DNA from: Kazachstania africana CBS 2517
Lineage: Eukaryota > Ascomycota > Saccharomycetes > Saccharomycetales > Saccharomycetaceae
Direction: 5' to 3'
Length of the DNA: 64,000 nucleotides
NCBI RefSeq assembly: GCF_000304475.1
Contig: NC_018941.1
Location: forward strand, 1,240,001 to 1,304,000
A program made the translations under genes and the position numbers. Shown piece by piece: positions 1-64,000 of the stretch (positions are counted from its first letter, which is position 1; each line of letters opens with the position of its first letter). The notes below the pieces were generated by a model. That model saw nothing but the letters and a program-made list of their open reading frames with translations. It did no database searches and was not told the origin of the DNA.

Positions 1-275
1 GCATTCACTACTTGACTACCACCGATAGATTTATTTTCTTCATCAACGCTATCTTCTTGAGCAATTTCATCGCCAGTTACTTCATTCTCACCAATGGCTT
101 CAACGATATCATTTTCACTTTGTATTGTGATTACCGGAGGCTCAGTTTGATTTGTGTTGTTTACATCATCATTTTCACTTTCAACTTGTTCTGTTTCTTG
201 AGATTCAGATTCAATGTTGACAGAAGAGAGATTATCTTCAGACATTTCCTCTGAATGTTGCTCTTGTTCAGACAT
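1..275 (-). CDS. SEC7: SEC7 N-terminus, partial (ARF guanine-nucleotide exchange factor)
   Basis: The minus strand is open from an ATG at 273-275 to the window edge, giving 91 codons without a stop; the rest of the gene lies outside. The product starts MSEQ and is rich in Glu, Ser, Asn and Asp, a disordered acidic leader. Sec7 of S. cerevisiae also starts MSEQ with an acidic, low-complexity N-terminus, and it is the gene next to HSP42 in the same divergent orientation. The large Golgi ARF-GEF has its catalytic Sec7 domain far downstream, so no diagnostic domain is visible here. The assignment rests on synteny plus the character of the N-terminus. Confidence 0.8.
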   Translation of the reverse strand, partial: MSEQEQHSEEMSEDNLSSVNIESESQETEQVESENDDVNNTNQTEPPVITIQSENDIVEAIGENEVTGDEIAQEDSVDEENKSIGGSQVVN

Positions 276-1376
276 GAATATATTTAATATGGATTAATAT
301 GTCACAAAGCAAAGGAAAAATGGAAAGAACTGACGTAAATTTGGTAAGTTTGGTACAGTTACTAAAATGAAGAATTAACCTTGTTACTTTTCTGTTGATT
401 GATCGTTTATCGACTTGGTATGCAGTCCTTTTGACATAGGAAGAGAAGAAGTTAGGAGACTATTGAATAGCGTATCCTAATCTCGTTGCACTTGCGCGAA
501 GTGGCTGGGTAAAGAGAGATCAAGATGAAAAATAATCTCACATACAACCGTTTTTCAATAGTAGACGTAAAACATGTCAGCTTTACAAGATAATGATTCT
601 CAAGAAATTGTATATAGTGGAATTTCTTGGTGTCGTTTATGGAAGGCTGATACCAATTTTGGGATTGGCGGTTTAGTGTTACTACAAAGTGCTTTTTGAA
701 ATGAAGATGACTAGGCGACAGCTGATCATGAAAGATATTTGTATATAGTAAAAGAACCAATCTAAAAGTTTGCCTGGAATAGGGTTCTGTAGTATGAATA
801 TATTATCGTTTTGGGCAGTTCATTTTCTTCTCGACGTGCTTCCTTATTCAAATGATGATATACAACTATAACCAAAATGGGATGGAACGCTAAACTGTTT
901 CTGTCAGTACATATATTTATACCTCTGAAACTTGTTAAACCTTACTGTAAGTTATCATAAGTTGGATTTCACATTTACGATTTTTTCAAATTGAGTAAGT
1001 GGACCTTCGATCTTTTACCACCTTCTAGTTCCTAAAACAGCTTCATGAATCCCCAAAAGGTAAAAATTCTTTGCCCCATGGCTGAACAGACAAGAGACAA
1101 CAGATCGAAGAAGGTATTCTTACTGAATCTACGTATTTACTTAAGAATGTTGTATACCTTGTACTCATGTGAACCGTGACGCCAACAAAATTTCTTCAAT
1201 GCTAGAAGACTCAAGTTCCAAAGGAAGCTGAAGGAATACACAAAGACATACGAGCGTCACATTTTCAACGTTACCATACTATAATGATCAGCCACAAGTT
1301 CCTTCTTCGCCTAGATATTCGTCTACTTTGCCATTCCGTTAGTTTCTGTCACTTTAAAATTACCTTCTCCTTCTTT

Positions 1377-1389
1377 TTCTAGAATATTC
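1377..1389 (+). promoter_or_regulatory. Heat-shock element (Hsf1 site) of HSP42
   Basis: The sequence TTC-TA-GAA-TA-TTC is a perfect three-unit inverted nGAAn array, the minimal high-affinity binding site of the Hsf1 trimer. It lies about 210 bp before the HSP42 start codon. Position and downstream gene make function very likely. Confidence 0.8.
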
Positions 1390-1415
1390 TCGCTAAGAGA
1401 TCGCTCGAATTAGTA

Positions 1416-1420
1416 AGGGG
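1416..1420 (+). promoter_or_regulatory. STRE (AGGGG), candidate Msn2/Msn4 site
   Basis: A single AGGGG stress-response element lies between the heat-shock element and the TATA box of HSP42. The motif is only five bases, so on its own it is weak. Its position in a stress promoter raises its value. Confidence 0.5.
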
Positions 1421-1478
1421 CGCCCGATCAAGTTTTTATAGGTGACAGTGTCAGTGGGTTATGACGGGAGAAATGAGA

Positions 1479-1486
1479 TATATAAA
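1479..1486 (+). promoter_or_regulatory. TATA box of HSP42
   Basis: TATATAAA lies about 112 bp before the start codon and downstream of the Hsf1 and STRE sites. This is the usual spacing for a TATA-containing inducible yeast promoter. Confidence 0.7.
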
Positions 1487-1597
1487 GAGCGACATTTCTG
1501 CTCATGGTCTACTTTATCGTTAGATGAAATCATCATTAGTGAAAGCTAAATAACAAAAAAAATTAGCAAAGACAAGGAAATTAAAAGTCTATTAATA

Positions 1598-2725
1598 ATG
1601 AGTTTCTATCAGCCATCTCTATCTCTATATGATGTTTTGAATGCATTATCAAATCAAACACGTTTAAGAGATCCCTATGAAAATGTCCGTGCAAGACGTC
1701 CTCACCACGTACACCGCTCACATACTCCAGGACGGGTCCATTATCATAACCCGTTTGGCGTTCCCGCTAGCTATTTTTATAGAATGCCGGAACAAGGTTA
1801 TTACTATAGCCCACAGTATGAGTATGACGATGAGGATGAAGATGAAGATCAAAGAATGGGAGGCGCAGAAGAGACAACGTCTTCCACCTCTGAAAGACAA
1901 GAGCCATCCTATTATCATGGTAATGGTGAAAGAGCTGAAAGAAAACAGGAAAGAGATCCTTTATCAGAGTTATTGAATGCTTTTGTTGGTAAACCACCAT
2001 TCACCGTTGGTGAAGAAGAAGAAGAAGAAGGAGAAGAAGAAGAGGAAAAAAAAGAAGACAAACAACTAGAGGAAGAAAAATCAAAGGAAACACCAGGGGC
2101 TGAAATACAGAAGGGGATCAAAAAATCTACGAAGAAAGAACCTACTCATAACGTCACAACGACGAAAGAAGCAGAAGCTGTCACAGATATCAAACAACCA
2201 GTTGCTGAATATCCACCAAAATTAAAAAGAAAGTCATCCTCATTTGCACATTTAAAAGGCCCATCTCCTGTTCCTGATCCATTGCAAGTTTCAAAACCGG
2301 AAACGAGGTTAGATTTGCCATTTTCTCCTGAAGTTAATATTTATGACACTCCAGATCGCTATAGTGTCGCGCTCGCACTACCTGGGGCTAACTCAAAGGC
2401 TTTCAAGATAGATTATCATCCTTCTTCCCATGAATTGCTCGTGAAAGGTAACATACTAGATAGAATTGGTATCGACGAAAGCTATTTGAAAATAACAGAA
2501 CTGAAATATGGGGCATTCGAAAGAACAGTCAAGTTCCCATCTCTACCTCGCATTAAAGATGACGAAATCAAAGCAACATACTCAAATGGTCTATTACAGA
2601 TACAAGTCCCAAAGGAAAGGGAAGATCCGAGTAACAGGGCACCAAAGAAGAGAATTGCCATAGAAGACGTACCAGATGAAGAGTTGGAATTCGAACAGAA
2701 TCCCAATCCTGTGCAAAAGATCTAG
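1598..2725 (+). CDS. HSP42: Small heat-shock protein Hsp42
   Basis: The 375-residue protein has the same length as S. cerevisiae Hsp42, a cytosolic sHSP that holds unfolding proteins and sorts them into peripheral aggregates. Residues 1-100 form a Tyr/Pro/His-rich prion-like segment. Residues 130-170 are a Glu/Lys tract encoded by GAA/GAG repeats. An alpha-crystallin domain runs from about 238 to 340 and ends in the typical NGLL-x-I-x-VPK strand, followed by a 36-residue acidic tail. The ATG follows an A-rich leader. The promoter carries an Hsf1 site, an AGGGG site and a TATA box, consistent with heat induction. The gene is divergent from SEC7, as in S. cerevisiae. Confidence 0.97.
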   Translation: MSFYQPSLSLYDVLNALSNQTRLRDPYENVRARRPHHVHRSHTPGRVHYHNPFGVPASYFYRMPEQGYYYSPQYEYDDEDEDEDQRMGGAEETTSSTSERQEPSYYHGNGERAERKQERDPLSELLNAFVGKPPFTVGEEEEEEGEEEEEKKEDKQLEEEKSKETPGAEIQKGIKKSTKKEPTHNVTTTKEAEAVTDIKQPVAEYPPKLKRKSSSFAHLKGPSPVPDPLQVSKPETRLDLPFSPEVNIYDTPDRYSVALALPGANSKAFKIDYHPSSHELLVKGNILDRIGIDESYLKITELKYGAFERTVKFPSLPRIKDDEIKATYSNGLLQIQVPKEREDPSNRAPKKRIAIEDVPDEELEFEQNPNPVQKI

Positions 2726-2894
2726 ACCTCTCTAATCAACAAATAATTATTCTATACCAATATACATCTAAGTAAAATCAACACTTCAAAACCGTTTATT
2801 CAATTTACGCTGTAGTTTGTTGTTTTCACCTATAAACTGTTTACATCGAGCTTCGAGCTGTATGGGTGAAGCGGATGAGCGTGCTAAGAACAAA

Positions 2895-2905
2895 AAAATT
2901 TTTCA
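2895..2905 (-). promoter_or_regulatory. RRPE-like element upstream of SUP35
   Basis: AAAATTTTTCA is the reverse of the TGAAAAATTTT ribosomal-RNA-processing element bound by Stb3. It lies about 105 bp before SUP35. A PAC-like GATGAGC stretch lies about 20 bp upstream, although its 5' part is imperfect. Together they suggest growth-linked control, which is an inference from motif matches only. Confidence 0.4.
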
Positions 2906-3007
2906 GCATAGGAAGATTTTACAAAAAGTAAGTATTTGAAGCTAAAGATTTTGGAAATAACTTACATTTAATCTCTAAATCGTATAACTCAAAAGATATC
3001 AAACAAT

Positions 3008-5053
3008 ATGTCTGACCAAAACCAAGGTAATTCTTACCAGAGCTATCAAGGTCATCAAAACCCTAACCAACAACAGGGCTCAAACAACAAATATCAAAAT
3101 TATAATGCAAATGCTCAAGGCTATCAACAGTTTCAACCACAACAGGGATATCAGCAATACACTCAAGGAAACTTCCAACAATATCAACCACAGCAAGGAT
3201 ACCAACAAGGATACCAGCAAGGTTATCAACAAGCAGACTACCAACAATATGCTCCACAAGGTGGTTACCAACAATACAACCAACAAGGTGGTTACCAAAA
3301 CTACAATCAAGGAGGCTACAATAAGAACCAGAACAAGAAGTTCAACAATTACAATCAAGGTGGCTACCAACAGGGCTATCAGGCTTATAACACTCAACAA
3401 TCACAAGGCCAAGGTATGTCATTGGAAGACTTCCAAAAGCAACAAACTCAACAAGCCGCTCCAAAGCCAAAGAAGACTCTTAAATTAGTCTCAAGTTCTG
3501 GTATAAAGTTGGCCAATGCTACAAAAACTACTGAACCAGAAAAGAAGGAAGAAGAAAAACCAAAGCAATCCGAGGAAGCTGCTGAACCAGCTGCCGAAAA
3601 GAAGGATGTTGAATTACCAAAAGTCGAAAGTCTGAAGATTTCTGATGACAAAAAAGCCGACGAGAAGAGCGCGGAAGCTTCAAAGGCTACTGAACAAACT
3701 GCTGATGCATTGACTAAAGAACAAGAAGATGAAGTCGATGAAGAAGTGGTTAAGGACATGTTCGGTGGTAAGGACCACGTTTCAATTATCTTCATGGGTC
3801 ACGTTGATGCTGGTAAGTCCACAATGGGTGGTAACCTATTATATTTAACTGGCTCTGTTGATAAAAGAACCATTGAAAAATATGAAAGAGAAGCTAAGGA
3901 TGCAGGTAGACAAGGTTGGTATTTATCATGGGTTATGGACACAAACAAAGAAGAAAGAAATGACGGTAAGACCATTGAAGTTGGTAAAGCTTATTTCGAA
4001 ACTGAAAAGAGACGTTACACCATTTTGGATGCTCCAGGTCATAAAATGTATGTTTCTGAAATGATTGGTGGTGCTTCTCAAGCTGATGTTGGTATTTTAG
4101 TCATTTCTGCCAGAAAGGGTGAATATGAAACTGGTTTCGAAAAGGGTGGTCAAACTCGTGAACACGCATTATTAGCTAAGACTCAAGGTGTTAACAAGAT
4201 GATTGTAGTCATTAACAAGATGGATGATCCAACTGTCGCTTGGTCCAAGGAACGTTACGATCAATGTGTCAGCAACTTGACTAATTTCTTGAAGGCTATA
4301 GGCTATAACAAAGATGATGTGATCTATATGCCAGTTTCCGGTTACAGTGGCGCTAATCTAAAGGATCGTGTAGATCCAAAGGAATGCCCATGGTATGATG
4401 GCCCATCCTTATTAGAATACTTAGACTCTATGAACCACATGGACCGTCGCATAAACGCTCCATTCATGTTACCAGTTGCTGCAAAGATGAAGGATTTGGG
4501 TACAGTTGTTGAAGGTAAGATTGAATCCGGTCACATCAAGAAGGGTCAATCTACCTTATTAATGCCAAACAGAATTTCCGTTGAAGTTCAAAACATATAT
4601 AACGAAACGGAAAGCGAGGTTGATATGGCTGTTTGTGGTGAGCAAGTTAAATTGAGAATCAAGGGTGTTGAAGAAGAAGATATTTCCGCCGGTTTCGTCT
4701 TAACCTCTCCAAAGAACCCAGTTAAAAACGTTACTAAATTTGTTGCCCAAATTGCAATTGTTGAACTGAAATCTATTATGTCTGCAGGTTTCACTTGTGT
4801 CATGCATATTCATACAGCTATCGAAGAAGTTACTATTTCTAGATTGTTGCACAAATTAGAAAAGGGTACCAACCGTAAGTCTAAGAAACCTCCTGCTTTT
4901 GCTAAGAAGGGTATGAAGATCATTGCCCTTGTTGAAGCTGAAGTTCCTCTTTGTGTCGAAACTTACCAAGATTACCCACAATTAGGTAGATTTACTTTAA
5001 GAGATCAAGGTACAACCATTGCCATCGGTAAGATCGTAAAAATTGTTGAATAG
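3008..5053 (+). CDS. SUP35: Translation release factor eRF3 / prion protein Sup35
   Basis: eRF3 is the GTPase partner of eRF1 in stop-codon recognition. The protein has 681 residues (S. cerevisiae 685). Residues 1 to about 137 are a Gln/Asn/Tyr/Gly prion-type domain with repeated GYQQ and [13 protein letters not shown] units. About 138-250 is the charged Lys/Glu M region. The EF-Tu-like C domain follows, with P-loop GHVDAGKS at 264-271 and DAPGH and NKMD motifs further on. The C domain is nearly identical in style to other yeasts. Codons are strongly biased to the highly expressed set, unlike most neighbours. Synteny HSP42-SUP35-ARG82 is conserved. Confidence 0.99.
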
Positions 5054-5185
5054 GTATTTCAGCCAAAGTGTACATTATATAATTCCAATCTCCCTATACA
5101 TTAAAGGTTTAACTTAAACGATGCTAGCATCTATTTATAATTATTAATGTTCCTCTCTATATCTATGAAAAAGAAGTCGAACAAC

Positions 5186-6235
5186 TTATGTAAATGATTT
5201 GTCGAATATGTCCATTAGACTTTCAATCCCTTCTATGACATTTTCATCGTATCCTTTTCCCGGTGTAAGCTGTGAATGTGCAAAATCAATTAATGATAAT
5301 GAACTCAAAGGAGGGCTCCTTACGGGAGTATCTTCTGTATCAAAATCAGTTGCTAACGAACTTTCATCTCCACTACAATCGCCGAATTGATCATTGATTA
5401 TTGGATCTTCGTCATTTTCTTCATCCCATCTCATTGGATCACCTTCATAAACAAATAGCAAGCTACTCGAGATCATTCTTACTTCTTCATTCAACAAAGT
5501 ATTATAGAGAAGTTGTAATCTCTGTGAAAAATTGTGCTTTAATTGTTCTATTCTTGGTTCCGATAATTTCTGATTGGAGAAATACATATCAAAAGCTTGA
5601 TGAACATCCTCAACCGTTCTTGTTCTTCCGAACATCTTATTTACAAAGATATAACCGTCATCAGTATGCTTTTCATGATGCTGAAGGTCTAGATCCATAG
5701 TATATTTATTTTCTTGAATTTTCATGCCACAAATCCTAAAGCCCAATAATCCAGATGTAGTAGTCTCACTTACCTTGCTCAATCGAGCCTTTTTTTCCTC
5801 TGAAGCGTTTTCGTCATATAATATTTTACCAAGTTTGATGTCCATAATGTTAGGTTTATGATAACCAGCAATTAAATTTTCTAACACCAAGAATCCTTTA
5901 TGGTCTTCACCGTCGGAATTCTCATCAAGACCAAGTCCCCTCAAAGCTACTGTAGACTTACTCAAATCAGACCCATCTGTAATAATTTGGGCGTTATCAG
6001 TCGGTTTATTCACACCTTCCTCCAGGAGACCAAGATAAGTGGGCATCCACAGTTCCAATGGAACATCTCCTTCTTCAAACCGTTTCGGCTTTTCAAGTCT
6101 AGTTTGAATATTCTTATAGAATGCCAGTTCTTGTGGATTTAATGGTTTAAATATAAGTAGACCGTCTTCATCAGTCATTGTTCCGTCATGTCCAGCAGCC
6201 TTATGTTCCAATTCTTTATAAATTACCATACCCAA
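5186..6235 (-). CDS. ARG82: Inositol polyphosphate multikinase Arg82/Ipk2
   Basis: This nuclear kinase phosphorylates InsP3 to InsP5, and in S. cerevisiae it also supports ArgR-Mcm1 transcription complexes. The protein has 349 residues (S. cerevisiae 355). The signature PxxxDxKxG of the inositol polyphosphate kinase family is at residues 128-136 (Pro128, Asp132, Lys134, Gly136). An SSLL motif and the late catalytic IDFA motif follow. An acidic Asp/Glu loop, which mediates Arg80/Mcm1 contact in S. cerevisiae, sits between SSLL and IDFA. The N-terminal LEHKAAGHDGT stretch matches the family start. The first ATG is used; a second Met is two codons later. Confidence 0.96.
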   Translation of the reverse strand: MGMVIYKELEHKAAGHDGTMTDEDGLLIFKPLNPQELAFYKNIQTRLEKPKRFEEGDVPLELWMPTYLGLLEEGVNKPTDNAQIITDGSDLSKSTVALRGLGLDENSDGEDHKGFLVLENLIAGYHKPNIMDIKLGKILYDENASEEKKARLSKVSETTTSGLLGFRICGMKIQENKYTMDLDLQHHEKHTDDGYIFVNKMFGRTRTVEDVHQAFDMYFSNQKLSEPRIEQLKHNFSQRLQLLYNTLLNEEVRMISSSLLFVYEGDPMRWDEENDEDPIINDQFGDCSGDESSLATDFDTEDTPVRSPPLSSLSLIDFAHSQLTPGKGYDENVIEGIESLMDIFDKSFT

Positions 6236-6939
6236 GTTGTGCCACTTTCACATGAGCCTTCAAAATACTGATCTCACAGTACGGATCAATTCTAGCTTTT
6301 ATGGAGTAACCTCATATTTCCATTCTTCGGCACTGATGACCGAGTTCTATATTTTCCACTCATTGCCACAGTGGCATTGTTTCCGGCAAATTACATTGCA
6401 CGTTTCAAGAACAGTGAATAGTTGACTACCCAAAATATAGTAATTGGACCTATAACGGTAACGAGAACACCATATATAATATAAATATGCAAGTGCAAGT
6501 GCTTTAGAGCGTTACAACGTAACGCCACATCGGCGTGATGGTGCATTGAGATTAAAAACTACGAATTTCATAGCGTATAAACATTGATCTGTGGCTTTTT
6601 TCTATTTTTGTGTCATTTTCATTGCCACAGAGCGACATCACCCGGCGATTGTTTTTTTCTTTTTTTTGGCAGTAAAGATTTACCTTCAAAAAAATGTCGT
6701 ATTGACCAATAATATCCAACAACGCATTTTTTGCAGGAAAATTTGAATTTTTCCGCAAATCGTCGCATGGCCGCCTTGCGGGAAGAATTTGCTAGACAGA
6801 AGCTCTCTCTAGCTCGGAAGGAACTTGCTCCTTCTACAAGCTACAATTTTGTTGAAACTAAACAGGTTCTCTGTTGGTACTGCGTAAGGTTTCCTTGTAA
6901 TTGTATTATTCTCATTGAGTAACACCTACACGTGATAGT
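6236..6939. other. Divergent ARG82-HMO1 promoter region
   Basis: This is 704 bp between divergent genes. It holds a near-symmetric ATTGCCACAGTGGCATT (perfect core TGCCACAGTGGCA at 6364-6376, containing the GCCACA core of Met31/32-type sites) and another ATTGCCAC near 6602. A poly-T/pyrimidine stretch lies near 6650. A 51-codon open frame starting at ATG 6767 and ending at 6922 stops 17 bases before the HMO1 start codon. It could be an upstream ORF or chance. Confidence 0.5.
6364..6376. promoter_or_regulatory. Palindromic TGCCACAGTGGCA upstream of ARG82
   Basis: A 13-base perfect palindrome around a central A lies about 130 bp upstream of the ARG82 start codon. The GCCACA half resembles the core of Met31/Met32 sites. 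The factor is not established. Confidence 0.35.
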
Positions 6940-7765
6940 ATGACTACCGACGCGACGAGTAAATTGAAAGTTGCCAAAGATTCTGTAAGTAATCAAATCA
7001 ATTCTGCATACATTCTCTCATTCAATATAAGCCTGGTTCACTAACAGCATGTTTTTTACCCTTTTAAATCAGTTGGTTTCTTCATTATTTGAATTATCTA
7101 AGGCGGCTAACCAAACTGCCTCTTCCATTGTAGATTTTTATAATAATATAGGAGAAGATGAAGAAGAAAAGATAGAGGCATTCACAACGTTAACAGAATC
7201 CTTACAAACTTTAACTTCTGCCACTAATCAATTCCACAGCATCTCTAGCGATTTACTTAATCCAGTAGATGATGAAAAGGAAATCATCGCTCCTTCTAAG
7301 ACACCTTTGAAGAGAAAGGTTGAACGTGATCCAAATGCTCCAAAGAAGCCATTGACTGTTTTCTTTGCTTATTCTGCTTACGTTCGTCAAGAACTTCGTG
7401 ATGCTAGACAAAAAGCTGGTCTTCCTCCATTATCTTCTACAGAAATTACTCAAGAAATTTCCAAGAAATGGAAAGAATTAAGTGATAATGAAAAGGAAAA
7501 ATGGAAGCAAGCTTACAATGTTGAATTAACGCATTATCAAAAGGCTAAACAAGACTATCTAGAGGCTAAGAAGAATGGTACATTTACCGCTTCAGAAGGT
7601 CCGGTCCATGCTCCAGTTGGTATTCCATTCAATCTTCTTCAAAATGAAGATCGTTATGATAGTGACAAGAGACCTCGTGAAGAAGACGTTTCAATGTCTT
7701 CTGAAAAGAAAAAGAAAAAGAAGAAGAAGGATAAGAAGAAGGACAAATCTTCCAGTAACGTGTGA
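6940..7765 (+). CDS. HMO1: HMG-box protein Hmo1 (two exons: 6940-6984, 7073-7765)
   Basis: Hmo1 is a high-mobility-group protein that coats rDNA and ribosomal protein promoters. Splicing a 15-codon first exon to the main frame gives 245 residues (S. cerevisiae 246) and restores the expected N-terminus: short MTTD-type start, KLK, then AKDS joined to LVSSLFELSK. Without splicing the frame would open at an ATG inside the intron (7049) and add unrelated residues. A weak box A covers about residues 15-85. The HMG box runs from about 105 to 185 (NAPKKPLTVFF, then a basic helix region). The tail is a Lys-rich tract that bends DNA. It is divergent from ARG82, with RSM24 convergent downstream. Confidence 0.93.
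6985..7072 (+). other. Spliceosomal intron in HMO1 (88 nt)
   Basis: The donor is GTAAGT at 6985-6990. A CACTAAC branch-point sequence lies at 7039-7045, one base from the yeast consensus TACTAAC. The acceptor is AAATCAG ending at 7072, about 28 bases after the branch A. The intron is short and sits after codon 15, typical of yeast introns. Joining the exons restores the conserved Hmo1 N-terminus. Confidence 0.9.
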
Positions 7766-8012
7766 AAAAATGATTTTTCGTCCTCCTCTAGTCCTTTCCT
7801 CCATATTTTTCGTTGTATGCTTGATGCATAAGTACTTTGTATGTAATTTGTAGAATTTAGTAAAATTTTAGGATAATATAATTGTTTGTACTATATACTT
7901 ATATTTGTTTGAAAATAAAATTGTAATTACAAGTGAAATTCCCTCTTGAAATGGTTGAATGTCATAATATAGAATATTTAAAAAACTATTTACAAATTGA
8001 TAATGACAGAAA

Positions 8013-8951
8013 TTAGGAATTACTGTTAATGACTTTTTCCATCAAGTTTCTTTCTCTTGGTGGTGCATCTTCCGGACGTTTCCATTTTTCAGGAAATTCA
8101 TATTTGTGAGATTTTTTGCGTAAGTTTTTAGCAACTGTGTGTCTTGTATCTAAAGGAACGTCGCTAAAATCATCTGTCATGTCTTTGGCTTCTTTCAGTA
8201 ATCGTTGTAAAATATCATTCAAATATTTGGCATTTTGAGCTGCTTCAGGGAAATTTTCACTTGACATTTTGAAAGTGTCAGTTTCGTGATCGTATCTAGT
8301 CCTGGCTAGTAGACGAAACTTATGCAATTCTCTATCGTTTAATCCCAAATTCCTTGTCTTCAAAGTTATACTAACCTTCTTAGAATTGGGATGCTCTTCA
8401 CCAGCGTAAGTTGTATATCGATATACCACAGGATGTGTTTGTTCATTGATCGGTTTATAGGGTTGTCTATACTGTACCAATAATGGAAGTTCATAGGCAG
8501 CTAATCTATTATAAAATCTCTGTTCACGTTGATCATGTACCATATCCATTGCCGGAGATGGTAATTCATCAAACTGGAAGGGCCTTAAACCGTACTTCAA
8601 AGCATCTCGCCCAATTATATTCTGAAATTCATCTATGTCACCGTTGTAAAGTTTCTTAATGTCATCCTTAGAGACACCAGTATAGTCTGAAGTTGAAATT
8701 AAAGCATCCAATTCCTCTTCACACCTCTCATACGTGGTGCCCAATTTCGTCTTTCTTTCCCAATAGAGATCGATTATCTTCTGTGGTGGTACATTTTTCC
8801 ATTTGGAAGGATTCATATATAGATCCAACTCCACTGAACCACTCGTACCATGAACAGCCGCTACACTCGTTGAATTACAGCGTAGTGTGAGTCTAGCGAA
8901 GAAACCGGGCTGACTCCTGGAAACCCTTACTATCGAATTCAAAGGAAACAT
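8013..8951 (-). CDS. RSM24: Mitochondrial small-subunit ribosomal protein Rsm24 (mS35)
   Basis: The 312-residue protein (S. cerevisiae 319) has an Arg/Ser-rich, acid-poor N-terminus, typical of a mitochondrial presequence. It then carries the conserved mS35-family core ([11 protein letters not shown] and a VRYxxYxGEEHP-like stretch with a [13 protein letters not shown] strand). The basic C-terminal part ends in an ERN-Met-Lys-like motif. It lies between HMO1 and NGG1, as in S. cerevisiae, and is divergent from NGG1. It is a component of the mitoribosome only, and no catalytic role is expected. Confidence 0.93.
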
Positions 8952-9278
8952 TTAACAACCAGCAAAGAAAAACGCAAACAAAAGTGAAACTGCTACTCTG
9001 ACAACACTCAATGATAAAAGAAGGCTATCTGACCTACTTGTACACTGATATTAAACTAAGCCAAAGCCTACCTGTTTCCTTCCAATGTTCGATGTAGTTG
9101 CTATTCAGTCCCCGTGAGTAACGATGCGTGTATGAAAATCGAATGACAATTTTTTCTCTCTCATGGAAATGAAAATTACGCAATTAAGAAAAAGACATAC
9201 TCAAAATAAAGTAAGCATTTTTGAAAATTATATAAATAAACCAGAAAAATTTAGCTTATATTCCATTAATATCCACTT
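8952..9278. other. Divergent RSM24-NGG1 promoter
   Basis: This is 327 bp with no gene. A TATATAAAT TATA-like box at about 9229-9237 lies close to the NGG1 start, within an A-rich leader. No other recognised motif. Confidence 0.5.
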
Positions 9279-11348
9279 ATGCCAAGAGTTGGAAGGAGAG
9301 GAAAAGGGTTGAAGGATAATAAACCCAAAGATGAGGTACCCATTATTCCTACGAAGGTGCTATCTTCGATTCTGAATATTTTGGATTTTACATTTGAACG
9401 TGACATTGGTATGTTGAACGGTAAAAATGTACGTTCGTTACCAGAGAGGAAAATATTAGTAGACTTAAAGGCGCAACTGGATAAACTTGACGATTTGTTC
9501 GGTACAATTGCTGATAGTGATAAAGTTTGTATTGATCGCATTAGGGAAATTAGAGATAATCGAAATAATTCAAAAAATAAAAATAACGATGATAGAAGTA
9601 TTATCAATAATAATAATAATAATACCACTAGTGATACAGGAGAAAAGGAGTATGAAAAGAGCCCAAGCAAGCAAGAACAAGTAAAAGCAATTGAAAGTGA
9701 ACCTTTAAAGGAAGAGGTAGCTAAAGAAGTAGCAGAATCTTCAAAAGAGATTCCAGAGGTCATGGATGTTACGGTATCTGTACCCTCACAGAAAAGGCCT
9801 GCTGAAGACATTGAAAAGGAAAAAGAACAATCTTCGCAGGAAGAAAAACCAATTGAGGATGAAATAAAATTGAAAAAACCAAAATTGGACGGTCATGTTG
9901 ACATTGACAGAATGGAAAATGATCCTTTTGTCAAGAATCCAAAATCGGAGTTCATCAGATCACAAACTTTGCCAAATGCTGCAAGAGCTTTAGGGCTATA
10001 TAGTGAAGAGGGTTTAGAAAGTACGGGCAATGATTATTTGAAAAAAAAATACCATGTGGCATCGTATCCAACCAATGATTTAAAGAAACTTTTACCAGGT
10101 GAACTTCCGGATATGGACTTTTCATGTCCTAAACCAACTAATCAAATTCAATATAATACATTCTTATCTTTCGTAGATAATTTCTACAGGGATCTAAATG
10201 ATGACGACACTAAGTTTTTGAAATCAAAATATATTTTACCATTAAAATTACAGGTAGATAAAACATACGATCCAGATGTGACGCCATTTGTAATACCAAA
10301 ATTGGGACCCTTGTACACAGACACATGGTTCAAAGAGGACAGTAACCAAAAGAAGGCAAATACGTCTCCTCCTCCACTTAATGACCCAACTTCGATTTTT
10401 CCAAGAAAAAGCGCCAGTGATATAAATGATTTTGTTCTGGAAACTGAAGATGTATCATGCGGACCGCTTGTCTCAAGGCTTTTATCTGCCATTCTTAAGG
10501 AAGACGGAAATGATGCGAATAATAAAGACGTTGCCATAAATGCTACGAATGATCACAGTTTACACAATAACATTAAACAAGAAAATACCGATAATTTAGA
10601 AATGGACAGCTACGAACGAACACCGAGTGAAAGTACAGTCCATACACCAATAAGTGAAATTGACGAACAAATGACCAAATTTCATAATAATGGAACCACA
10701 AGTAATTTAACCACAGATCCCGGGTGGAATTTAGATACAATCAATTTGGATTACCCAACTTTTGAAGAAAGGTTGAAAAGGGAATTGAAATACGTTGGAA
10801 TATATATGAATATGCCTAAGGATGAGAATAATCCAAATGGTGATGAACTTGATTGGTTAAATGGGAGAGAAGATGATGAAATTAGTGCAGAATTGAGAGA
10901 ATTACAAAACTCTTTAAAAAATGTCACCGTTAAAAATCAAAGTCGAAAAGAATCATTACTTCCTCTATTGGAAGTTCAATTGGCCTGGCAAGAGTATTCA
11001 TCTATCTTAGACGATTTAGATAAACAGATAGACCAGGCGTACATCAAACGTGTAAGAGTTCCAAAGAAAAGAAAGAAGCATCATGGCTTGACCACGGTCA
11101 CTGCTGGTACAGCATCACAAATCGCCCAACAAAAAGCAGCTAATTCTAGTTTGAGGGCGTTATTAGACAAGAGATTAAGATGGATAACAAAAATTGGTCC
11201 TTTATTCCGAGAGCCTGAAGTGATGAAAAGAATCCCAGAAGAAAGCGTCTTTAGGGACATGGATCAAGAAGAAGACGAAGAAGACGAAGAAGCGGATGTC
11301 TTCAGCCCTAATACGAACAATAAAGATGTGGAATTGGGAGAATCATAG
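9279..11348 (+). CDS. NGG1: SAGA/ADA histone acetyltransferase adaptor Ngg1/Ada3
   Basis: Ada3 links Gcn5 and Ada2 in the acetyltransferase module of SAGA, ADA and SLIK. The protein has 689 residues (S. cerevisiae 702). The N-terminus (MPR-x-GRRGK followed by LLSS-x-L and a TFERDIGMLNGK block) is characteristic. A variable Lys/Glu/Asn region with an Asn run lies at about 110-200. The C-terminal Ada3 domain (about 510-670) contains ELRELQ, WQEY and an RVPKKRKK basic patch followed by RALLDKRLRWI. The extreme C-terminus is acidic. The gene is tandem with UBC1 downstream. Confidence 0.95.
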   Translation: MPRVGRRGKGLKDNKPKDEVPIIPTKVLSSILNILDFTFERDIGMLNGKNVRSLPERKILVDLKAQLDKLDDLFGTIADSDKVCIDRIREIRDNRNNSKNKNNDDRSIINNNNNNTTSDTGEKEYEKSPSKQEQVKAIESEPLKEEVAKEVAESSKEIPEVMDVTVSVPSQKRPAEDIEKEKEQSSQEEKPIEDEIKLKKPKLDGHVDIDRMENDPFVKNPKSEFIRSQTLPNAARALGLYSEEGLESTGNDYLKKKYHVASYPTNDLKKLLPGELPDMDFSCPKPTNQIQYNTFLSFVDNFYRDLNDDDTKFLKSKYILPLKLQVDKTYDPDVTPFVIPKLGPLYTDTWFKEDSNQKKANTSPPPLNDPTSIFPRKSASDINDFVLETEDVSCGPLVSRLLSAILKEDGNDANNKDVAINATNDHSLHNNIKQENTDNLEMDSYERTPSESTVHTPISEIDEQMTKFHNNGTTSNLTTDPGWNLDTINLDYPTFEERLKRELKYVGIYMNMPKDENNPNGDELDWLNGREDDEISAELRELQNSLKNVTVKNQSRKESLLPLLEVQLAWQEYSSILDDLDKQIDQAYIKRVRVPKKRKKHHGLTTVTAGTASQIAQQKAANSSLRALLDKRLRWITKIGPLFREPEVMKRIPEESVFRDMDQEEDEEDEEADVFSPNTNNKDVELGES

Positions 11349-11666
11349 CCATATAGCTGGCGTCATTTACCACTTTATATATAGATATATAGAAAGAAGC
11401 ACGTCCAAAAATCACTCAAACGGTGCCGGTTTTACTACCATTTACAGTTTACTATTAGCGGTCACAGTGCACGACCTGTCATTAGTTCTGTTTTTTTTTG
11501 CTTTCATCACATTTCGAGAAGTACGGATTTCCGAATGGAGGAAATCAAGAAAAATCTGGTTTATAATGGTGGATTAAGTGTTTCTTGAAACTGTAAAGTA
11601 TTGCAATCATAGCCACTGGGAATAACAGTAAACAAGCAATTGGTAAATAAATAAGATAATCGCGAT
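11349..11666. other. NGG1-UBC1 spacer
   Basis: This is 318 bp between tandem genes. TATATATAG-type AT-rich sequence lies just after NGG1 (likely 3' end signals), and an A-rich leader lies before UBC1. Nothing else is seen. Confidence 0.5.
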
Positions 11667-12308
11667 ATGTCAAGGGCAAAGAGAATTATGAAGGAGTTAC
11701 AGGCCGTTAAGGACGATCCAGAGGCCAAAATAACTTTAGAATTTGTTATTGAATCTGATATACACCATTTAAAAGGTTCTTTTATTGGACCACCAGGTAC
11801 TCCCTACGAAAATGGAGCCTTTGTTGTCGATATTGAAGTTCCAATGGAATACCCATTCAAACCTCCACAAATGAAATTTGATACAAAAGTTTACCACCCA
11901 AATATTTCTTCAGTCACTGGGGCAATTTGTCTTGACATTTTGAAAAATGCATGGTCTCCCGTTATAACGTTGAAATCTGCCTTGATTTCATTACAAGCAT
12001 TACTTCAATCACCTGAACCAAATGACCCACAGGATGCAGAAGTTGCTCAACATTACCTTAGGGACAGAGAATCCTTTAACAAGACAGCCGCACTATGGAC
12101 AAAATTATATGCATCTGCAGCTTACGGCGATAAAGAAGTCGATGAAGCTGAGCTATACGGTATCAATTCTGACGTTGTCGAAGAATTTGAATCACAAGGC
12201 TTTGAGAAAAGTAAGATCATTGAAGTTTTAAGAAGATTGGGTATCAAATCCTTGGATCCAAATGACAATGCTACAATAAATCGTATCATCGAGGAGTTGT
12301 TAAAGTAA
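11667..12308 (+). CDS. UBC1: Ubiquitin-conjugating enzyme E2 Ubc1 with UBA domain
   Basis: The E2 transfers ubiquitin through a thioester; in yeast it extends Lys48 chains with the APC/C and in ER-associated degradation. The protein has 213 residues (S. cerevisiae 215). The UBC fold spans 1 to about 150, with HPN at 77-79 and the active-site Cys88 in the GAICLDIL context. A linker leads to a C-terminal UBA domain (about 168-213), an arrangement specific to Ubc1. All catalytic residues are present. It is tandem with SDH4. Confidence 0.98.
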
Positions 12309-12596
12309 TTTTGCAAAAATCTGCAATAAAATATATAGATGATTACAGCTCTCTATAGATTAATGCCAGCTTTTATACATCGTTATATCTCTCACCTCTC
12401 TTTATGATACCGGGCGACCGAATCAAATTCTTGTTTTCAGCATTACCCACATTAAATGAACTCCGAGATTCGATATTTAAATATAAAAACAGCTATGCGT
12501 CGTCATATATATATATATATGTATATACCGAGCTGAACTTCAGTTGGTAGTAACTTCATTCGAAATACCGCTAGTGCCATCGTCATCTTAGAGAAA
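12309..12596. promoter_or_regulatory. UBC1-SDH4 spacer with SDH4 promoter
   Basis: This is 288 bp between tandem genes. It contains a TA-dinucleotide run (12505-12520) that may serve as a TATA-like or nucleosome-free element. No CCAAT box for Hap2/3/4 was found close to the gene. Confidence 0.4.
12505..12527. repeat. (TA)n microsatellite
   Basis: Eight AT dinucleotides followed by GTATATA lie about 75 bp before SDH4. It is a simple repeat, likely slippage-prone and possibly part of the promoter. Confidence 0.8.
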
Positions 12597-13154
12597 ATGC
12601 TGTTATATAGACGTAATCTGCTTTTAGGTAACAGATTCGCTCAGGCTGCCATTAGTAGGGGTTTTCATTCTACCGCCAAAAGAAGCTTCACAATACCATT
12701 TCTTCCAATATTACCACAAAAGCCAGGAGGTGTCATTGGCACACCAAACGAAGCATACAAGTCTCCAAGACCGAATAAACTGGAAGGCTCATTTCATTGG
12801 TGGTTAGAAAAAGCATTCGCCGTCACCTCATTTCCACTAGCGACGGCTGCATTGTTTACCACAGGTCCGTTATCCACTACCTGTGATTCCATATTTTGTC
12901 TAGGCTTGTTAGGTTATTATTATATGGAATTCCATTCATGTATAACCGATTACATATCCAGTAGAGTGTATGGAAAGATTCATAATTATGCAATGTATCT
13001 CCTCGGGGCAGGGACGTTTGTCTCTTTGTTTGGGATATATAAATTAGAGAGTGAGACTGGTGGATTTGTTGGTATAGTAAAAAAACTCTGGGCTTTTCCT
13101 TCGATTACTAGCAATAAAATGGAAGATGAAGTAACTGTCACTTCAGAAAGCTAA
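12597..13154 (+). CDS. SDH4: Succinate dehydrogenase membrane anchor Sdh4
   Basis: This is the complex II subunit D, which with Sdh3 anchors the catalytic dimer in the inner membrane and forms the quinone site. The protein has 185 residues (S. cerevisiae 181). The N-terminus to about residue 32 is Arg-rich with RGFHSTAKR, a matrix-targeting presequence. Three hydrophobic segments follow. The [12 protein letters not shown] stretch in the middle corresponds to the conserved His/Asp-Tyr region near haem and quinone. It is tandem after UBC1 and convergent with CSN9. Confidence 0.93.
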
Positions 13155-13276
13155 GGCATTTTAATGACTAAAAAAAATATGCTTAAATACATTCCAAATA
13201 TAACTTATTCAATTATCAAGATTATTTAATGAAGTAAAATAGTCTAGCGTATTCTGTCTCAAACTATCCGAAATAC

Positions 13277-13825
13277 TTAACCCAGAATATCTTGTGTCAA
13301 TTTTGATTTCCACTTTTTTAAGTCTTGGATCAAGCTCTCTTTACTGATTTGAAGATTATGGACTCTATACAAGTCGCGCTCATTGGCATATACATCTCTA
13401 CAATCAAACCAGTCTGTTATCTTGGCCACTCGTTCGACAGAATCTAGTCTGACCCTAAAGAAACCTTGAAGCTGGATTAGGAAATTCTCAACATCATTCA
13501 TATTATCAATGAGACATTCGTTTGCAATTGTTTCATATGTAAGTACTCTGCATTGCTCACTAAGGGAGATAATGGTTAATTTTTGAAGCTTCGCTATCAT
13601 TGCTGGGCTCATTTCTTTACGAAGATCATCCGTCAAATCCTTTATTGTACCAAATGAAAATATCTCAAGCAATGTCCTGGTTTCTGTATCAGTAGAGTCT
13701 AACCATTCTTGTTTGAAGTGAAATGTATGGGGATCTTCAAGTATTTCAACTAACCTTCCATCCATGGTCCATAGTGTAGATTCTTGGGCTATACAAGAAA
13801 GTTTACCAGCGGAGAGTTTCTTCAC
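13277..13825 (-). CDS. CSN9: COP9 signalosome subunit Csn9
   Basis: Csn9 is a small subunit of the yeast COP9 signalosome, which deneddylates cullins. As annotated the frame gives 182 residues, but S. cerevisiae Csn9 has 162. The similar sequence (LEDP-x-x-x-H-x-x-EWL then LEIFxFGxIKDL) begins just after an internal Met at codon 21 (start at 13765), which gives exactly 162 residues. The shorter form is therefore the likelier product. The C-terminal half carries LIQLQ and FDCRDVY, which match the family. It is divergent from NVJ3, with under 160 bp between them, and convergent with SDH4. Confidence 0.85.
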   Translation of the reverse strand: MKKLSAGKLSCIAQESTLWTMDGRLVEILEDPHTFHFKQEWLDSTDTETRTLLEIFSFGTIKDLTDDLRKEMSPAMIAKLQKLTIISLSEQCRVLTYETIANECLIDNMNDVENFLIQLQGFFRVRLDSVERVAKITDWFDCRDVYANERDLYRVHNLQISKESLIQDLKKWKSKLTQDILG

Positions 13826-13922
13826 CGGTAATATCCTTTACCTTGAAAACAAGCCATAATTAGAAAAATGAAATTAGATAAAACGAACGAGAATATCAGT
13901 AACCTTCTCTAATTTTGAATAG

Positions 13923-15236
13923 ATGCCCAATGTATTGTATAATAATAATTCAAATTTGATTCGAAGATTCCAAAGAAGCTCATTGTCTAGGCAGCATCGA
14001 TTGAAAGTCTCTCAAAAGGCTTCTTTGAAGAAAAACGCACATAATAATGATCCAGAAGAGGATATTCCCTTTGAATCGCAATTTGGTAAGAATTCAGAAG
14101 CATATTTGAGAGAGTTGGCGTGCTCAATTTATCCTAGTTCATTGCACAAAAGTATTTGTTCACTGTCTTCCTATCCAGATTTACAGATTCACGTTTTTGT
14201 TGCATTATTGGTCAAAAATTTCATAAATAGTTGGTATGGTACCAAAATCCCCGCTAAAGATGATCAATTTCACAATGAAATATTCTCCATCATACAAAGG
14301 TTATTGGGCTCTGTCAGGAACAATAATATAGATTTCGAATTGCTTCTGTTGGATGACCTTCCCTACATAATAGCCAATCATTTAATGACCCTACAAATTT
14401 GTAAAACCAAGACAACAAACAAGCAATTAATCTACCAACAATATTGCAGGATAAATCTTTTGGATGAAGCTAGATACCCCTATACCATATCAAATGTTAT
14501 TCAAGATTCGCTCAACAGTCATTCTACTTTACAGATAGCTTTCATAGACTCTTTATTGAATCAATTGCTTCTTGGAAGAGTTGCAGATAGTGCAATGGAG
14601 CCGTATTATGTTATAAGGCTTTTAGCAAAGATATCCAAGAAAATAAATGACCAAAAATCAAAGGTTAATAAAAACAAAGTTCAATCACGTTTTCCCAGCA
14701 ATTTCAACTCCGTCTACAAATATTTTAGATTTCTTTTTGACAGACGAAAAGAATATAATGAGAAAATTGCTCGACAGTTCTCTGAAAGGTACATATTTTC
14801 GTTTCTACTGTGCGATGTACTCCATTTGCATTTGAGAAAGCCTATATTATACTTTTTATTCAAAATGATACTTTCAATACCCGTTGTCAATTTCATTTTG
14901 AAGGATGTCTTTGGTAGATATCTTGTAGAGAATACCATAAGAAATAAAATCTTTATAGGTGGTAGCATGAACTTTTTGAGAACAACCCTCTTTCCTAATG
15001 ATAATTCAATGGGCCCAAGGACAATAATACCGACAGGCCTCGAATTTGAGTTGATCAAAGTGGATTGCAGTGACGAAATGTGGAAGGCCTGTTTGACGCT
15101 CAAACTGAATTATCTACTGGGTCTCCGAAAAGACGATATCATTTTTTTGGTTGATCTCATCTGCGTTGATAAAAGTTGTAGCAAACTTTTATGCTTCACA
15201 CTTATTGACTGTATACTTGCACATTTAACTGAATAA
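13923..15236 (+). CDS. NVJ3: Nvj3-like PXA-domain protein
   Basis: The 437-residue protein sits where YDR179W-A/NVJ3 (463 aa) lies, between CSN9 and SCC2. NVJ3 is a shorter relative of the ER-vacuole tether Mdm1. The basic N-terminus (about 1-40, Arg/Lys-rich) precedes a helical region (about 55-240) with the pattern of a PXA domain (FVALLVKNFINSWYG). The C-terminal half contains hydrophobic helices. No PX domain is seen. The function at nucleus-vacuole junctions comes from the orthologue and was not read from the sequence. Confidence 0.85.
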   Translation: MPNVLYNNNSNLIRRFQRSSLSRQHRLKVSQKASLKKNAHNNDPEEDIPFESQFGKNSEAYLRELACSIYPSSLHKSICSLSSYPDLQIHVFVALLVKNFINSWYGTKIPAKDDQFHNEIFSIIQRLLGSVRNNNIDFELLLLDDLPYIIANHLMTLQICKTKTTNKQLIYQQYCRINLLDEARYPYTISNVIQDSLNSHSTLQIAFIDSLLNQLLLGRVADSAMEPYYVIRLLAKISKKINDQKSKVNKNKVQSRFPSNFNSVYKYFRFLFDRRKEYNEKIARQFSERYIFSFLLCDVLHLHLRKPILYFLFKMILSIPVVNFILKDVFGRYLVENTIRNKIFIGGSMNFLRTTLFPNDNSMGPRTIIPTGLEFELIKVDCSDEMWKACLTLKLNYLLGLRKDDIIFLVDLICVDKSCSKLLCFTLIDCILAHLTE

Positions 15237-15548
15237 GTGCATACTCTGCTCCTATGTAAGCTTATATTGTCATATAAATATGCTCATATCGTGGGTATAG
15301 TGTGCTTTACCACCCAGACATACAACGCGTCTTTCGAAATATTCTTTTCAAGAAATTGGTCTATATTAATTTTTTTAGTCTCATTATGTAGATACTGAAC
15401 TTGGATTGAGCTGAATATAAGGAATTCAAATCACTTCAAGTACACTTCTAGTTGTGTTCTGAGCGGTTGAAAACATAGTACTCCTTTAAAAAGCTAGGTA
15501 ATTGGGCCGAAGCCATTAGATCTGCGTTAATTTGGGACATATACACTT
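15237..15548. other. NVJ3-SCC2 spacer
   Basis: This is 312 bp between tandem genes. It carries one MCB site (listed separately) and poly-T near 15370. Nothing else is recognised. Confidence 0.5.
15325..15330. promoter_or_regulatory. MCB (ACGCGT), candidate MBF site of SCC2
   Basis: ACGCGT lies about 220 bp upstream of SCC2. MBF (Mbp1-Swi6) uses this site for G1/S expression, and many cohesion genes carry it. A single six-base site is suggestive only. Confidence 0.45.
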
Positions 15549-18500
15549 TTGGCGGCTATGGAAAATTATCCAGGAGAAGGTACAGATGCTCCCAAAAAGA
15601 TCGTAGAGGCTTTAGAAAAGCAACCTTTATCATATTTGGTACCTAAATCGCGGCTATCGTCTTTACTTACTGATACAATGACTGTGTCTGTTCCATTATC
15701 TCATGAGACCTTTAAAGAAAGTAAGGACATTAGTAACGAAAGTCATATGATTGATAAGTTAAATTCCGTACTATTAGGCATTCATAATGGGGATGAGGAG
15801 AGCAAGTTACTCTTTAGACGCCCCAAGATGTTCAAGTATAAACTAAAGAGAAGGGATTCTGCCGATACCGGAAAATTGTTTGAGAAACTATCACCATTAG
15901 CTAAGCAACTCCTACAACTTAACGATCCTGGTATAAATCCAGATGATATAATTAATGAAATTAACACAGAAAAAAGTATAGAGAAGCACAAGTTGGAAGA
16001 TTTGTCGAATATATCGCTAGATTTGACATCTCAAGGATCTCCAAAAAGAGCCAAGCTATCATCTGGCGTCTCACTTAATCAGAAATCCATGGGTGAGCAA
16101 TGCTTAAAAGAGCTAGATATTTTATTACATCGATTTGGTGAGGATGCTTTATCTTCTGACAGGGACGATGTCGAGATTTGGGCTTTCTTAGATAACGACT
16201 CATATGTACTGAGGGAGGAATACATCGACAGGTTGCAAATAGTTTTAAATAATATTTTTACAATTCCACAAATATGGCCAGAGCTTAAGGTCGAGCAGCT
16301 CAGAAGAATCTTAGATATTATGACAAACAATATCAGAATTTGTAGAGAGCATAAAAATTCAAAAGAAAGCCCTTTTCCAGTTGGAAAAATTGCATATGCA
16401 TCAGTGGCTGTTAGTTTCAATGTACTGTCGTTAAATAATAACGATAAGCGACTAAATTTGGAACAATACGTCTTGGAACCCATAGACTTTCTGGTTGAGT
16501 CGCTAGAATCGATAAAAAACTCTGGAAGTAGTTCGAGTCCGGTAACAGATGATTTGAGGCTACTAGAACAATCAATACAAACATTCCCAACATATATTCA
16601 TCAGCGCCCTTTTCTAGATGAGAGTTTGGTGACGAAACTTACATATCTGTTTACTGACATTGTAATGAATTATGAGCTGGAGTTAAACAGCAATATAGCT
16701 GCGCAAAATTCATGGGAAAAGATAAAACATGTAAGTTCAGAAGCACTAATTGCACTATACAATAAAGTTCCAGGGCAAAGGGACTTTATAATAGATGAAC
16801 TACTTTCCCAAAGTGAGCGATTACCACAGAGAAGATTACAAAGAAAATTAAGAAAGGTAAAAAAAGACTTGTTCACTAGCGATTTTACCTTAACTTTGTG
16901 CATGATGCTTGAAAATTTGAACAAACTTGACTTGGACTTCAAACAAGTTGACATGATTGATAGCAATTTTTCAATCATTACAGAAAAGCAGAAAGAAATA
17001 GAGACGTTTTTACTTAACACAATTGACCATGTCAATAACACCCTTTTAAATCAATTTTTCGGAAATTTCATCAAGTATCGTCACTCCCTAGAAAACTACA
17101 TCCAAGATCTAATCAACCTTTTCCCTCATCTCGAATGGCCTGTTGCTGAACTCTTGTTATCCTCGATGATGAAGAAATTGTTGATGATGTTTGGCCCTAA
17201 TAATTCAAAAGCAGCAAATGCAGAAACAGTGTGTCTACAATTAATAGGACAGATAGGCTGTGCAATCTTTGATGTCAGATGTAGAACAAGGCCGAATGAA
17301 TGTAACAATTTGGTAAAAATTTGTAATTATCCTGAGTACTTACAGCAGTTTATGGCATCTTTTGACCGTTGCAAAAATTTTCTAGGGCAATCTGAAGGAA
17401 AAAAGAGTACATACGTTTATCTCTGCTGTTCTAAACTATCCTGTTTGGTGAGACTAAAGGAATACGTGAAGGATTCCGAAGAGCAAAATTCTAACATTCA
17501 AGCAATGATCCAGCAATGCTTATTGGATTTGGAGTCTGAGAAGGTCGACCATGTATCTAGCTCAGACATTAACGATGTTTCACTAGACTATTTTTCTGTT
17601 CTCCATGCATACGATTTGTTAAATTTGTACGAACCTTATTTAAGATTAGTATTATCCATTTTAAACCAAAACAAAGTCAAGCTTAGATCTACCGCAATTA
17701 AGTGTCTCTCGATGCTCGCTTCTAAAGATAAAACTGTTCTGTCAAACTCGATGGTGAAGGCAACAATTGTGAGGCTCCTTAGCGACTCTTCTGCTGCTTC
17801 CATAAAAGATGCAACGCTTGATTTGGTTAGCATCGCTTCGTCATATCTCCAGTATTTCGAGCAAATTAACATAAATTATGATAATGATAGTGTATTAATA
17901 CGGAAGCACATTCTGAAAATAAATGAAAGGGTTTATGATGAAACAAAAGATATAAATACGAAGATTTTTGTAGCGTCTAAAATTCTTTTAAGATTAGAGG
18001 ATGAAGAAGATACAATAATAGATATGGCGGAACAAATTTTATATAGCAGATGGCTTACTTCAGTAAGTGAACTTGATAAGAAACCTGATAGACAGGGTTC
18101 TATATGCAGAGAAATTATTACTGTTATGTCTGGTATAGCTGTAATGAGCCAGAAATCTTCTGAAATTTTTGACTGGTTCCTGAACTTTTATTTACTAAAT
18201 GGTTCATTGCATACCGATGACGACTTCAAAATAATCACAACAAATTTGAACAAACTAACGAATACATTGGTTCAAGAAATTGTACAGTTACAATCAGTAG
18301 ATACAAATGATCCGTCACTAGAATTGACGAAGGAAAAGTATCTTAACCTTCTGGCAAAATTTGCTTACGCTAATGTTTCATTTATAACAAAGGATCATAT
18401 TGAGAGCTTATACCCATATATGATTGCTGATGAAAAAACGAATTTTCTATATCATCTTCTGCACGTCTTTAGAAGATCAATGGAGCAGCTGTCCAATTTT

Positions 18501-20024
18501 AAATCAAAATTTCTCAATGATATTGAGACCAGCATTCTAACACGTCTGCCCAAAATGAATGTAAAAGAAATGGAAGAAGCCATACCTTTGGCGTGGCAAG
18601 TGGCATGTCACAGAAAGGATACGACGAGAATAGCAAAAGCGTGCTCGTCCTGCTTCATTCATATGAACCCGTACATAAATAAGGCCAATAAGGATCCGGC
18701 ATCACTGACTGTAGATGGGAAGTTACAGCGTTTAATGTACTTGGCAACTGGTTTTGGTAGTTTTTGTACATTCAATGCAAATAAAGATGCTATCTCTTTT
18801 TTAAAAAATGATGAAACTGTGTACGAATATGTTGCTAAATGTTTGCTGGTCTTATCTAGGAAAGACGTGGCCCATATCATTCGTCGCATAGCTATTCGAA
18901 ACTTGACTAAATTATGTGGTAGCCACCCAAAACTTTTCAATTCTAAGCACGTTCTCAAGTTGATTGATGGTGTGTTTGAAGGCGATTCTCTCGATATAAA
19001 GCTGGTTGTCTTAGAAAGCTTTTATGATTTCTTCATTATGGAAGAACAAAAGGCAGCAAGGAGCTCTGGTGCTAACCTGCTTTCCTCATCAAAAGCGAAG
19101 TCCCTGAACATAAAATTACTTCCAAAAAAGAAGTCCGACTTTCTCCATGACGGTATATGCTCAGCTTTAGTTTCAAGATACCTCAGATATATACTGGAAA
19201 TCTGTCTCTTAGAAGATACTAAAGGCGCTTTGGTTTCTGGGAGGCTGTTGAAGTTGATAGTACAATATGGCTACGTCAATCCCTCTCATTGTATTCCCAC
19301 AGTAATTGCACTACTCTCATCAAAGGATAAATATATGAATCATCTCGTTATTGGCATTTTGACAGGCATATTTGAGAAGCATGAAACCATGGTTTTCAAT
19401 GGTTTGTCAAAGGGTATTCAAACTGCAATCGAATATTCCTTCAAAATTTCAGGAGAAAGCTTCTATGAGAATGATATATTTATCCAGGCTTTGCAAAGCA
19501 TACTAGGCGAGGGTAAAAAGTACACTGTAAAATTCAGCAAATATATGAATAAAATACTCCAAATATTCTTCACCAATTCAGTTTCTATTAATTCTGATTC
19601 AAAGCAAAAGCGGAACGTGTTATTTTTATCTACTAATATTGTCAATATGAAATTTAGTTCACAATTTGAGTATTTAGGCTTGTTGAAACATATTGATTTC
19701 TCAGCTGAGCAATTACAAGAAATCATTCTAGATGAATTAGTTCATGAAAGCGACGAGAATGGCAGACCCAACTCTAAGTTAAAAGATGCTGTCATTGTTC
19801 ACGCAGCACTTTCAGACCTACAAAGTTATATGCTGAAACTATATGGCTTTAAGGAGAATATACTACTATATGAGGCTGCGCAAGAGTCAGACTTGAAAGG
19901 AAAGCAAATGCCTTTACCAAAGTCTACATCGCCGTCCTTCATTGAAATTATGCATCGTCTCCTTCAATCTGCTATAAATGAACAGTTCTACACTAAATAT
20001 ATAAAGAATATGCAAGAGTACTAA
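15549..20024 (+). CDS. SCC2: Cohesin loader subunit Scc2
   Basis: Scc2 with Scc4 loads cohesin onto chromosomes and stimulates its ATPase. The protein has 1491 residues (S. cerevisiae 1493). The N-terminal 150 residues are polar, consistent with the Scc4-binding tail. The rest is almost all helical HEAT-repeat sequence, including a KLRSTAIKCLSMLAS-type repeat around residue 710 and an RHIIRRIAIRNLTKLC-like repeat near 1110. No frameshift is seen across 4.5 kb. It is tandem after NVJ3. The gap to SAS4 downstream is unusually long (about 1 kb). Confidence 0.96.
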   Translation: MAAMENYPGEGTDAPKKIVEALEKQPLSYLVPKSRLSSLLTDTMTVSVPLSHETFKESKDISNESHMIDKLNSVLLGIHNGDEESKLLFRRPKMFKYKLKRRDSADTGKLFEKLSPLAKQLLQLNDPGINPDDIINEINTEKSIEKHKLEDLSNISLDLTSQGSPKRAKLSSGVSLNQKSMGEQCLKELDILLHRFGEDALSSDRDDVEIWAFLDNDSYVLREEYIDRLQIVLNNIFTIPQIWPELKVEQLRRILDIMTNNIRICREHKNSKESPFPVGKIAYASVAVSFNVLSLNNNDKRLNLEQYVLEPIDFLVESLESIKNSGSSSSPVTDDLRLLEQSIQTFPTYIHQRPFLDESLVTKLTYLFTDIVMNYELELNSNIAAQNSWEKIKHVSSEALIALYNKVPGQRDFIIDELLSQSERLPQRRLQRKLRKVKKDLFTSDFTLTLCMMLENLNKLDLDFKQVDMIDSNFSIITEKQKEIETFLLNTIDHVNNTLLNQFFGNFIKYRHSLENYIQDLINLFPHLEWPVAELLLSSMMKKLLMMFGPNNSKAANAETVCLQLIGQIGCAIFDVRCRTRPNECNNLVKICNYPEYLQQFMASFDRCKNFLGQSEGKKSTYVYLCCSKLSCLVRLKEYVKDSEEQNSNIQAMIQQCLLDLESEKVDHVSSSDINDVSLDYFSVLHAYDLLNLYEPYLRLVLSILNQNKVKLRSTAIKCLSMLASKDKTVLSNSMVKATIVRLLSDSSAASIKDATLDLVSIASSYLQYFEQININYDNDSVLIRKHILKINERVYDETKDINTKIFVASKILLRLEDEEDTIIDMAEQILYSRWLTSVSELDKKPDRQGSICREIITVMSGIAVMSQKSSEIFDWFLNFYLLNGSLHTDDDFKIITTNLNKLTNTLVQEIVQLQSVDTNDPSLELTKEKYLNLLAKFAYANVSFITKDHIESLYPYMIADEKTNFLYHLLHVFRRSMEQLSNFKSKFLNDIETSILTRLPKMNVKEMEEAIPLAWQVACHRKDTTRIAKACSSCFIHMNPYINKANKDPASLTVDGKLQRLMYLATGFGSFCTFNANKDAISFLKNDETVYEYVAKCLLVLSRKDVAHIIRRIAIRNLTKLCGSHPKLFNSKHVLKLIDGVFEGDSLDIKLVVLESFYDFFIMEEQKAARSSGANLLSSSKAKSLNIKLLPKKKSDFLHDGICSALVSRYLRYILEICLLEDTKGALVSGRLLKLIVQYGYVNPSHCIPTVIALLSSKDKYMNHLVIGILTGIFEKHETMVFNGLSKGIQTAIEYSFKISGESFYENDIFIQALQSILGEGKKYTVKFSKYMNKILQIFFTNSVSINSDSKQKRNVLFLSTNIVNMKFSSQFEYLGLLKHIDFSAEQLQEIILDELVHESDENGRPNSKLKDAVIVHAALSDLQSYMLKLYGFKENILLYEAAQESDLKGKQMPLPKSTSPSFIEIMHRLLQSAINEQFYTKYIKNMQEY

Positions 20025-21021
20025 CGGAGTGCGGTTGATCATTTAACGGTATATAGGCTAAACATAGAAAATCCTCTTTTTTTCTCAAATCTGCAATATT
20101 TCACGAGAATTGAAAAAGCCCATATATACGGATTTCGTTCCAGTCTAAAATGCAATCAGGCCATATAGGTATTAGCAGAACTGTAACAGTTTATATTCGA
20201 TGACTTGATGTCTAGGACTTTTGATTGCTTGTATTTAGAGAGAAGTAATATAAGATATCCCACGCGTGTTAGTTATTGTCACTAGTCAAAAATGTAGCTA
20301 TATATTGACAAACTACGATGGAGATCTAACTTCTATGTAGCATATATTTTGTTCATTCATGTATCAGAACTCGGCCCACTGCACAAAGCGCAAGACTAAA
20401 GTGGAAGCTTCCGTTTAGGCAATGAGCTGCCAGAATGTTAATGTAGTCAAAGCCAATCAATATGTTCCAGAAAGTCAGAAAGTGTCTCCATGTTTGTTTT
20501 CAATCAAAAATATGCTATGGAATCACCAAACAATTGTGCGTTTCTGAAAGGCATTACTGTGGAAGCCTTCTGTAGATATTTATACTCTCTTCCACCATTT
20601 TTCCTTCAAAATATCCCAATATTTTCTTAAGATTTGTCGTAAATTTGTTATTGGCCAAAGTTCATGAATCCCGTTTTCTTATCTACTTACATATAATCTT
20701 GAATCAGTGCTACTCGCGGGAAAACAAGCCAAAGAAGGAATTGGGTGGGTAAATATAGTTTGGCAGCCCTTAAATGTCACCAATGATTGTGGGTAATGTG
20801 TTGATTTTATTCCATTTTCTCTTCTGCTCGTCAAAAAGAAATACATATACACATAACAGGTACCTGGATCATGCCCGACTGTGTCCTCTGGAATAGTGCT
20901 GAACTTCTTTCCAACAATTCTAGCATTTTTGCAATTGTGGTATATTTGATTTGGCATAGTTTATCCAAATTCCAGCATACCTAACAGCCTTTAACATCGA
21001 ACGGTGACAGTTTGGCATGCC
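20025..21021. other. Long gene-free stretch between convergent SCC2 and SAS4
   Basis: This is 997 bp where only 3' ends meet, so no promoter is needed. Read on both strands, it shows no long or convincing ORF, tRNA box pair or clear LTR. An ACGCGT occurs at about 20272. It may hold a decayed element or an unrecognised RNA gene. Confidence 0.5.
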
Positions 21022-22143
21022 TTATTCGCTCTCTGCAGTATTGCGTAGTTCAGCTTCCAGTGTGTTGCCAGCTCTTTTTGGTTTAGATTCAATTGGTGTC
21101 TCTATGGTCAAAACTCGCGATATCAAAGTCTTTTGTTTGAATTTGGCAGTTTGAGTCCTCAAACTTGGCAAATATCTATATCTTTTTGGCAATTTTTCAA
21201 CCTTCCTCATCAACGACTTTTCTTTTGCACTGCATCTAATGACATATGGTTTTCTTAGAGGTTCAGATACTATCGCAAATTTGTTTACTAGTTGGTTCAT
21301 TCCAATGCCAATTATTATAGACCCACCGCATTTGGCTTCTCTTCTCTTCTTTCGTAAGTTTCTTAACTCCTCGATAGGTAGATTTTCTTCTTCCTCATCT
21401 TCAGAAGAGCTTTCGTAATTTTGAACAAATCTTCTATTGACGTGCTTGTAAAGATCAGTCCATTTTTGAGGACTGTCATTTTTTGATATTCTTCTATTTT
21501 TGTACAACATATTGCTATTTTTTTTCATTAAATGAAATTTATCCAACATGGATTTGATAGTTTCCCTTGTCAACTTCTTTTTCAATTGCAATTCTTCCAT
21601 ATTTTCCTGATCATTGATTTTGGTGACTTTTGATAAAGTCTGAGGCCAATTTGGCATACATAATTTGTCATAAATCAATTGTAAGCCATCTGCTTCTTCT
21701 TCACCCTCAATCACATCCTGCTCTAGCATTCGATTTTCTTGCCTTAGCATTTTCTTGTGAAATGAATCGTAAAGCTTATCTGGTAGCGGATCCACGAGAT
21801 ATTCATCATTTTTACTTCGCTTACGTATTGTATCAAGTTTTTGTCTATCGATATTCAATATCATATTGGTAATCAAGTCTCTTGTCTCATCGACATTGGC
21901 CAAACCCTTGTTTGGCATCTTTGATTCTTTCTTTATGCCTTCTGAGTGAGTTAACCCCTTGGGCACTTCTCTGATGGCAAATTTGAACCGCTTTTCAGGG
22001 TCAATTTCATAGCCATCCATATCAAAATCGAATTTTTGGCGGTCATCATCGCTTCCTTTACTCTTTGACCTTAATGATCTGGCAGATTCTAGATCCAGGT
22101 CTTCCATTTTCGATAGCAGTCGATAAACTCTCCCACACAGCAC
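21022..22143 (-). CDS. SAS4: SAS acetyltransferase complex subunit Sas4
   Basis: Sas4 bridges Sas2 and Sas5 in the complex that acetylates H4 Lys16 and limits Sir spreading. The protein has 373 residues, clearly shorter than S. cerevisiae Sas4 (481). It is very basic, with an acidic SSSEDEEEE segment in the second half. It has conserved C-terminal Sas4-type stretches (YKHVNRRFVQNY, LRNLRKKRREAKCGGSIIIG). The frame begins with 12 residues before an internal Met (MEDLDLE), which may be the true start. It is divergent from CDC1 with 238 bp between. The identity rests on synteny plus these blocks. Confidence 0.85.
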   Translation of the reverse strand: MLCGRVYRLLSKMEDLDLESARSLRSKSKGSDDDRQKFDFDMDGYEIDPEKRFKFAIREVPKGLTHSEGIKKESKMPNKGLANVDETRDLITNMILNIDRQKLDTIRKRSKNDEYLVDPLPDKLYDSFHKKMLRQENRMLEQDVIEGEEEADGLQLIYDKLCMPNWPQTLSKVTKINDQENMEELQLKKKLTRETIKSMLDKFHLMKKNSNMLYKNRRISKNDSPQKWTDLYKHVNRRFVQNYESSSEDEEEENLPIEELRNLRKKRREAKCGGSIIIGIGMNQLVNKFAIVSEPLRKPYVIRCSAKEKSLMRKVEKLPKRYRYLPSLRTQTAKFKQKTLISRVLTIETPIESKPKRAGNTLEAELRNTAESE

Positions 22144-22381
22144 TACTGTAAGCTCTCTATGTATGTCTTTTTCCAGTCAATCAGCTCACTTAACAACTCT
22201 GAAACCTTCATATCGATTATGATTTCTTGCCATGGAAATTTATCAATAGCGTATCAAATTTTTTTGACGAAAATCAATACGATAAAATAATATAAAGTGG
22301 CAATTAAATCTTTAATTCCAATTAGAAAGAAGGACGGTTCAGGCAGCAATTGACAGATATTGGAGTGGATGACCACAGTGA

Positions 22382-23833
22382 GTGATGTTTAACAGAAGCC
22401 GGACTAATAAGAAGCTGCTTCCAAATTTCAAAGAAAAGGACGAAGAGAACAAAATTGGGAAAGTTAGGAAGGATTCTCTAGACGCTTCAAAACCATTAAG
22501 ATTGGGTGGCTTGATGTTACATTGGAATATTATCATCGTGTCTACAATAGTGTGGTTTTTGACAGTTAACCATTACGAGAATTCTGTTGTGAGAAGAGCA
22601 ATGAATAAATGCTCATGGAATACATGGGAACAATGGCCTGAAGGTGTAAAGAGTCATAAAGTTGCATTATATGCCGATCCTCAGATATTAGATGAATATT
22701 CGTACCCGGGAAGGCCCCAAATTGTAAATTATTTTACGAGAGTGATTGTTGATCACTACCATTACAGAAACTGGAGATATAGTCAGCATTATCTAAATCC
22801 TGACACTAATTTCTTTTTAGGTGATTTATTTGATGGAGGCAGACATTGGGACGATGATGTGTGGTTGGCTGAATATAACAGATTCAATAAAATATTTCCA
22901 AAGAGTCCCATGACGAAAACGGTATTTTCCTTACCGGGCAATCATGATATAGGATTTGGAGATACAGTAATAGAGTCAAGTTTAGATAGATTTACGACTT
23001 ATTTTGGGGACACTTCTTCTTCTCATGAAATTGGCAACCATACATTCGTTCTTTTGGATACAATCTCACTATCTGATACTACAAATGTTAACGTTTCTTC
23101 TATCCCTAAAAGATTTCTAGAAGAATTTTCCCTTTCAAGAAGGCAGAAATCTCATCCAAATCCCACAATTCTCTTAACGCATGTGCCATTATGGCGTAAT
23201 GCAAACCAGCAGCAATGTGGTAAAGAGAGAGAATCCACTAAACCTTTCCCTATTCAAAAGGGGTATCAATATCAAACCGTCATTGATCAAACAATGACTC
23301 AGGAAATCTTAACTCAATTGACTCCAAAGTTTGTATTTTCTGGCGATGATCATGACTATTGTCACGTCAAACACACATACGGTGCGAATGACTTGGGTGG
23401 TAACAATAATGCTGATCACGTCAATAGCAATAAGATAGTTGATGAAATCACTGTTAAGTCATGTGCAATGAATATGGGAATTAAGAAACCTGCCATACAA
23501 TTAGTATCATTGTTTAATGATGAATCTGTTACTGGTAATGAACCTGTAACTACTATACAAACTCGAATCTGTTACTTACCCGATCCATTCAAGCCAATGT
23601 GGGTGTATATCCTTCTGTTAATTGGAAATTTAGGCTCTTTCATTATTTACATTAAAAGGTACGCATTTGTGCCATCTCTCAAAAATGATTTGCCTCTACC
23701 CGTCAGCACTGATACCACAACGCATAAGAAAGATATTAAGGTAAGACAGTTAGTCATCGACACTAGTGCAAACGCTGCGATAACTTTTCTACTTATTTTA
23801 GTCATATTTTCTTACTACTACAATTCAATATGA
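22382..23833 (+). CDS. CDC1: Cdc1 metallophosphatase (GPI ethanolamine-phosphate remodelling)
   Basis: This Mn-dependent ER phosphoesterase removes ethanolamine phosphate from the first mannose of GPI anchors. The protein has 483 residues (S. cerevisiae 491). A transmembrane helix lies at about 46-62. The calcineurin-like motifs are in order: ADPQ (Asp99), GDLFDGG (147-153), GNHD (186-189), a THVP histidine and GDDHDYCH. Two C-terminal hydrophobic helices lie at about 400-420 and 463-480. All expected metal ligands are present. It is divergent from SAS4 and tandem with PLP1. Confidence 0.96.
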   Translation: MMFNRSRTNKKLLPNFKEKDEENKIGKVRKDSLDASKPLRLGGLMLHWNIIIVSTIVWFLTVNHYENSVVRRAMNKCSWNTWEQWPEGVKSHKVALYADPQILDEYSYPGRPQIVNYFTRVIVDHYHYRNWRYSQHYLNPDTNFFLGDLFDGGRHWDDDVWLAEYNRFNKIFPKSPMTKTVFSLPGNHDIGFGDTVIESSLDRFTTYFGDTSSSHEIGNHTFVLLDTISLSDTTNVNVSSIPKRFLEEFSLSRRQKSHPNPTILLTHVPLWRNANQQQCGKERESTKPFPIQKGYQYQTVIDQTMTQEILTQLTPKFVFSGDDHDYCHVKHTYGANDLGGNNNADHVNSNKIVDEITVKSCAMNMGIKKPAIQLVSLFNDESVTGNEPVTTIQTRICYLPDPFKPMWVYILLLIGNLGSFIIYIKRYAFVPSLKNDLPLPVSTDTTTHKKDIKVRQLVIDTSANAAITFLLILVIFSYYYNSI

Positions 23834-24073
23834 CTCAGTTCAGCTATGTAATATTTATCTGCAAGTAATTAATTAAATTCATATATACCAACCGCTTTAC
23901 TCTGGCACTAATCGAAGCATTAGAATTTTATATTTGGATCTGAATTACCTGCATTCTGACTAGAAAAAAAAAATGCAATGTTCGAACTCTGAGATAAATG
24001 AATATGACGAATAGCGAAATTAATAAGTCATTGAATAACGATACCCTGTTATCCATAATATAAGGTAGTCCAC

Positions 24074-24691
24074 ATGAGTAGTAAGCTTGAAGATGCAGAA
24101 GCCAAAATATTGAGAAACGGATCAGGAACCGATTCTGACAGCGAAGAAAACATAGATGAGCTCTTTGAAGAGCTAGAGGATGAAGATTTTATGTCGAGAT
24201 ACAGAGAACAAAGAATTGAGGAAATATCAAGACACCTAAAACAGACGCGTAAAAATGTGCATGATAATGATCATGGTAAGCTTAATGAAGTTGAAGATGA
24301 GAAAGAATTAATTAAAATAATCAATCAAAACAAGGACGGCAATTTGATAATACACTTCCAGTTAGAAAAGTTCCCAAAATGTCAGTTCATGAATAAACAA
24401 CTGGGGAGGTTAGCATCAAAATATGTAAATACAAAATTCATCAAAGTTGAGGTGGAAAACTGTCCTTTTTTTGTTACTAAATTACGTATTAAGGTCTTAC
24501 CCTTTGTCATTGGTTATAGAAATGGGGTTGAGAAAATAAAGCTAGTTGGATTCAGCAAATTAGGTAATGATCCAAATGTGTTTGCTTTTGAATCTCTCGA
24601 GAATCTGTTACTTGCTAGTGGATTAATTAAAAAATTCAATATTCGAGAAGTCACCCACGACAACGATAGTAGCAGTGATCTTGATAATTAG
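24074..24691 (+). CDS. PLP1: Phosducin-like protein Plp1
   Basis: Plp1 is a thioredoxin-fold co-chaperone that binds G-beta-gamma and assists CCT. The protein has 205 residues (S. cerevisiae 230). An acidic N-terminal helix (ELFEELEDEDFMSRYREQR) matches the phosducin family. A thioredoxin-like fold lies at about 85-185 (NLIIHFQLEKFPKCQ, then FIKVEVENCPFFVTKLRIKVLP), without a redox CxxC pair, as expected. The acidic tail is typical. It is tandem after CDC1 and convergent with ATC1, 61 bp apart. Confidence 0.9.
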   Translation: MSSKLEDAEAKILRNGSGTDSDSEENIDELFEELEDEDFMSRYREQRIEEISRHLKQTRKNVHDNDHGKLNEVEDEKELIKIINQNKDGNLIIHFQLEKFPKCQFMNKQLGRLASKYVNTKFIKVEVENCPFFVTKLRIKVLPFVIGYRNGVEKIKLVGFSKLGNDPNVFAFESLENLLLASGLIKKFNIREVTHDNDSSSDLDN

Positions 24692-24752
24692 CATAATTTA
24701 TATGAATTTATTATGATGCAGAAATGTGGACTATATACATATATAACAGAAA

Positions 24753-25670
24753 CTAGGAAGAATTTGCCTGCTTATTCAGTTCTGATAACTTTCTCTTTAA
24801 CTTCTCGTTTTCTAATAAGAGATGAGCTCTATGGAGTTCACTATCTTTTAAGCAATTTACTGTCTTTTTCAATTCGATGCATGTTCTTGCATAGCCATCT
24901 TTTAAGAAGTTGAAGTTCAGTATCAATTTGTGAATGTTGATAATTCTTTTCTTCATCTCTGAAACTTGTTGCATAGTATATTCATTTGTTAGTTTTTCAG
25001 GAATTGGGATTTCTTGAAAAATCTTTTGCCTTACGTTAGTCGTAGTATTATCTCCCGTTGACGACTGAATAGTGGTGATTGATTTATTATTTGTTAGTTT
25101 TGGTTTAGATTTTTGCTTAGTTAAAGGTATCGATGCAATTGAGGTTGTTAATGACTGATTGGTATCTATCTTCAAAGATACGTCACTGCCATCAGATGCT
25201 AAAGATGATGGTGATAGAGACGCTGGGGATAAGAAAGGTTCGTCAGATTTATTGGTACCCTGAACCTTCTTGGCTTTTTTCACGTGATCTAGTTCTTCGC
25301 CATCAAGTTGTAAAGTACGTTTCACCCTATCATTAGACAGGGTCTGATAAGTAACAGAATCATTATCACCACCGGATACTTCATCAAAATTGAAAAGAAG
25401 ATGTGTATTGTGATTATCCTCTAGTAAACTTTCAAGTGACAGATGTTTTGTACTCAATGAATCTGAGACTGACAGATCATTTGAATCCATATTTATGATG
25501 GCTGTCTCAATAGCTTTTTCAATGTCATCTTGGTGTGAAAATTGATGATGAGTATCGTTATGAGACAGCTGGTCCGTGGATTGTACTAAAAATTGTTGTA
25601 AAGTACTTTCTATGTTGCCTGAATCATTTGAGAGATCTATATTCAAAGTCTCGTGGTTTTCGCCATTCAT
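24753..25670 (-). CDS. ATC1: Atc1/Lic4-like nuclear protein
   Basis: The 305-residue protein is in the position of YDR184C/ATC1 (294 aa), a nuclear protein tied to cation homeostasis and Aip3 interaction in S. cerevisiae. It is Ser/Asn/Asp-rich and disordered for its first 220 residues, with a basic patch (VKKAKK) in the middle. A coiled-coil-like C-terminus follows ([24 protein letters not shown] and a Leu/Lys/Glu-rich final helix). No enzymatic motif is seen. Identity relies mainly on synteny and length. UPS3, next in S. cerevisiae, is absent upstream. Confidence 0.75.
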
Positions 25671-26087
25671 AATAGTGTCAACTGCAAAGTCTTTTTATAA
25701 CAAAATTCCTCGATTAACTATCGTTGAATTCTGATAAAATTGTGAGATTAAATTACTCGATTAACACTATATAAATTTCCAATGAGCTCTATTAATTTTG
25801 CGATGAGCTCTCAAACAAAAATTTTCATGTACGAAAAGGGAAATTGTCATATCATTTAAAACGGAGATGCGATGCCCTCAAAGAGATGAAACGACTCACG
25901 TTGATGACTGAATCAACTGAACGTCCTCTGCAGTTGGCGATGCTTCTGATGATGGATGGTTGTCCATTTGTTGAGAGCACCAGGAGGGCATCAGGGGGGT
26001 TTAAGTCAATGCTTGTTTTTAGCCATGGATATGAAAAGAATTATGTTTATATGCAAAGAATTATATACGAATTAGTCATTTATTTGT
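25671..26087. other. ATC1 promoter region; UPS3 absent
   Basis: This is 417 bp between two minus-strand genes, so it holds the ATC1 promoter and the 3' end of the next gene. UPS3 occupies this slot in S. cerevisiae; no remnant with PRELI/MSF1 character was seen in any frame. A GAGCTCT sequence is repeated at about 25783 and 25804. Confidence 0.5.
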
Positions 26088-27959
26088 TTATTTATTATTA
26101 CCACCCAACACCCAGTTAGTATCATTGTTGTCGCAGTCATTAGGGCCGTAAAGATCAAAAGATATGATTTTTTTAAATTTGACGTGTTTACTTGCAGGAT
26201 TATCTTTCTTGGTGTCGTTGTCACTGTTCTTATCGTCATCGTAGAGTTTCAAATTCAAATTACCAATTGTTTCTTGGTGATCTTTCGAATTTCCTAGAAG
26301 AAGTTTATCTTCACTATCAAGATCTATTGTAGTATTATTATCATTATTGAAATTCAACCCGAGTTGCTGTTGTTGTTTTTGTTGTTGCCGTTTCCTCCTG
26401 TTGATCAAATCATTGAAGATATTGCTATTATTATGCAAATCTTCAAATGATTTATTTATTAGGTGTTGCTCAAACAATTTGACACCGCTATTACTCTTTG
26501 TAAACGAATTCAAAGATGTGTTCGAGCTGTTATTACTTGTTGGAGGTGAGGATATTCTCGAATAAAACTCAGGTGGGATAAGACTCTTATTATTTATTGA
26601 ATATTTTCGTTTACTATAGGAGGGCGCACCATTGTTTATGAAACTACCGTCATGAACGTAAATGTTGGCAAAAGTCTTATCTCTCTTCAATTCATCTTTG
26701 GAAAAAGGTTTCCTCAACATTGGATCCATCAAACTTAATGATCTGAATCTATTTTTCTTTTTGGCGCCGACATTTGAAATGGTTTGACTACTATCATTTT
26801 GAGCTGGTAAATCGGCATTTGAACTTGATCTTGAAAAAAGAGTGGGTACATAAAAGCTGATTCCTTCATCTTTATCTTCGAGTTGTGCTGAATTAGAATT
26901 TGTGAGAACATTCTCCGAATCAGAATCAGAATCGTCACTGTCATCTTCTTCCTCATCACTGGAACTAGCAGAAGTTGTACCTTTCACATGTGAGGTAGCA
27001 GATTTCCTGTTTATTGATAGTGACCTTATTCGGACTGATTTATCTTTATTTGAAGTTAGTAGATTATTTTGAAAATTTAAAATGGATGAAGAATCTCTAT
27101 TTATTAATGTACTGTTATTTTTGTTTATTGAATCAACAGAAACAAAATTAGTCAATGGCTTATCTGAAAGGATGGTTAATAAGGCTCTTATACCGGTACT
27201 ATTTGTTATTACAATTAAAGAGTCAATCTCATCGACGGTTGTTTTTTTTGTTGTGAATTTGTTACTTAACTTTGTGAAATATTCCTTAAATGGTGATTTG
27301 ATAATTTTTGTATCATTATTTTGACGATGGTAATCAATGTTGATAAAATTAATTAACGATGTATCTAGTAAATGATCATCGAGAAAAGTTTTAAACCATT
27401 TTAATGAAATGTCAGATACGGAAAGATTAATTCTCATTGAGAGCTTTGGATTCTTAGCGTAAATCTTATTATAAAATGACTCTATTATGAATTTAATCGT
27501 TTGAACGTATCGAATAGAACCTGATGTATTGATGGTTAAAATGCAAGTTAATGGATTCTGAGAATTCAGGACAGTATCCCAAAATGTCTCGGAGCATATA
27601 GAGTTCCATATTGACGATCTTAACTTATTTAATTTCACTTTTTTGTTCAGTTTTGATAGTTTGTAATGTTTTAATTCGTCATTATAGTAGTCTATAGTTG
27701 GAATATCCACATAAATGGAGATATTGAAACAATTTATTGTCTCCAAATTGGGGTTCGAATCCGTATCGGAGTATGACAACAAAAACAATGAATTCTGCGA
27801 TTTGATTCTTATCTTTGGTTCAGTTTGTTTAATATTATTACTAGCAATAGTATTCCTTGAATAATCCGGTAAAGGTATTGGAACACTTAAGGACTCCATA
27901 TCTTCTTCATCGGTATTGCTATTCCTCACTATACTGGCCATGGTATATAGTAACAACAA
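26088..27959 (-). CDS. SND1: Snd1-like protein (SRP-independent targeting)
   Basis: The 623-residue protein lies where YDR186C/SND1 (877 aa) is found. Snd1 is a cytosolic ribosome-associated factor that routes proteins to the ER independently of SRP. The first 270 residues look folded (ILTINTSGSIRYVQTIKFIIESF). The middle is low-complexity Ser/Asp/Glu/Asn. The C-terminus has Gln-rich (QQQKQQQQ) and Asn-rich tracts before a conserved-looking end (HVKFKKIISFDLYGPND). Start choice is open: Met7 (MASIV) may be used. It is about 250 residues shorter than in S. cerevisiae, so the family call is by position and general character. Confidence 0.68.
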   Translation of the reverse strand: MLLLYTMASIVRNSNTDEEDMESLSVPIPLPDYSRNTIASNNIKQTEPKIRIKSQNSLFLLSYSDTDSNPNLETINCFNISIYVDIPTIDYYNDELKHYKLSKLNKKVKLNKLRSSIWNSICSETFWDTVLNSQNPLTCILTINTSGSIRYVQTIKFIIESFYNKIYAKNPKLSMRINLSVSDISLKWFKTFLDDHLLDTSLINFINIDYHRQNNDTKIIKSPFKEYFTKLSNKFTTKKTTVDEIDSLIVITNSTGIRALLTILSDKPLTNFVSVDSINKNNSTLINRDSSSILNFQNNLLTSNKDKSVRIRSLSINRKSATSHVKGTTSASSSDEEEDDSDDSDSDSENVLTNSNSAQLEDKDEGISFYVPTLFSRSSSNADLPAQNDSSQTISNVGAKKKNRFRSLSLMDPMLRKPFSKDELKRDKTFANIYVHDGSFINNGAPSYSKRKYSINNKSLIPPEFYSRISSPPTSNNSSNTSLNSFTKSNSGVKLFEQHLINKSFEDLHNNSNIFNDLINRRKRQQQKQQQQLGLNFNNDNNTTIDLDSEDKLLLGNSKDHQETIGNLNLKLYDDDKNSDNDTKKDNPASKHVKFKKIISFDLYGPNDCDNNDTNWVLGGNNK

Positions 27960-28467
27960 TGAGATTGTATTGAAAGAATATCTTCCTGGATTAAAAATGT
28001 TTCAAAGAGCCACGTAAATTTATATTCTAGATGATGTAATCTCCGACAGTCTGAGATGATGAGGTAATCTGTTGAGAAGTTGAGCAAACTTTCAAAGAAG
28101 GGTGAAAAGAAAAGACAACCGCAGCAAACCACAATAACGTATAGAAGAATATGCTGCTACCAGTACGATATGTTATGAAAACTCAGTATCTACAACTTGC
28201 GATTGTCTCTAACTGAGCCCAATAAAATCAACAATTTTTTTTTGTATTATAGCTCTTCTCGGATGAGATGCCATATTTAACAAACGATGAATGCTCATTG
28301 GAAAAAAAATGCAGACAGAGCCAAACGGTACAGCTGCTGTTAAATGATGATATCAATTGGTTATACAGATAGCTTTATTCTGTGAATGGTTCCATTGCAA
28401 TTCAGTTTGAGCCCAACTTCTGGCAGAAGAGACAGATGGAAGTAGTGAATACGTGAGTCCGGGTGAC

Positions 28468-28483
28468 TTTCCTATTTAGGAAA
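28468..28483 (+). promoter_or_regulatory. ECB-like Mcm1/Yox1 site 1 upstream of HST4
   Basis: TTTCCTATTTAGGAAA matches the early-cell-cycle-box consensus TTTCCCNNTNAGGAAA at all but one fixed position. ECB elements are bound by Mcm1 with Yox1/Yhp1 and drive M/G1 expression. It lies about 213 bp before the HST4 ATG. Confidence 0.75.
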
Positions 28484-28540
28484 ATATCGTTTAGAATTCC
28501 GGCTGGGACTTACCAGATCGGGAATTTCCCAGCCATCGCA

Positions 28541-28556
28541 TTTCCTCTTTAGGAAA
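28541..28556 (+). promoter_or_regulatory. ECB-like Mcm1/Yox1 site 2 upstream of HST4
   Basis: TTTCCTCTTTAGGAAA is a second copy of the same 16-base box in the same orientation, 73 bp downstream of the first and about 140 bp before the HST4 ATG. Two near-identical copies are unlikely by chance. Confidence 0.75.
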
Positions 28557-28695
28557 AGTAATTGAGTGCGGTTAACCAAAAGAGTGATCCATATATATAC
28601 ATATGTGGATGAGAGAAAGACAGTTTATGTGACAAGTGTCATCATCTTACAGAGTATTGAAAGGGTCAGGACCTCGATACTGTAAGGAGACTTAG

Positions 28696-29763
28696 ATGGA
28701 AATGAACACAGGAAACTACGAGAGAAGTGTGTCCGCACCTATAACACCACCTTCGACGGTCAAGAAAGAGACCAAATTCGTGGCACATGAAAAGGTCAAG
28801 CCAAGGAGGCTATTCAGATCTGTTTCTAGCAAGTCGAAATATAGGCCCAAACCAAATACATGTTTAGAACTGGATAGTGGACTAGGAAAACCGTCAGAGT
28901 CTAAAAATCTGGATTTACTGGCACACGTTTTACAAAATTCACAACAAATGGTAATGATCACCGGCGCAGGTATCTCAACTCATGCAGGAATACAAGATTT
29001 TAGGTCACAAAATGGTCTGTATAGAACTTCCACGTCTATGAAATCTCTTTTCGATTACAACCAAGTATACTCGAATGAACAAACAACTGCCAATTTCAAC
29101 AAATTAATGGTCGACATCTATGAAAAATCTAACAATGCAGACCCAACACCATTCCATTTATTAATAGATAAGATAAATAGGCAAGGTAGACTGAGGCGTG
29201 TCTATACGCAGAATATTGACTCTATAGAATGGAAATTGCTTTCTGATCTAAAAAATTCAAGTAAATTGGTTCAATTGCATGGTACAATACTGAAAACTAA
29301 ATGTAATAAATGTCAAAAAATTGAAGATTTTGAAACTCAGCTGTTTCCAGTATCAGCTGATAGTTCTCTCCCGTTGATACCAAACTGCAAACAATGTGAA
29401 GAATTTGAAATGGTACGAAGTGTCGCCGGTTTGAGATCCAAAGGTGTTGGTAAAATAAGGCCTATGATTACTTTATATAATGAACCGTACCATGAAAATA
29501 GTGACACTTTAGCCAAAATCATTAATCATGATTTAAAGTATAATAAAATTGACTGTCTTTTGATAGTAGGAACAACATTATCAATTCAGAGTGTCAAGAC
29601 GTTAGCGGTAAATTTCACGAAATTGATCAAATCTAAAGGAAGAAAAGGTTATGTCATATTCATTTCAAATGAAATGCCCAGTGATAATTTACTTAAATTG
29701 TTTAAGGATGGGATTGATTTGATTGTTCTGGGTGATTGTCAAAAGTTATATAATTTTTTATAG
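28696..29763 (+). CDS. HST4: Sirtuin histone deacetylase Hst4
   Basis: Hst4 is an NAD-dependent deacetylase; with Hst3 it removes H3 Lys56 acetylation after replication. The protein has 355 residues (S. cerevisiae 370). The basic N-terminus (about 20-55) precedes the sirtuin domain with GAGIS at 90-94, DFR at 101-103, TQNID, catalytic LHGT, and two Cys-x2-Cys pairs of the structural zinc (CNKC and CKQC). A VGTTLSIQS nucleotide-binding stretch follows. All catalytic residues are present. Two ECB-like boxes upstream suggest M/G1 expression. Its last sense codon overlaps the NUP42 stop codon on the other strand. Confidence 0.96.
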   Translation: MEMNTGNYERSVSAPITPPSTVKKETKFVAHEKVKPRRLFRSVSSKSKYRPKPNTCLELDSGLGKPSESKNLDLLAHVLQNSQQMVMITGAGISTHAGIQDFRSQNGLYRTSTSMKSLFDYNQVYSNEQTTANFNKLMVDIYEKSNNADPTPFHLLIDKINRQGRLRRVYTQNIDSIEWKLLSDLKNSSKLVQLHGTILKTKCNKCQKIEDFETQLFPVSADSSLPLIPNCKQCEEFEMVRSVAGLRSKGVGKIRPMITLYNEPYHENSDTLAKIINHDLKYNKIDCLLIVGTTLSIQSVKTLAVNFTKLIKSKGRKGYVIFISNEMPSDNLLKLFKDGIDLIVLGDCQKLYNFL

Positions 29764-30987
29764 AATTAACAATTTTGGTGGAGGCATATCCGGAACTTTG
29801 CCAATTTCAAACTTCATCGCTTTGAATTGTTCTAAAGTTTCTTTACTCATAATCTTTTCCATATCCTTTTCATCTTCTTCTTTGATGTTATTCATTGAAA
29901 TATTGTTACTTGCTGCCGGTGCTGTTGGTAATGTCTTCTGTGTTGTAGTGCCAAATGGCGAGGCACCGCTTGATGATGTATTAAAGGGCTGTTGTGTGGA
30001 GGTAACCGCTGGAGGGAATGCACTACCTGTAGTATTATTAATGTTACCAAATGGTGAAGTAGCATTCTGTGTATTTGCAAAAGGTAATATTTTGTTTGGT
30101 ATGCTAGCGACTCCATTATTGTTTTGCGTGGTTCCGAAGGCGCTAGAACTATTAATTGCATTATCTGGTTTAACTGTACTGAACCCCCCAATATTGTTTT
30201 GTGGATTATTGAAAGGTGATGCACCAAAGACAGATGTGGATGTCTGATTTGTACTATTTTGAAAACTAGTGAAGGGTGAAGCGCTTGTATTGGCAAATGC
30301 AGAAGTTGCAGTTTTGTTAAAAGTTGATGAACCTGACATAGTTGAGATTGCAGGTCCTGTTGATCCAAATGCAGACGTTCGTGGCCCCTGTTGTGATGGA
30401 ATATTACCGAATGCAGACGTCACGGTAGCTTGCTGTGGCACAGGGTTCCCAAAACCAGACGAGGTGTTAGAATTTATGTTTGAAGAAAATGCAGAGCACC
30501 CAAAAGGTGTATTACCACTTGGAGTTGTACCAAATGCAGGTCTACCGAATGCAGAACTAGGATTGGTCATAGCGCCCGTACTGTTATTAATATTGGTTCC
30601 AAATGCAGGTTTTCCAAAGGCAGAAGAAGTATTCATATTATTTGCACTTCCTCGATTACTAAATGCACTGCTCGATCCGAATGTGCTAGCCTGCGGCTGC
30701 ACAGTTTTGGTACTAAAAGGATTTTGTTGTGATTGATTCTGAAGTGATGCAAATGGCGAAGCATTTGTCGTACTACCACCAAATGCAGAATTTCCGAATG
30801 CATTATTTGTTGTATTATTTCCTATTCCTGCTGTCCCAAAAGAAGGCTGCCCAAATGCAGAACCTGTTGAGCTACTAGCTCCCGTTGATCCAAATCCGGT
30901 AGATCCAAAGGACGGCGCCCCAAAGGCACCACCAGTAGAGGCATTCGCGGAAGTAAAAGGGTTTGCACCAAATGCAGAATTATTCAT
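29758..30987 (-). CDS. NUP42: FG-nucleoporin Nup42
   Basis: Nup42 sits on the cytoplasmic face of the pore and binds Gle1 for mRNA export. The protein has 409 residues (S. cerevisiae 430). Residues 1-350 are almost entirely FG-type repeats (SAFG, SPFG, PAFG) in a Ser/Thr/Asn/Gln background with hardly any charged residues. The C-terminal 45 residues (EEDEKDMEKI, then FKAMKFEIGKVPDMPPP) are the Gle1-binding segment. The gene is convergent with HST4: its stop codon TAA (29758-29760) is the complement of the final Leu codon of HST4. Confidence 0.95.
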   Translation of the reverse strand: MNNSAFGANPFTSANASTGGAFGAPSFGSTGFGSTGASSSTGSAFGQPSFGTAGIGNNTTNNAFGNSAFGGSTTNASPFASLQNQSQQNPFSTKTVQPQASTFGSSSAFSNRGSANNMNTSSAFGKPAFGTNINNSTGAMTNPSSAFGRPAFGTTPSGNTPFGCSAFSSNINSNTSSGFGNPVPQQATVTSAFGNIPSQQGPRTSAFGSTGPAISTMSGSSTFNKTATSAFANTSASPFTSFQNSTNQTSTSVFGASPFNNPQNNIGGFSTVKPDNAINSSSAFGTTQNNNGVASIPNKILPFANTQNATSPFGNINNTTGSAFPPAVTSTQQPFNTSSSGASPFGTTTQKTLPTAPAASNNISMNNIKEEDEKDMEKIMSKETLEQFKAMKFEIGKVPDMPPPKLLIL

Positions 30988-31194
30988 TAAGTAAGTAAAC
31001 AGTTATTGTCCTGTGATCGTCTTGGACAACAACTAGAAAATTGTCCATATGAATGTCTCTATTTTTTTTTTTTTCAGAAAGCGATGATTTTAATTAATTT
31101 ACATAGAAACTGAAGTAAGAATCTGAATGTAGTAATGTACATATTTTATTACTAGACTATTTACATGAGCATAATATTTTAACTATATAGAATA

Positions 31195-33066
31195 TCAATA
31201 TGGTCTTCTTTCATAAGATTTTCTTCTGTCGAATGATTCGCTGAAATTTGAACGTGAACTGCTTCTATCTCTGTTGTTGTGATTGGATCTGTATCTACTC
31301 CTGTTGTTGCTGTTATAGCTGCGGTCGTCGTCATAACGACCATGAGATCTTTCTTTTATATCAAACATTTGATTGGCAATTGGATTTCTCTTTAATCCCA
31401 GTCTTTCTAACATGAAGCCATCTCTTAAGGGCATTTTCTTTTCAGGTTCTTTAGTCAGAATTCCATATGTTCCAGCAATTTGAGGTAATAGATCTCTAGA
31501 GTTGAAATGGTATTCTCTTATGCATGATCTATAAAAAGATATTAAACTGATAATTGATTCTTCAAATGATTCCATTGACCTGTCATCAATTTCGATGTCA
31601 CAATTGTTTTCGTCAGGTTTGAATTTATGAACGTTTTTAATTTCTATCTTCTTCAATTTTTGTAACCTATCTAAAAATGATAATTCATATTTTGATATAA
31701 ATAATGTGGAAATACCATCTTTACCACTGCGAGCAGTTCTTCCGATTCTATGGATATAATTAGACAATTCTGATGGCACACCTATCTGTAGGACTTCTTT
31801 AACGTCAGGGAAATCCATACCACGAGCGCCCACATCGGTACAAATCAAGATGCCTGATTTAAGACGTTTGAATTGTTCCACCAGTCTTGTTCTCTTTTTT
31901 TGATCAATTTGTCCGTGGAATTCAATGATTGGTAAATCTCTATATTTAGAATGTAATTTGTCATAAAGAACGCCAGTGATAAATTTCGTGAATTTAACTG
32001 TAGGTGTGAAAAGAATTGCCTTGTAGTTATCTTTCATTTCAGAATCTTGGGATAGTCTGCTTTGAATATGATTGGCTGCAGCATATATATTATGGGCGAA
32101 ATGGTCCGACAATACCATTGATTGATCGATTTTTTCGTGGGCTTCAGGTTCATTCTTGTCGATTGTATCAATGAATAGACATTTTTCCTTGTTCATGATG
32201 TCATTTGATAAATTTTGAACATTTTCGTCTAACGTGGCAGAAAATAGCATTGTTCTAATATGATTTTCATCTCTTTCACTAATTTCATTCAAAATATTAG
32301 AAATTTCTCTTAAATCCTCTTTAAACCCAATTTCTAACAATCTATCAGCTTCATCCAGGACTTTAAAATCTACAAATCTGAAAAATTCATTGCCATATCT
32401 ATTTAAGACATCGATCAACCTACCAGGCGTTGCAATGATAATGTTTGGTCTTAATTTTTTCATTCTTCTGATTGATTCATTGAGATTTGTCCCACCAATT
32501 AAAGAAACACATTGAAATTTCTTTAAACCGTAATTATTTTTATAAAGCTTCTTAGCTTCGTCCTCAATTTGAAGGGCCAGATCTCTCGTTGGTGTGATAA
32601 TAATTGATTTTACCATGTATTGAGAATCTAATTTTGTATTGATCAAGTGTTGAAAGATCGGGATCAAAAATGCAAAAGTCTTACCAGTACCAGTCTTTGC
32701 TCTTGCAATGATATCATTTTCATTATTCATAATAGTTGGCTTAATAGTTTTCTGTTGAACTGGAGTTAAATTTGGAAACCCCATCCTATCAATAGATTTA
32801 TGTAGCATTTTATCAATAACATTTTCTTCTTTCAATTGATCTAACGTTACTTCAGTTTCGTTATTTTGTACGTGGACCAGTTTTGCTAAAGTTTCCTTTT
32901 GAAATCTGACTTCGTTCTTATCGTATCGATCATCTACGAAATTTTTGTTTGTTCTTCTTCTGAAACCTTGTCTTCTTGTATTGTAAAATCTTGAAGAAGT
33001 TATCAAGAAAGGTTTCGACGTAGCCAGTGGAACTCGCGGAACACATACTCTCAATGCAGTTAACAT
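31195..33066 (-). CDS. MSS116: Mitochondrial DEAD-box RNA chaperone Mss116
   Basis: This DEAD-box helicase promotes splicing of mitochondrial group I and II introns and translation. The protein has 623 residues (S. cerevisiae 664). The presequence spans about 1-45 (RVPLATSKPFLITSSRFYNTRR). Motifs are in order: AKTGTGKT (123-130), PTRDLALQ (159-166), DEAD (238-241), SAT (276-278) and HRIGRTARSGK. After the helicase core comes the helical extension and a basic Arg/Ser/Asn/Tyr-rich tail (about 570-623) that tethers RNA. NUP42 is tandem upstream on the same strand. Confidence 0.97.
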   Translation of the reverse strand: MLTALRVCVPRVPLATSKPFLITSSRFYNTRRQGFRRRTNKNFVDDRYDKNEVRFQKETLAKLVHVQNNETEVTLDQLKEENVIDKMLHKSIDRMGFPNLTPVQQKTIKPTIMNNENDIIARAKTGTGKTFAFLIPIFQHLINTKLDSQYMVKSIIITPTRDLALQIEDEAKKLYKNNYGLKKFQCVSLIGGTNLNESIRRMKKLRPNIIIATPGRLIDVLNRYGNEFFRFVDFKVLDEADRLLEIGFKEDLREISNILNEISERDENHIRTMLFSATLDENVQNLSNDIMNKEKCLFIDTIDKNEPEAHEKIDQSMVLSDHFAHNIYAAANHIQSRLSQDSEMKDNYKAILFTPTVKFTKFITGVLYDKLHSKYRDLPIIEFHGQIDQKKRTRLVEQFKRLKSGILICTDVGARGMDFPDVKEVLQIGVPSELSNYIHRIGRTARSGKDGISTLFISKYELSFLDRLQKLKKIEIKNVHKFKPDENNCDIEIDDRSMESFEESIISLISFYRSCIREYHFNSRDLLPQIAGTYGILTKEPEKKMPLRDGFMLERLGLKRNPIANQMFDIKERSHGRYDDDRSYNSNNRSRYRSNHNNRDRSSSRSNFSESFDRRKSYERRPY

Positions 33067-34166
33067 TACAATAAATGTTTATCGGTTCAGGAAGAGGGGG
33101 AAATTCAGTTGATAGCGTACTCTGTTGAACGTCCACGAGCATACAATAATCTTTTTCAATACTTAAGTGAAACTTAAAGTTTGTTATATTTTCCAACACC
33201 GAAGCAATATTGGAGCCTCGAGAAAAGAAAAAAGTACAGACAAGCGCAACCCTAGCAAGACCACATTAGGGCAAGACACGCTTGACAGAGGCAATTACAT
33301 TTGACAGCTTACCTATACATTGTGATGTATACATTCAGTCTACTTGCCAATTGGACTGTTTTGGGGCTTCAAAGCGAGTTTGTCCAGGGTACAGTGAACG
33401 GAGTGGTGGTTTTTCTAACAGGTTATATATTGGAGCCCCACGAGAGTTAGCTGTTTCTCTGTTGTGAGTTAAGTTACTAATTTGATTTAGAGGATGGAGA
33501 ATAAAGCACGGCAGTCGAGAGAGTATGTGTGAATGGTTTAGGAAGTGGCATGACATGGTCAATCCTGTTGTAGTCGATACTGGTATATGTCCCACATGAT
33601 AGTTGTACCACCTTTCAGCTAATGTGAATAAAGCTTAACAAAGAGCCATTGGTGTCGATTCTACTGGATAATGTACCATTTGTGGCATTCCGTGTGGCAT
33701 TTGCCGTGGCATTTTGGAATGCCACGATTTTTATTCGTTTAATTTTTAATCGCCGGGTAATACGCATTGCCACTGGTTTTTTTTTTTTTCTTTTGCTTTT
33801 TTTGGTTCTTTTCATTGACGAACATCAAGAGAGTTGAAGCTGAAAGAAGACAGGATAACAAACAAGTTATAGTGTGATAATCTCAATAAAATTGAATGTA
33901 TTAGAATTAGATACGAATAATTGTCTTATCGAGAATATACTTTAGATTATCTAGTTAAAAGCAAGGTAATCCCAACATTATTACTTTCAAGAAACAAATA
34001 AATAAAGTCGAAAGAAAAGCCCACAATTCACTAGTGAAAACTTACTTCTATAAAATACTATATCTTCTAGTAATAATAAATCTTATATTACTTACTCTTT
34101 CTATTAAAAAAAAAGAAAGTCAAACCCAACTAAGCCAAACTGGAAAACTAACAAGCTACTAAGAAC
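33067..34166. other. Divergent MSS116-REF2 intergenic region
   Basis: This is 1.1 kb between divergent genes. No convincing ORF or tRNA. It holds the phased GTGGCATT array (33682-33725, listed separately) and a thymidine tract around 33777-33798. A long A/T-rich, pyrimidine-poor leader precedes REF2. YDR193W, a dubious S. cerevisiae ORF, would lie nearby and has no counterpart. Confidence 0.55.
33682..33725. promoter_or_regulatory. Phased array of GTGGCATT motifs
   Basis: GTGGCATT occurs at 33682-33689, 33694-33701 and 33706-33713, exactly 12 bp apart. The inverted copy AATGCCAC follows at 33718-33725, again 12 bp on. A related ATTGCCAC lies about 40 bp downstream. Even spacing and the inverted fourth copy suggest a protein-binding array. 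The core resembles Rpn4 (GGTGGCAAA) and Met31/32 (TGTGGC) sites, but neither matches fully. Confidence 0.5.
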
Positions 34167-35837
34167 ATGTCAAATCCAATTCCTCAGCTAGTAAATATAT
34201 CTCATGCCTTGCAATCTAACATGGTACAACAGATTAGAACAGACGTTGCAAGTTTTACACAACCAGGTGAACTATCAACAGATCAAGTAAATAAAATTGA
34301 TAACTACCTAAGTGCGTTAAAATCTGCATTAACCCAATTTACCAATGACAACAAGCATATTGAAAACAATGATCCTTCAATGAGTGTTACAGATCTCGAT
34401 ATTCAACTTTATTCGGGTTTAAAAGCAATGTATATAGACTATATTAATCAATTAAATCAAATCAAATTAAGTAATTCTGAATTGAAACAAAGGCAAGAAG
34501 ATGATAAAAGGATCAAACAGAATATTAAACTACTAAACGATATCAATGAAACACTACCGATTAAATCTGCTGATGAAAGGAGGCTGTTCTTTAAAAATTT
34601 AACAATTAACGATAATTATAAATTTGTTCTAAAATCTAATGATCTTTTAGCTTCAGTAGTAAAATTATGTGAACTGGATCTATCTACAACGGAAAATATT
34701 AAGTCATATATCACATTTTTAAAATCAATTGGTTACTCAAAAGAAACCTTGAAGAAAGAATTACCATCAAGCATAACCAAGCCAATTGATGAAAAAGTAA
34801 AAATCAAAAAGACAAAATCTCCTAAAAATAGCATTGTAGTTGGTATGGCCGCCGGTAGTAATAATAGTAACAGTAGTATCAGTAGCAGTAACAGTAGTAA
34901 TTCCTCAGTAACTGAGAGTTCAACTGTTTTACCAAAAGTTAAAAAAAAGCGAGATATCTATATTGCTAACGCTACAGGTAAAAAAGATAAAAATTCTAGC
35001 TTATCTGGTGAAGTCCTTAACAAAGATACAGATGTTATATTGCTGAATAATAAAGAAAAGATGAATGATGCTGCCGGCGATGACGATGGAAAGGCAAGCT
35101 CACAGGTAGAAGAGAACAAAAAGAAAATATCTTTCTCGAAATACTTAAAAAAAGATGATAGCGATACGACGGCGACTGAAAGTCCCAAAAGATCTGCTTC
35201 TTCTAAAAACGTCTCACTGGATGAACCTACCAGTAAAAGAATAAAAAACGATGATACAAATGAAGTTAAGCCAATCTCAATTTTGAAAAATGGTGAAAAT
35301 ATAAGATCATCTTCAAGAGTGTCTAAATCCATGAATATTAACTTTTCCGATAATTTGATGTTATATGGTGATGATCTTCCAGATTCAGGCCTAAAAGTGA
35401 CCTCGTCGGAATTGAAGAAGATTTTAAAACCATTTAAAGAAGGTGAACCAAATGAAAAACTACATTTTGGAGATTTTAGAGTCAGGCCGATGAAACTCAT
35501 TCCTTTAGTCTCTCAGAGTATGAATGTGGAAGAGATTATGGATATTTCTGAATTGAAAGGAGGACCGGTCTCTTGCCAAACAAGAACACCGCCTTTTTAT
35601 AGAGAAGAGTTTCAAAATTTTAACAAGGAACTAAAAAAGAAGCCACCAAGAGAACCTATTCTCTCAAGCGAAAATGAAAATAACAATGACGCACATGAAA
35701 ATGATAATTCGATGCCACTTGTGGCCAAAGCATTTGGTAAAAATGCCTTGCTGTTGAAAAAGGACAGAGGTGGTTTACCATACAAACGTGTTCCGGAAAT
35801 ACCCAGGAATAATTATCCACCAAAGCATATTCGATGA
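34167..35837 (+). CDS. REF2: Pre-mRNA 3'-end processing factor Ref2
   Basis: Ref2 is an RNA-binding part of the APT subcomplex of the cleavage/polyadenylation factor; it recruits the Glc7 phosphatase and acts in snoRNA and mRNA termination. The protein has 556 residues (S. cerevisiae 533). The N-terminal 190 residues are helical. Residues about 225-260 are an Asn/Ser repeat tract. A region rich in Lys, Ser and Asp follows. A conserved block near 400-480 (LMLYGDDLPDSGLKVTSSELKKILKPF and FGDFRVRPMKLIPLVSQ) looks functional. It is convergent with CAB5 across a (TA)n tract. Confidence 0.92.
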   Translation: MSNPIPQLVNISHALQSNMVQQIRTDVASFTQPGELSTDQVNKIDNYLSALKSALTQFTNDNKHIENNDPSMSVTDLDIQLYSGLKAMYIDYINQLNQIKLSNSELKQRQEDDKRIKQNIKLLNDINETLPIKSADERRLFFKNLTINDNYKFVLKSNDLLASVVKLCELDLSTTENIKSYITFLKSIGYSKETLKKELPSSITKPIDEKVKIKKTKSPKNSIVVGMAAGSNNSNSSISSSNSSNSSVTESSTVLPKVKKKRDIYIANATGKKDKNSSLSGEVLNKDTDVILLNNKEKMNDAAGDDDGKASSQVEENKKKISFSKYLKKDDSDTTATESPKRSASSKNVSLDEPTSKRIKNDDTNEVKPISILKNGENIRSSSRVSKSMNINFSDNLMLYGDDLPDSGLKVTSSELKKILKPFKEGEPNEKLHFGDFRVRPMKLIPLVSQSMNVEEIMDISELKGGPVSCQTRTPPFYREEFQNFNKELKKKPPREPILSSENENNNDAHENDNSMPLVAKAFGKNALLLKKDRGGLPYKRVPEIPRNNYPPKHIR

Positions 35838-35875
35838 AGGATGACCCCCCAATGGAACGTGTCATTGGGTTGTAA

Positions 35876-35893
35876 ATATATATATATATATAT
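35876..35893. repeat. (TA)n microsatellite between REF2 and CAB5
   Basis: Nine AT/TA dinucleotides lie in the 68-bp spacer between two convergent stop codons. AT-rich alternating sequence of this kind can serve as the yeast polyadenylation efficiency element (TATATA) for both genes. Confidence 0.8.
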
Positions 35894-35905
35894 GTTGATT
35901 TCTTT

Positions 35906-36622
35906 TTATATAGCTTCATTTTTAATTTTTGACATTAACAATCTTGACATGACGATAGCGCCGCCACTAACGATACCAAATGGAGGGAAATATTCCAATG
36001 CAGTTCTCACAAAAGTCGGTTTTATCTTTTTAATAAGGTCATCGACTTGGTCATATAATTCAGTAAGAGTTCCATTATTTTCTATCAGATAGTCAGTTCT
36101 CTGAATTCTTTCATTCATTGGCATCTGTGCTTTAATTCTTTGCCTTGCATCCTCAATTGACAATTCAGTATTTCTGATTTGGAGCCTTTCTAGTTGCGTT
36201 TCCTCATCACAGATAACGTTGACAGTAACGCCACAGAAGACATCTAACTTACTTTCGAAGAGCAGTGGTACATCCATTATGCATACACTGTATCCTTTAA
36301 TATAGTAAGACATCATTTCTTCGCACATTTTGTATCTTATTGCTGAATGAGTTATTCCATTGAGCATCTTTAAATCACTTGGATTACTGAATACCCATTT
36401 TCCTAAGGAAGGTCTATTCAAATTACCATCTTCTAATAACAAATCAGGTAGTTTATCCTCGAAATAGTCCACTATTTTTTGGTAGGTTTTTGTACCTGGT
36501 AGAACCACTTCTCTTGCAATCTTATCTGCATCTACTATCGGTAACTTATGATGTTCCTTGAGCCTTCTAGATACTGTGCTCTTTCCACAAGCAATCCCAC
36601 CGGTTAGGCCGACTATTAACAT
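35906..36622 (-). CDS. CAB5: Dephospho-CoA kinase Cab5
   Basis: This is the last step of coenzyme A synthesis: ATP-dependent phosphorylation of dephospho-CoA. The protein has 238 residues (S. cerevisiae 241). A P-loop GLTGGIACGKST (5-16) starts the protein, followed by DADKIAREV, a YKMCEEMMSYY lid helix and the DVPLLFE motif of CoaE enzymes. A hydrophobic C-terminal stretch is present, as in the yeast enzyme, which associates with lipid droplets and mitochondria. It is convergent with REF2 and divergent from CBS2 with 129 bp between. Confidence 0.97.
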   Translation of the reverse strand: MLIVGLTGGIACGKSTVSRRLKEHHKLPIVDADKIAREVVLPGTKTYQKIVDYFEDKLPDLLLEDGNLNRPSLGKWVFSNPSDLKMLNGITHSAIRYKMCEEMMSYYIKGYSVCIMDVPLLFESKLDVFCGVTVNVICDEETQLERLQIRNTELSIEDARQRIKAQMPMNERIQRTDYLIENNGTLTELYDQVDDLIKKIKPTFVRTALEYFPPFGIVSGGAIVMSRLLMSKIKNEAI

Positions 36623-36751
36623 CCCCCTATTATTATATCTATGGTATTTTTTGAATAGTTCATTTCATGCCTTTTGAAGTATAATCTCTTAAAAAATTTG
36701 ATATAGCGAAAGGTCACCAAAATAACTCTAGTACTGGTAAATACCAAAAAG

Positions 36752-37843
36752 ATGTCCAGTATACCGAGAGTGTACACCTTGGGGAACTCACCTTTAAAAA
36801 ATTGGATATCATACAAATTAGCTAAGCTACCAAGTCAGACCAAGATACCAAATATAATATTGTTACTGAACGATGAAAAGAATTTGAAAAGGTTCCTCGA
36901 TAATGACTCGAAACTGAAATTAAATGGCAATGAGCAAATGCAATTTATGGCAGCATGTGAGCCCCCAACATATGTCAATGGGAGATTGGCAGTGATAGAG
37001 AACCTACTAGTCTGTGAAACTAAGAAAAAATCCATGACTTCAATGATACAAAAATACACTGCTTCATTGAGCAAATCCTCAAACGTACTAATGATAAATC
37101 CTCCGATAGGATGTATACCTTATTTATATGAGAAGGTGTGGAGTGATTTGAAAAGACCAAATTTATTCATAGGTTTGAATCCCAATTATAGGAAACGAAT
37201 AAAAAAATGCTATACTGATGAATTTAATGTGAATGAAACTTTCGAACCTCATAAATTTGAATTATTACTTACATCAGTACCGAGAGAGTTTGCGAGTTAC
37301 AGATATAGTCCACTTCAGCATACTTTGGACAATCAATTGTTAGCGTTGGTTAAAGAAATAAGTGATATTGATGCTAAGATCGTTCCTTTCGGTGAGTTTT
37401 TAGTGGTAAGATTCGAAAAACTAATAGAAGATAGTTGTATTGAACCCCTAGCTTTATTATATGATTGTAAATTCAATAAGGAGATCTTGCAGTTGCAACA
37501 GGCTAAGATAATGGTTCGAAATCTTGTGAATGAACAGACAAAAATAATTTTAAAAGCATTTCCCTTCATCAAAGAGCTTCCATTCTACAAAGTCGCTTTT
37601 GATAATGACAGATTGTACAACGTGGTTATAAGTACGCTACAAAAGTCTCCCTTTGAACAAAGTAAATTGATTCAGGATATGAACAAGCTAAATTATACAG
37701 ATATCAATCAGTTAACAGGGTATTTTGTCAGATTGGCGTACTCTATGAATATGGATTGTAGATGGAATGAAACCATTACATGGCTAGTGAAAGGCAAAGT
37801 AGAACTGATGAGACGTCGGAAATTAGATTTTCGTTATCTGTAA
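36752..37843 (+). CDS. CBS2: COB mRNA translational activator Cbs2
   Basis: Cbs2 is a mitochondrial inner-membrane-associated protein needed to translate cytochrome b mRNA in S. cerevisiae. The protein has 363 residues (S. cerevisiae 389). The N-terminus (SSIPRVYTLGNSP, then LPSQTKIPNIILLLNDEKNLKRFL) is the family signature. A ketopantoate-reductase-like layout in the C-terminal half (helical, VDNQLLALV) is compatible with its fold. It is divergent from CAB5 and convergent with RKM2, 47 bp apart. Confidence 0.9.
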   Translation: MSSIPRVYTLGNSPLKNWISYKLAKLPSQTKIPNIILLLNDEKNLKRFLDNDSKLKLNGNEQMQFMAACEPPTYVNGRLAVIENLLVCETKKKSMTSMIQKYTASLSKSSNVLMINPPIGCIPYLYEKVWSDLKRPNLFIGLNPNYRKRIKKCYTDEFNVNETFEPHKFELLLTSVPREFASYRYSPLQHTLDNQLLALVKEISDIDAKIVPFGEFLVVRFEKLIEDSCIEPLALLYDCKFNKEILQLQQAKIMVRNLVNEQTKIILKAFPFIKELPFYKVAFDNDRLYNVVISTLQKSPFEQSKLIQDMNKLNYTDINQLTGYFVRLAYSMNMDCRWNETITWLVKGKVELMRRRKLDFRYL

Positions 37844-37890
37844 GTAGTTTTAATGCATAACATGATTTATATATTCTTATAATAAAATGA

Positions 37891-39315
37891 CTAATATTTA
37901 TCCATATGGTTGCCAATTATTCTGATATATCCTTCATATATTGTCATGATATTGTCGATACACCAGGAAGTGATTTCAATTTGAGAAGATCTCAATGTAT
38001 TTAAATTGGAGATATTTTCGTTGTAGTCTTGCATTAAGGAAGACAATAAATTTTTCACGAATTCATCAATTGCTGGCCTGAAATATAACTCAGATACATA
38101 GCCTTTGATAAATTTACCTATCTTATCGTAATCTTCTGTCACAACTAAGCAAATAGCCACCAGACTTCGATAACTGATCTCCTCGAAGTTGATCGTATAG
38201 TCATCCCAATATCCTTGACCCAGCAAATATGCTTGCATTTTTGGTCCTCCTGTATTAAGCACTGTTCTTCTTATTATGTTGGAAATATCGATAAAATTCC
38301 ATTCATTATTTTTCAGTGTAAAACCGTACTCATTGAGTAAAAAATCATTTGAATGTGGTCCATAATTGAAAAAGAGCTCATCACCTCTTTGTTTATAAGA
38401 ATGCTTCCCACACCTTACTGTAAACTGACCAACCTTGTCCTGTATGATCTTTGGCTTAGTTACATGTGGGTAACAATGAACGTCGATTTCAGCAGTATGA
38501 TTTAAAAAGTCTACAAATGGAACCAAAGTAAATTGGCTTGAATCATCGTCCTCTTTAATGGAGATTTTTGCATATAAACATCTTGAATTTATGATAAAAT
38601 ACACATGAATGAAATCTAGAAACTGCGTTTCCAAAGATACTGTAATGTTGAATATTTTATTCCATACTTTCAAAATCGGGGAGATGATCTCCCAGTCCTC
38701 CATCACTAATTCAACCTTCTCTTTTAGCTGTTTTTTTGAACCATCTGGTAAGTAGTGAATTAGCTTTTTGTATGATGAATCCTGTATTAGTTCCCAGATT
38801 GCAGGTATCGATATCAGTTCCTCTTTAGAGGGCCAAACATCAAAAAATGGCTTCCAGAATGAGGTAACTTCTTCACTTTTGGACCATAGTGGGAGAAATT
38901 TCCATTCAGCCAAAATATACAGGGCTAGTAGCTGGAAAGAGCTAAACTTAAGTAGAGTTGTCTCATCTAAAATTTCATATGCCCGAAATCTTGGATCATC
39001 GTCAGCTATAAGATTGCGATCTTCATTTGATTCATCGCCTTCAGAGAAATGTCCAGACTTGAATGTATGAATTCTCTCTAAAACGGTGTAAAAATTCAAT
39101 TGGTGAGAGCTGGGTATACTGAAGACAATTTCATTTTTTTGAATCCTATCATTTATCAGCCTGACACCTCTACCTGATTCTTTTGAATCCACCACCTTGA
39201 TCTTATCAGATATTTCAAAAAATGGAGATTTCTCTAGCCATTTCTGTAAAGTTGCAACGTTAGCCTCCATATAACCCACCTTCTTCGGTGGTTCAAGTAC
39301 CAGTTTGTTAGTCAA
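37891..39315 (-). CDS. RKM2: SET-domain ribosomal lysine methyltransferase Rkm2
   Basis: Rkm2 trimethylates a lysine of ribosomal protein Rpl12 in S. cerevisiae. The protein has 474 residues (S. cerevisiae 479). The split SET domain shows the GRGVRLI start at about residue 48, LVPFVDFLNHTAEIDV in the middle and FNYGPHSNDFLLNEYGF, which ends the catalytic part. A Rubisco-LSMT-like helical C-terminal domain follows. The frame begins 15 codons before MEANVATLQKWL, which may be the real start. It is convergent with CBS2 and tandem with VPS64. Confidence 0.9.
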   Translation of the reverse strand: MTNKLVLEPPKKVGYMEANVATLQKWLEKSPFFEISDKIKVVDSKESGRGVRLINDRIQKNEIVFSIPSSHQLNFYTVLERIHTFKSGHFSEGDESNEDRNLIADDDPRFRAYEILDETTLLKFSSFQLLALYILAEWKFLPLWSKSEEVTSFWKPFFDVWPSKEELISIPAIWELIQDSSYKKLIHYLPDGSKKQLKEKVELVMEDWEIISPILKVWNKIFNITVSLETQFLDFIHVYFIINSRCLYAKISIKEDDDSSQFTLVPFVDFLNHTAEIDVHCYPHVTKPKIIQDKVGQFTVRCGKHSYKQRGDELFFNYGPHSNDFLLNEYGFTLKNNEWNFIDISNIIRRTVLNTGGPKMQAYLLGQGYWDDYTINFEEISYRSLVAICLVVTEDYDKIGKFIKGYVSELYFRPAIDEFVKNLLSSLMQDYNENISNLNTLRSSQIEITSWCIDNIMTIYEGYIRIIGNHMDKY

Positions 39316-39468
39316 ATATTCCTTCCTCGATGTCGAAGTTTTTCAAAATAAAATTATATGAAAAATGTATAATGTGAAAATATCAAGTTCTACATAAAAA
39401 TATTGAAATACCAACAAATTGAATGTTATATGGGGAATATTGGCAAATAAGAAGTTCCGAGGGGATGG

Positions 39469-41088
39469 TTAGGCCTTTGCTAAAGACAGTTTAATTAGTA
39501 AAGCGATCACACCCGCAGATGCAGCCGATATAGCCACGAATTTACCTGTTTTTTTCCTATTACCATAGTTTTGTCCTTTTTTGACGCTCCCATCCTCTTG
39601 GAATGACTCCATCTCGTCAGTATCACTAGTTGCTTCGCTCTCATCTTTGACTGTTTTAGAGTCCTTTTGGTTAAATTTTGAGTTTTTATATTTCTCTACT
39701 TCCAATCTTGTCTTCATATCGTCGATTTCCATTTCTAACTTCTTCAATTGGTTGTTATATACTGTTTCCTTCTCATCCATCCTTGCTTTCAAGAGCTCTT
39801 TGTCCGTTTTGAAACGTTCAAACTTCTCTTTGGTTTCTTTAATATAAATTTCATGCTTTTCGTTGAAAGATTTTTTTAAAGTATTTTGCAGTTTGATTAA
39901 CTGTTTATCATTCATATCAACCATTAATTTATTGATATAGTCTAGATTTGTAGTATAGTTTACAAGAAAATTTTCCATTGACTTTAATTTGGCCAATTCC
40001 TGTTTTTCTAATGCAATTTCTGTTGATAGTGCTTTAATAATATTTATCAGATTGGGACTAGTACCAATTGAGTTATTTATAAATATGCCACTCAGAATTT
40101 CAGTTTCTGGACCTAATATTGAGTCCTCTAAATCTAAATTGTTGACGTCACCAAACATTGCCGCTTCGAATGCAGCTCTTTGTGCTGTTGTTGCAGTGAC
40201 TTCTACTTGAGAATTATTATTTGTAATTATTTTATTTTCAGTAAGGATGTCGTTAGTATTGGATTTTGTTTGATCTTGTTGTCCAATATCACTCTCGCCA
40301 TTGAATTCAGGCGAGATATTATTAATTAAAGGTATCACGGATATTTCTTCAACAAGAGCACTTATTTTCCTGTGCTCGAATTTACTGTCAATGTCTGTTC
40401 CTAAGTCAATAATATCACCGATCTTCAGTTCTACATCAGTTTGGCTAATTCTACTGCCATTGACAAAAGTTCCGTTGCTCGACTTCAGGTCCCTAATATA
40501 TATCTTACCTGTCAATGCATCACAACTTAGACATGCATGACTTCTCGAAAGAACCCTAGAGTCAAAATTCCCGTTGTCTGGTCTCACGAGAGCATTTGAA
40601 TCTTTCTTATTCGTTGTATTATTATTATTTCCAGAATTTGAGTTGACCACAGGTCTACCTAATTTTAAAATATCCGGCTTGAAAGGTACCACAAGGTATT
40701 TTGCTTCGAATGTGGCATTTAGAGACTTCAAAACTATGATATGTATGTATTTGCTACGAGGCTGCACTGTTACATTCGTAATAGGAGCTGAAGTGGTAGC
40801 AATTGGATTATTAGGAATTGAACGGGACAGCAATTGAGATTGCTCCACTTCCTGGGTAAATTGGTCATAGTCACTTTGTGATCTTGATCCGCTACTTCTA
40901 GAATTTGACCTTGTTCTTCCCGTTGGCCTATGCTGTTTGTTAGGAGAAGCTCTTGTTGTCGAATTACCTGAGCTGGGGAACTGCTGCTGTCTTCTCTTGT
41001 TGTCTAACTCCGACATCATACGTGCACTGAGCCCTATAACTGGTTTGACGCTGTTGCTTCCTTTCAATTGATCAGTATATTGATCCAT
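39469..41088 (-). CDS. VPS64: FHA-domain tail-anchored protein Vps64/Far9
   Basis: Vps64 is a Far-complex (STRIPAK-like) ER protein affecting TORC2, pheromone arrest and vacuolar sorting. The protein has 539 residues (S. cerevisiae 604). Residues 1-100 are Ser/Gln/Arg-rich. An FHA domain lies at about 115-250 with SRSHA (181-185) and SSNGTFVNG (203-211), the phosphothreonine-binding loops. A long coiled coil lies at about 345-485. A single C-terminal hydrophobic helix (about 515-536) is a tail anchor. FAR10 is a paralogue in S. cerevisiae; position favours VPS64. It is divergent from SPC19. Confidence 0.9.
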
Positions 41089-41216
41089 TCATCATTTGTT
41101 CTTTTTACAAGAAAGCGAGACGGTGAAATATTTAATTGATTGTAAATACGTCTATATATCCAGTAAATAAAAGATTCCAAAACAGTCTAGAGAAGACGTG
41201 CAAATAGAGTATCAAG

Positions 41217-41690
41217 ATGGCAGAGGCATTGGAATCAAGCGTTGTTAGTTTAGAAAGCACGATTTCGCTGCTTCAGGATTCGATTGAAACTTTGAAAACC
41301 GATTCCAAGGATAATAATTATTTGACAGATACAATGTTACGATGCAATCAAGTATTCGAGTTAATACCTGAATTTGACATTGAGAGAGCAAGAAACGATT
41401 TGAATGAAGAAGTAGAGCCATTGATTAGGACTTTACAGGAGAAGTTGAAGAAATCTTTAAGCAAGATGACCAGAGAGTTGGACACGTTAAAGCAAACGTT
41501 CGAACTAAACCAGCTGCGTCTTAACAATACAGCCACAAATAACGAGACAGATCTTTCCAGTGATGATATCAATGTTAGCACGGATGATGTAGTCATGGCG
41601 TCTTCGACAAATGAAGAGTTGGAGGAATTGAAAAGATTAAGATTGAAGAGGGAAGAACTGCAAGAAAGACTAAATCAATTGAATCAGTAG
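41217..41690 (+). CDS. SPC19: DASH/Dam1 complex subunit Spc19
   Basis: This is a subunit of the ring that couples kinetochores to microtubules. The protein has 157 residues (S. cerevisiae 165). The N-terminus (ALESSVVSLESTISLLQDSIETL) is the family signature. The rest is helical coiled coil with a short polar Asp/Ser/Thr stretch around 105-125 and a final Leu/Arg/Glu helix. It is divergent from VPS64. RAV2, next in S. cerevisiae, is missing. Confidence 0.94.
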   Translation: MAEALESSVVSLESTISLLQDSIETLKTDSKDNNYLTDTMLRCNQVFELIPEFDIERARNDLNEEVEPLIRTLQEKLKKSLSKMTRELDTLKQTFELNQLRLNNTATNNETDLSSDDINVSTDDVVMASSTNEELEELKRLRLKREELQERLNQLNQ

Positions 41691-42009
41691 TCAGCCACTG
41701 CAAAAAAAAAAAGGATCAATATTGATTCAGACGTGTACGATGCATATTCATAGCAAAAACTTCGTTAAAATTCAGCCCAATTCCTGGCCTGCGGTACGAA
41801 AGTATAGCCGATAATATCTGATAGTATAATGGATGCCTCGTAAAACTATCGAAATATATACGCCACCATTAGTGTATATAATGTTTTGTATTAGTAGATC
41901 ATCTGTTCTCGAGTAGAACGGGCGCTTTTCAAAATTCTAAAATATCAAAAGGATAACGCAATTGGTTGCAAGTCACTGAGAAGTTGCTAATGGTTGAAAG
42001 AAACTGAGA
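41691..42009. other. SPC19-COQ4 spacer; RAV2 absent
   Basis: This is 319 bp between tandem genes. A poly-A run lies right after SPC19 and a GTATATAATG TATA-like site near 41873. No remnant of RAV2 was seen; the gap is too short for it. Confidence 0.5.
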
Positions 42010-43023
42010 ATGATGACAAGTGCAGTATACTTTGGGAAAGGGTCACTTAGACGCATGACTGTGGTGAAAGTAGCCCCCAGGCGAAGCTTTGTTTTGGGTG
42101 CTGTCACAACAGCTACATTAGGGTCTTTTTTATTGGGAAAAGAAGCTACATTAGCCAACCGGATGAATAACGGTGAGCTCCATAACAAGAATGTTGACTA
42201 CGACGCAAAATTGAAGGAAAATGTGCATAGGAGGCTACAGGCACTGAAAAATACAAGACCAATGGAACCAAATTATGAAGGGCATGTTCCCTTATACAAG
42301 AGTGAAAAGCTGTTACTATTTCTTGTATCTGGTTTGAGATCATTCCTGCATCCAGAAAATGGTTACAATATCGTACAATTGGGAGAAGCCACGGCATTCC
42401 CAATATTCTTAGAGAGTTTGAAGAAAACAATGCTATCTGATGCTACTGGTAGAAGAATTCTTCGAGATAAACCTCATGTACATTCGGAGACGCTACATAT
42501 GGGGAAATTGTCTCAGTACCCTCAAAACACGTTTGGATATAAGTTCTATGAATGGTGCAAAAATGAAAACGTTACTCCGGACACAAGAGCCCCAGTAACT
42601 TATATAGATGATCCTTTGCACGCTTATGTGTTCAAGAGGTACAGACAATGTCACGACTTTTACCACGCTTTAAACAATCTGCCAATAATCATAGAAGGTG
42701 AGATCACAGTGAAGGCCCTGGAGGCAGCAAATCTGGGGGTGCCAATGGCTGCATTAGGTGCGATATTCGCCCCATTGAGGTTGAAACCAATTCAAAAACA
42801 AAGATTGTACGATATCTATTTGCCTTGGGCTGTAAAGACGGGTTTAACATGTAAACCACTGATCAATGTGTATTGGGAGGAGCTTCTGGATAAAGATATT
42901 GACGAATTGAGAAACGACCTAGGGATCACTTTACCACCAGACCTAAGAAAAATTAGAAAACAGCGCAAAGAGACGTTGAACCATCTGAAAATCAAGTATA
43001 ATAAACAAAGAATGGGAAGCTAG
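42010..43023 (+). CDS. COQ4: Ubiquinone biosynthesis protein Coq4
   Basis: Coq4 is a matrix-side scaffold of the CoQ synthome; recent work on the human protein points to an oxidative decarboxylase role. The protein has 337 residues (S. cerevisiae 335). The N-terminus is a basic presequence (about 1-45). The zinc-ligand motif HDxxHx11E is intact: His215, Asp216, His219, Glu231. The C-terminal part is strongly basic. Two Met codons start the frame; either may be used. It is tandem between SPC19 and MSC2. Confidence 0.97.
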   Translation: MMTSAVYFGKGSLRRMTVVKVAPRRSFVLGAVTTATLGSFLLGKEATLANRMNNGELHNKNVDYDAKLKENVHRRLQALKNTRPMEPNYEGHVPLYKSEKLLLFLVSGLRSFLHPENGYNIVQLGEATAFPIFLESLKKTMLSDATGRRILRDKPHVHSETLHMGKLSQYPQNTFGYKFYEWCKNENVTPDTRAPVTYIDDPLHAYVFKRYRQCHDFYHALNNLPIIIEGEITVKALEAANLGVPMAALGAIFAPLRLKPIQKQRLYDIYLPWAVKTGLTCKPLINVYWEELLDKDIDELRNDLGITLPPDLRKIRKQRKETLNHLKIKYNKQRMGS

Positions 43024-43414
43024 ATGGAGAACGTAGTATTCAGCAAGAAGTAACTGAGATTGTGTGAAGAAAGGACGACCAGTATTTTTTTCGATGGCGA
43101 GACATATATTAGCGCATTGATCGTGAATTGCAATGTAAGTAAAGAAAATATTCGAACAAAGTCAGGTATATAGCCCAAGAATCAATTTATATGTGAGTGC
43201 ACTCTCAGCTGAGAACACCTGAAAGGTCAGATCGGTGTCTTAATCTGTCTGTTCTAGGGTGTCGTTGCAAGCGACGTTGTTAGTTACGGAAAATGTTAGA
43301 GGCTTCTATTTTTAATGACGAAAATATATAAACGTCTATGTATTTCTACAGTGATGCGAATGTAGAGAAGCATATAAAGTCTTTGAAGTTGCCAATTAAA
43401 AGGACCGTTCTATC
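43024..43414. other. COQ4-MSC2 spacer
   Basis: This is 391 bp between tandem genes. AATATATAAACG near 43322 is a plausible TATA box about 90 bp before MSC2. No zinc-responsive element (ACCTTNAAGGT) was found. Nothing else is seen. Confidence 0.5.
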
Positions 43415-45550
43415 ATGCTGCTGCAGGGTTTTTTCGCTAGAATTCCCTTGTTTTTGTCATTTCCAACAATAATTTTGTCGAGCCATTTGATAATACCAAC
43501 GCCTCAGGATATTTTTTTTGAGAAGGGTATAAATTTTATTCAATTGGAAGCATTTGTTCGTTTGATACTCATACCACTTTTCGTTAGTACTTCTTTTACG
43601 GCAGTCGGCTGCCTTTTCAGCGTTATAGACGAAACCATTAATGATACATTATCTGTGTTGTTTTTTTCATTCATTTTATCTCAGTTAAATTATTTGTTAA
43701 ACCCAATTCAGTCGACATGTCTGTCATTATTAACATTAAAATTGGTACTCGCCAATCCTGTCACTACAAATAATTCAAGTGTGAGGAGAAATGTCCTCAT
43801 GTTCTGCAAGTCTTACGGAGCTCTTCTTTTCCTGGGTTTAATGATTAATATTGGCAGCGATTTCTCAACTTGGCTTACACATATTCCCTTTTACATCATT
43901 TCTTTCTTTGCTTTGAGGTACATACATCCAATTCTCAAATTGTTCAACTCAAGAAAGAGGGGTAATGCTACACAAACTGACAACATTGATACGAAGAAGA
44001 AATCGAATGTTGAAGGAAAGTTTCAAGTTTTACTACTAGTAGGGCCAGTTGTCTCTTTTTTCCTTTTATACCTCGTTTCAAGATTTTATCAAATCTATCA
44101 GTTACAATACTTAATGGTTTTTGTCTTTTTGGGATGTGTGACAATATTTTTTTTATCATTTCAAGATGTATCCCATATCTATCTCGAACAAAATAAGAAC
44201 GAGCAAGACCTTTCGTATTCTATTTATTTTCCCAATTATACTATTTTTACAGTGGGAATCGTAACCATTGCCTTGCAATATCTTTCGTTTAATTCAATTG
44301 CCTCAGACGTTAAAACAGCTTTTTTGACATTGATATTTGTTATCTTGTCAGAATACACTTCAAGGTTTTCCGAATTCGAGTTGAATAAATCAAAGTCACA
44401 ACTGCACGCACATGAACATTCACATTCACATTCAGCTATAATTGACCATAGTAATGATGGTATATTCAAACAAATGGTAACAAATAAAGATACGAGGTCA
44501 ATTTTTTCTTTTCTTCTATTGAACACAGCTTTCATGTTTGTTCAATTATTATATTCATTTAGATCAAAGTCATTGGGTTTGTTATCTGATTCATTACATA
44601 TGGCTCTAGATTGTACCTCATTATTTTTGGGTCTCGCTGCTGACATTCTTTCTAAGAGGCCATCATACGATAAGTTTCCTTTTGGTCTCAATTATTTGGA
44701 AACTTTAGCCGGTTTCACAAACGGTGTCGTCCTATTAGGTATTGTCTGTGGTATTTTCGTAGAAGCTATTGGAAGAATTTTCAATCCCGTTCATATTGAA
44801 GGTACTAATGAACTGTTAGTTGTCGCAATATTAGGGCTATTGGTCAACCTCGTTGGTTTATTTGCGTTTGACCATTCTGATGATTCAAGCTCTTTACCTG
44901 TCAATACTCAAAATGATAACATGAGGGGTATCTTTCTACATATCTTAGCTGATACTTTGGGTTCGGTTGGGGTTATCTTCTCAACAATCTTGATAAAATT
45001 TACTCATTGGCACATATGTGATCCACTGGCCTCTATTTTTATCGCCTTATTGATTTTATTGAGTTCGATACCGCTTATAAAATCTACAGCATCAAGTATT
45101 TTACTAAGATTAGACGATAAGAAACATAATCTGGTCAAAAATGCGTTGAATCAAATCTCTAAAACGCCCGGTATAACTGGCTATACGACGCCGAGATTTT
45201 GGCCAATAGACCCTAATCCTTCAAGTCACTCACATAGTCACGCACATACGCACTCTCATGCTCACTCACATACCCATGAAGAAAAAGGAGAGGAAGAGGG
45301 AGAATGTCACAGTGATCATCATGATGATCATGATACAAATAAAAAAACTACAGTACTAATGGGTTATATCCACATACAGTACCATGAGGGAGAAAATTCT
45401 ACTATCATAAAGAAGAGAGTAGAAAAAATTTTCCAAAACTTTAATATTCAGGCATGGATCCAAGTGGAATCACAAAACTCACAATGTTGGTGCAGGGCAA
45501 CCTCTATGAGCAATCAAGTCGTCATACAATCTGTGACTAAAAATACGTAA
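43415..45550 (+). CDS. MSC2: ER cation-diffusion zinc transporter Msc2
   Basis: Msc2 forms a heteromer with Zrg17 to move zinc into the ER. The protein has 711 residues (S. cerevisiae 724). The N-terminal half has about six to eight extra hydrophobic helices. The CDF domain occupies the C-terminal half, with ligand pairs His395/Asp399 (HMALD) and His509/Asp513 (HILAD) in transmembrane helices. One His-rich loop precedes the CDF domain (HAHEHSHSHS) and a much longer His/Ser/Thr-rich and acidic loop follows it (nt 45226-45340). The C-terminal cytosolic ferredoxin-like domain ends with CWCR. All metal-site residues are present. Confidence 0.96.
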   Translation: MLLQGFFARIPLFLSFPTIILSSHLIIPTPQDIFFEKGINFIQLEAFVRLILIPLFVSTSFTAVGCLFSVIDETINDTLSVLFFSFILSQLNYLLNPIQSTCLSLLTLKLVLANPVTTNNSSVRRNVLMFCKSYGALLFLGLMINIGSDFSTWLTHIPFYIISFFALRYIHPILKLFNSRKRGNATQTDNIDTKKKSNVEGKFQVLLLVGPVVSFFLLYLVSRFYQIYQLQYLMVFVFLGCVTIFFLSFQDVSHIYLEQNKNEQDLSYSIYFPNYTIFTVGIVTIALQYLSFNSIASDVKTAFLTLIFVILSEYTSRFSEFELNKSKSQLHAHEHSHSHSAIIDHSNDGIFKQMVTNKDTRSIFSFLLLNTAFMFVQLLYSFRSKSLGLLSDSLHMALDCTSLFLGLAADILSKRPSYDKFPFGLNYLETLAGFTNGVVLLGIVCGIFVEAIGRIFNPVHIEGTNELLVVAILGLLVNLVGLFAFDHSDDSSSLPVNTQNDNMRGIFLHILADTLGSVGVIFSTILIKFTHWHICDPLASIFIALLILLSSIPLIKSTASSILLRLDDKKHNLVKNALNQISKTPGITGYTTPRFWPIDPNPSSHSHSHAHTHSHAHSHTHEEKGEEEGECHSDHHDDHDTNKKTTVLMGYIHIQYHEGENSTIIKKRVEKIFQNFNIQAWIQVESQNSQCWCRATSMSNQVVIQSVTKNT

Positions 45551-45975
45551 ATTTAGATAGATCACATAGATATATTTATATATATTTAATTAATTAATTA
45601 TAGGACATCTCACCATATAAACATACCCGGTTTTTGTTTTGTCACGAGGTTGAAAAATTTGTGCATCTTGCATATGTAAAAACCAGCGCAGAGAAGGCAC
45701 AATGCATCGGCAACTTTTAGTAGACCATCTAACGGTATTCAGTACAAATTGACAGATCAAACAGTCATTAGTTTGAGAGCAGAAGGTTGTTCTAGTGATT
45801 ATATTGTATGGTTTTCATTCGATTGTTCAAACTGTATTATTGTGCTAGAAAGATCCTGTTGACGGTATAAGTAATCCTTCTATTAATAAAAATTTGGCTT
45901 TTTTCAATCCTCTGAGCCACGTCTTCACCGATTAGTTCCCCTTCCACATCTAAAGTATATATTTGCTAATACCAG
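45551..45975. other. MSC2-EBS1 spacer
   Basis: This is 425 bp between tandem genes. A TATATATTTAATTAATTAATTA stretch directly after MSC2 fits 3' end signals. No recognised gene or factor site. Confidence 0.5.
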
Positions 45976-48621
45976 ATGGACCCTGGCCTTAGCAATGTTC
46001 CAACTACAGCCACCGCTCTTTCAGACAAGTCAAATTTGATCAAAGATATCATAGCGGCTTCTCAAAATCAGCTGAATGTTATTTTCAAGTCTAATCAATT
46101 GCAGGAAGATTATGGTTTATTGAACGGCTTTATATCCTTTGTTCACTCGAAACTAAACAGGATCATTAACGAATTAATTAGTCACCTAAAGTCTCTCCAA
46201 ACAAGCTCCGAAAGTTTAAAGCAGTATTATGATCAAATACTACTAATTCTAGACTTGACCTGGGAACAACTCTGGTATCCCACCTTCAAATGGTTCCAAG
46301 CTTGGAGACGAGTTTTGCTGACAAACAAAAAAGGTGAGCAATTAAATTATGCTGGCCTCAGAAAGATGAATTCAAAATTGAATAAATATTCAAAATCAGT
46401 ATTTGAATTCTATTTTAATATCATGGATACCATAGTGATTAACTTTGAATACATGCTTTTTATTCCCAGTGAAATTAAAGAAAAGTTGGGCCTCCGCATT
46501 TTGGCTGAAAGCGACGATGATATCGATATTACTGTTAACAATGAAAAGCATGCACTATTAATGGTTTTATTCCACCGATGCGTGCTATATTTGGGTTCAA
46601 CAACTCGCTACAAGGTAACATTTGAAAAATTTTATAACAATTATTCAGCAAAAGATTATAAGAAGGCACTGGAGTTCTATCATACTGCAATCTTACTTTT
46701 GCCACATATAGGAGAACCATTTTTCCAAGAAAGTCTAATCTCACTACAATGTAAAGATTTCCCAGATATGGTATATAATTTGGTTAGAGCGTCGTTGACT
46801 ACTGTCCGAAGTGGTTCTGCCATACAGCATTTTAATGCTATAATGTTCGAGGAGAAGAGTCCATTACGGCAAAAGTTCAACAAAGAGTTGAATGAGATCC
46901 ATATGGCTAGTCTCAGAAACACGAGGATTGTGAATAGAGAAATTATTGGATCCTATTTTTTCACTTTACTTGCATCAAAGGTGGCGCCAGATGCATGGAT
47001 TGATAAAAAAATCAATAAGATTCACAGTATTGATATCAGTCATTTAGAAAATGTCTTATTTGAAACCATCTCGACAAGGTACATCAGGAATATTGATGTC
47101 ATCTTCAAAAATCTTATTATCTCGATTGGAACTTTTCAATTATTGCATTACAAAATAGACAAAAAGTCAAAGTTATTTGAAGCTCCAATTACTGCATTGA
47201 CTACTCAACAAATTGATTATTTAAAGTTTGCTTTCAAGTACATTTCTATAGTCATAGAAAATGTCATTTTGGAATCATGGAGCCAGCATCTGGAATCTTG
47301 GGAATATCTAGGTATAGTTCGTGTCCTACTGTGCTGGATCCAATCGCATAACTGTGTGAGACAGTTCGCTCAACAAAATAGTCAATTCTGTAAGAATTTT
47401 GCTAAATTGTTGAATGATTTCTTGAGAAACAAGAAGATGATTGAACAAGATTTCTCTTTTGGCGAGTTACCCACCAGAAAGTATTATTTTGATGAAGACA
47501 ATGATGTCAAAAATTTTATTTGTATTCATGGTATGCTGGATGATTTCAATGATCAATGTCTTACAGAAGCACTGGATGATCCAAAAAGAAAAATAACCGG
47601 ATCTTTAGCAAAAGACAAAAAGATGGATAATGTAGCTGAAAGCAAACTAAGATTGAAAGCTATTTTAGTGAAAGGTAAGAAATTCATGGACGGCAATGAA
47701 TGTGGTATTTCATGGGATCGTAATAAAACAGTGTTTGTTCTTGGTACTGTAAAATCCATTAAACTAGCTGGCAAAAGTGTATCTTGGAAAAATGATTCTA
47801 GGAGTCAAAAGTCTGTCAAAAAGGGAAAGAATGATAATGTTACAATTTCAATGGCGGACTTAGAAGCTCAATTACAAAGCAAAAGAGAGCATACCCAATC
47901 GATGCGTCGTAATTATAGTGGATCGACTATCCCGATGGCACCAGAAACATTCAAAGTCAAGCCAAGTAAAAATTTACTACCGGAGCTCAAGGAAACTTCA
48001 ACATCCACTGTAGTGAATAATAAAAATAAAAAAGAACATATCTTCAATGAGAATGGTACTAGTGGAAAACTAAATAGTTACATGACTACATTGACACCAA
48101 CAAGCTCAGTAACAGATATGGAATCGATAGAGAACTCATTGCAATCGCTGAGCATTAAACAGAACGAAGAGATGAAGCAAACTGAGCGTTCGAAATATTT
48201 ACATAATGTTTTCCAGTCAGGAGTCCAACAGCAACAGGGTACATATGCCAATCATCCAATGTTTCCTTCTATACCTATCTCACCTCCCCCATATTTTTCG
48301 ATGCCACCATCGGTGCAAACTCATAGTGGATTCAATGCTATGGATGTTCCTGCCGCAAATACATGCCAAACTGGTTCTGAAGGCTTCATTACAACCTATC
48401 CATACAATTTGATGGATACGTCAAATCTTACAATTTCACAACAGAATGATGTGCATCCACAGCTTTTTCCATCCCCAGAGCAACAAGCACAACATCAAAA
48501 AGAAATGAATAAATCTGGGTTTTGGGTAGGATCTCAGAACCAAATACAGAGGCAAATGTATCCATACTTGCAAAATTCATCAGCATATTTCAACGAATAT
48601 TCTCAACCCAATATGTATTAG
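45976..48621 (+). CDS. EBS1: Est1/Smg7-like protein Ebs1
   Basis: Ebs1 is the Smg7-like relative of telomerase subunit Est1; it affects nonsense-mediated decay and translation inhibition. The protein has 881 residues (S. cerevisiae 884). Residues 60 to about 330 resemble the 14-3-3-like and Est1 DNA/RNA-binding fold (LTWEQLWYPTFKWFQAWR, then a DYKKALEFYHTAILLLPHIGEPF TPR-like repeat). The middle is helical. The final 220 residues are Gln/Pro/Ser-rich and disordered. It is convergent with UME6. Confidence 0.94.
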   Translation: MDPGLSNVPTTATALSDKSNLIKDIIAASQNQLNVIFKSNQLQEDYGLLNGFISFVHSKLNRIINELISHLKSLQTSSESLKQYYDQILLILDLTWEQLWYPTFKWFQAWRRVLLTNKKGEQLNYAGLRKMNSKLNKYSKSVFEFYFNIMDTIVINFEYMLFIPSEIKEKLGLRILAESDDDIDITVNNEKHALLMVLFHRCVLYLGSTTRYKVTFEKFYNNYSAKDYKKALEFYHTAILLLPHIGEPFFQESLISLQCKDFPDMVYNLVRASLTTVRSGSAIQHFNAIMFEEKSPLRQKFNKELNEIHMASLRNTRIVNREIIGSYFFTLLASKVAPDAWIDKKINKIHSIDISHLENVLFETISTRYIRNIDVIFKNLIISIGTFQLLHYKIDKKSKLFEAPITALTTQQIDYLKFAFKYISIVIENVILESWSQHLESWEYLGIVRVLLCWIQSHNCVRQFAQQNSQFCKNFAKLLNDFLRNKKMIEQDFSFGELPTRKYYFDEDNDVKNFICIHGMLDDFNDQCLTEALDDPKRKITGSLAKDKKMDNVAESKLRLKAILVKGKKFMDGNECGISWDRNKTVFVLGTVKSIKLAGKSVSWKNDSRSQKSVKKGKNDNVTISMADLEAQLQSKREHTQSMRRNYSGSTIPMAPETFKVKPSKNLLPELKETSTSTVVNNKNKKEHIFNENGTSGKLNSYMTTLTPTSSVTDMESIENSLQSLSIKQNEEMKQTERSKYLHNVFQSGVQQQQGTYANHPMFPSIPISPPPYFSMPPSVQTHSGFNAMDVPAANTCQTGSEGFITTYPYNLMDTSNLTISQQNDVHPQLFPSPEQQAQHQKEMNKSGFWVGSQNQIQRQMYPYLQNSSAYFNEYSQPNMY

Positions 48622-48723
48622 TGCAATAAAAAAAGAGAGAATCTCTAAATAAGATGCGCATATACGAATTAAGTTTTTTTCTATAGAGTAAATATGAAAA
48701 GTGTACATAGTTTTCAATTATAG

Positions 48724-50091
48724 TCAAGTTTTTTTCTTTTTCATTGCATTTCTCTTTGCCTCCTTCGTTAATTTTTTGATTTCATCAAGTTTTAATTTTT
48801 TCTTTTCTGGGTCAATTATAAAATCTGGTTTTAATTCATTATAGTAACAATTTAAATTTAATCTGTCACAATTAAAACAATTTGGTTTTTCTTCGGTACA
48901 TTTTTTTTTCCGTAATCTACAAATCCAGCAACCACTTCTCGATCTTTTGCTTTCTCTCCTCTCATCATCTAATTTCGTTTTATTATTTTTTGGAATTGGT
49001 TTACTGATGCGTTTTCCATTCTTATTCCAAGTGACTTCTTTAAATTTACTTGTTATCTGCATATCATTATCATCATTTGTTATTTCTTCCTCATCATTAT
49101 CATTATCTTGTTCTACCTCTTCTTCTTCCTCTTCTTCTTCTTGCATTGCTCTGTAATTTTCCTCCTCCTTTGCCAATCGGTCCTTTTCTTCTCTTTTAAT
49201 ATTTAATTTAATAATAGAACGAGAAGTTGGACGAGAGGCAGAAGAACTGAAACGATATGGAGATGATCTCAAAGAAGATAGGACTTGAGCAGCTGACCCC
49301 ATATCATTGTCATTTGGATCATTTAAGAGCCTCGTCTTTAGATCGTCTAATTTTGAATTAATTAATTTCGGTTTATGTTGTTGCTGTTTCAAAGCAGATG
49401 AAGATGATGTTGTTGAAGAAGATGAGGAGGGAGAGAGGGCGAATTTTGGTGGTTTCGGCGATGCGGTACTCGATGATGACAATCTTATATCTGAGGTGAT
49501 AGTTCTTGAATGTGTCGTTGGGGTTGAAGTTCCTCTAATTGTTGTTGTATTTGCATCAATTAAGGAATATATATTATCATCTGTATTTGTAAATTTTGTG
49601 AAATTTTTTGAGTCATTAGTAGTGGCTGTTGTAGTTTTGTTATCATCAAAAAAATTGTTGGTGTTGTTGTTGCTTGTGATAACAGCACTATTATTTTGGT
49701 GGTTGCCGTCATTACTATTATTGTTATTGTCTTTAATGATACTACTACTGATATGTAGTTCATTTGGATTGAGGCTCAACTCAGTAAATTTATCATCATT
49801 ATGATTTTTCATAAAGTTAGAATGTCTTTTATTTTGTTCATTTATTGTTGTCGCGATTATAGGAGGAGGACTTTGAACAGGGGTATTATTTGGTGCTGTA
49901 ATTTTTGGTTTACTGTTCAGTAGAGTATCTTCATTGATAATATCATTTTTTTCGTGTTTGATCATATCACCGCTATCATCAGAAACTTTACTTGGATTTG
50001 GGGACGGCGGATTAGAAGTCATAAGAGACTTTTCTGTAGTATGATATGTGTTGTCAGCAGCAATGGTTAGATTCTTTGAGCTCATAGTCAA
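48724..50091 (-). CDS. UME6: Zn2Cys6 meiotic regulator Ume6 (short form)
   Basis: Ume6 binds URS1 and recruits Sin3-Rpd3 and Isw2 to repress early meiotic genes. The six-cysteine cluster is C-terminal, at residues 388-415 in the spacing C-x2-C-x6-C-x6-C-x2-C-x6-C. It is preceded by SKRSRSG and followed by the basic tail ending KRNAMKKKKT, which is the Ume6 arrangement. The protein is only 455 residues against 836 in S. cerevisiae. The N-terminal part is Asn/Ser/Thr-rich with a Glu/Asp run (about 315-345). No clear Sin3-binding helix was recognised. Two URS1-like sites lie in its upstream region. Confidence 0.9.
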   Translation of the reverse strand: MTMSSKNLTIAADNTYHTTEKSLMTSNPPSPNPSKVSDDSGDMIKHEKNDIINEDTLLNSKPKITAPNNTPVQSPPPIIATTINEQNKRHSNFMKNHNDDKFTELSLNPNELHISSSIIKDNNNNSNDGNHQNNSAVITSNNNTNNFFDDNKTTTATTNDSKNFTKFTNTDDNIYSLIDANTTTIRGTSTPTTHSRTITSDIRLSSSSTASPKPPKFALSPSSSSSTTSSSSALKQQQHKPKLINSKLDDLKTRLLNDPNDNDMGSAAQVLSSLRSSPYRFSSSASRPTSRSIIKLNIKREEKDRLAKEEENYRAMQEEEEEEEEVEQDNDNDEEEITNDDNDMQITSKFKEVTWNKNGKRISKPIPKNNKTKLDDERRESKRSRSGCWICRLRKKKCTEEKPNCFNCDRLNLNCYYNELKPDFIIDPEKKKLKLDEIKKLTKEAKRNAMKKKKT

Positions 50092-50361
50092 CTATATTTT
50101 ATCTGTTCTTTTTTTTCACCAGGGAGAAATTGAAATTGTATTACAGGATGGAAACGTTGCAGTTAGAGAGATACCACTGATAAAGGGGATGGGGATCAAA
50201 ACAGTATATGCGTGTATTAATGCTAACCGTAAGGGCGGTAGTTGAAGACCGGCTTGTTTGATATTTGAAACTATCATTTATTTTAAAAGTTGTTGTTTAA
50301 CAAAAATATTCGTCAACTCATTTTTATTTTAATAAAGCTAAGCGCCCAAGAGGATGGATGT

Positions 50362-50371
50362 AACCCGCCGA
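50362..50371. promoter_or_regulatory. URS1-like site upstream of UME6
   Basis: AACCCGCCGA matches the reverse of URS1 (TAGCCGCCGA) at 8 of 10 bases with the CCGCCGA core intact. It lies about 275 bp upstream of the UME6 start. It may be bound by Ume6 itself. Confidence 0.45.
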
Positions 50372-50451
50372 CTTCCTCCCTCTGTGTTTTCAGCAGGAAA
50401 CAAAAAAAAAAAAAAAATAAACCGCCCTGTGATTTTTTTTCTTTTTCTGCG

Positions 50452-50461
50452 AAGCCGCCCA
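50452..50461. promoter_or_regulatory. Second URS1-like site upstream of UME6
   Basis: AAGCCGCCCA matches the same URS1 consensus at 8 of 10 bases, 90 bp further from the gene. A shorter ACCGCCC lies between the two sites. Clustering supports a regulatory role, but each match is imperfect. Confidence 0.35.
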
Positions 50462-52481
50462 GAGAGAAGTGCAAAAGGGGAATTTGTGTTATGGAAGCCC
50501 TGAATTACCCTACGCTGGTTTTTTCGATGAGGGTTGATTTTTTATTGGTACGGTCGGATTTTATCTTGGCGGGACATCATGTTAGGGTTGATTGGGTGTG
50601 GTTGGTCCTTCCCGGGGTTAAGAAGTGAAAACCCTAGTTTGTGTCTCTCCAAGCTGTCAGTGAATCTCCGTAGTAATTCTTTCTTAGCGGAAGAGGGCCA
50701 TAATATCGACTAGAATCGGTGATAAGCTTCTGTGTGGGATCAGTCGTCAAGATATTGCCTGACAAAATAGTTCAGGGTTTGATAACTCCGAGAATAAGTA
50801 GTTTGTCAGGTAGAAGAAGGACGTTAGCAAACGTATCGAACGTCAAATGGAGAAGTCTGAGAAAATGTATGAAATAACAACATCCATTGGTTAGCACTTC
50901 GAAAAAGCGATATTTACAATACTCTGCAACTAAATATATAATCTTTGCTTCAGTGAGACGTGGTGTCTCAATCTTGTTGAGTGTCCGCTTTCATAGAATT
51001 AGCATCATTTTCACAAAATTTTTGAAGTCCGCCATCAAAGCTTCACATTCAAAGTAGAATTGTGGAGCATTCTATTGGAGTTACGATTTGTGAATGCAAG
51101 GTGAAGCACCACACCCAAGATTGAATCTGAGTAAGTGTTTTCCCACCATTTACACTGCTTGCAATATCCTTTTATAACCCATCCATTCGTTAACCGAAAA
51201 ATTCCAACTACAAACAACTACATATAATTAAAATTCATCAAGTCTATGAGAGGAATTTAATTGCTATCATTCATACTTATCAATATGTTCCCTTTTTTGT
51301 TGAGATATTCATTCATATTTTAAAATCCAAAAGCAAGTGACGTAAAGTATCGAGCCTTTTTTTTTATCAAAAATTGATGTGCTTTAGATTTACTTTCTCC
51401 CGCCTATACTCTTCCGTTCGAGGTTTTTTTCCAGAAGTGTCAGCCATCTGATTATTGGCCTCTGTTAGAACACTTGTTATCATCAAAGAGAATTCGAAGA
51501 CGAACTACATTCGCTTAAAAGACTCAGTATTGGTCGCGAAACCCCTTCGGGACTAAAAAGCGCCAGTCAACTGTATCTTTTTAGTTATGCCAGACTCATA
51601 ATGTCTGAAATGTATTTACCACGTAATTTCCTGGCCTTTGACCTCGAGGCTACTATTAGTAAAATCACCCAACAGGTAGACCACTAAGAATAAGTATTTA
51701 TCGGCAGAAAAATTAATAAAAGTAGCACCATTTCAATGGCAACCCCCTCCTTGAAAGTAAAGAAGTGCTTCCGCTCTTGTGACAAAGGTCATCCTTTAAA
51801 AGATAATTTAAGCACAAAATAAATCTACGAGCAGCTATTTCTGTGCAGCAGAAAATTACCAATTAGTTCGACGCTACAGAAGAAACAGTCGTATCAAAAT
51901 AGCTATATCGGTCACGTTTTCTAACCTAATATCTTCAAACTGGCCAGTGTATTACAAAGTATTGGTCGCGTTCAAGGTAATTAGCTTTGTCAATGTCCGA
52001 TACGAGCTCACTGCCATCTGAAAAGTTGATATGTGCTTGGTTTGAATACCTTCTTACATGACTCCTCTGATGGGCATGCTTTTTCCTACGTCTCTCTTTC
52101 GACATGCCATTATATAAATGTGTCATCGTGCTATTCAAATAAATTCGTCAAAATCTACCACGTAAATAATACGATTATTCACGGATTTCGAAAATTACCA
52201 TTTTCTTAATTGGACATTCTTTCCTTCTTCACATTCTGGGTCCCTTACACTATGCAGACCCTCCTCATCCTCATCCTTCGGTCATTTGCAAAAGCAGACG
52301 GTACTAGAAAGTTTAATGGTATTAGTCCATTTTTTGAAGAAAAACCATCCTCAAAAAGAAAGAAAAATTTATAGAATGGATTCCCGATGTAATCAAGTTA
52401 TAGACAATATATACACATACTATATCCACTCAATCAAGTGCATCTGCCTCGTGAGATAGATTACATTGTGCAAAAGAGCAA

Positions 52482-54407
52482 ATGCGTTCGTCACTTTTGC
52501 TCATCTCGAATACTGCTGCTGAGGGTAGTAATAATAATAATAGTATTAATATTGATACTAATCGGGCCGTTAAAAAGGATATCAGTAGTAAACACAACCA
52601 CTCTTCAAGTTATCATTCTTCAACTACTTCTGATTTAAATAATTTATTGGATAATTTGTCGGTGCAGACTTCCATTTATGATATGAAGAACAATGATGCT
52701 TCTTTAACAAATAATAACGGTGCTAGTAATGCACAAAAGTCTATTACGGCTTTAAATGAAAACACAATAACTGGGAAAGATTTACAACAGCCATATCAAT
52801 TTCTTTTAAACGCAGCAAATGTTATAGATAATGCGCAAAATGATACTCAAAGCGTGTGGGGAAATGATTCATTGATACGTACGGACTCACATATTCTTAA
52901 TGAGAGTAATGCCAATGATGAAATAATATTAAACACACGTATCTCTTCTCACAAAAGTAACGTTATAAAAAAGCCACCAAGAAGAAGGAGAACGCAGGAT
53001 TCGATTAGAACCACTGCTATACCGTTTCAATCATCGAAGCATTCTCAAATAGTACCTTTCAAGCAAGGTGCTAATAAGAAAGGATCTATCAAATCATCAG
53101 CAAGCGCACAACGTGAGATCGACAGGATGAAGAAAAATTTACTATCGAAGAGAGATATTAAAAGAAAGCATAAGAAATTTTTAATGGACGATGATAATGT
53201 CATTATCGGTAACAAGATCACCGAAGGTCATGTAAATTTTATCATTGCTTACAATATGTTAACAGGAATAAGAGTTGCCGTCTCACGCTGTTCCGGTTTA
53301 ATGAAACCATTGACTTTAAAAGATTTCAAGTTTTATAAGAAACTAGCATTCGATTATCATGGTAATGAATTAACTCCTTCTTCTCAGTATGCCTTTAAGT
53401 TCAAAGACTATTGTCCTGAGGTGTTTAGAGAATTGAGAGGAATGTTTGGTTTGGATCCAGCTGATTATTTGGTTTCATTAACATCAAAATATATACTGAG
53501 TGAATTAAACTCACCAGGTAAATCAGGCTCCTTCTTTTATTATTCAAGGGATTTCAAATTCATTATCAAGACAATTCACCATTCTGAACATATTAGGCTG
53601 CGAAAAACATTGCAGGATTATTATAATCATGTAAAAACAAATCCGGATACTTTAATTTGTCAGTTTTATGGTCTACATAGGATAAAAATGCCAATCTCTT
53701 TCAAAAATAAAATTAAGCACCGAAAAATTTACTTCATTGTTATGAATAACTTATTTCCTCCACATCTTGACATGCACATCACTTTCGATTTAAAAGGTTC
53801 TACACTAGACCGCTATACCAAAATAAATGAGAAAGAATCAAAAGGTAATGACTCAAACTACAGACCAATTTTAAAGGATCTTAACTGGCTTGAATTGAAG
53901 GAAAAAATCAAATTTGGGCCTATAAAGAAGGAAAAATTTTTACTCCAACTACGAAAGGATTTAGAGCTACTGTCAAAGTTGAATATAATGGATTATTCAC
54001 TACTATTTGGCATTCACGATATGAATAAATACAAGCAAGAAAACGACGATGAATATGATGAAAATAACTTGATTGCATTTTATGACGATGATAATGTCAT
54101 TGTCCAGAATGAGCATGATAAAACTGAGGCGCATTTACAAACAATTCCTCTAAAACCACATTATTTTAAACAATTCGAAGGGGGTATAAGAGCCTCCAAT
54201 AAAAATAATGACAATGAGAATTTGATATATTATTTCGGAATAATCGATTGTTTGACACATTATTCGATTATCAAAAAACTTGAAACTTTCTGGAAAAGTT
54301 TAAACAATGATATCAACATAGTAAGTGCAGTGCCACCAAAAGATTATTCAAGAAGACTTTATAGGTTTATCGAAAATTCAATAGACACCCAAGATATAGA
54401 GAAATAA
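52482..54407 (+). CDS. MSS4: Phosphatidylinositol-4-phosphate 5-kinase Mss4
   Basis: Mss4 makes PI(4,5)P2 at the plasma membrane and is the only such kinase in yeast. The protein has 641 residues (S. cerevisiae 779), shorter mainly at the N-terminus, which is Asn/Ser-rich. The kinase domain starts near 245 ([24 protein letters not shown]). It contains [18 protein letters not shown], the DLKGST motif, MDYSLL (from Met503) and the IDCLTHY block. The activation-loop end DYSRRLYRF is at the C-terminus. All catalytic motifs are present. The gene lies far from UME6 across a 2.4-kb gap. Confidence 0.97.
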
Positions 54408-55179
54408 TACCGTTCAATTTTTCTCCATATTCTTAAAAGTGACTGATTTAGCGATTTCTTTGTGGTTGATGAAAAACGCTGCCTTTTTCCATACATATAT
54501 ATTTTATTATATATGCACTTTTTTGCATAAAGCATAGTAGCAGACACTTGAGAAGTGACTAAGACATATTTCCAAAAAAGTGCTTAAAATAGAACAAAAT
54601 TAATCATTTCCCGTATTTTCATTTTTAAAATAAATAGTTTTTTTCAATAACGATTGCGCCTGATCTTTCTTAGCATTTCCTCGGAATGCGTTGCATTCTT
54701 GGCAAAATAACAAAGCCTCTTTACATAAAAGCGACAACTCAGCCCCACATAAATGTGAATACAGGGAAGGAATTCGGTGGTGGGACTCTAGAGCAATGCG
54801 TACTAGTTGTATCCAAAGAGAATGATTCTCTTGCTATTTTTAGTAAAGGAGGATGGAAGTAGTGGATTCAGTTGCATCGAAGAATACTTTAGAGGCTTGA
54901 TTGCCTCTGAAATGTAGGCGCTGTTTTGAATATGCTCTTTCCGGTTTATCACCATCGCTGTCATTTTACTTGAGATCGCAGGAGAAACTAAATTTTTTTC
55001 CCGTCGAGGCCAAAAATGGATCTAAATAAAAAAGAAAAAAATTTTCTAGATTCGTTGTTATATATATATATATATACGTATATATATCTTTCAGATGGCC
55101 AGAATAAGACATCTTTAGTTATCTTACTTTGAGCTGTGAAAAAAAAAATACTGAAGTCTTCCTAATATAACTAAAAAAG
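54408..55179. other. MSS4 to CYSTM-gene spacer
   Basis: This is 772 bp between tandem genes. The only notable element is the (TA)n tract about 100 bp before the next gene. No ORF or RNA gene is recognised. Confidence 0.5.
55059..55088. repeat. (TA)n tract with central CG
   Basis: Alternating TA from 55059 to 55076, then CG and TATATATAT, forms a nearly perfect self-complementary stretch. It lies about 95-120 bp before the CYSTM gene and may act as its TATA region. Confidence 0.75.
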
Positions 55180-55374
55180 ATGCCTCCATATGGTCCACCC
55201 CATTATGGTCCGCCACATGGCCCTCCACCTCCAGGTCCAGGTTACTATCAGCCAGCTCCCCAGCCAGTTTATATCCAACAAGCTCCTCCTCCACCACCTA
55301 ATGACGGTTGCTGTGGACCTTGTTGTCAAATTTTGTGCTGTTGCTGTTTATTCGAAATATGTTGCGGCCCATAA
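55180..55374 (+). CDS. CYSTM-family small cysteine-rich protein (YDR210W-like)
   Basis: The 64-residue protein has a Pro/Gly/Tyr/His-rich first 40 residues (repeated PPHYGPP-type units) and a C-terminal cysteine-dense segment: CCGPCC, then CCCC and a final CC. This is the CYSTM layout, a short palmitoylatable membrane-associated module common to fungal and plant stress proteins. YDR210W is the gene after MSS4 in S. cerevisiae, which supports orthology. The ATG follows an A-rich leader. Function is unknown beyond plasma-membrane association of relatives. It is the last gene that keeps the chromosome IV order. Confidence 0.85.
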   Translation: MPPYGPPHYGPPHGPPPPGPGYYQPAPQPVYIQQAPPPPPNDGCCGPCCQILCCCCLFEICCGP

Positions 55375-56929
55375 TCCGTATATTCTCATTGATTTATATT
55401 TCCAGAAGTGCTAACAATAGAGTGGTCTCGAAGTCATAAAATGAACATTTCTTTATTCCTTGTAGATGATCATTCAATGAACTTTTTTTCGACATGTTCA
55501 AATTACCGGTATTCAAGCAGCATGGCCAATGCAAAGTTATCTATTATGTAGTTCATTCAAAATAGATATGTACAGTAGTTAAAATGATGACAACTTTTTT
55601 TTAGATTTTTCACACTCAATTTTGAACTATCCTTTAAATAATGTGCTGCGCACATTATCAGTAGATAAATTTTTAATAGAGCAGGTTACGCTGTTCACTG
55701 GCTCTTAATTCAAGGATTTTGTCGTCAGAAACCAACACTTCAATGAAGAAAAGAATATTATGATAACTAAAGTCAAGAACTTCATAGCTGAAGTATGTAT
55801 GAACTGAAAATCAAAATAATGAAGTTACTCTGGTTGTTATTATAGTATATGACAAGCTTTTTTCCAGAAAAATACGCTACTATACAATGCCGGATAAACA
55901 ACTGTTGTCTACATCTCAGAACTGTTTTGCATCTGCGTTTTGTTTACCTGCCTACCACGCAATATAGAGTCGTTGCTATTTGACTCATCATTTTTTAGTG
56001 TCGATATTATAACTAAATAACAGTAGGTATCGTTAGACAATATGGATTGCAGATATCATAACTGTATATTTTATTCATGCTGTCGCATTTTTCTTCTGAC
56101 TTGCGAAAAATGACGGAACAAGATTTAAACAATTATCTTATGGGAATGCTGCTGACCCATTCAACATAACTTTCCAAATATAAATAAAAGGTCATTATAA
56201 ATGACAATTGCTCGAAAAAGAAGCTACGGCGGTCGAGACTTTGTAATTCTAACTAGTTTATATCTTACCGAACGCTGTCCTATCAGTTCAGTTACTTCTT
56301 TAATTGCAAGACGTTTCCAGTACTATGTAGGTTTTATTAGTTATATAACGTATAATTTAATTTTTGTTTGGGAATCTCCTGCAGTCAGTCAACAACTCGA
56401 AGGTGAAGGGTTCGTAATATAGTGGATACTTTTCATAGTCAAACCCGCGGCAGTTGCCAGTCTGTAATTAGATTCATAGCGTCACTTGTGGACGAAGTAT
56501 TATTAGAAGCAGACGTTACATAACCATAGGACTTTGATTGTATATTAAGAGAATGACGTTCCTCACTACTTTCATATCCAAGTAGTAAGGAAAAAAATGA
56601 GCTACAAAAACTGTTCAAAGGAAAGAAACGCTGGCTACTTGTACTTAGTTTTTTCTTAGCAGAGCATGTGTCACTTTAGTTAAGTAAGTGGCACGCCAGG
56701 CTCTCGTAACATAATCGGCTGGTAATAGTATCTGTTGGCAAAACCACGTGATCGTCATACTCTTCACGGATTCCCATGCTTAAGCATGATTATCTTTCAA
56801 GAATTTTTCCATAGGGCAAGAAATTATTATATGGTTTTTTTCTACAGTTTCATTTTTCTCAAGCATCCTGATAGATATCTCTTGGCATTCTTCAAACTAG
56901 GAGATTGAATAAACAAAAAAATTGAAATC
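55375..56929. other. Gene-poor stretch past the synteny breakpoint
   Basis: This is 1.55 kb with no supported gene. A 73-codon frame at 56201-56422 starts shortly after an AAATATAAATAAAAGG sequence but has no recognisable protein features. A perfect 14-base palindrome CATGCTTAAGCATG is at 56775-56788. TGTTGG at about 56734 could mark an LTR edge of the element that follows, without proof. Confidence 0.5.
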
Positions 56930-58340
56930 TTGAATCTTGTTGAACCAAACCGAAGACGGTTAATGATTCCACAGGTTATGAGCGCTGGCGCATGCGGCGC
57001 TGTTGCAATTCCCATTAAGTTTGCGGGTTCCTCCAATTGTACTGAATGGTTAAGATTCCTTCAACAGCACTTACAGAGAACTAACATGTCCTGGTACCAA
57101 TTTGTTGAACAAGGCATTATTGCCAATATCTCTGAATTGAATCATTTCTTTCGAGGATAAAAATACTATTTTCGGTGTTTTTGATACAGCACTTGGTCAG
57201 TTAATTAATGATTGTACTATTGGTGAAGCTAAAACGAAGCGAGCATTTACTACAAACAACGCCTTGGAAGCGTGTCTACTACTGGTCTATTTCTTTAGTT
57301 AAGTGAAGAATATTCTAAAGCGACTGTTAGTATCCAATGTCACACTGCCATGAATTGACAAATTAAAAGTAAATCGTTCAAGGAAAGACGCATCTGGATA
57401 AGGACGTAGCATCCAGCTTCCTGAACACTACAAAAGAAGAAATTAAATTAATGAAGTTTCCCAATAATATCCATGCAGTCATTTATCAGAAGATTTTTAA
57501 TGAAAAGCTCGAAAGAGCAATGTCTCTCTTGATGATGGTCTCGTCTCCTTTAACTTTAAACAAAATGTTGGATTTGGCGATGAAACCTCTAAAAATTCCA
57601 GTAATGGAGAGAATTGAAAAATCAAGTGAAAAGTCCAACTCAAGTGCTTTTGCACTAATTGCCAATAAGTCAGTTAACGAAAACAAGAAAAAGACTTGTA
57701 AATGCGCTCACTTTATTAGCCAATGCGAAGAACTTCAAAAGCGCTTACCAGATGCCTATATCTTTGAAAAGTATGCTACCGACGAAAATCGAACAATGTG
57801 AATAATTCTTCTATAAAGCAAGGCACCAACAATTTACACAGATCCTCCTGGATTTCTATTGCTTCTTCTGATATAGATACTATGGTTCTTAACGCTGCTG
57901 TCACCAATATTAATGATGACACCATCTCAAACAATGCGTGGATTTTTGACACTGGATGTACTGGCCATATGTGCAATGACATTAAGCTTTTCAATAATAT
58001 TACATTGGGAAAATTTAGTACGTTAGCCACCTCTGGTGGCACTTTACCAATTAAAGGATTTGGTATCATCGACCTCGAAAAACTGGAACTTCCTCAGGTT
58101 TGCTATGTTCCTAAATTACCAATTAATCTTATTTCCATCATTCAGGCTACCGTAACTGCTAAGTTTAAATTCGTTTTTGACAAACATGGTATTACGCTCC
58201 TTGATTCAGCTAATTCTCCAATCATGAAAGGAAATATTGTAAATGACCTATATGGGATCGACGAAAGCAAATCATCTTTTACAGCTGTGACAGCTACACC
58301 TTCCGACAATTTAGCATCCCAGCCAATTTACACATCTTAA
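56930..58340 (+). mobile_element. Decayed Ty5/copia-like retrotransposon (gag and protease remnant)
   Basis: Three broken stretches in one direction make a retrotransposon order. Frames at 56930-57160 and about 57162-57300 look like a copia Gag (SSNCTEWLRFLQQHLQ). A frame at 57451-57801 ends near a Cys/His cluster resembling a spoiled zinc knuckle. A frame at 57798-58340 carries an aspartic-protease start (WIFDTGCTGHMCND) followed by LPINLIS and LYGID, as in the Ty5 polyprotein. Stops and frame changes separate them. Integrase, reverse transcriptase and RNase H are missing. Ty5 elements favour silent chromatin, which fits a subtelomeric site. Family call by motif memory. Confidence 0.8.
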
Positions 58341-60953
58341 AGACTCACAAGTTGGTGAAATAGGTGACTATGTTCGTAAATAATACATCTCGGCTTAAAG
58401 GGGCTGTTAAAATGTATCCAATCCTTAATGTATATTGAGAACAAAGAACAGAGCTAGGTCTTAGCTTCCGGTATTAATAAGAGTCAAATAACAGATGACT
58501 CCTCTCATTAAGAGCGATTCAATGTGCAAAGAAAGTCAATTTCTTTGAATACAATAAACTACATAAATACACATCAAATATCACTAGAAAGTATATTCGA
58601 TTATATTTGTCTCTATATAAGATAATTAAGGAAAGTCATCCTATTCATTCATGTTTGCGTCCTATTGTTAAACCATGTCTGCCTCCAATAGTAGTTCACC
58701 TACTAACGACTTTATTGTTGTGGAACCATGAACCGTCTTACGTTTGGTTCAACATTACTTGCAACTATTTACTAAAATTGCGCTTTTTGAAATGGTTCGA
58801 ATGTTTCATACCACGGGTATGAAGGGTAAACTTAACAAATGAAAGCAAAACATGAAAATTGCTGAAGTCTGCTGAAAGATAATGAAGCTTCAATATAGAA
58901 GCTGTGAAGACTATGGCAATCAGTCATTCTTATCAACAGAAGCCAATACCACCTGATTATATCACAAGAGACCAAAATGTCATTTAGTAATCCTAATGAT
59001 ATGTACTTTATAAGAAAAACTAAGTATACAAGTCAGAGCAGCTCTCCTTTGGAGATGTATGTACCATTTTTTTTTCTAATTATATATAAAAGAATAAGGA
59101 ATATAATTCTATTAGTACTTCACTAACGTCTAATTTTTTATCATATCCACGTCTAATGATTCTTCGCCCACAAGTAACTCTAAGAACCGAGTTGCAGAAC
59201 CAGTAACTATGTCAGGCACGGTTCAAACCTTTCGAAATAAATGAATGTGCTCCATAGTTATCTTCCTCAATTATAATTAATGCCCATTAGTACAAAGTGT
59301 AACTATCTCTCACTTTACATAGTACTATTTTAGGAACTTATACCGCCACAAGTGGTAGGGAATTCTATCGCGTAGGCTTTGATATCTCTATTTAGCGAGA
59401 TATACCAGTCGTTTGAAACTTGTTCTGATAAACGTATACTTCAAGGGGCATGTTCACAGTAACCGCAATGGCAAGTGTATATTTTGTTCAGATAATCCCA
59501 AAATTGGGTTGCATTTTATTCTTGCTAATTTGCAATCGACCATACAGCATCCTTGTGAGCTATATTTTCATGACAAACAACATCGAAATCTCGGACAAAA
59601 AAAGTTGTGTCAAATAAGATACAAAATTATCCCAAAAATGGGACTCATGATGTTTTGACGTTATCCCAGAGCCTTCAATTGACAATTTTAAGGAAGAAGA
59701 TTCAATCTAACATTTGTCAAAACATGAAACATAACAAGTACTAGCACTTTAGATACTATCAACCGAAATGTAACAAAACACAGTTGCATCGAGTGGAGAA
59801 ATATAACTACTTGGCCAGTAATGTAAAAGCAGACAATCATTTGCTCAGGAAATGGTTACACTGTGGCTCATTTTTTGGAGGGCAAACAAAAATGAAAAGA
59901 ATGCCCTTTTTAACTAAAGTGGATATATTCAAATTAATCTAATAACAGATGACGTAACTTCGAATTTAAGTAACTATGGATCTCTCGTAATATAACTCAT
60001 CACACTTTGTCCTTGCTAACAAGATTCTCCTTTTAAAGGCAATGAACTACTGACATAATTAGTTTTGACTAGTATATCCTTTTTCTTTAATGTAAACAAA
60101 CTACCTGATCATCATACTGTTATACGATACCTATGTGATCGGCTCTTCAACAACCTAACAATTAAAAAGGCGGATATACTGCAATTTTGGCGCCATATAA
60201 AAAAATTGTACTCACGACTTGGACCTGAGGAGTAAGCTTGCATTATTTTTGCACATTCGACTGTCTTTAATGAGCCACTGACAGCAACCTTTACAAAGTA
60301 TAATATTATAACGGATCTTAGTACAGCTGAAAGTGCTTGTCTATTTATCCTGACTCTACTTAGCACTCAGGATGACAAACTTATGATGAAGCCTGGACGT
60401 ACAAAGTTTTCTGGGTACGGTGTAACAGGTTATATAAGCCATAGGGTGACTTGAGAATTAGACAAGACTAAAGTCCTAAATAATATGAATTACCTGTCAA
60501 TGCATAAGTAACTGTACACTACCAAAAGAATATCGGTAACTGCACTGCAAGATGATATAAAATCACATATCTTATAATGAAGAAGGGAAGATTGACCAAA
60601 AGCATTTTACAGCTGGTTTGTATAAATTAATTCATCTTTTGGAGATATGATTGAATAAAAGCACTTTTTGACGTAAGGAAAAGTTAACAGCTACTTTCAG
60701 GAATATTCAAAGAAATCTGTCACAAATAAGAAAAGAGTTGTACTAATACCAATGTGACATACAGGACGCCCGGGGCTTTCCCTTGTGACAATACTGGAAC
60801 TGTAAATCACGTGGTTCCATGTGTATGAACCCGTAGTATATGATTACAGTCCAATATATAAGTCGAGAATGAACGCAATCCATTTTTACATTTCTCATAC
60901 CAGTTCCATATAGTTTTGGGCCAAAAAGAAGGAACGTGGTAAAATAGACAAAC
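58341..60953. other. Gene-poor region with decayed fragments
   Basis: This is 2.6 kb without an intact gene. From about 58390 to 58670 the sequence resembles an LTR or leader (TATATAAG-type box near 58614), followed by an 18-codon open frame at ATG 58675. From 59401 to about 60452 successive open stretches in three frames of the plus strand look like a broken gene (entered separately). No tRNA box pair was found. Confidence 0.45.
59401..60452 (+). pseudogene. Possible decayed coding sequence, unknown family
   Basis: Plus-strand open stretches follow each other with frame changes: 59413-59658, then about 59649-59942 (two stretches of about 36 and 61 codons split by one stop), then about 60059-60452 (about 58 and 72 codons split by one stop). 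The last part has protein-like composition, for example KKADILQFWRHIKKLYSRLG and KPGRTKFSGYGVTGYISHR. The early part has Cys/His pairs. I do not recognise the family. Open runs this long can occur by chance in AT-rich DNA, so this is tentative. Confidence 0.3.
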
Positions 60954-61949
60954 ATGAGGGTTCCACATCTATTATTAGGACTGCTCGCTATAGCCACGAA
61001 CGCCTCTTGCGATCACATGCAAGAGCCGGCATTGGCTAGAAATAACACTGACACAGCTAACTATAATAGGATTACCACCCTCCTACATGCAGGGTACGAC
61101 TTCGCTGACGCAGTAGCTGAAGTATGGCCGGGCCATAACTTTACTCTGAGTTCCACAGTTATAGCCAGGGGCACACCTGCAAGTGTAGCCAATGCGACGT
61201 TAGAAGCTATGGGCAGCAACTGGTACCTTCAAGGTGGGCCGGGGTACGAGGTCGATTTACCGGCTATAATCAACTTGGCCTGGGAATACGGTGAATCGGT
61301 GAGGACGCAGCATTCTTTGTCTAAACGAGACGCGGACGTGGCAGCAGGTGAGTACGCTAAGTCCCTGCTAGAAAACGTGATGGACCCAGCTGAACTCTCT
61401 CCACTGTCCCTTACAGTGCGTGACTCAAACACAGGCCAGTGTATGAATAGTTACTGGCGTAATTTTACTAACATGGTACAGCGCGTTTATGATAAGATTG
61501 ACCCCAAAATTATCGCTATTGCCAAGCAGTGGTCTTGGACGACATTTAAGACAGTGGCATGTGACCTACCTGGGTGGGTCAACATGGGTATATCGTTGGA
61601 GCAATATTTCCGGAGTGCATCACAGAAGGCCCAGTGTGGTGGCAGCACGACAATACATGCTCTTAAAGCACGAGATGGGAGCACATTACAATGGTGTGTG
61701 GGTGTGTCAGCATATAAAGTGGATGGAGAAAATTGTGACACGACAGCCAACTACGGCATCATCGCGGCAAACTTTGCCCAGTTGTCGGCCAAGGTTAATA
61801 GCATTGACGGGACGTCATGGTGCACTCATTTTGACCACTACGGTACATGGAGGATGGACGCCAGAGTAGCTCTGGTAGAGGAAATGTCCGACTGTGGACA
61901 GAATCTATGGGATATACCTTGTCCTGGCTACAAAGACGGCCGGTCTTAA
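60954..61949 (+). CDS. Secreted cysteine-rich preproprotein, killer-toxin-like candidate
   Basis: The intact 331-residue protein starts with a signal peptide (about 1-19, hydrophobic LLLGLLAIA). A Lys124-Arg125 dibasic pair after a Leu-Ser is a Kex2-type site that would separate a proregion from a C-terminal chain of about 206 residues. That chain has eight cysteines (163, 203, 228, 248, 261, 290, 314, 323). N-glycosylation sequons occur at about 16, 30, 62, 80 and 170. There is no GPI signal. One 60-base line (61201-61260) is 53% GC against 30% in a flanking line (62101-62160), which suggests transfer. Layout recalls K1/KHS-type yeast killer preprotoxins, but I cannot name a family. A secreted protein with another role is possible. 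Confidence 0.6.
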   Translation: MRVPHLLLGLLAIATNASCDHMQEPALARNNTDTANYNRITTLLHAGYDFADAVAEVWPGHNFTLSSTVIARGTPASVANATLEAMGSNWYLQGGPGYEVDLPAIINLAWEYGESVRTQHSLSKRDADVAAGEYAKSLLENVMDPAELSPLSLTVRDSNTGQCMNSYWRNFTNMVQRVYDKIDPKIIAIAKQWSWTTFKTVACDLPGWVNMGISLEQYFRSASQKAQCGGSTTIHALKARDGSTLQWCVGVSAYKVDGENCDTTANYGIIAANFAQLSAKVNSIDGTSWCTHFDHYGTWRMDARVALVEEMSDCGQNLWDIPCPGYKDGRS

Positions 61950-64000
61950 AGCCCAGATTGGCTGGGACGGTACATGACATACCACGCTAATCTTACAAAT
62001 CCCTAGAGCAAGTATGTTGATATTAAAAGACAAAAAAAGAGAAGGACGAATATTGATTTTTACTATATAGTTTAATACTGATTTCACACTTTAGTTGTTT
62101 GACTTATTACAAATAACTCTTAGATTTTACATTACTCCAATGTCATCGATTAGCAACTTCCCAAGAGAGGAAAAGACGACTGCCAGTCAATAACATTTCG
62201 TTTTTGCGGTAAAATTAGACAACTGGGTGAAGTAACTTTTCTTTATCAGTGTGTATTACTAATTGATGCTATATAAACAACTACAAAAGAAAAACATAGG
62301 GAGCCAGAACCTGCTCGAACTCTTGTTTTCCTCCGAGTATCTATACAGCTTTACACTCATTTTGGTTTTCAATAATCACTGCATTCCATCATGGTCTATT
62401 TTATCATTCTTCATGTTACGCTTTGTTTATTACCAAATTTATTGGTATTTGCCATGTTACCTCATGGCTATGTAATTTACTTATTCTAGAACATTTCAAC
62501 TTTTGTCATTCTAACCATCAAAAGGTTGAAATGTCAGTATAATGCCATTCCCAGAACCAGGTCTCTCTCAAAATTCCTATGAAGAAAATACATGTCTAAT
62601 TTCCATTCTCAAATTTTGTGACAACATTTCATTCCCACTTTTGTTGTAACATAAACTGGAACATTACAGCATTAACCTAAAAGTTGTTCGCATGTTTTTT
62701 GCACACCAAGACATCCACAACAAAACCGGTGCACCATTTGTTCAACTTATCAAATTTGAGATCTCAGAAGATTCAATATAGTTCTAGGATTAGCGAAGAC
62801 TTTTCATGGACGCAACTTTATCCATATTGAAGAATTCCACACAATAAAAAGCAATTCTTCATCACCTTTGTTCTTAATATTGTATTTACTTTACAACTTG
62901 ATATATAAAAGGATGAACTTTTGACAGGGGACGGAAACGTCCCGAGAACTATTGTTACCTTCGTTATTGTTATTGTTATTGTTAATAGTATTATTAGACG
63001 TGATAGACTTGTAAGAGTATAAGTTCTCGTTTTAATTCACGAAGTATCGTAACAAGTCGATACTCTTTTCTATGTAATGTACATAAAGTAACGAAGATAA
63101 TGAAGTAATCCAGAAAGTTCCGGTCTTATTTCATCTTTTATATAATAATTAGATTGGACCCGATTACATCAAGTATTGATTACTAGTGAAGAACGTTGGT
63201 GAAACTGTCTCATGTATCACCCTCACAGCCTCACCTGAGTGAGAGTAATAGAATCCGCAGTACTAGACTTCTACTCAAGGCTTGTCCTAGATTACAACCA
63301 GTACCTCCAATATTCATCCTGGATATCTTCTATAATCGAGGCTTAGCATCATCTAGCTTTGTCTGGCATCTTCAGCATGATAGGCTTTTAGCTGTGGTTA
63401 TACGATTAGATACGTTTCCGCCATTGTACTATTACAGCGGCTGTTAGCATATTGAACATATGTAGACCACTATTGTAAGTTCAATACGGTAACAAGACAG
63501 ATAATACAGAGAGAATATGACACGGCTTGTGTATATTCTAATTCGGGGACAGAGAGCTTGGAAATCGATCTGATCGTATAACTATAGCTAAAAGTGCTGG
63601 AAATGACATGATACTGACATTTCAATGTTCTAATAGTTAGAATGACAAATATGGAATGTTCTAGAAGGATTAAATTACATAATAATGAGATAATATGAGA
63701 AACAGTAAATTTATCGGTATTCAACATTACATAATAATATGGTGATGTGATAAAATCGATGAATTTATCGGCAGTAAATATTAGAGAATATTACAAATAT
63801 GATTATAGAACATGGAAAAATGTTACAAAGCAAAATATGTTGGAAATTGTATAAATACTCAGGTGAACACTGAAGTTTGATCAAAGTTTGTCACACTGTA
63901 TATTATTTATTGTATATTTTATTTTATATATAACCAGTGCATTATTTGGTAAAAACACTGATTAATAAGAATTATTTTAATTGTTTGACTGACATCCACA
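61950..64000. other. Gene-free right end, LTR-like AT-rich sequence
   Basis: This is 2.05 kb without a supported gene. A perfect hairpin GGGACG-GAAA-CGTCCC lies at 62928-62943, about 20 bp after a TATATAAAAGG box. A GTTATT repeat (62967-62984 region) follows. The last 500 bases have the AT-rich texture of yeast Ty LTRs (repeated TTACATAATAAT and AATTTATCGG), but no TG...CA-bounded unit could be fixed. Confidence 0.4.
62928..62943 (+). other. GNRA-type hairpin GGGACG-GAAA-CGTCCC
   Basis: A six-base-pair perfect stem, five of the six pairs G-C, encloses a GAAA tetraloop in surrounding AT-rich DNA. If transcribed on the plus strand, the loop would be a stable GNRA fold. No partner RNA family was recognised. 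Confidence 0.5.

Follow-up and report, generated by a model that had tools for sequence, protein, structure and literature searches.

A Klus/CSS2-type secreted protein gene between LTR parts in Kazachstania africana, probably captured as RNA

Klus (from the ScV-Mlus dsRNA), CSS2/YFR020W, KHR and Ksino are secreted preproproteins in which one or more dibasic sites stand ahead of a cysteine-rich C-terminal domain. CSS2, the product of the chromosomal gene YFR020W, is related in sequence to Klus, a toxin encoded on dsRNA (PMC13211469), and the two are 32% identical, with 44% across the C-terminal half (PMC5618225). A paper of 2026 describes the Klus-like toxin Ksino and names K. africana among the species with related genes (PMC12875307). 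K1-related genes are also known from the chromosomes of K. africana and other yeasts (PMC7888664). Six K. africana genes and pseudogenes were reported to have GAAAAA close to their start codons, and two non-subtelomeric genes of other species adjoin tRNA genes. From this 5' motif and the tRNA proximity, retrotransposon capture of dsRNA-borne genes was proposed; the term LTR is absent from the main text of that article. Killer satellites are described there as carrying 5' G(A)4-6, a toxin ORF and a central poly(A). For Ty1, retrosequences are known in which non-Ty RNA was reverse-transcribed with template switching (PMC7175516, PMC3522557). LTR-mediated retroposition by template switching is likewise known, and it can bring a coding sequence under another promoter (PMC5408686).

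Here we analyze a gene at one end of a 64-kb stretch of DNA from K. africana CBS 2517 (the window, C2:1240001-1304000; loci in the 11.13-Mb genome of 12 contigs are given as contig:kb). We suggest that this gene, the window gene, encodes a secreted protein of the CSS2/Klus kind and entered the chromosome as reverse-transcribed RNA between LTR parts. We give this reading a probability of about 0.7. Like the genes of PMC7888664, it belongs to a toxin-like family with several chromosomal copies. Those genes, however, encode K1-related proteins and are mostly subtelomeric; the window gene lies some 184 kb away from the end of its contig. Its features and those of the adjoining DNA are as follows.

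57882..58340, plus strand: relic ORF of Ty1/copia-type Pol (Pol_BBD domain)
60794..60935, plus strand: 5' part of LTR beta (beta positions 3-147), read as U3/promoter, ending 19 bp ahead of the ATG
60954..61949, plus strand: ORF of 331 aa, a divergent secreted preproprotein of the DUF6736 / CSS2-Klus type
60954..61010, plus strand: signal peptide, residues 1-19, with a predicted boundary
61323..61328, plus strand: Lys-Arg 124-125, a Kex2-type site that aligns with the KR of the nearest paralogue
61419..61421, plus strand: Arg 156, a lone basic residue where that paralogue has a second Lys-Arg in the alignment
61710..61871, plus strand: match to the DUF6736 core, residues 253-306 (NCDTTA ... 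GTW)
61950..62021, plus strand: GC-rich 3' untranslated stretch
62022..62040, plus strand: A-rich stretch that joins the presumed captured segment to the LTR and may partly be the LTR's own A-run
62036..62189, plus strand: 3' part of LTR alpha (alpha positions 305-459, to the terminal CA), read as R-U5, starting 87 bp past the stop
62395..64000, no strand assigned: further LTR pieces (inverted gamma 62395-62554, eps 62639-62917, gamma from 63595)
62929-63400: delta, repeated DNA and a putative LTR

The frame runs uninterrupted from the ATG at 60954 to the TAA at 61949, as an earlier sequence-only reading of this DNA had stated, and has no intron. Two further claims of that reading also stand: the N-terminal signal peptide is supported by a hydropathy maximum at residues 3-18, and KR 124-125 is the only dibasic site. 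It had placed all of eight cysteines past the Kex2 site. Eight do follow the KR (163, 203, 228, 248, 261, 290, 314 and 323), but there is a ninth, C19, which lies within the signal peptide or marks its end. Its five glycosylation sequons are confirmed in number, though N16 falls inside the signal peptide; three are in the propeptide and N170 is after the KR. Thus the window protein has a signal peptide and a dibasic site ahead of a cysteine-rich C-terminal domain, and it shares with Ksino a KR and eight cysteines. It is longer, with 331 aa as against 242 for Klus and 202 for Ksino (PMC12875307), and very divergent from Klus, CSS2, KHR and Ksino, from which it also differs in that its gene is bracketed by LTR parts. 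The structure models are weak, with pLDDT of 44.5 when the signal peptide is removed and 58.9 for the mature part, and structure searches with them gave no reliable match. In both low-pLDDT models the C-terminal domain is predicted to have the order helix-strand-strand-helix-strand-strand, which would be compatible with the sandwich described for Klus (PMC13211469). The window gene encodes a secreted, probably Kex2-processed protein of the CSS2/Klus (DUF6736) kind, and processing may also occur at Arg 156.

The gene had been called isolated and possibly of an undescribed family, and neither description is supported if isolated means without relatives. A genome search with Pfam DUF6736 (PF20521) gives 15 matches including the window gene, 13 of them above the cut-off of 27 bits and two of the 15 with an internal stop. 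HMM-level searches with Pfam and with profiles, which the sequence-only reading had advised, place the window protein near PF20521 as a divergent DUF6736 protein, though on its own it scores 25.3 bits, below the cut-off; in the genome search the value is 26.8 bits, or 27.2 when the neighbours of the frame are included. When the window protein itself is used as the query, ten other proteins of this genome match it at E<=10. Six of these matches have E below 1e-3 and the best has 2e-27, which is beyond what chance would give. The nearest paralogue, at C5:615 kb (C5 below), is 31-32% identical. All six of its cysteines pair in the alignment with 163, 228, 261, 290, 314 and 323 of the window protein. 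Past the KR, the window protein has a further pair, 203 and 248, which may form one more disulfide. Both proteins share the KR, and C5 has a second KR just ahead of its first cysteine. A profile of these two aligned over residues 207-323 (hhalign, probability 98.4, E 5e-15) with a profile of 12 others, of which nine are further members from K. africana and three are outside proteins (from Aspergillus, Penicillium and a metagenome). Against the three outside PF20521 proteins alone, the probability was 93.8 and E 2e-7. KAFR_0D04920 of the same strain, which has exactly the sequence encoded by the frame at C4:968 kb and the UniRef name 'Secreted protein CSS2', belongs to PF20521. By way of this protein and CSS2, the window protein shares a PF20521-type core with the Klus group. 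The window gene is therefore very probably, on these alignments, a distant member of the Klus/CSS2 kind, and its link to Klus runs through CSS2. In the same family, a subtelomeric row of DUF6736 relatives, one of them shortened, lies at C11:19-26 kb (L015), and a short frame near-identical to one in this row recurs at the start of C12 (L017:114-563).

Upstream of the window gene are a PIP5K gene (52482-54407) and then a CYSTM-domain ORF (55180-55374), which, by S. cerevisiae gene order, we take to be MSS4 and the YDR210W relative. An eIF2B-epsilon gene, presumably GCD6 on the same grounds, starts 663 bp beyond the window end, where there is also a Ras-family GTPase gene. Between the CYSTM ORF and the eIF2B-epsilon gene there are just the Ty/copia relic, LTR pieces, one tRNA and the window gene, and the sequence-only reading was right to speak of a gene desert. 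A protein search of the genome with the Pol relic found no other copy. Our LTR library of seven sequences, three of which were cut from the window from 60794 onward, matches the window only in that same stretch.

LTR sequence is fused to the presumed captured copy at both ends. The beta 5' part is ahead of the window gene and the alpha 3' part behind it, both on the gene's strand and from two different LTR families. Alpha is 459 bp long and has a solo copy at C8:609 kb with CTCAA on each side. Beta is a repeat of about 218 bp that we read as an LTR; its ends were set from three copies, at which no target-site repeat was found, and the library sequence was cut from the complete copy at C5. TATATAAG stands 99 bp ahead of the ATG, in the beta 5' part, and an A-rich stretch lies at +73 behind the stop. 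The DNA just upstream of the gene has six more copies in the genome, including ones immediately ahead of the C5 and C4 paralogues, and that just downstream has 20 more, including ones directly downstream of three relatives on C7 (C7a, C7b and C7c). The window unit has no 5-bp target-site duplication (its flanks are GACAA and ATAAC) and no G(A)4-6 ahead of the ORF. Taken alone, it is a good case for LTR capture but not the cleanest; C7c, C4 and C3:1213 carry the case.

When the seven LTR sequences were compared with 13 genes of the DUF6736 family, the following arrangements were found.

Window gene: beta 3-147, ORF, alpha 305-446
C7c: alpha 3-309, ORF, alpha 305-459
C7a: alpha 16-307, ORF, alpha 305-459
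C7b: alpha 176-307, ORF, alpha 305-459
C4: beta 11-163, ORF, beta 129/145-213, the whole unit inside an eps LTR
C5: beta 1-158, ORF, then a complete beta 348 bp downstream instead of a 3' part
C1: eps 2-246 up to 19 bp ahead of the ATG, ORF, inverted eps downstream only
C3:1150: eps ending 142-146 bp ahead of the ATG, ORF, inverted eps downstream only

Five of the 13 members have no upstream LTR half: C11:22 has alpha downstream only, and the subtelomeric C3:1321, C9:590, C11:19 and C6:17 have no match to the library used. A looser alignment shifts the upstream edge at C7c to alpha 325 and lets the downstream parts at C7a and C7b start from alpha 203. The stretch gained at C7a and C7b (alpha 203-304) does not exceed chance, as 109 and 104 of 500 shuffles score as high.

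The rule that follows from these units, an ORF inside an LTR, was then applied along the alpha copies and turned up a gene of a second family at C3:1213, which was thus located through its LTR and not through its protein. Here alpha 5-310 is followed by GAAAAAATTAGAGTTACG and the ATG of a secreted-type ORF of 147 aa that is then broken, belongs to another family than DUF6736 and has no Pfam match. The insert, of 992 bp and 48.6% GC, ends in an A-rich stretch and alpha 298-459. Thus at C7a, C7b, C7c and C3:1213 the alpha LTR is split by an ORF at 298-310 of 459. At C3:1213 the target-site repeat is ACAAC/ACAAC (5/5 bases), the left copy lying two bases inside the expected LTR start; at C7c the repeat is CCTTT/CCTTC (4/5 bases). 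Among 21 alpha 3' parts, five start at 298-305 behind an ORF (window gene, C7a, C7b, C7c and C3:1213) and 13 continue through the break point. C7:447 starts at 309 and C11:22873 at 292, neither with an ORF between LTR parts, and one is a stub (C2:1379). Two of the 13 run-through copies are split elsewhere, where the gap consists of gamma LTRs (one at C4:807, two at C3:564). C7a and C7b, two inverted DUF6736 genes at C7:450.3-453.1 kb (L028), encode identical proteins within one palindromic duplication that takes in their LTR flanks. They so count as one event, which leaves four alpha cases at most.

A tRNA gene lies downstream on the same strand at all nine LTR-associated units. From the stop the distance is 343 bp at C3:1150, 416 at C7b, 565 at C1, 600 at C4, 1,693 at C7c, 2,052 at C5, 2,335 at the window gene (a tRNA with an intron, L027:284-422, Rfam 48.7 bits) and 3,496 at C7a, on whose other side the tRNA of C7b is closer. 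At C3:1213 the tRNA is about 160 bp past the LTR end. These positions would agree with the targeting of Ty1-type elements to DNA upstream of tRNA genes. Five wider loci with a solo alpha LTR (L036, L047-L050) were compared, and in one of them the LTR is on the strand of the downstream tRNA, as against 9/9 units, a contrast of small numbers in which C7a and C7b are not independent.

The alternative that survives best, which we nevertheless consider unlikely, is that the family spread by ordinary DNA duplication and that LTRs landed alongside later by chance, those that gave a promoter being kept. It would account for the dense LTR pieces around the window gene, for the nearness of all nine units to tRNA genes, where LTRs crowd, for the subtelomeric members without library matches, for C7a/C7b, which are plain duplication, and for the two LTR families at the window gene. 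Chance, however, would not flank an ORF with both parts of one LTR in sense orientation and with the cuts inside a single 13-bp span, as is seen at C7a/b, C7c and C3:1213. The flanks also speak to this point. C7c and C7b have proteins of 28% identity, with upstream flanks of 86% and downstream flanks of 81%. Upstream flanks of 84% accompany protein identities of 29% between the window gene and C5, and of 13% (in one alignment) between the window gene and C4. Since the non-coding flanks are far more alike than the proteins, they are unlike relics of a shared ancestral duplication. Their high identity fits separate captures by the same LTR families.

The composition of the window gene is different from that of its surroundings. 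Its GC content is 49.7% (GC3 50.9%), and that of its 500-bp flanks is 34.2% and 33.6%; the sharp contrast noted in the sequence-only reading thus stands, with lower and higher figures than the 53% and 30% given there. We compared it with the 30 other window ORFs of at least 150 aa, leaving out the Ty relic and two antisense frames. Their mean GC is 36.0% and their maximum 41.4%, and the window gene is 5.3 s.d. out. In codon usage, a comparison that the same reading had advised, its log-likelihood per codon is -0.087, outside the range of the 30 ORFs, the lowest of which has +0.059. Its codon usage is foreign to these ORFs. The first 70 nt past the stop are 47% GC, as against a mean of 28.6% and a maximum of 44.3% in the 30 others. 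Among seven internal family members measured, with C7a left out, six have 47-61% GC there, the exception being C5 with 22.9%; two subtelomeric members have 40% (C6) and 21% (C11:19). These data bear on a second alternative, that the gene encodes a secreted host protein with a role in the cell wall or in signalling and not a toxin. The foreign GC and codon use, the many divergent copies near tRNA genes and in subtelomeres, and the kinship to Klus through CSS2 all argue against it, and we regard it as quite unlikely. The claim of a captured killer-type gene is supported by this same kinship and by the LTR pieces on both sides.

For the capture reading, we asked what donor would fit. G(A)4-6 stands ahead of the ORF at C1 (-18), C3:1150 (-17) and C5 (-16, four A) and, among the alpha loci, at C7c (-61) and C3:1213 (18 nt ahead of the ATG). 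It is absent at C4, and C7a and C7b have just GAAAGA. Ahead of the 30 other window ORFs, GAAAAA is found in none within 25 nt, in three within 60 and in ten within 130. Intact alpha LTRs have an A-run at the break point, with GAAAAA in 8/12 and GAAAA in 9/12, so the motifs at C7c and C3:1213 are not independent evidence. At C3:1150 the motif belongs to a purine run at some distance from the LTR edge, and C5 has it inside the aligned beta stretch. The clearest case of a donor motif is C1, where eps ends and GAAAAA follows. An A-rich tract, defined as 11/15 A within 166 nt past the stop, is present in 8/8 internal members as against 5/30 other ORFs, and in 4/4 members without an alpha LTR (Fisher p 0.003); around the break point, 2/12 intact alpha LTRs contain such a tract. 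A dsRNA satellite is a plausible donor, less secure than RNA capture itself since the GAAAAA motif is present in intact alpha LTRs too.

The best reading of these loci is that toxin RNA was captured by template switching of reverse transcriptase. Family kinship, LTR parts on both sides and the same break point at several loci are seen directly. Inferences that go beyond them are a sequence of steps, a U3/R boundary placed from the LTR break points, a possible dsRNA satellite donor, LTR-driven expression and a putative killing activity. The break point is 68 nt (C7c) and 80 nt (window gene) past a TATA-like box, distances that could suit the start of a yeast transcript. Ty replication normally yields first a short cDNA of U5 and R, which pairs with R at the RNA 3' end (PMC7175516). 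In the capture, this short cDNA (R-U5) would instead prime on the A-rich region behind the toxin ORF; the end of the strong-stop cDNA would be complementary to the alpha A-run and could therefore seat on this region. Reverse transcriptase would then copy the toxin RNA through to its 5' end, giving toxin-R-U5, and switch back to Ty RNA to copy U3. A G(A)n 5' end resembling the start of R would favour this switch. The product, U3-toxin-R-U5, would have both integrase ends and could integrate upstream of a tRNA gene, with the LTR promoter then in front of the toxin ORF. The beta and alpha parts of the window gene may reflect a switch between two Ty RNAs or later recombination. More tentatively, and with somewhat less than even confidence, we propose that Ty elements capture killer-satellite RNAs by mimicry and have yielded U3-toxin-R-U5 cassettes repeatedly. 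GAAAAA at the presumed R start of intact alpha LTRs is the motif that opens killer dsRNA satellites, and the central poly(A) of the satellites would seat the strong-stop cDNA, so that both strand transfers would be diverted through toxin RNA. The weakest alternative, recombination of a toxin cDNA into a resident chromosomal LTR at a short shared A-rich stretch, is suggested by the A-run at the alpha break point (GAAAA 9/12) and would leave 5-bp flanking repeats that look alike under either route, but it would need repeated recombination for the same outcome in two LTR families, and the beta LTR plus gene inside an eps LTR at C4 fits, without proving, arrival as a unit, which makes it very improbable.

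The toxin-like family is already known; the LTR-held gene design at several loci would be a new form of LTR-mediated gene capture. Different from Ty1 retrosequences, the cargo here is within the LTR, at the presumed U3/R boundary, and may have come from a dsRNA satellite. The LTRs that such genes split would be a direct structural record of events from RNA to chromosome, several in one genome, and the LTR/ORF junctions would indicate strand transfer as the step concerned. The cassettes would also account for the immediate gain of a promoter by a foreign ORF. If mimicry is true, there would be a recurrent route from a cytoplasmic RNA satellite to a promoter-driven, integrable nuclear toxin gene. 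In other yeasts, such genes could be sought by the rule of an ORF that interrupts an LTR where U3 meets R.

The second secreted-type family (C3:1213-1215 kb, L051), with no Pfam match in the two members scanned, is matched 14 times across the genome at E<=1, with E below 1e-4 in nine cases; one match, C3:1213, is inside an alpha LTR. It is also present at C5:509, C8:145, C2:625-626 and C8:676-678 kb and elsewhere, and the matches at C2:625 and C8:677 adjoin alpha pieces. Subtelomeric secreted-type ORFs without a Pfam match lie at L012:3037-3534 (minus strand) and L017:3868-4800; the latter has GAAAAA 8 nt ahead of its ATG and may be a published K1-like gene.
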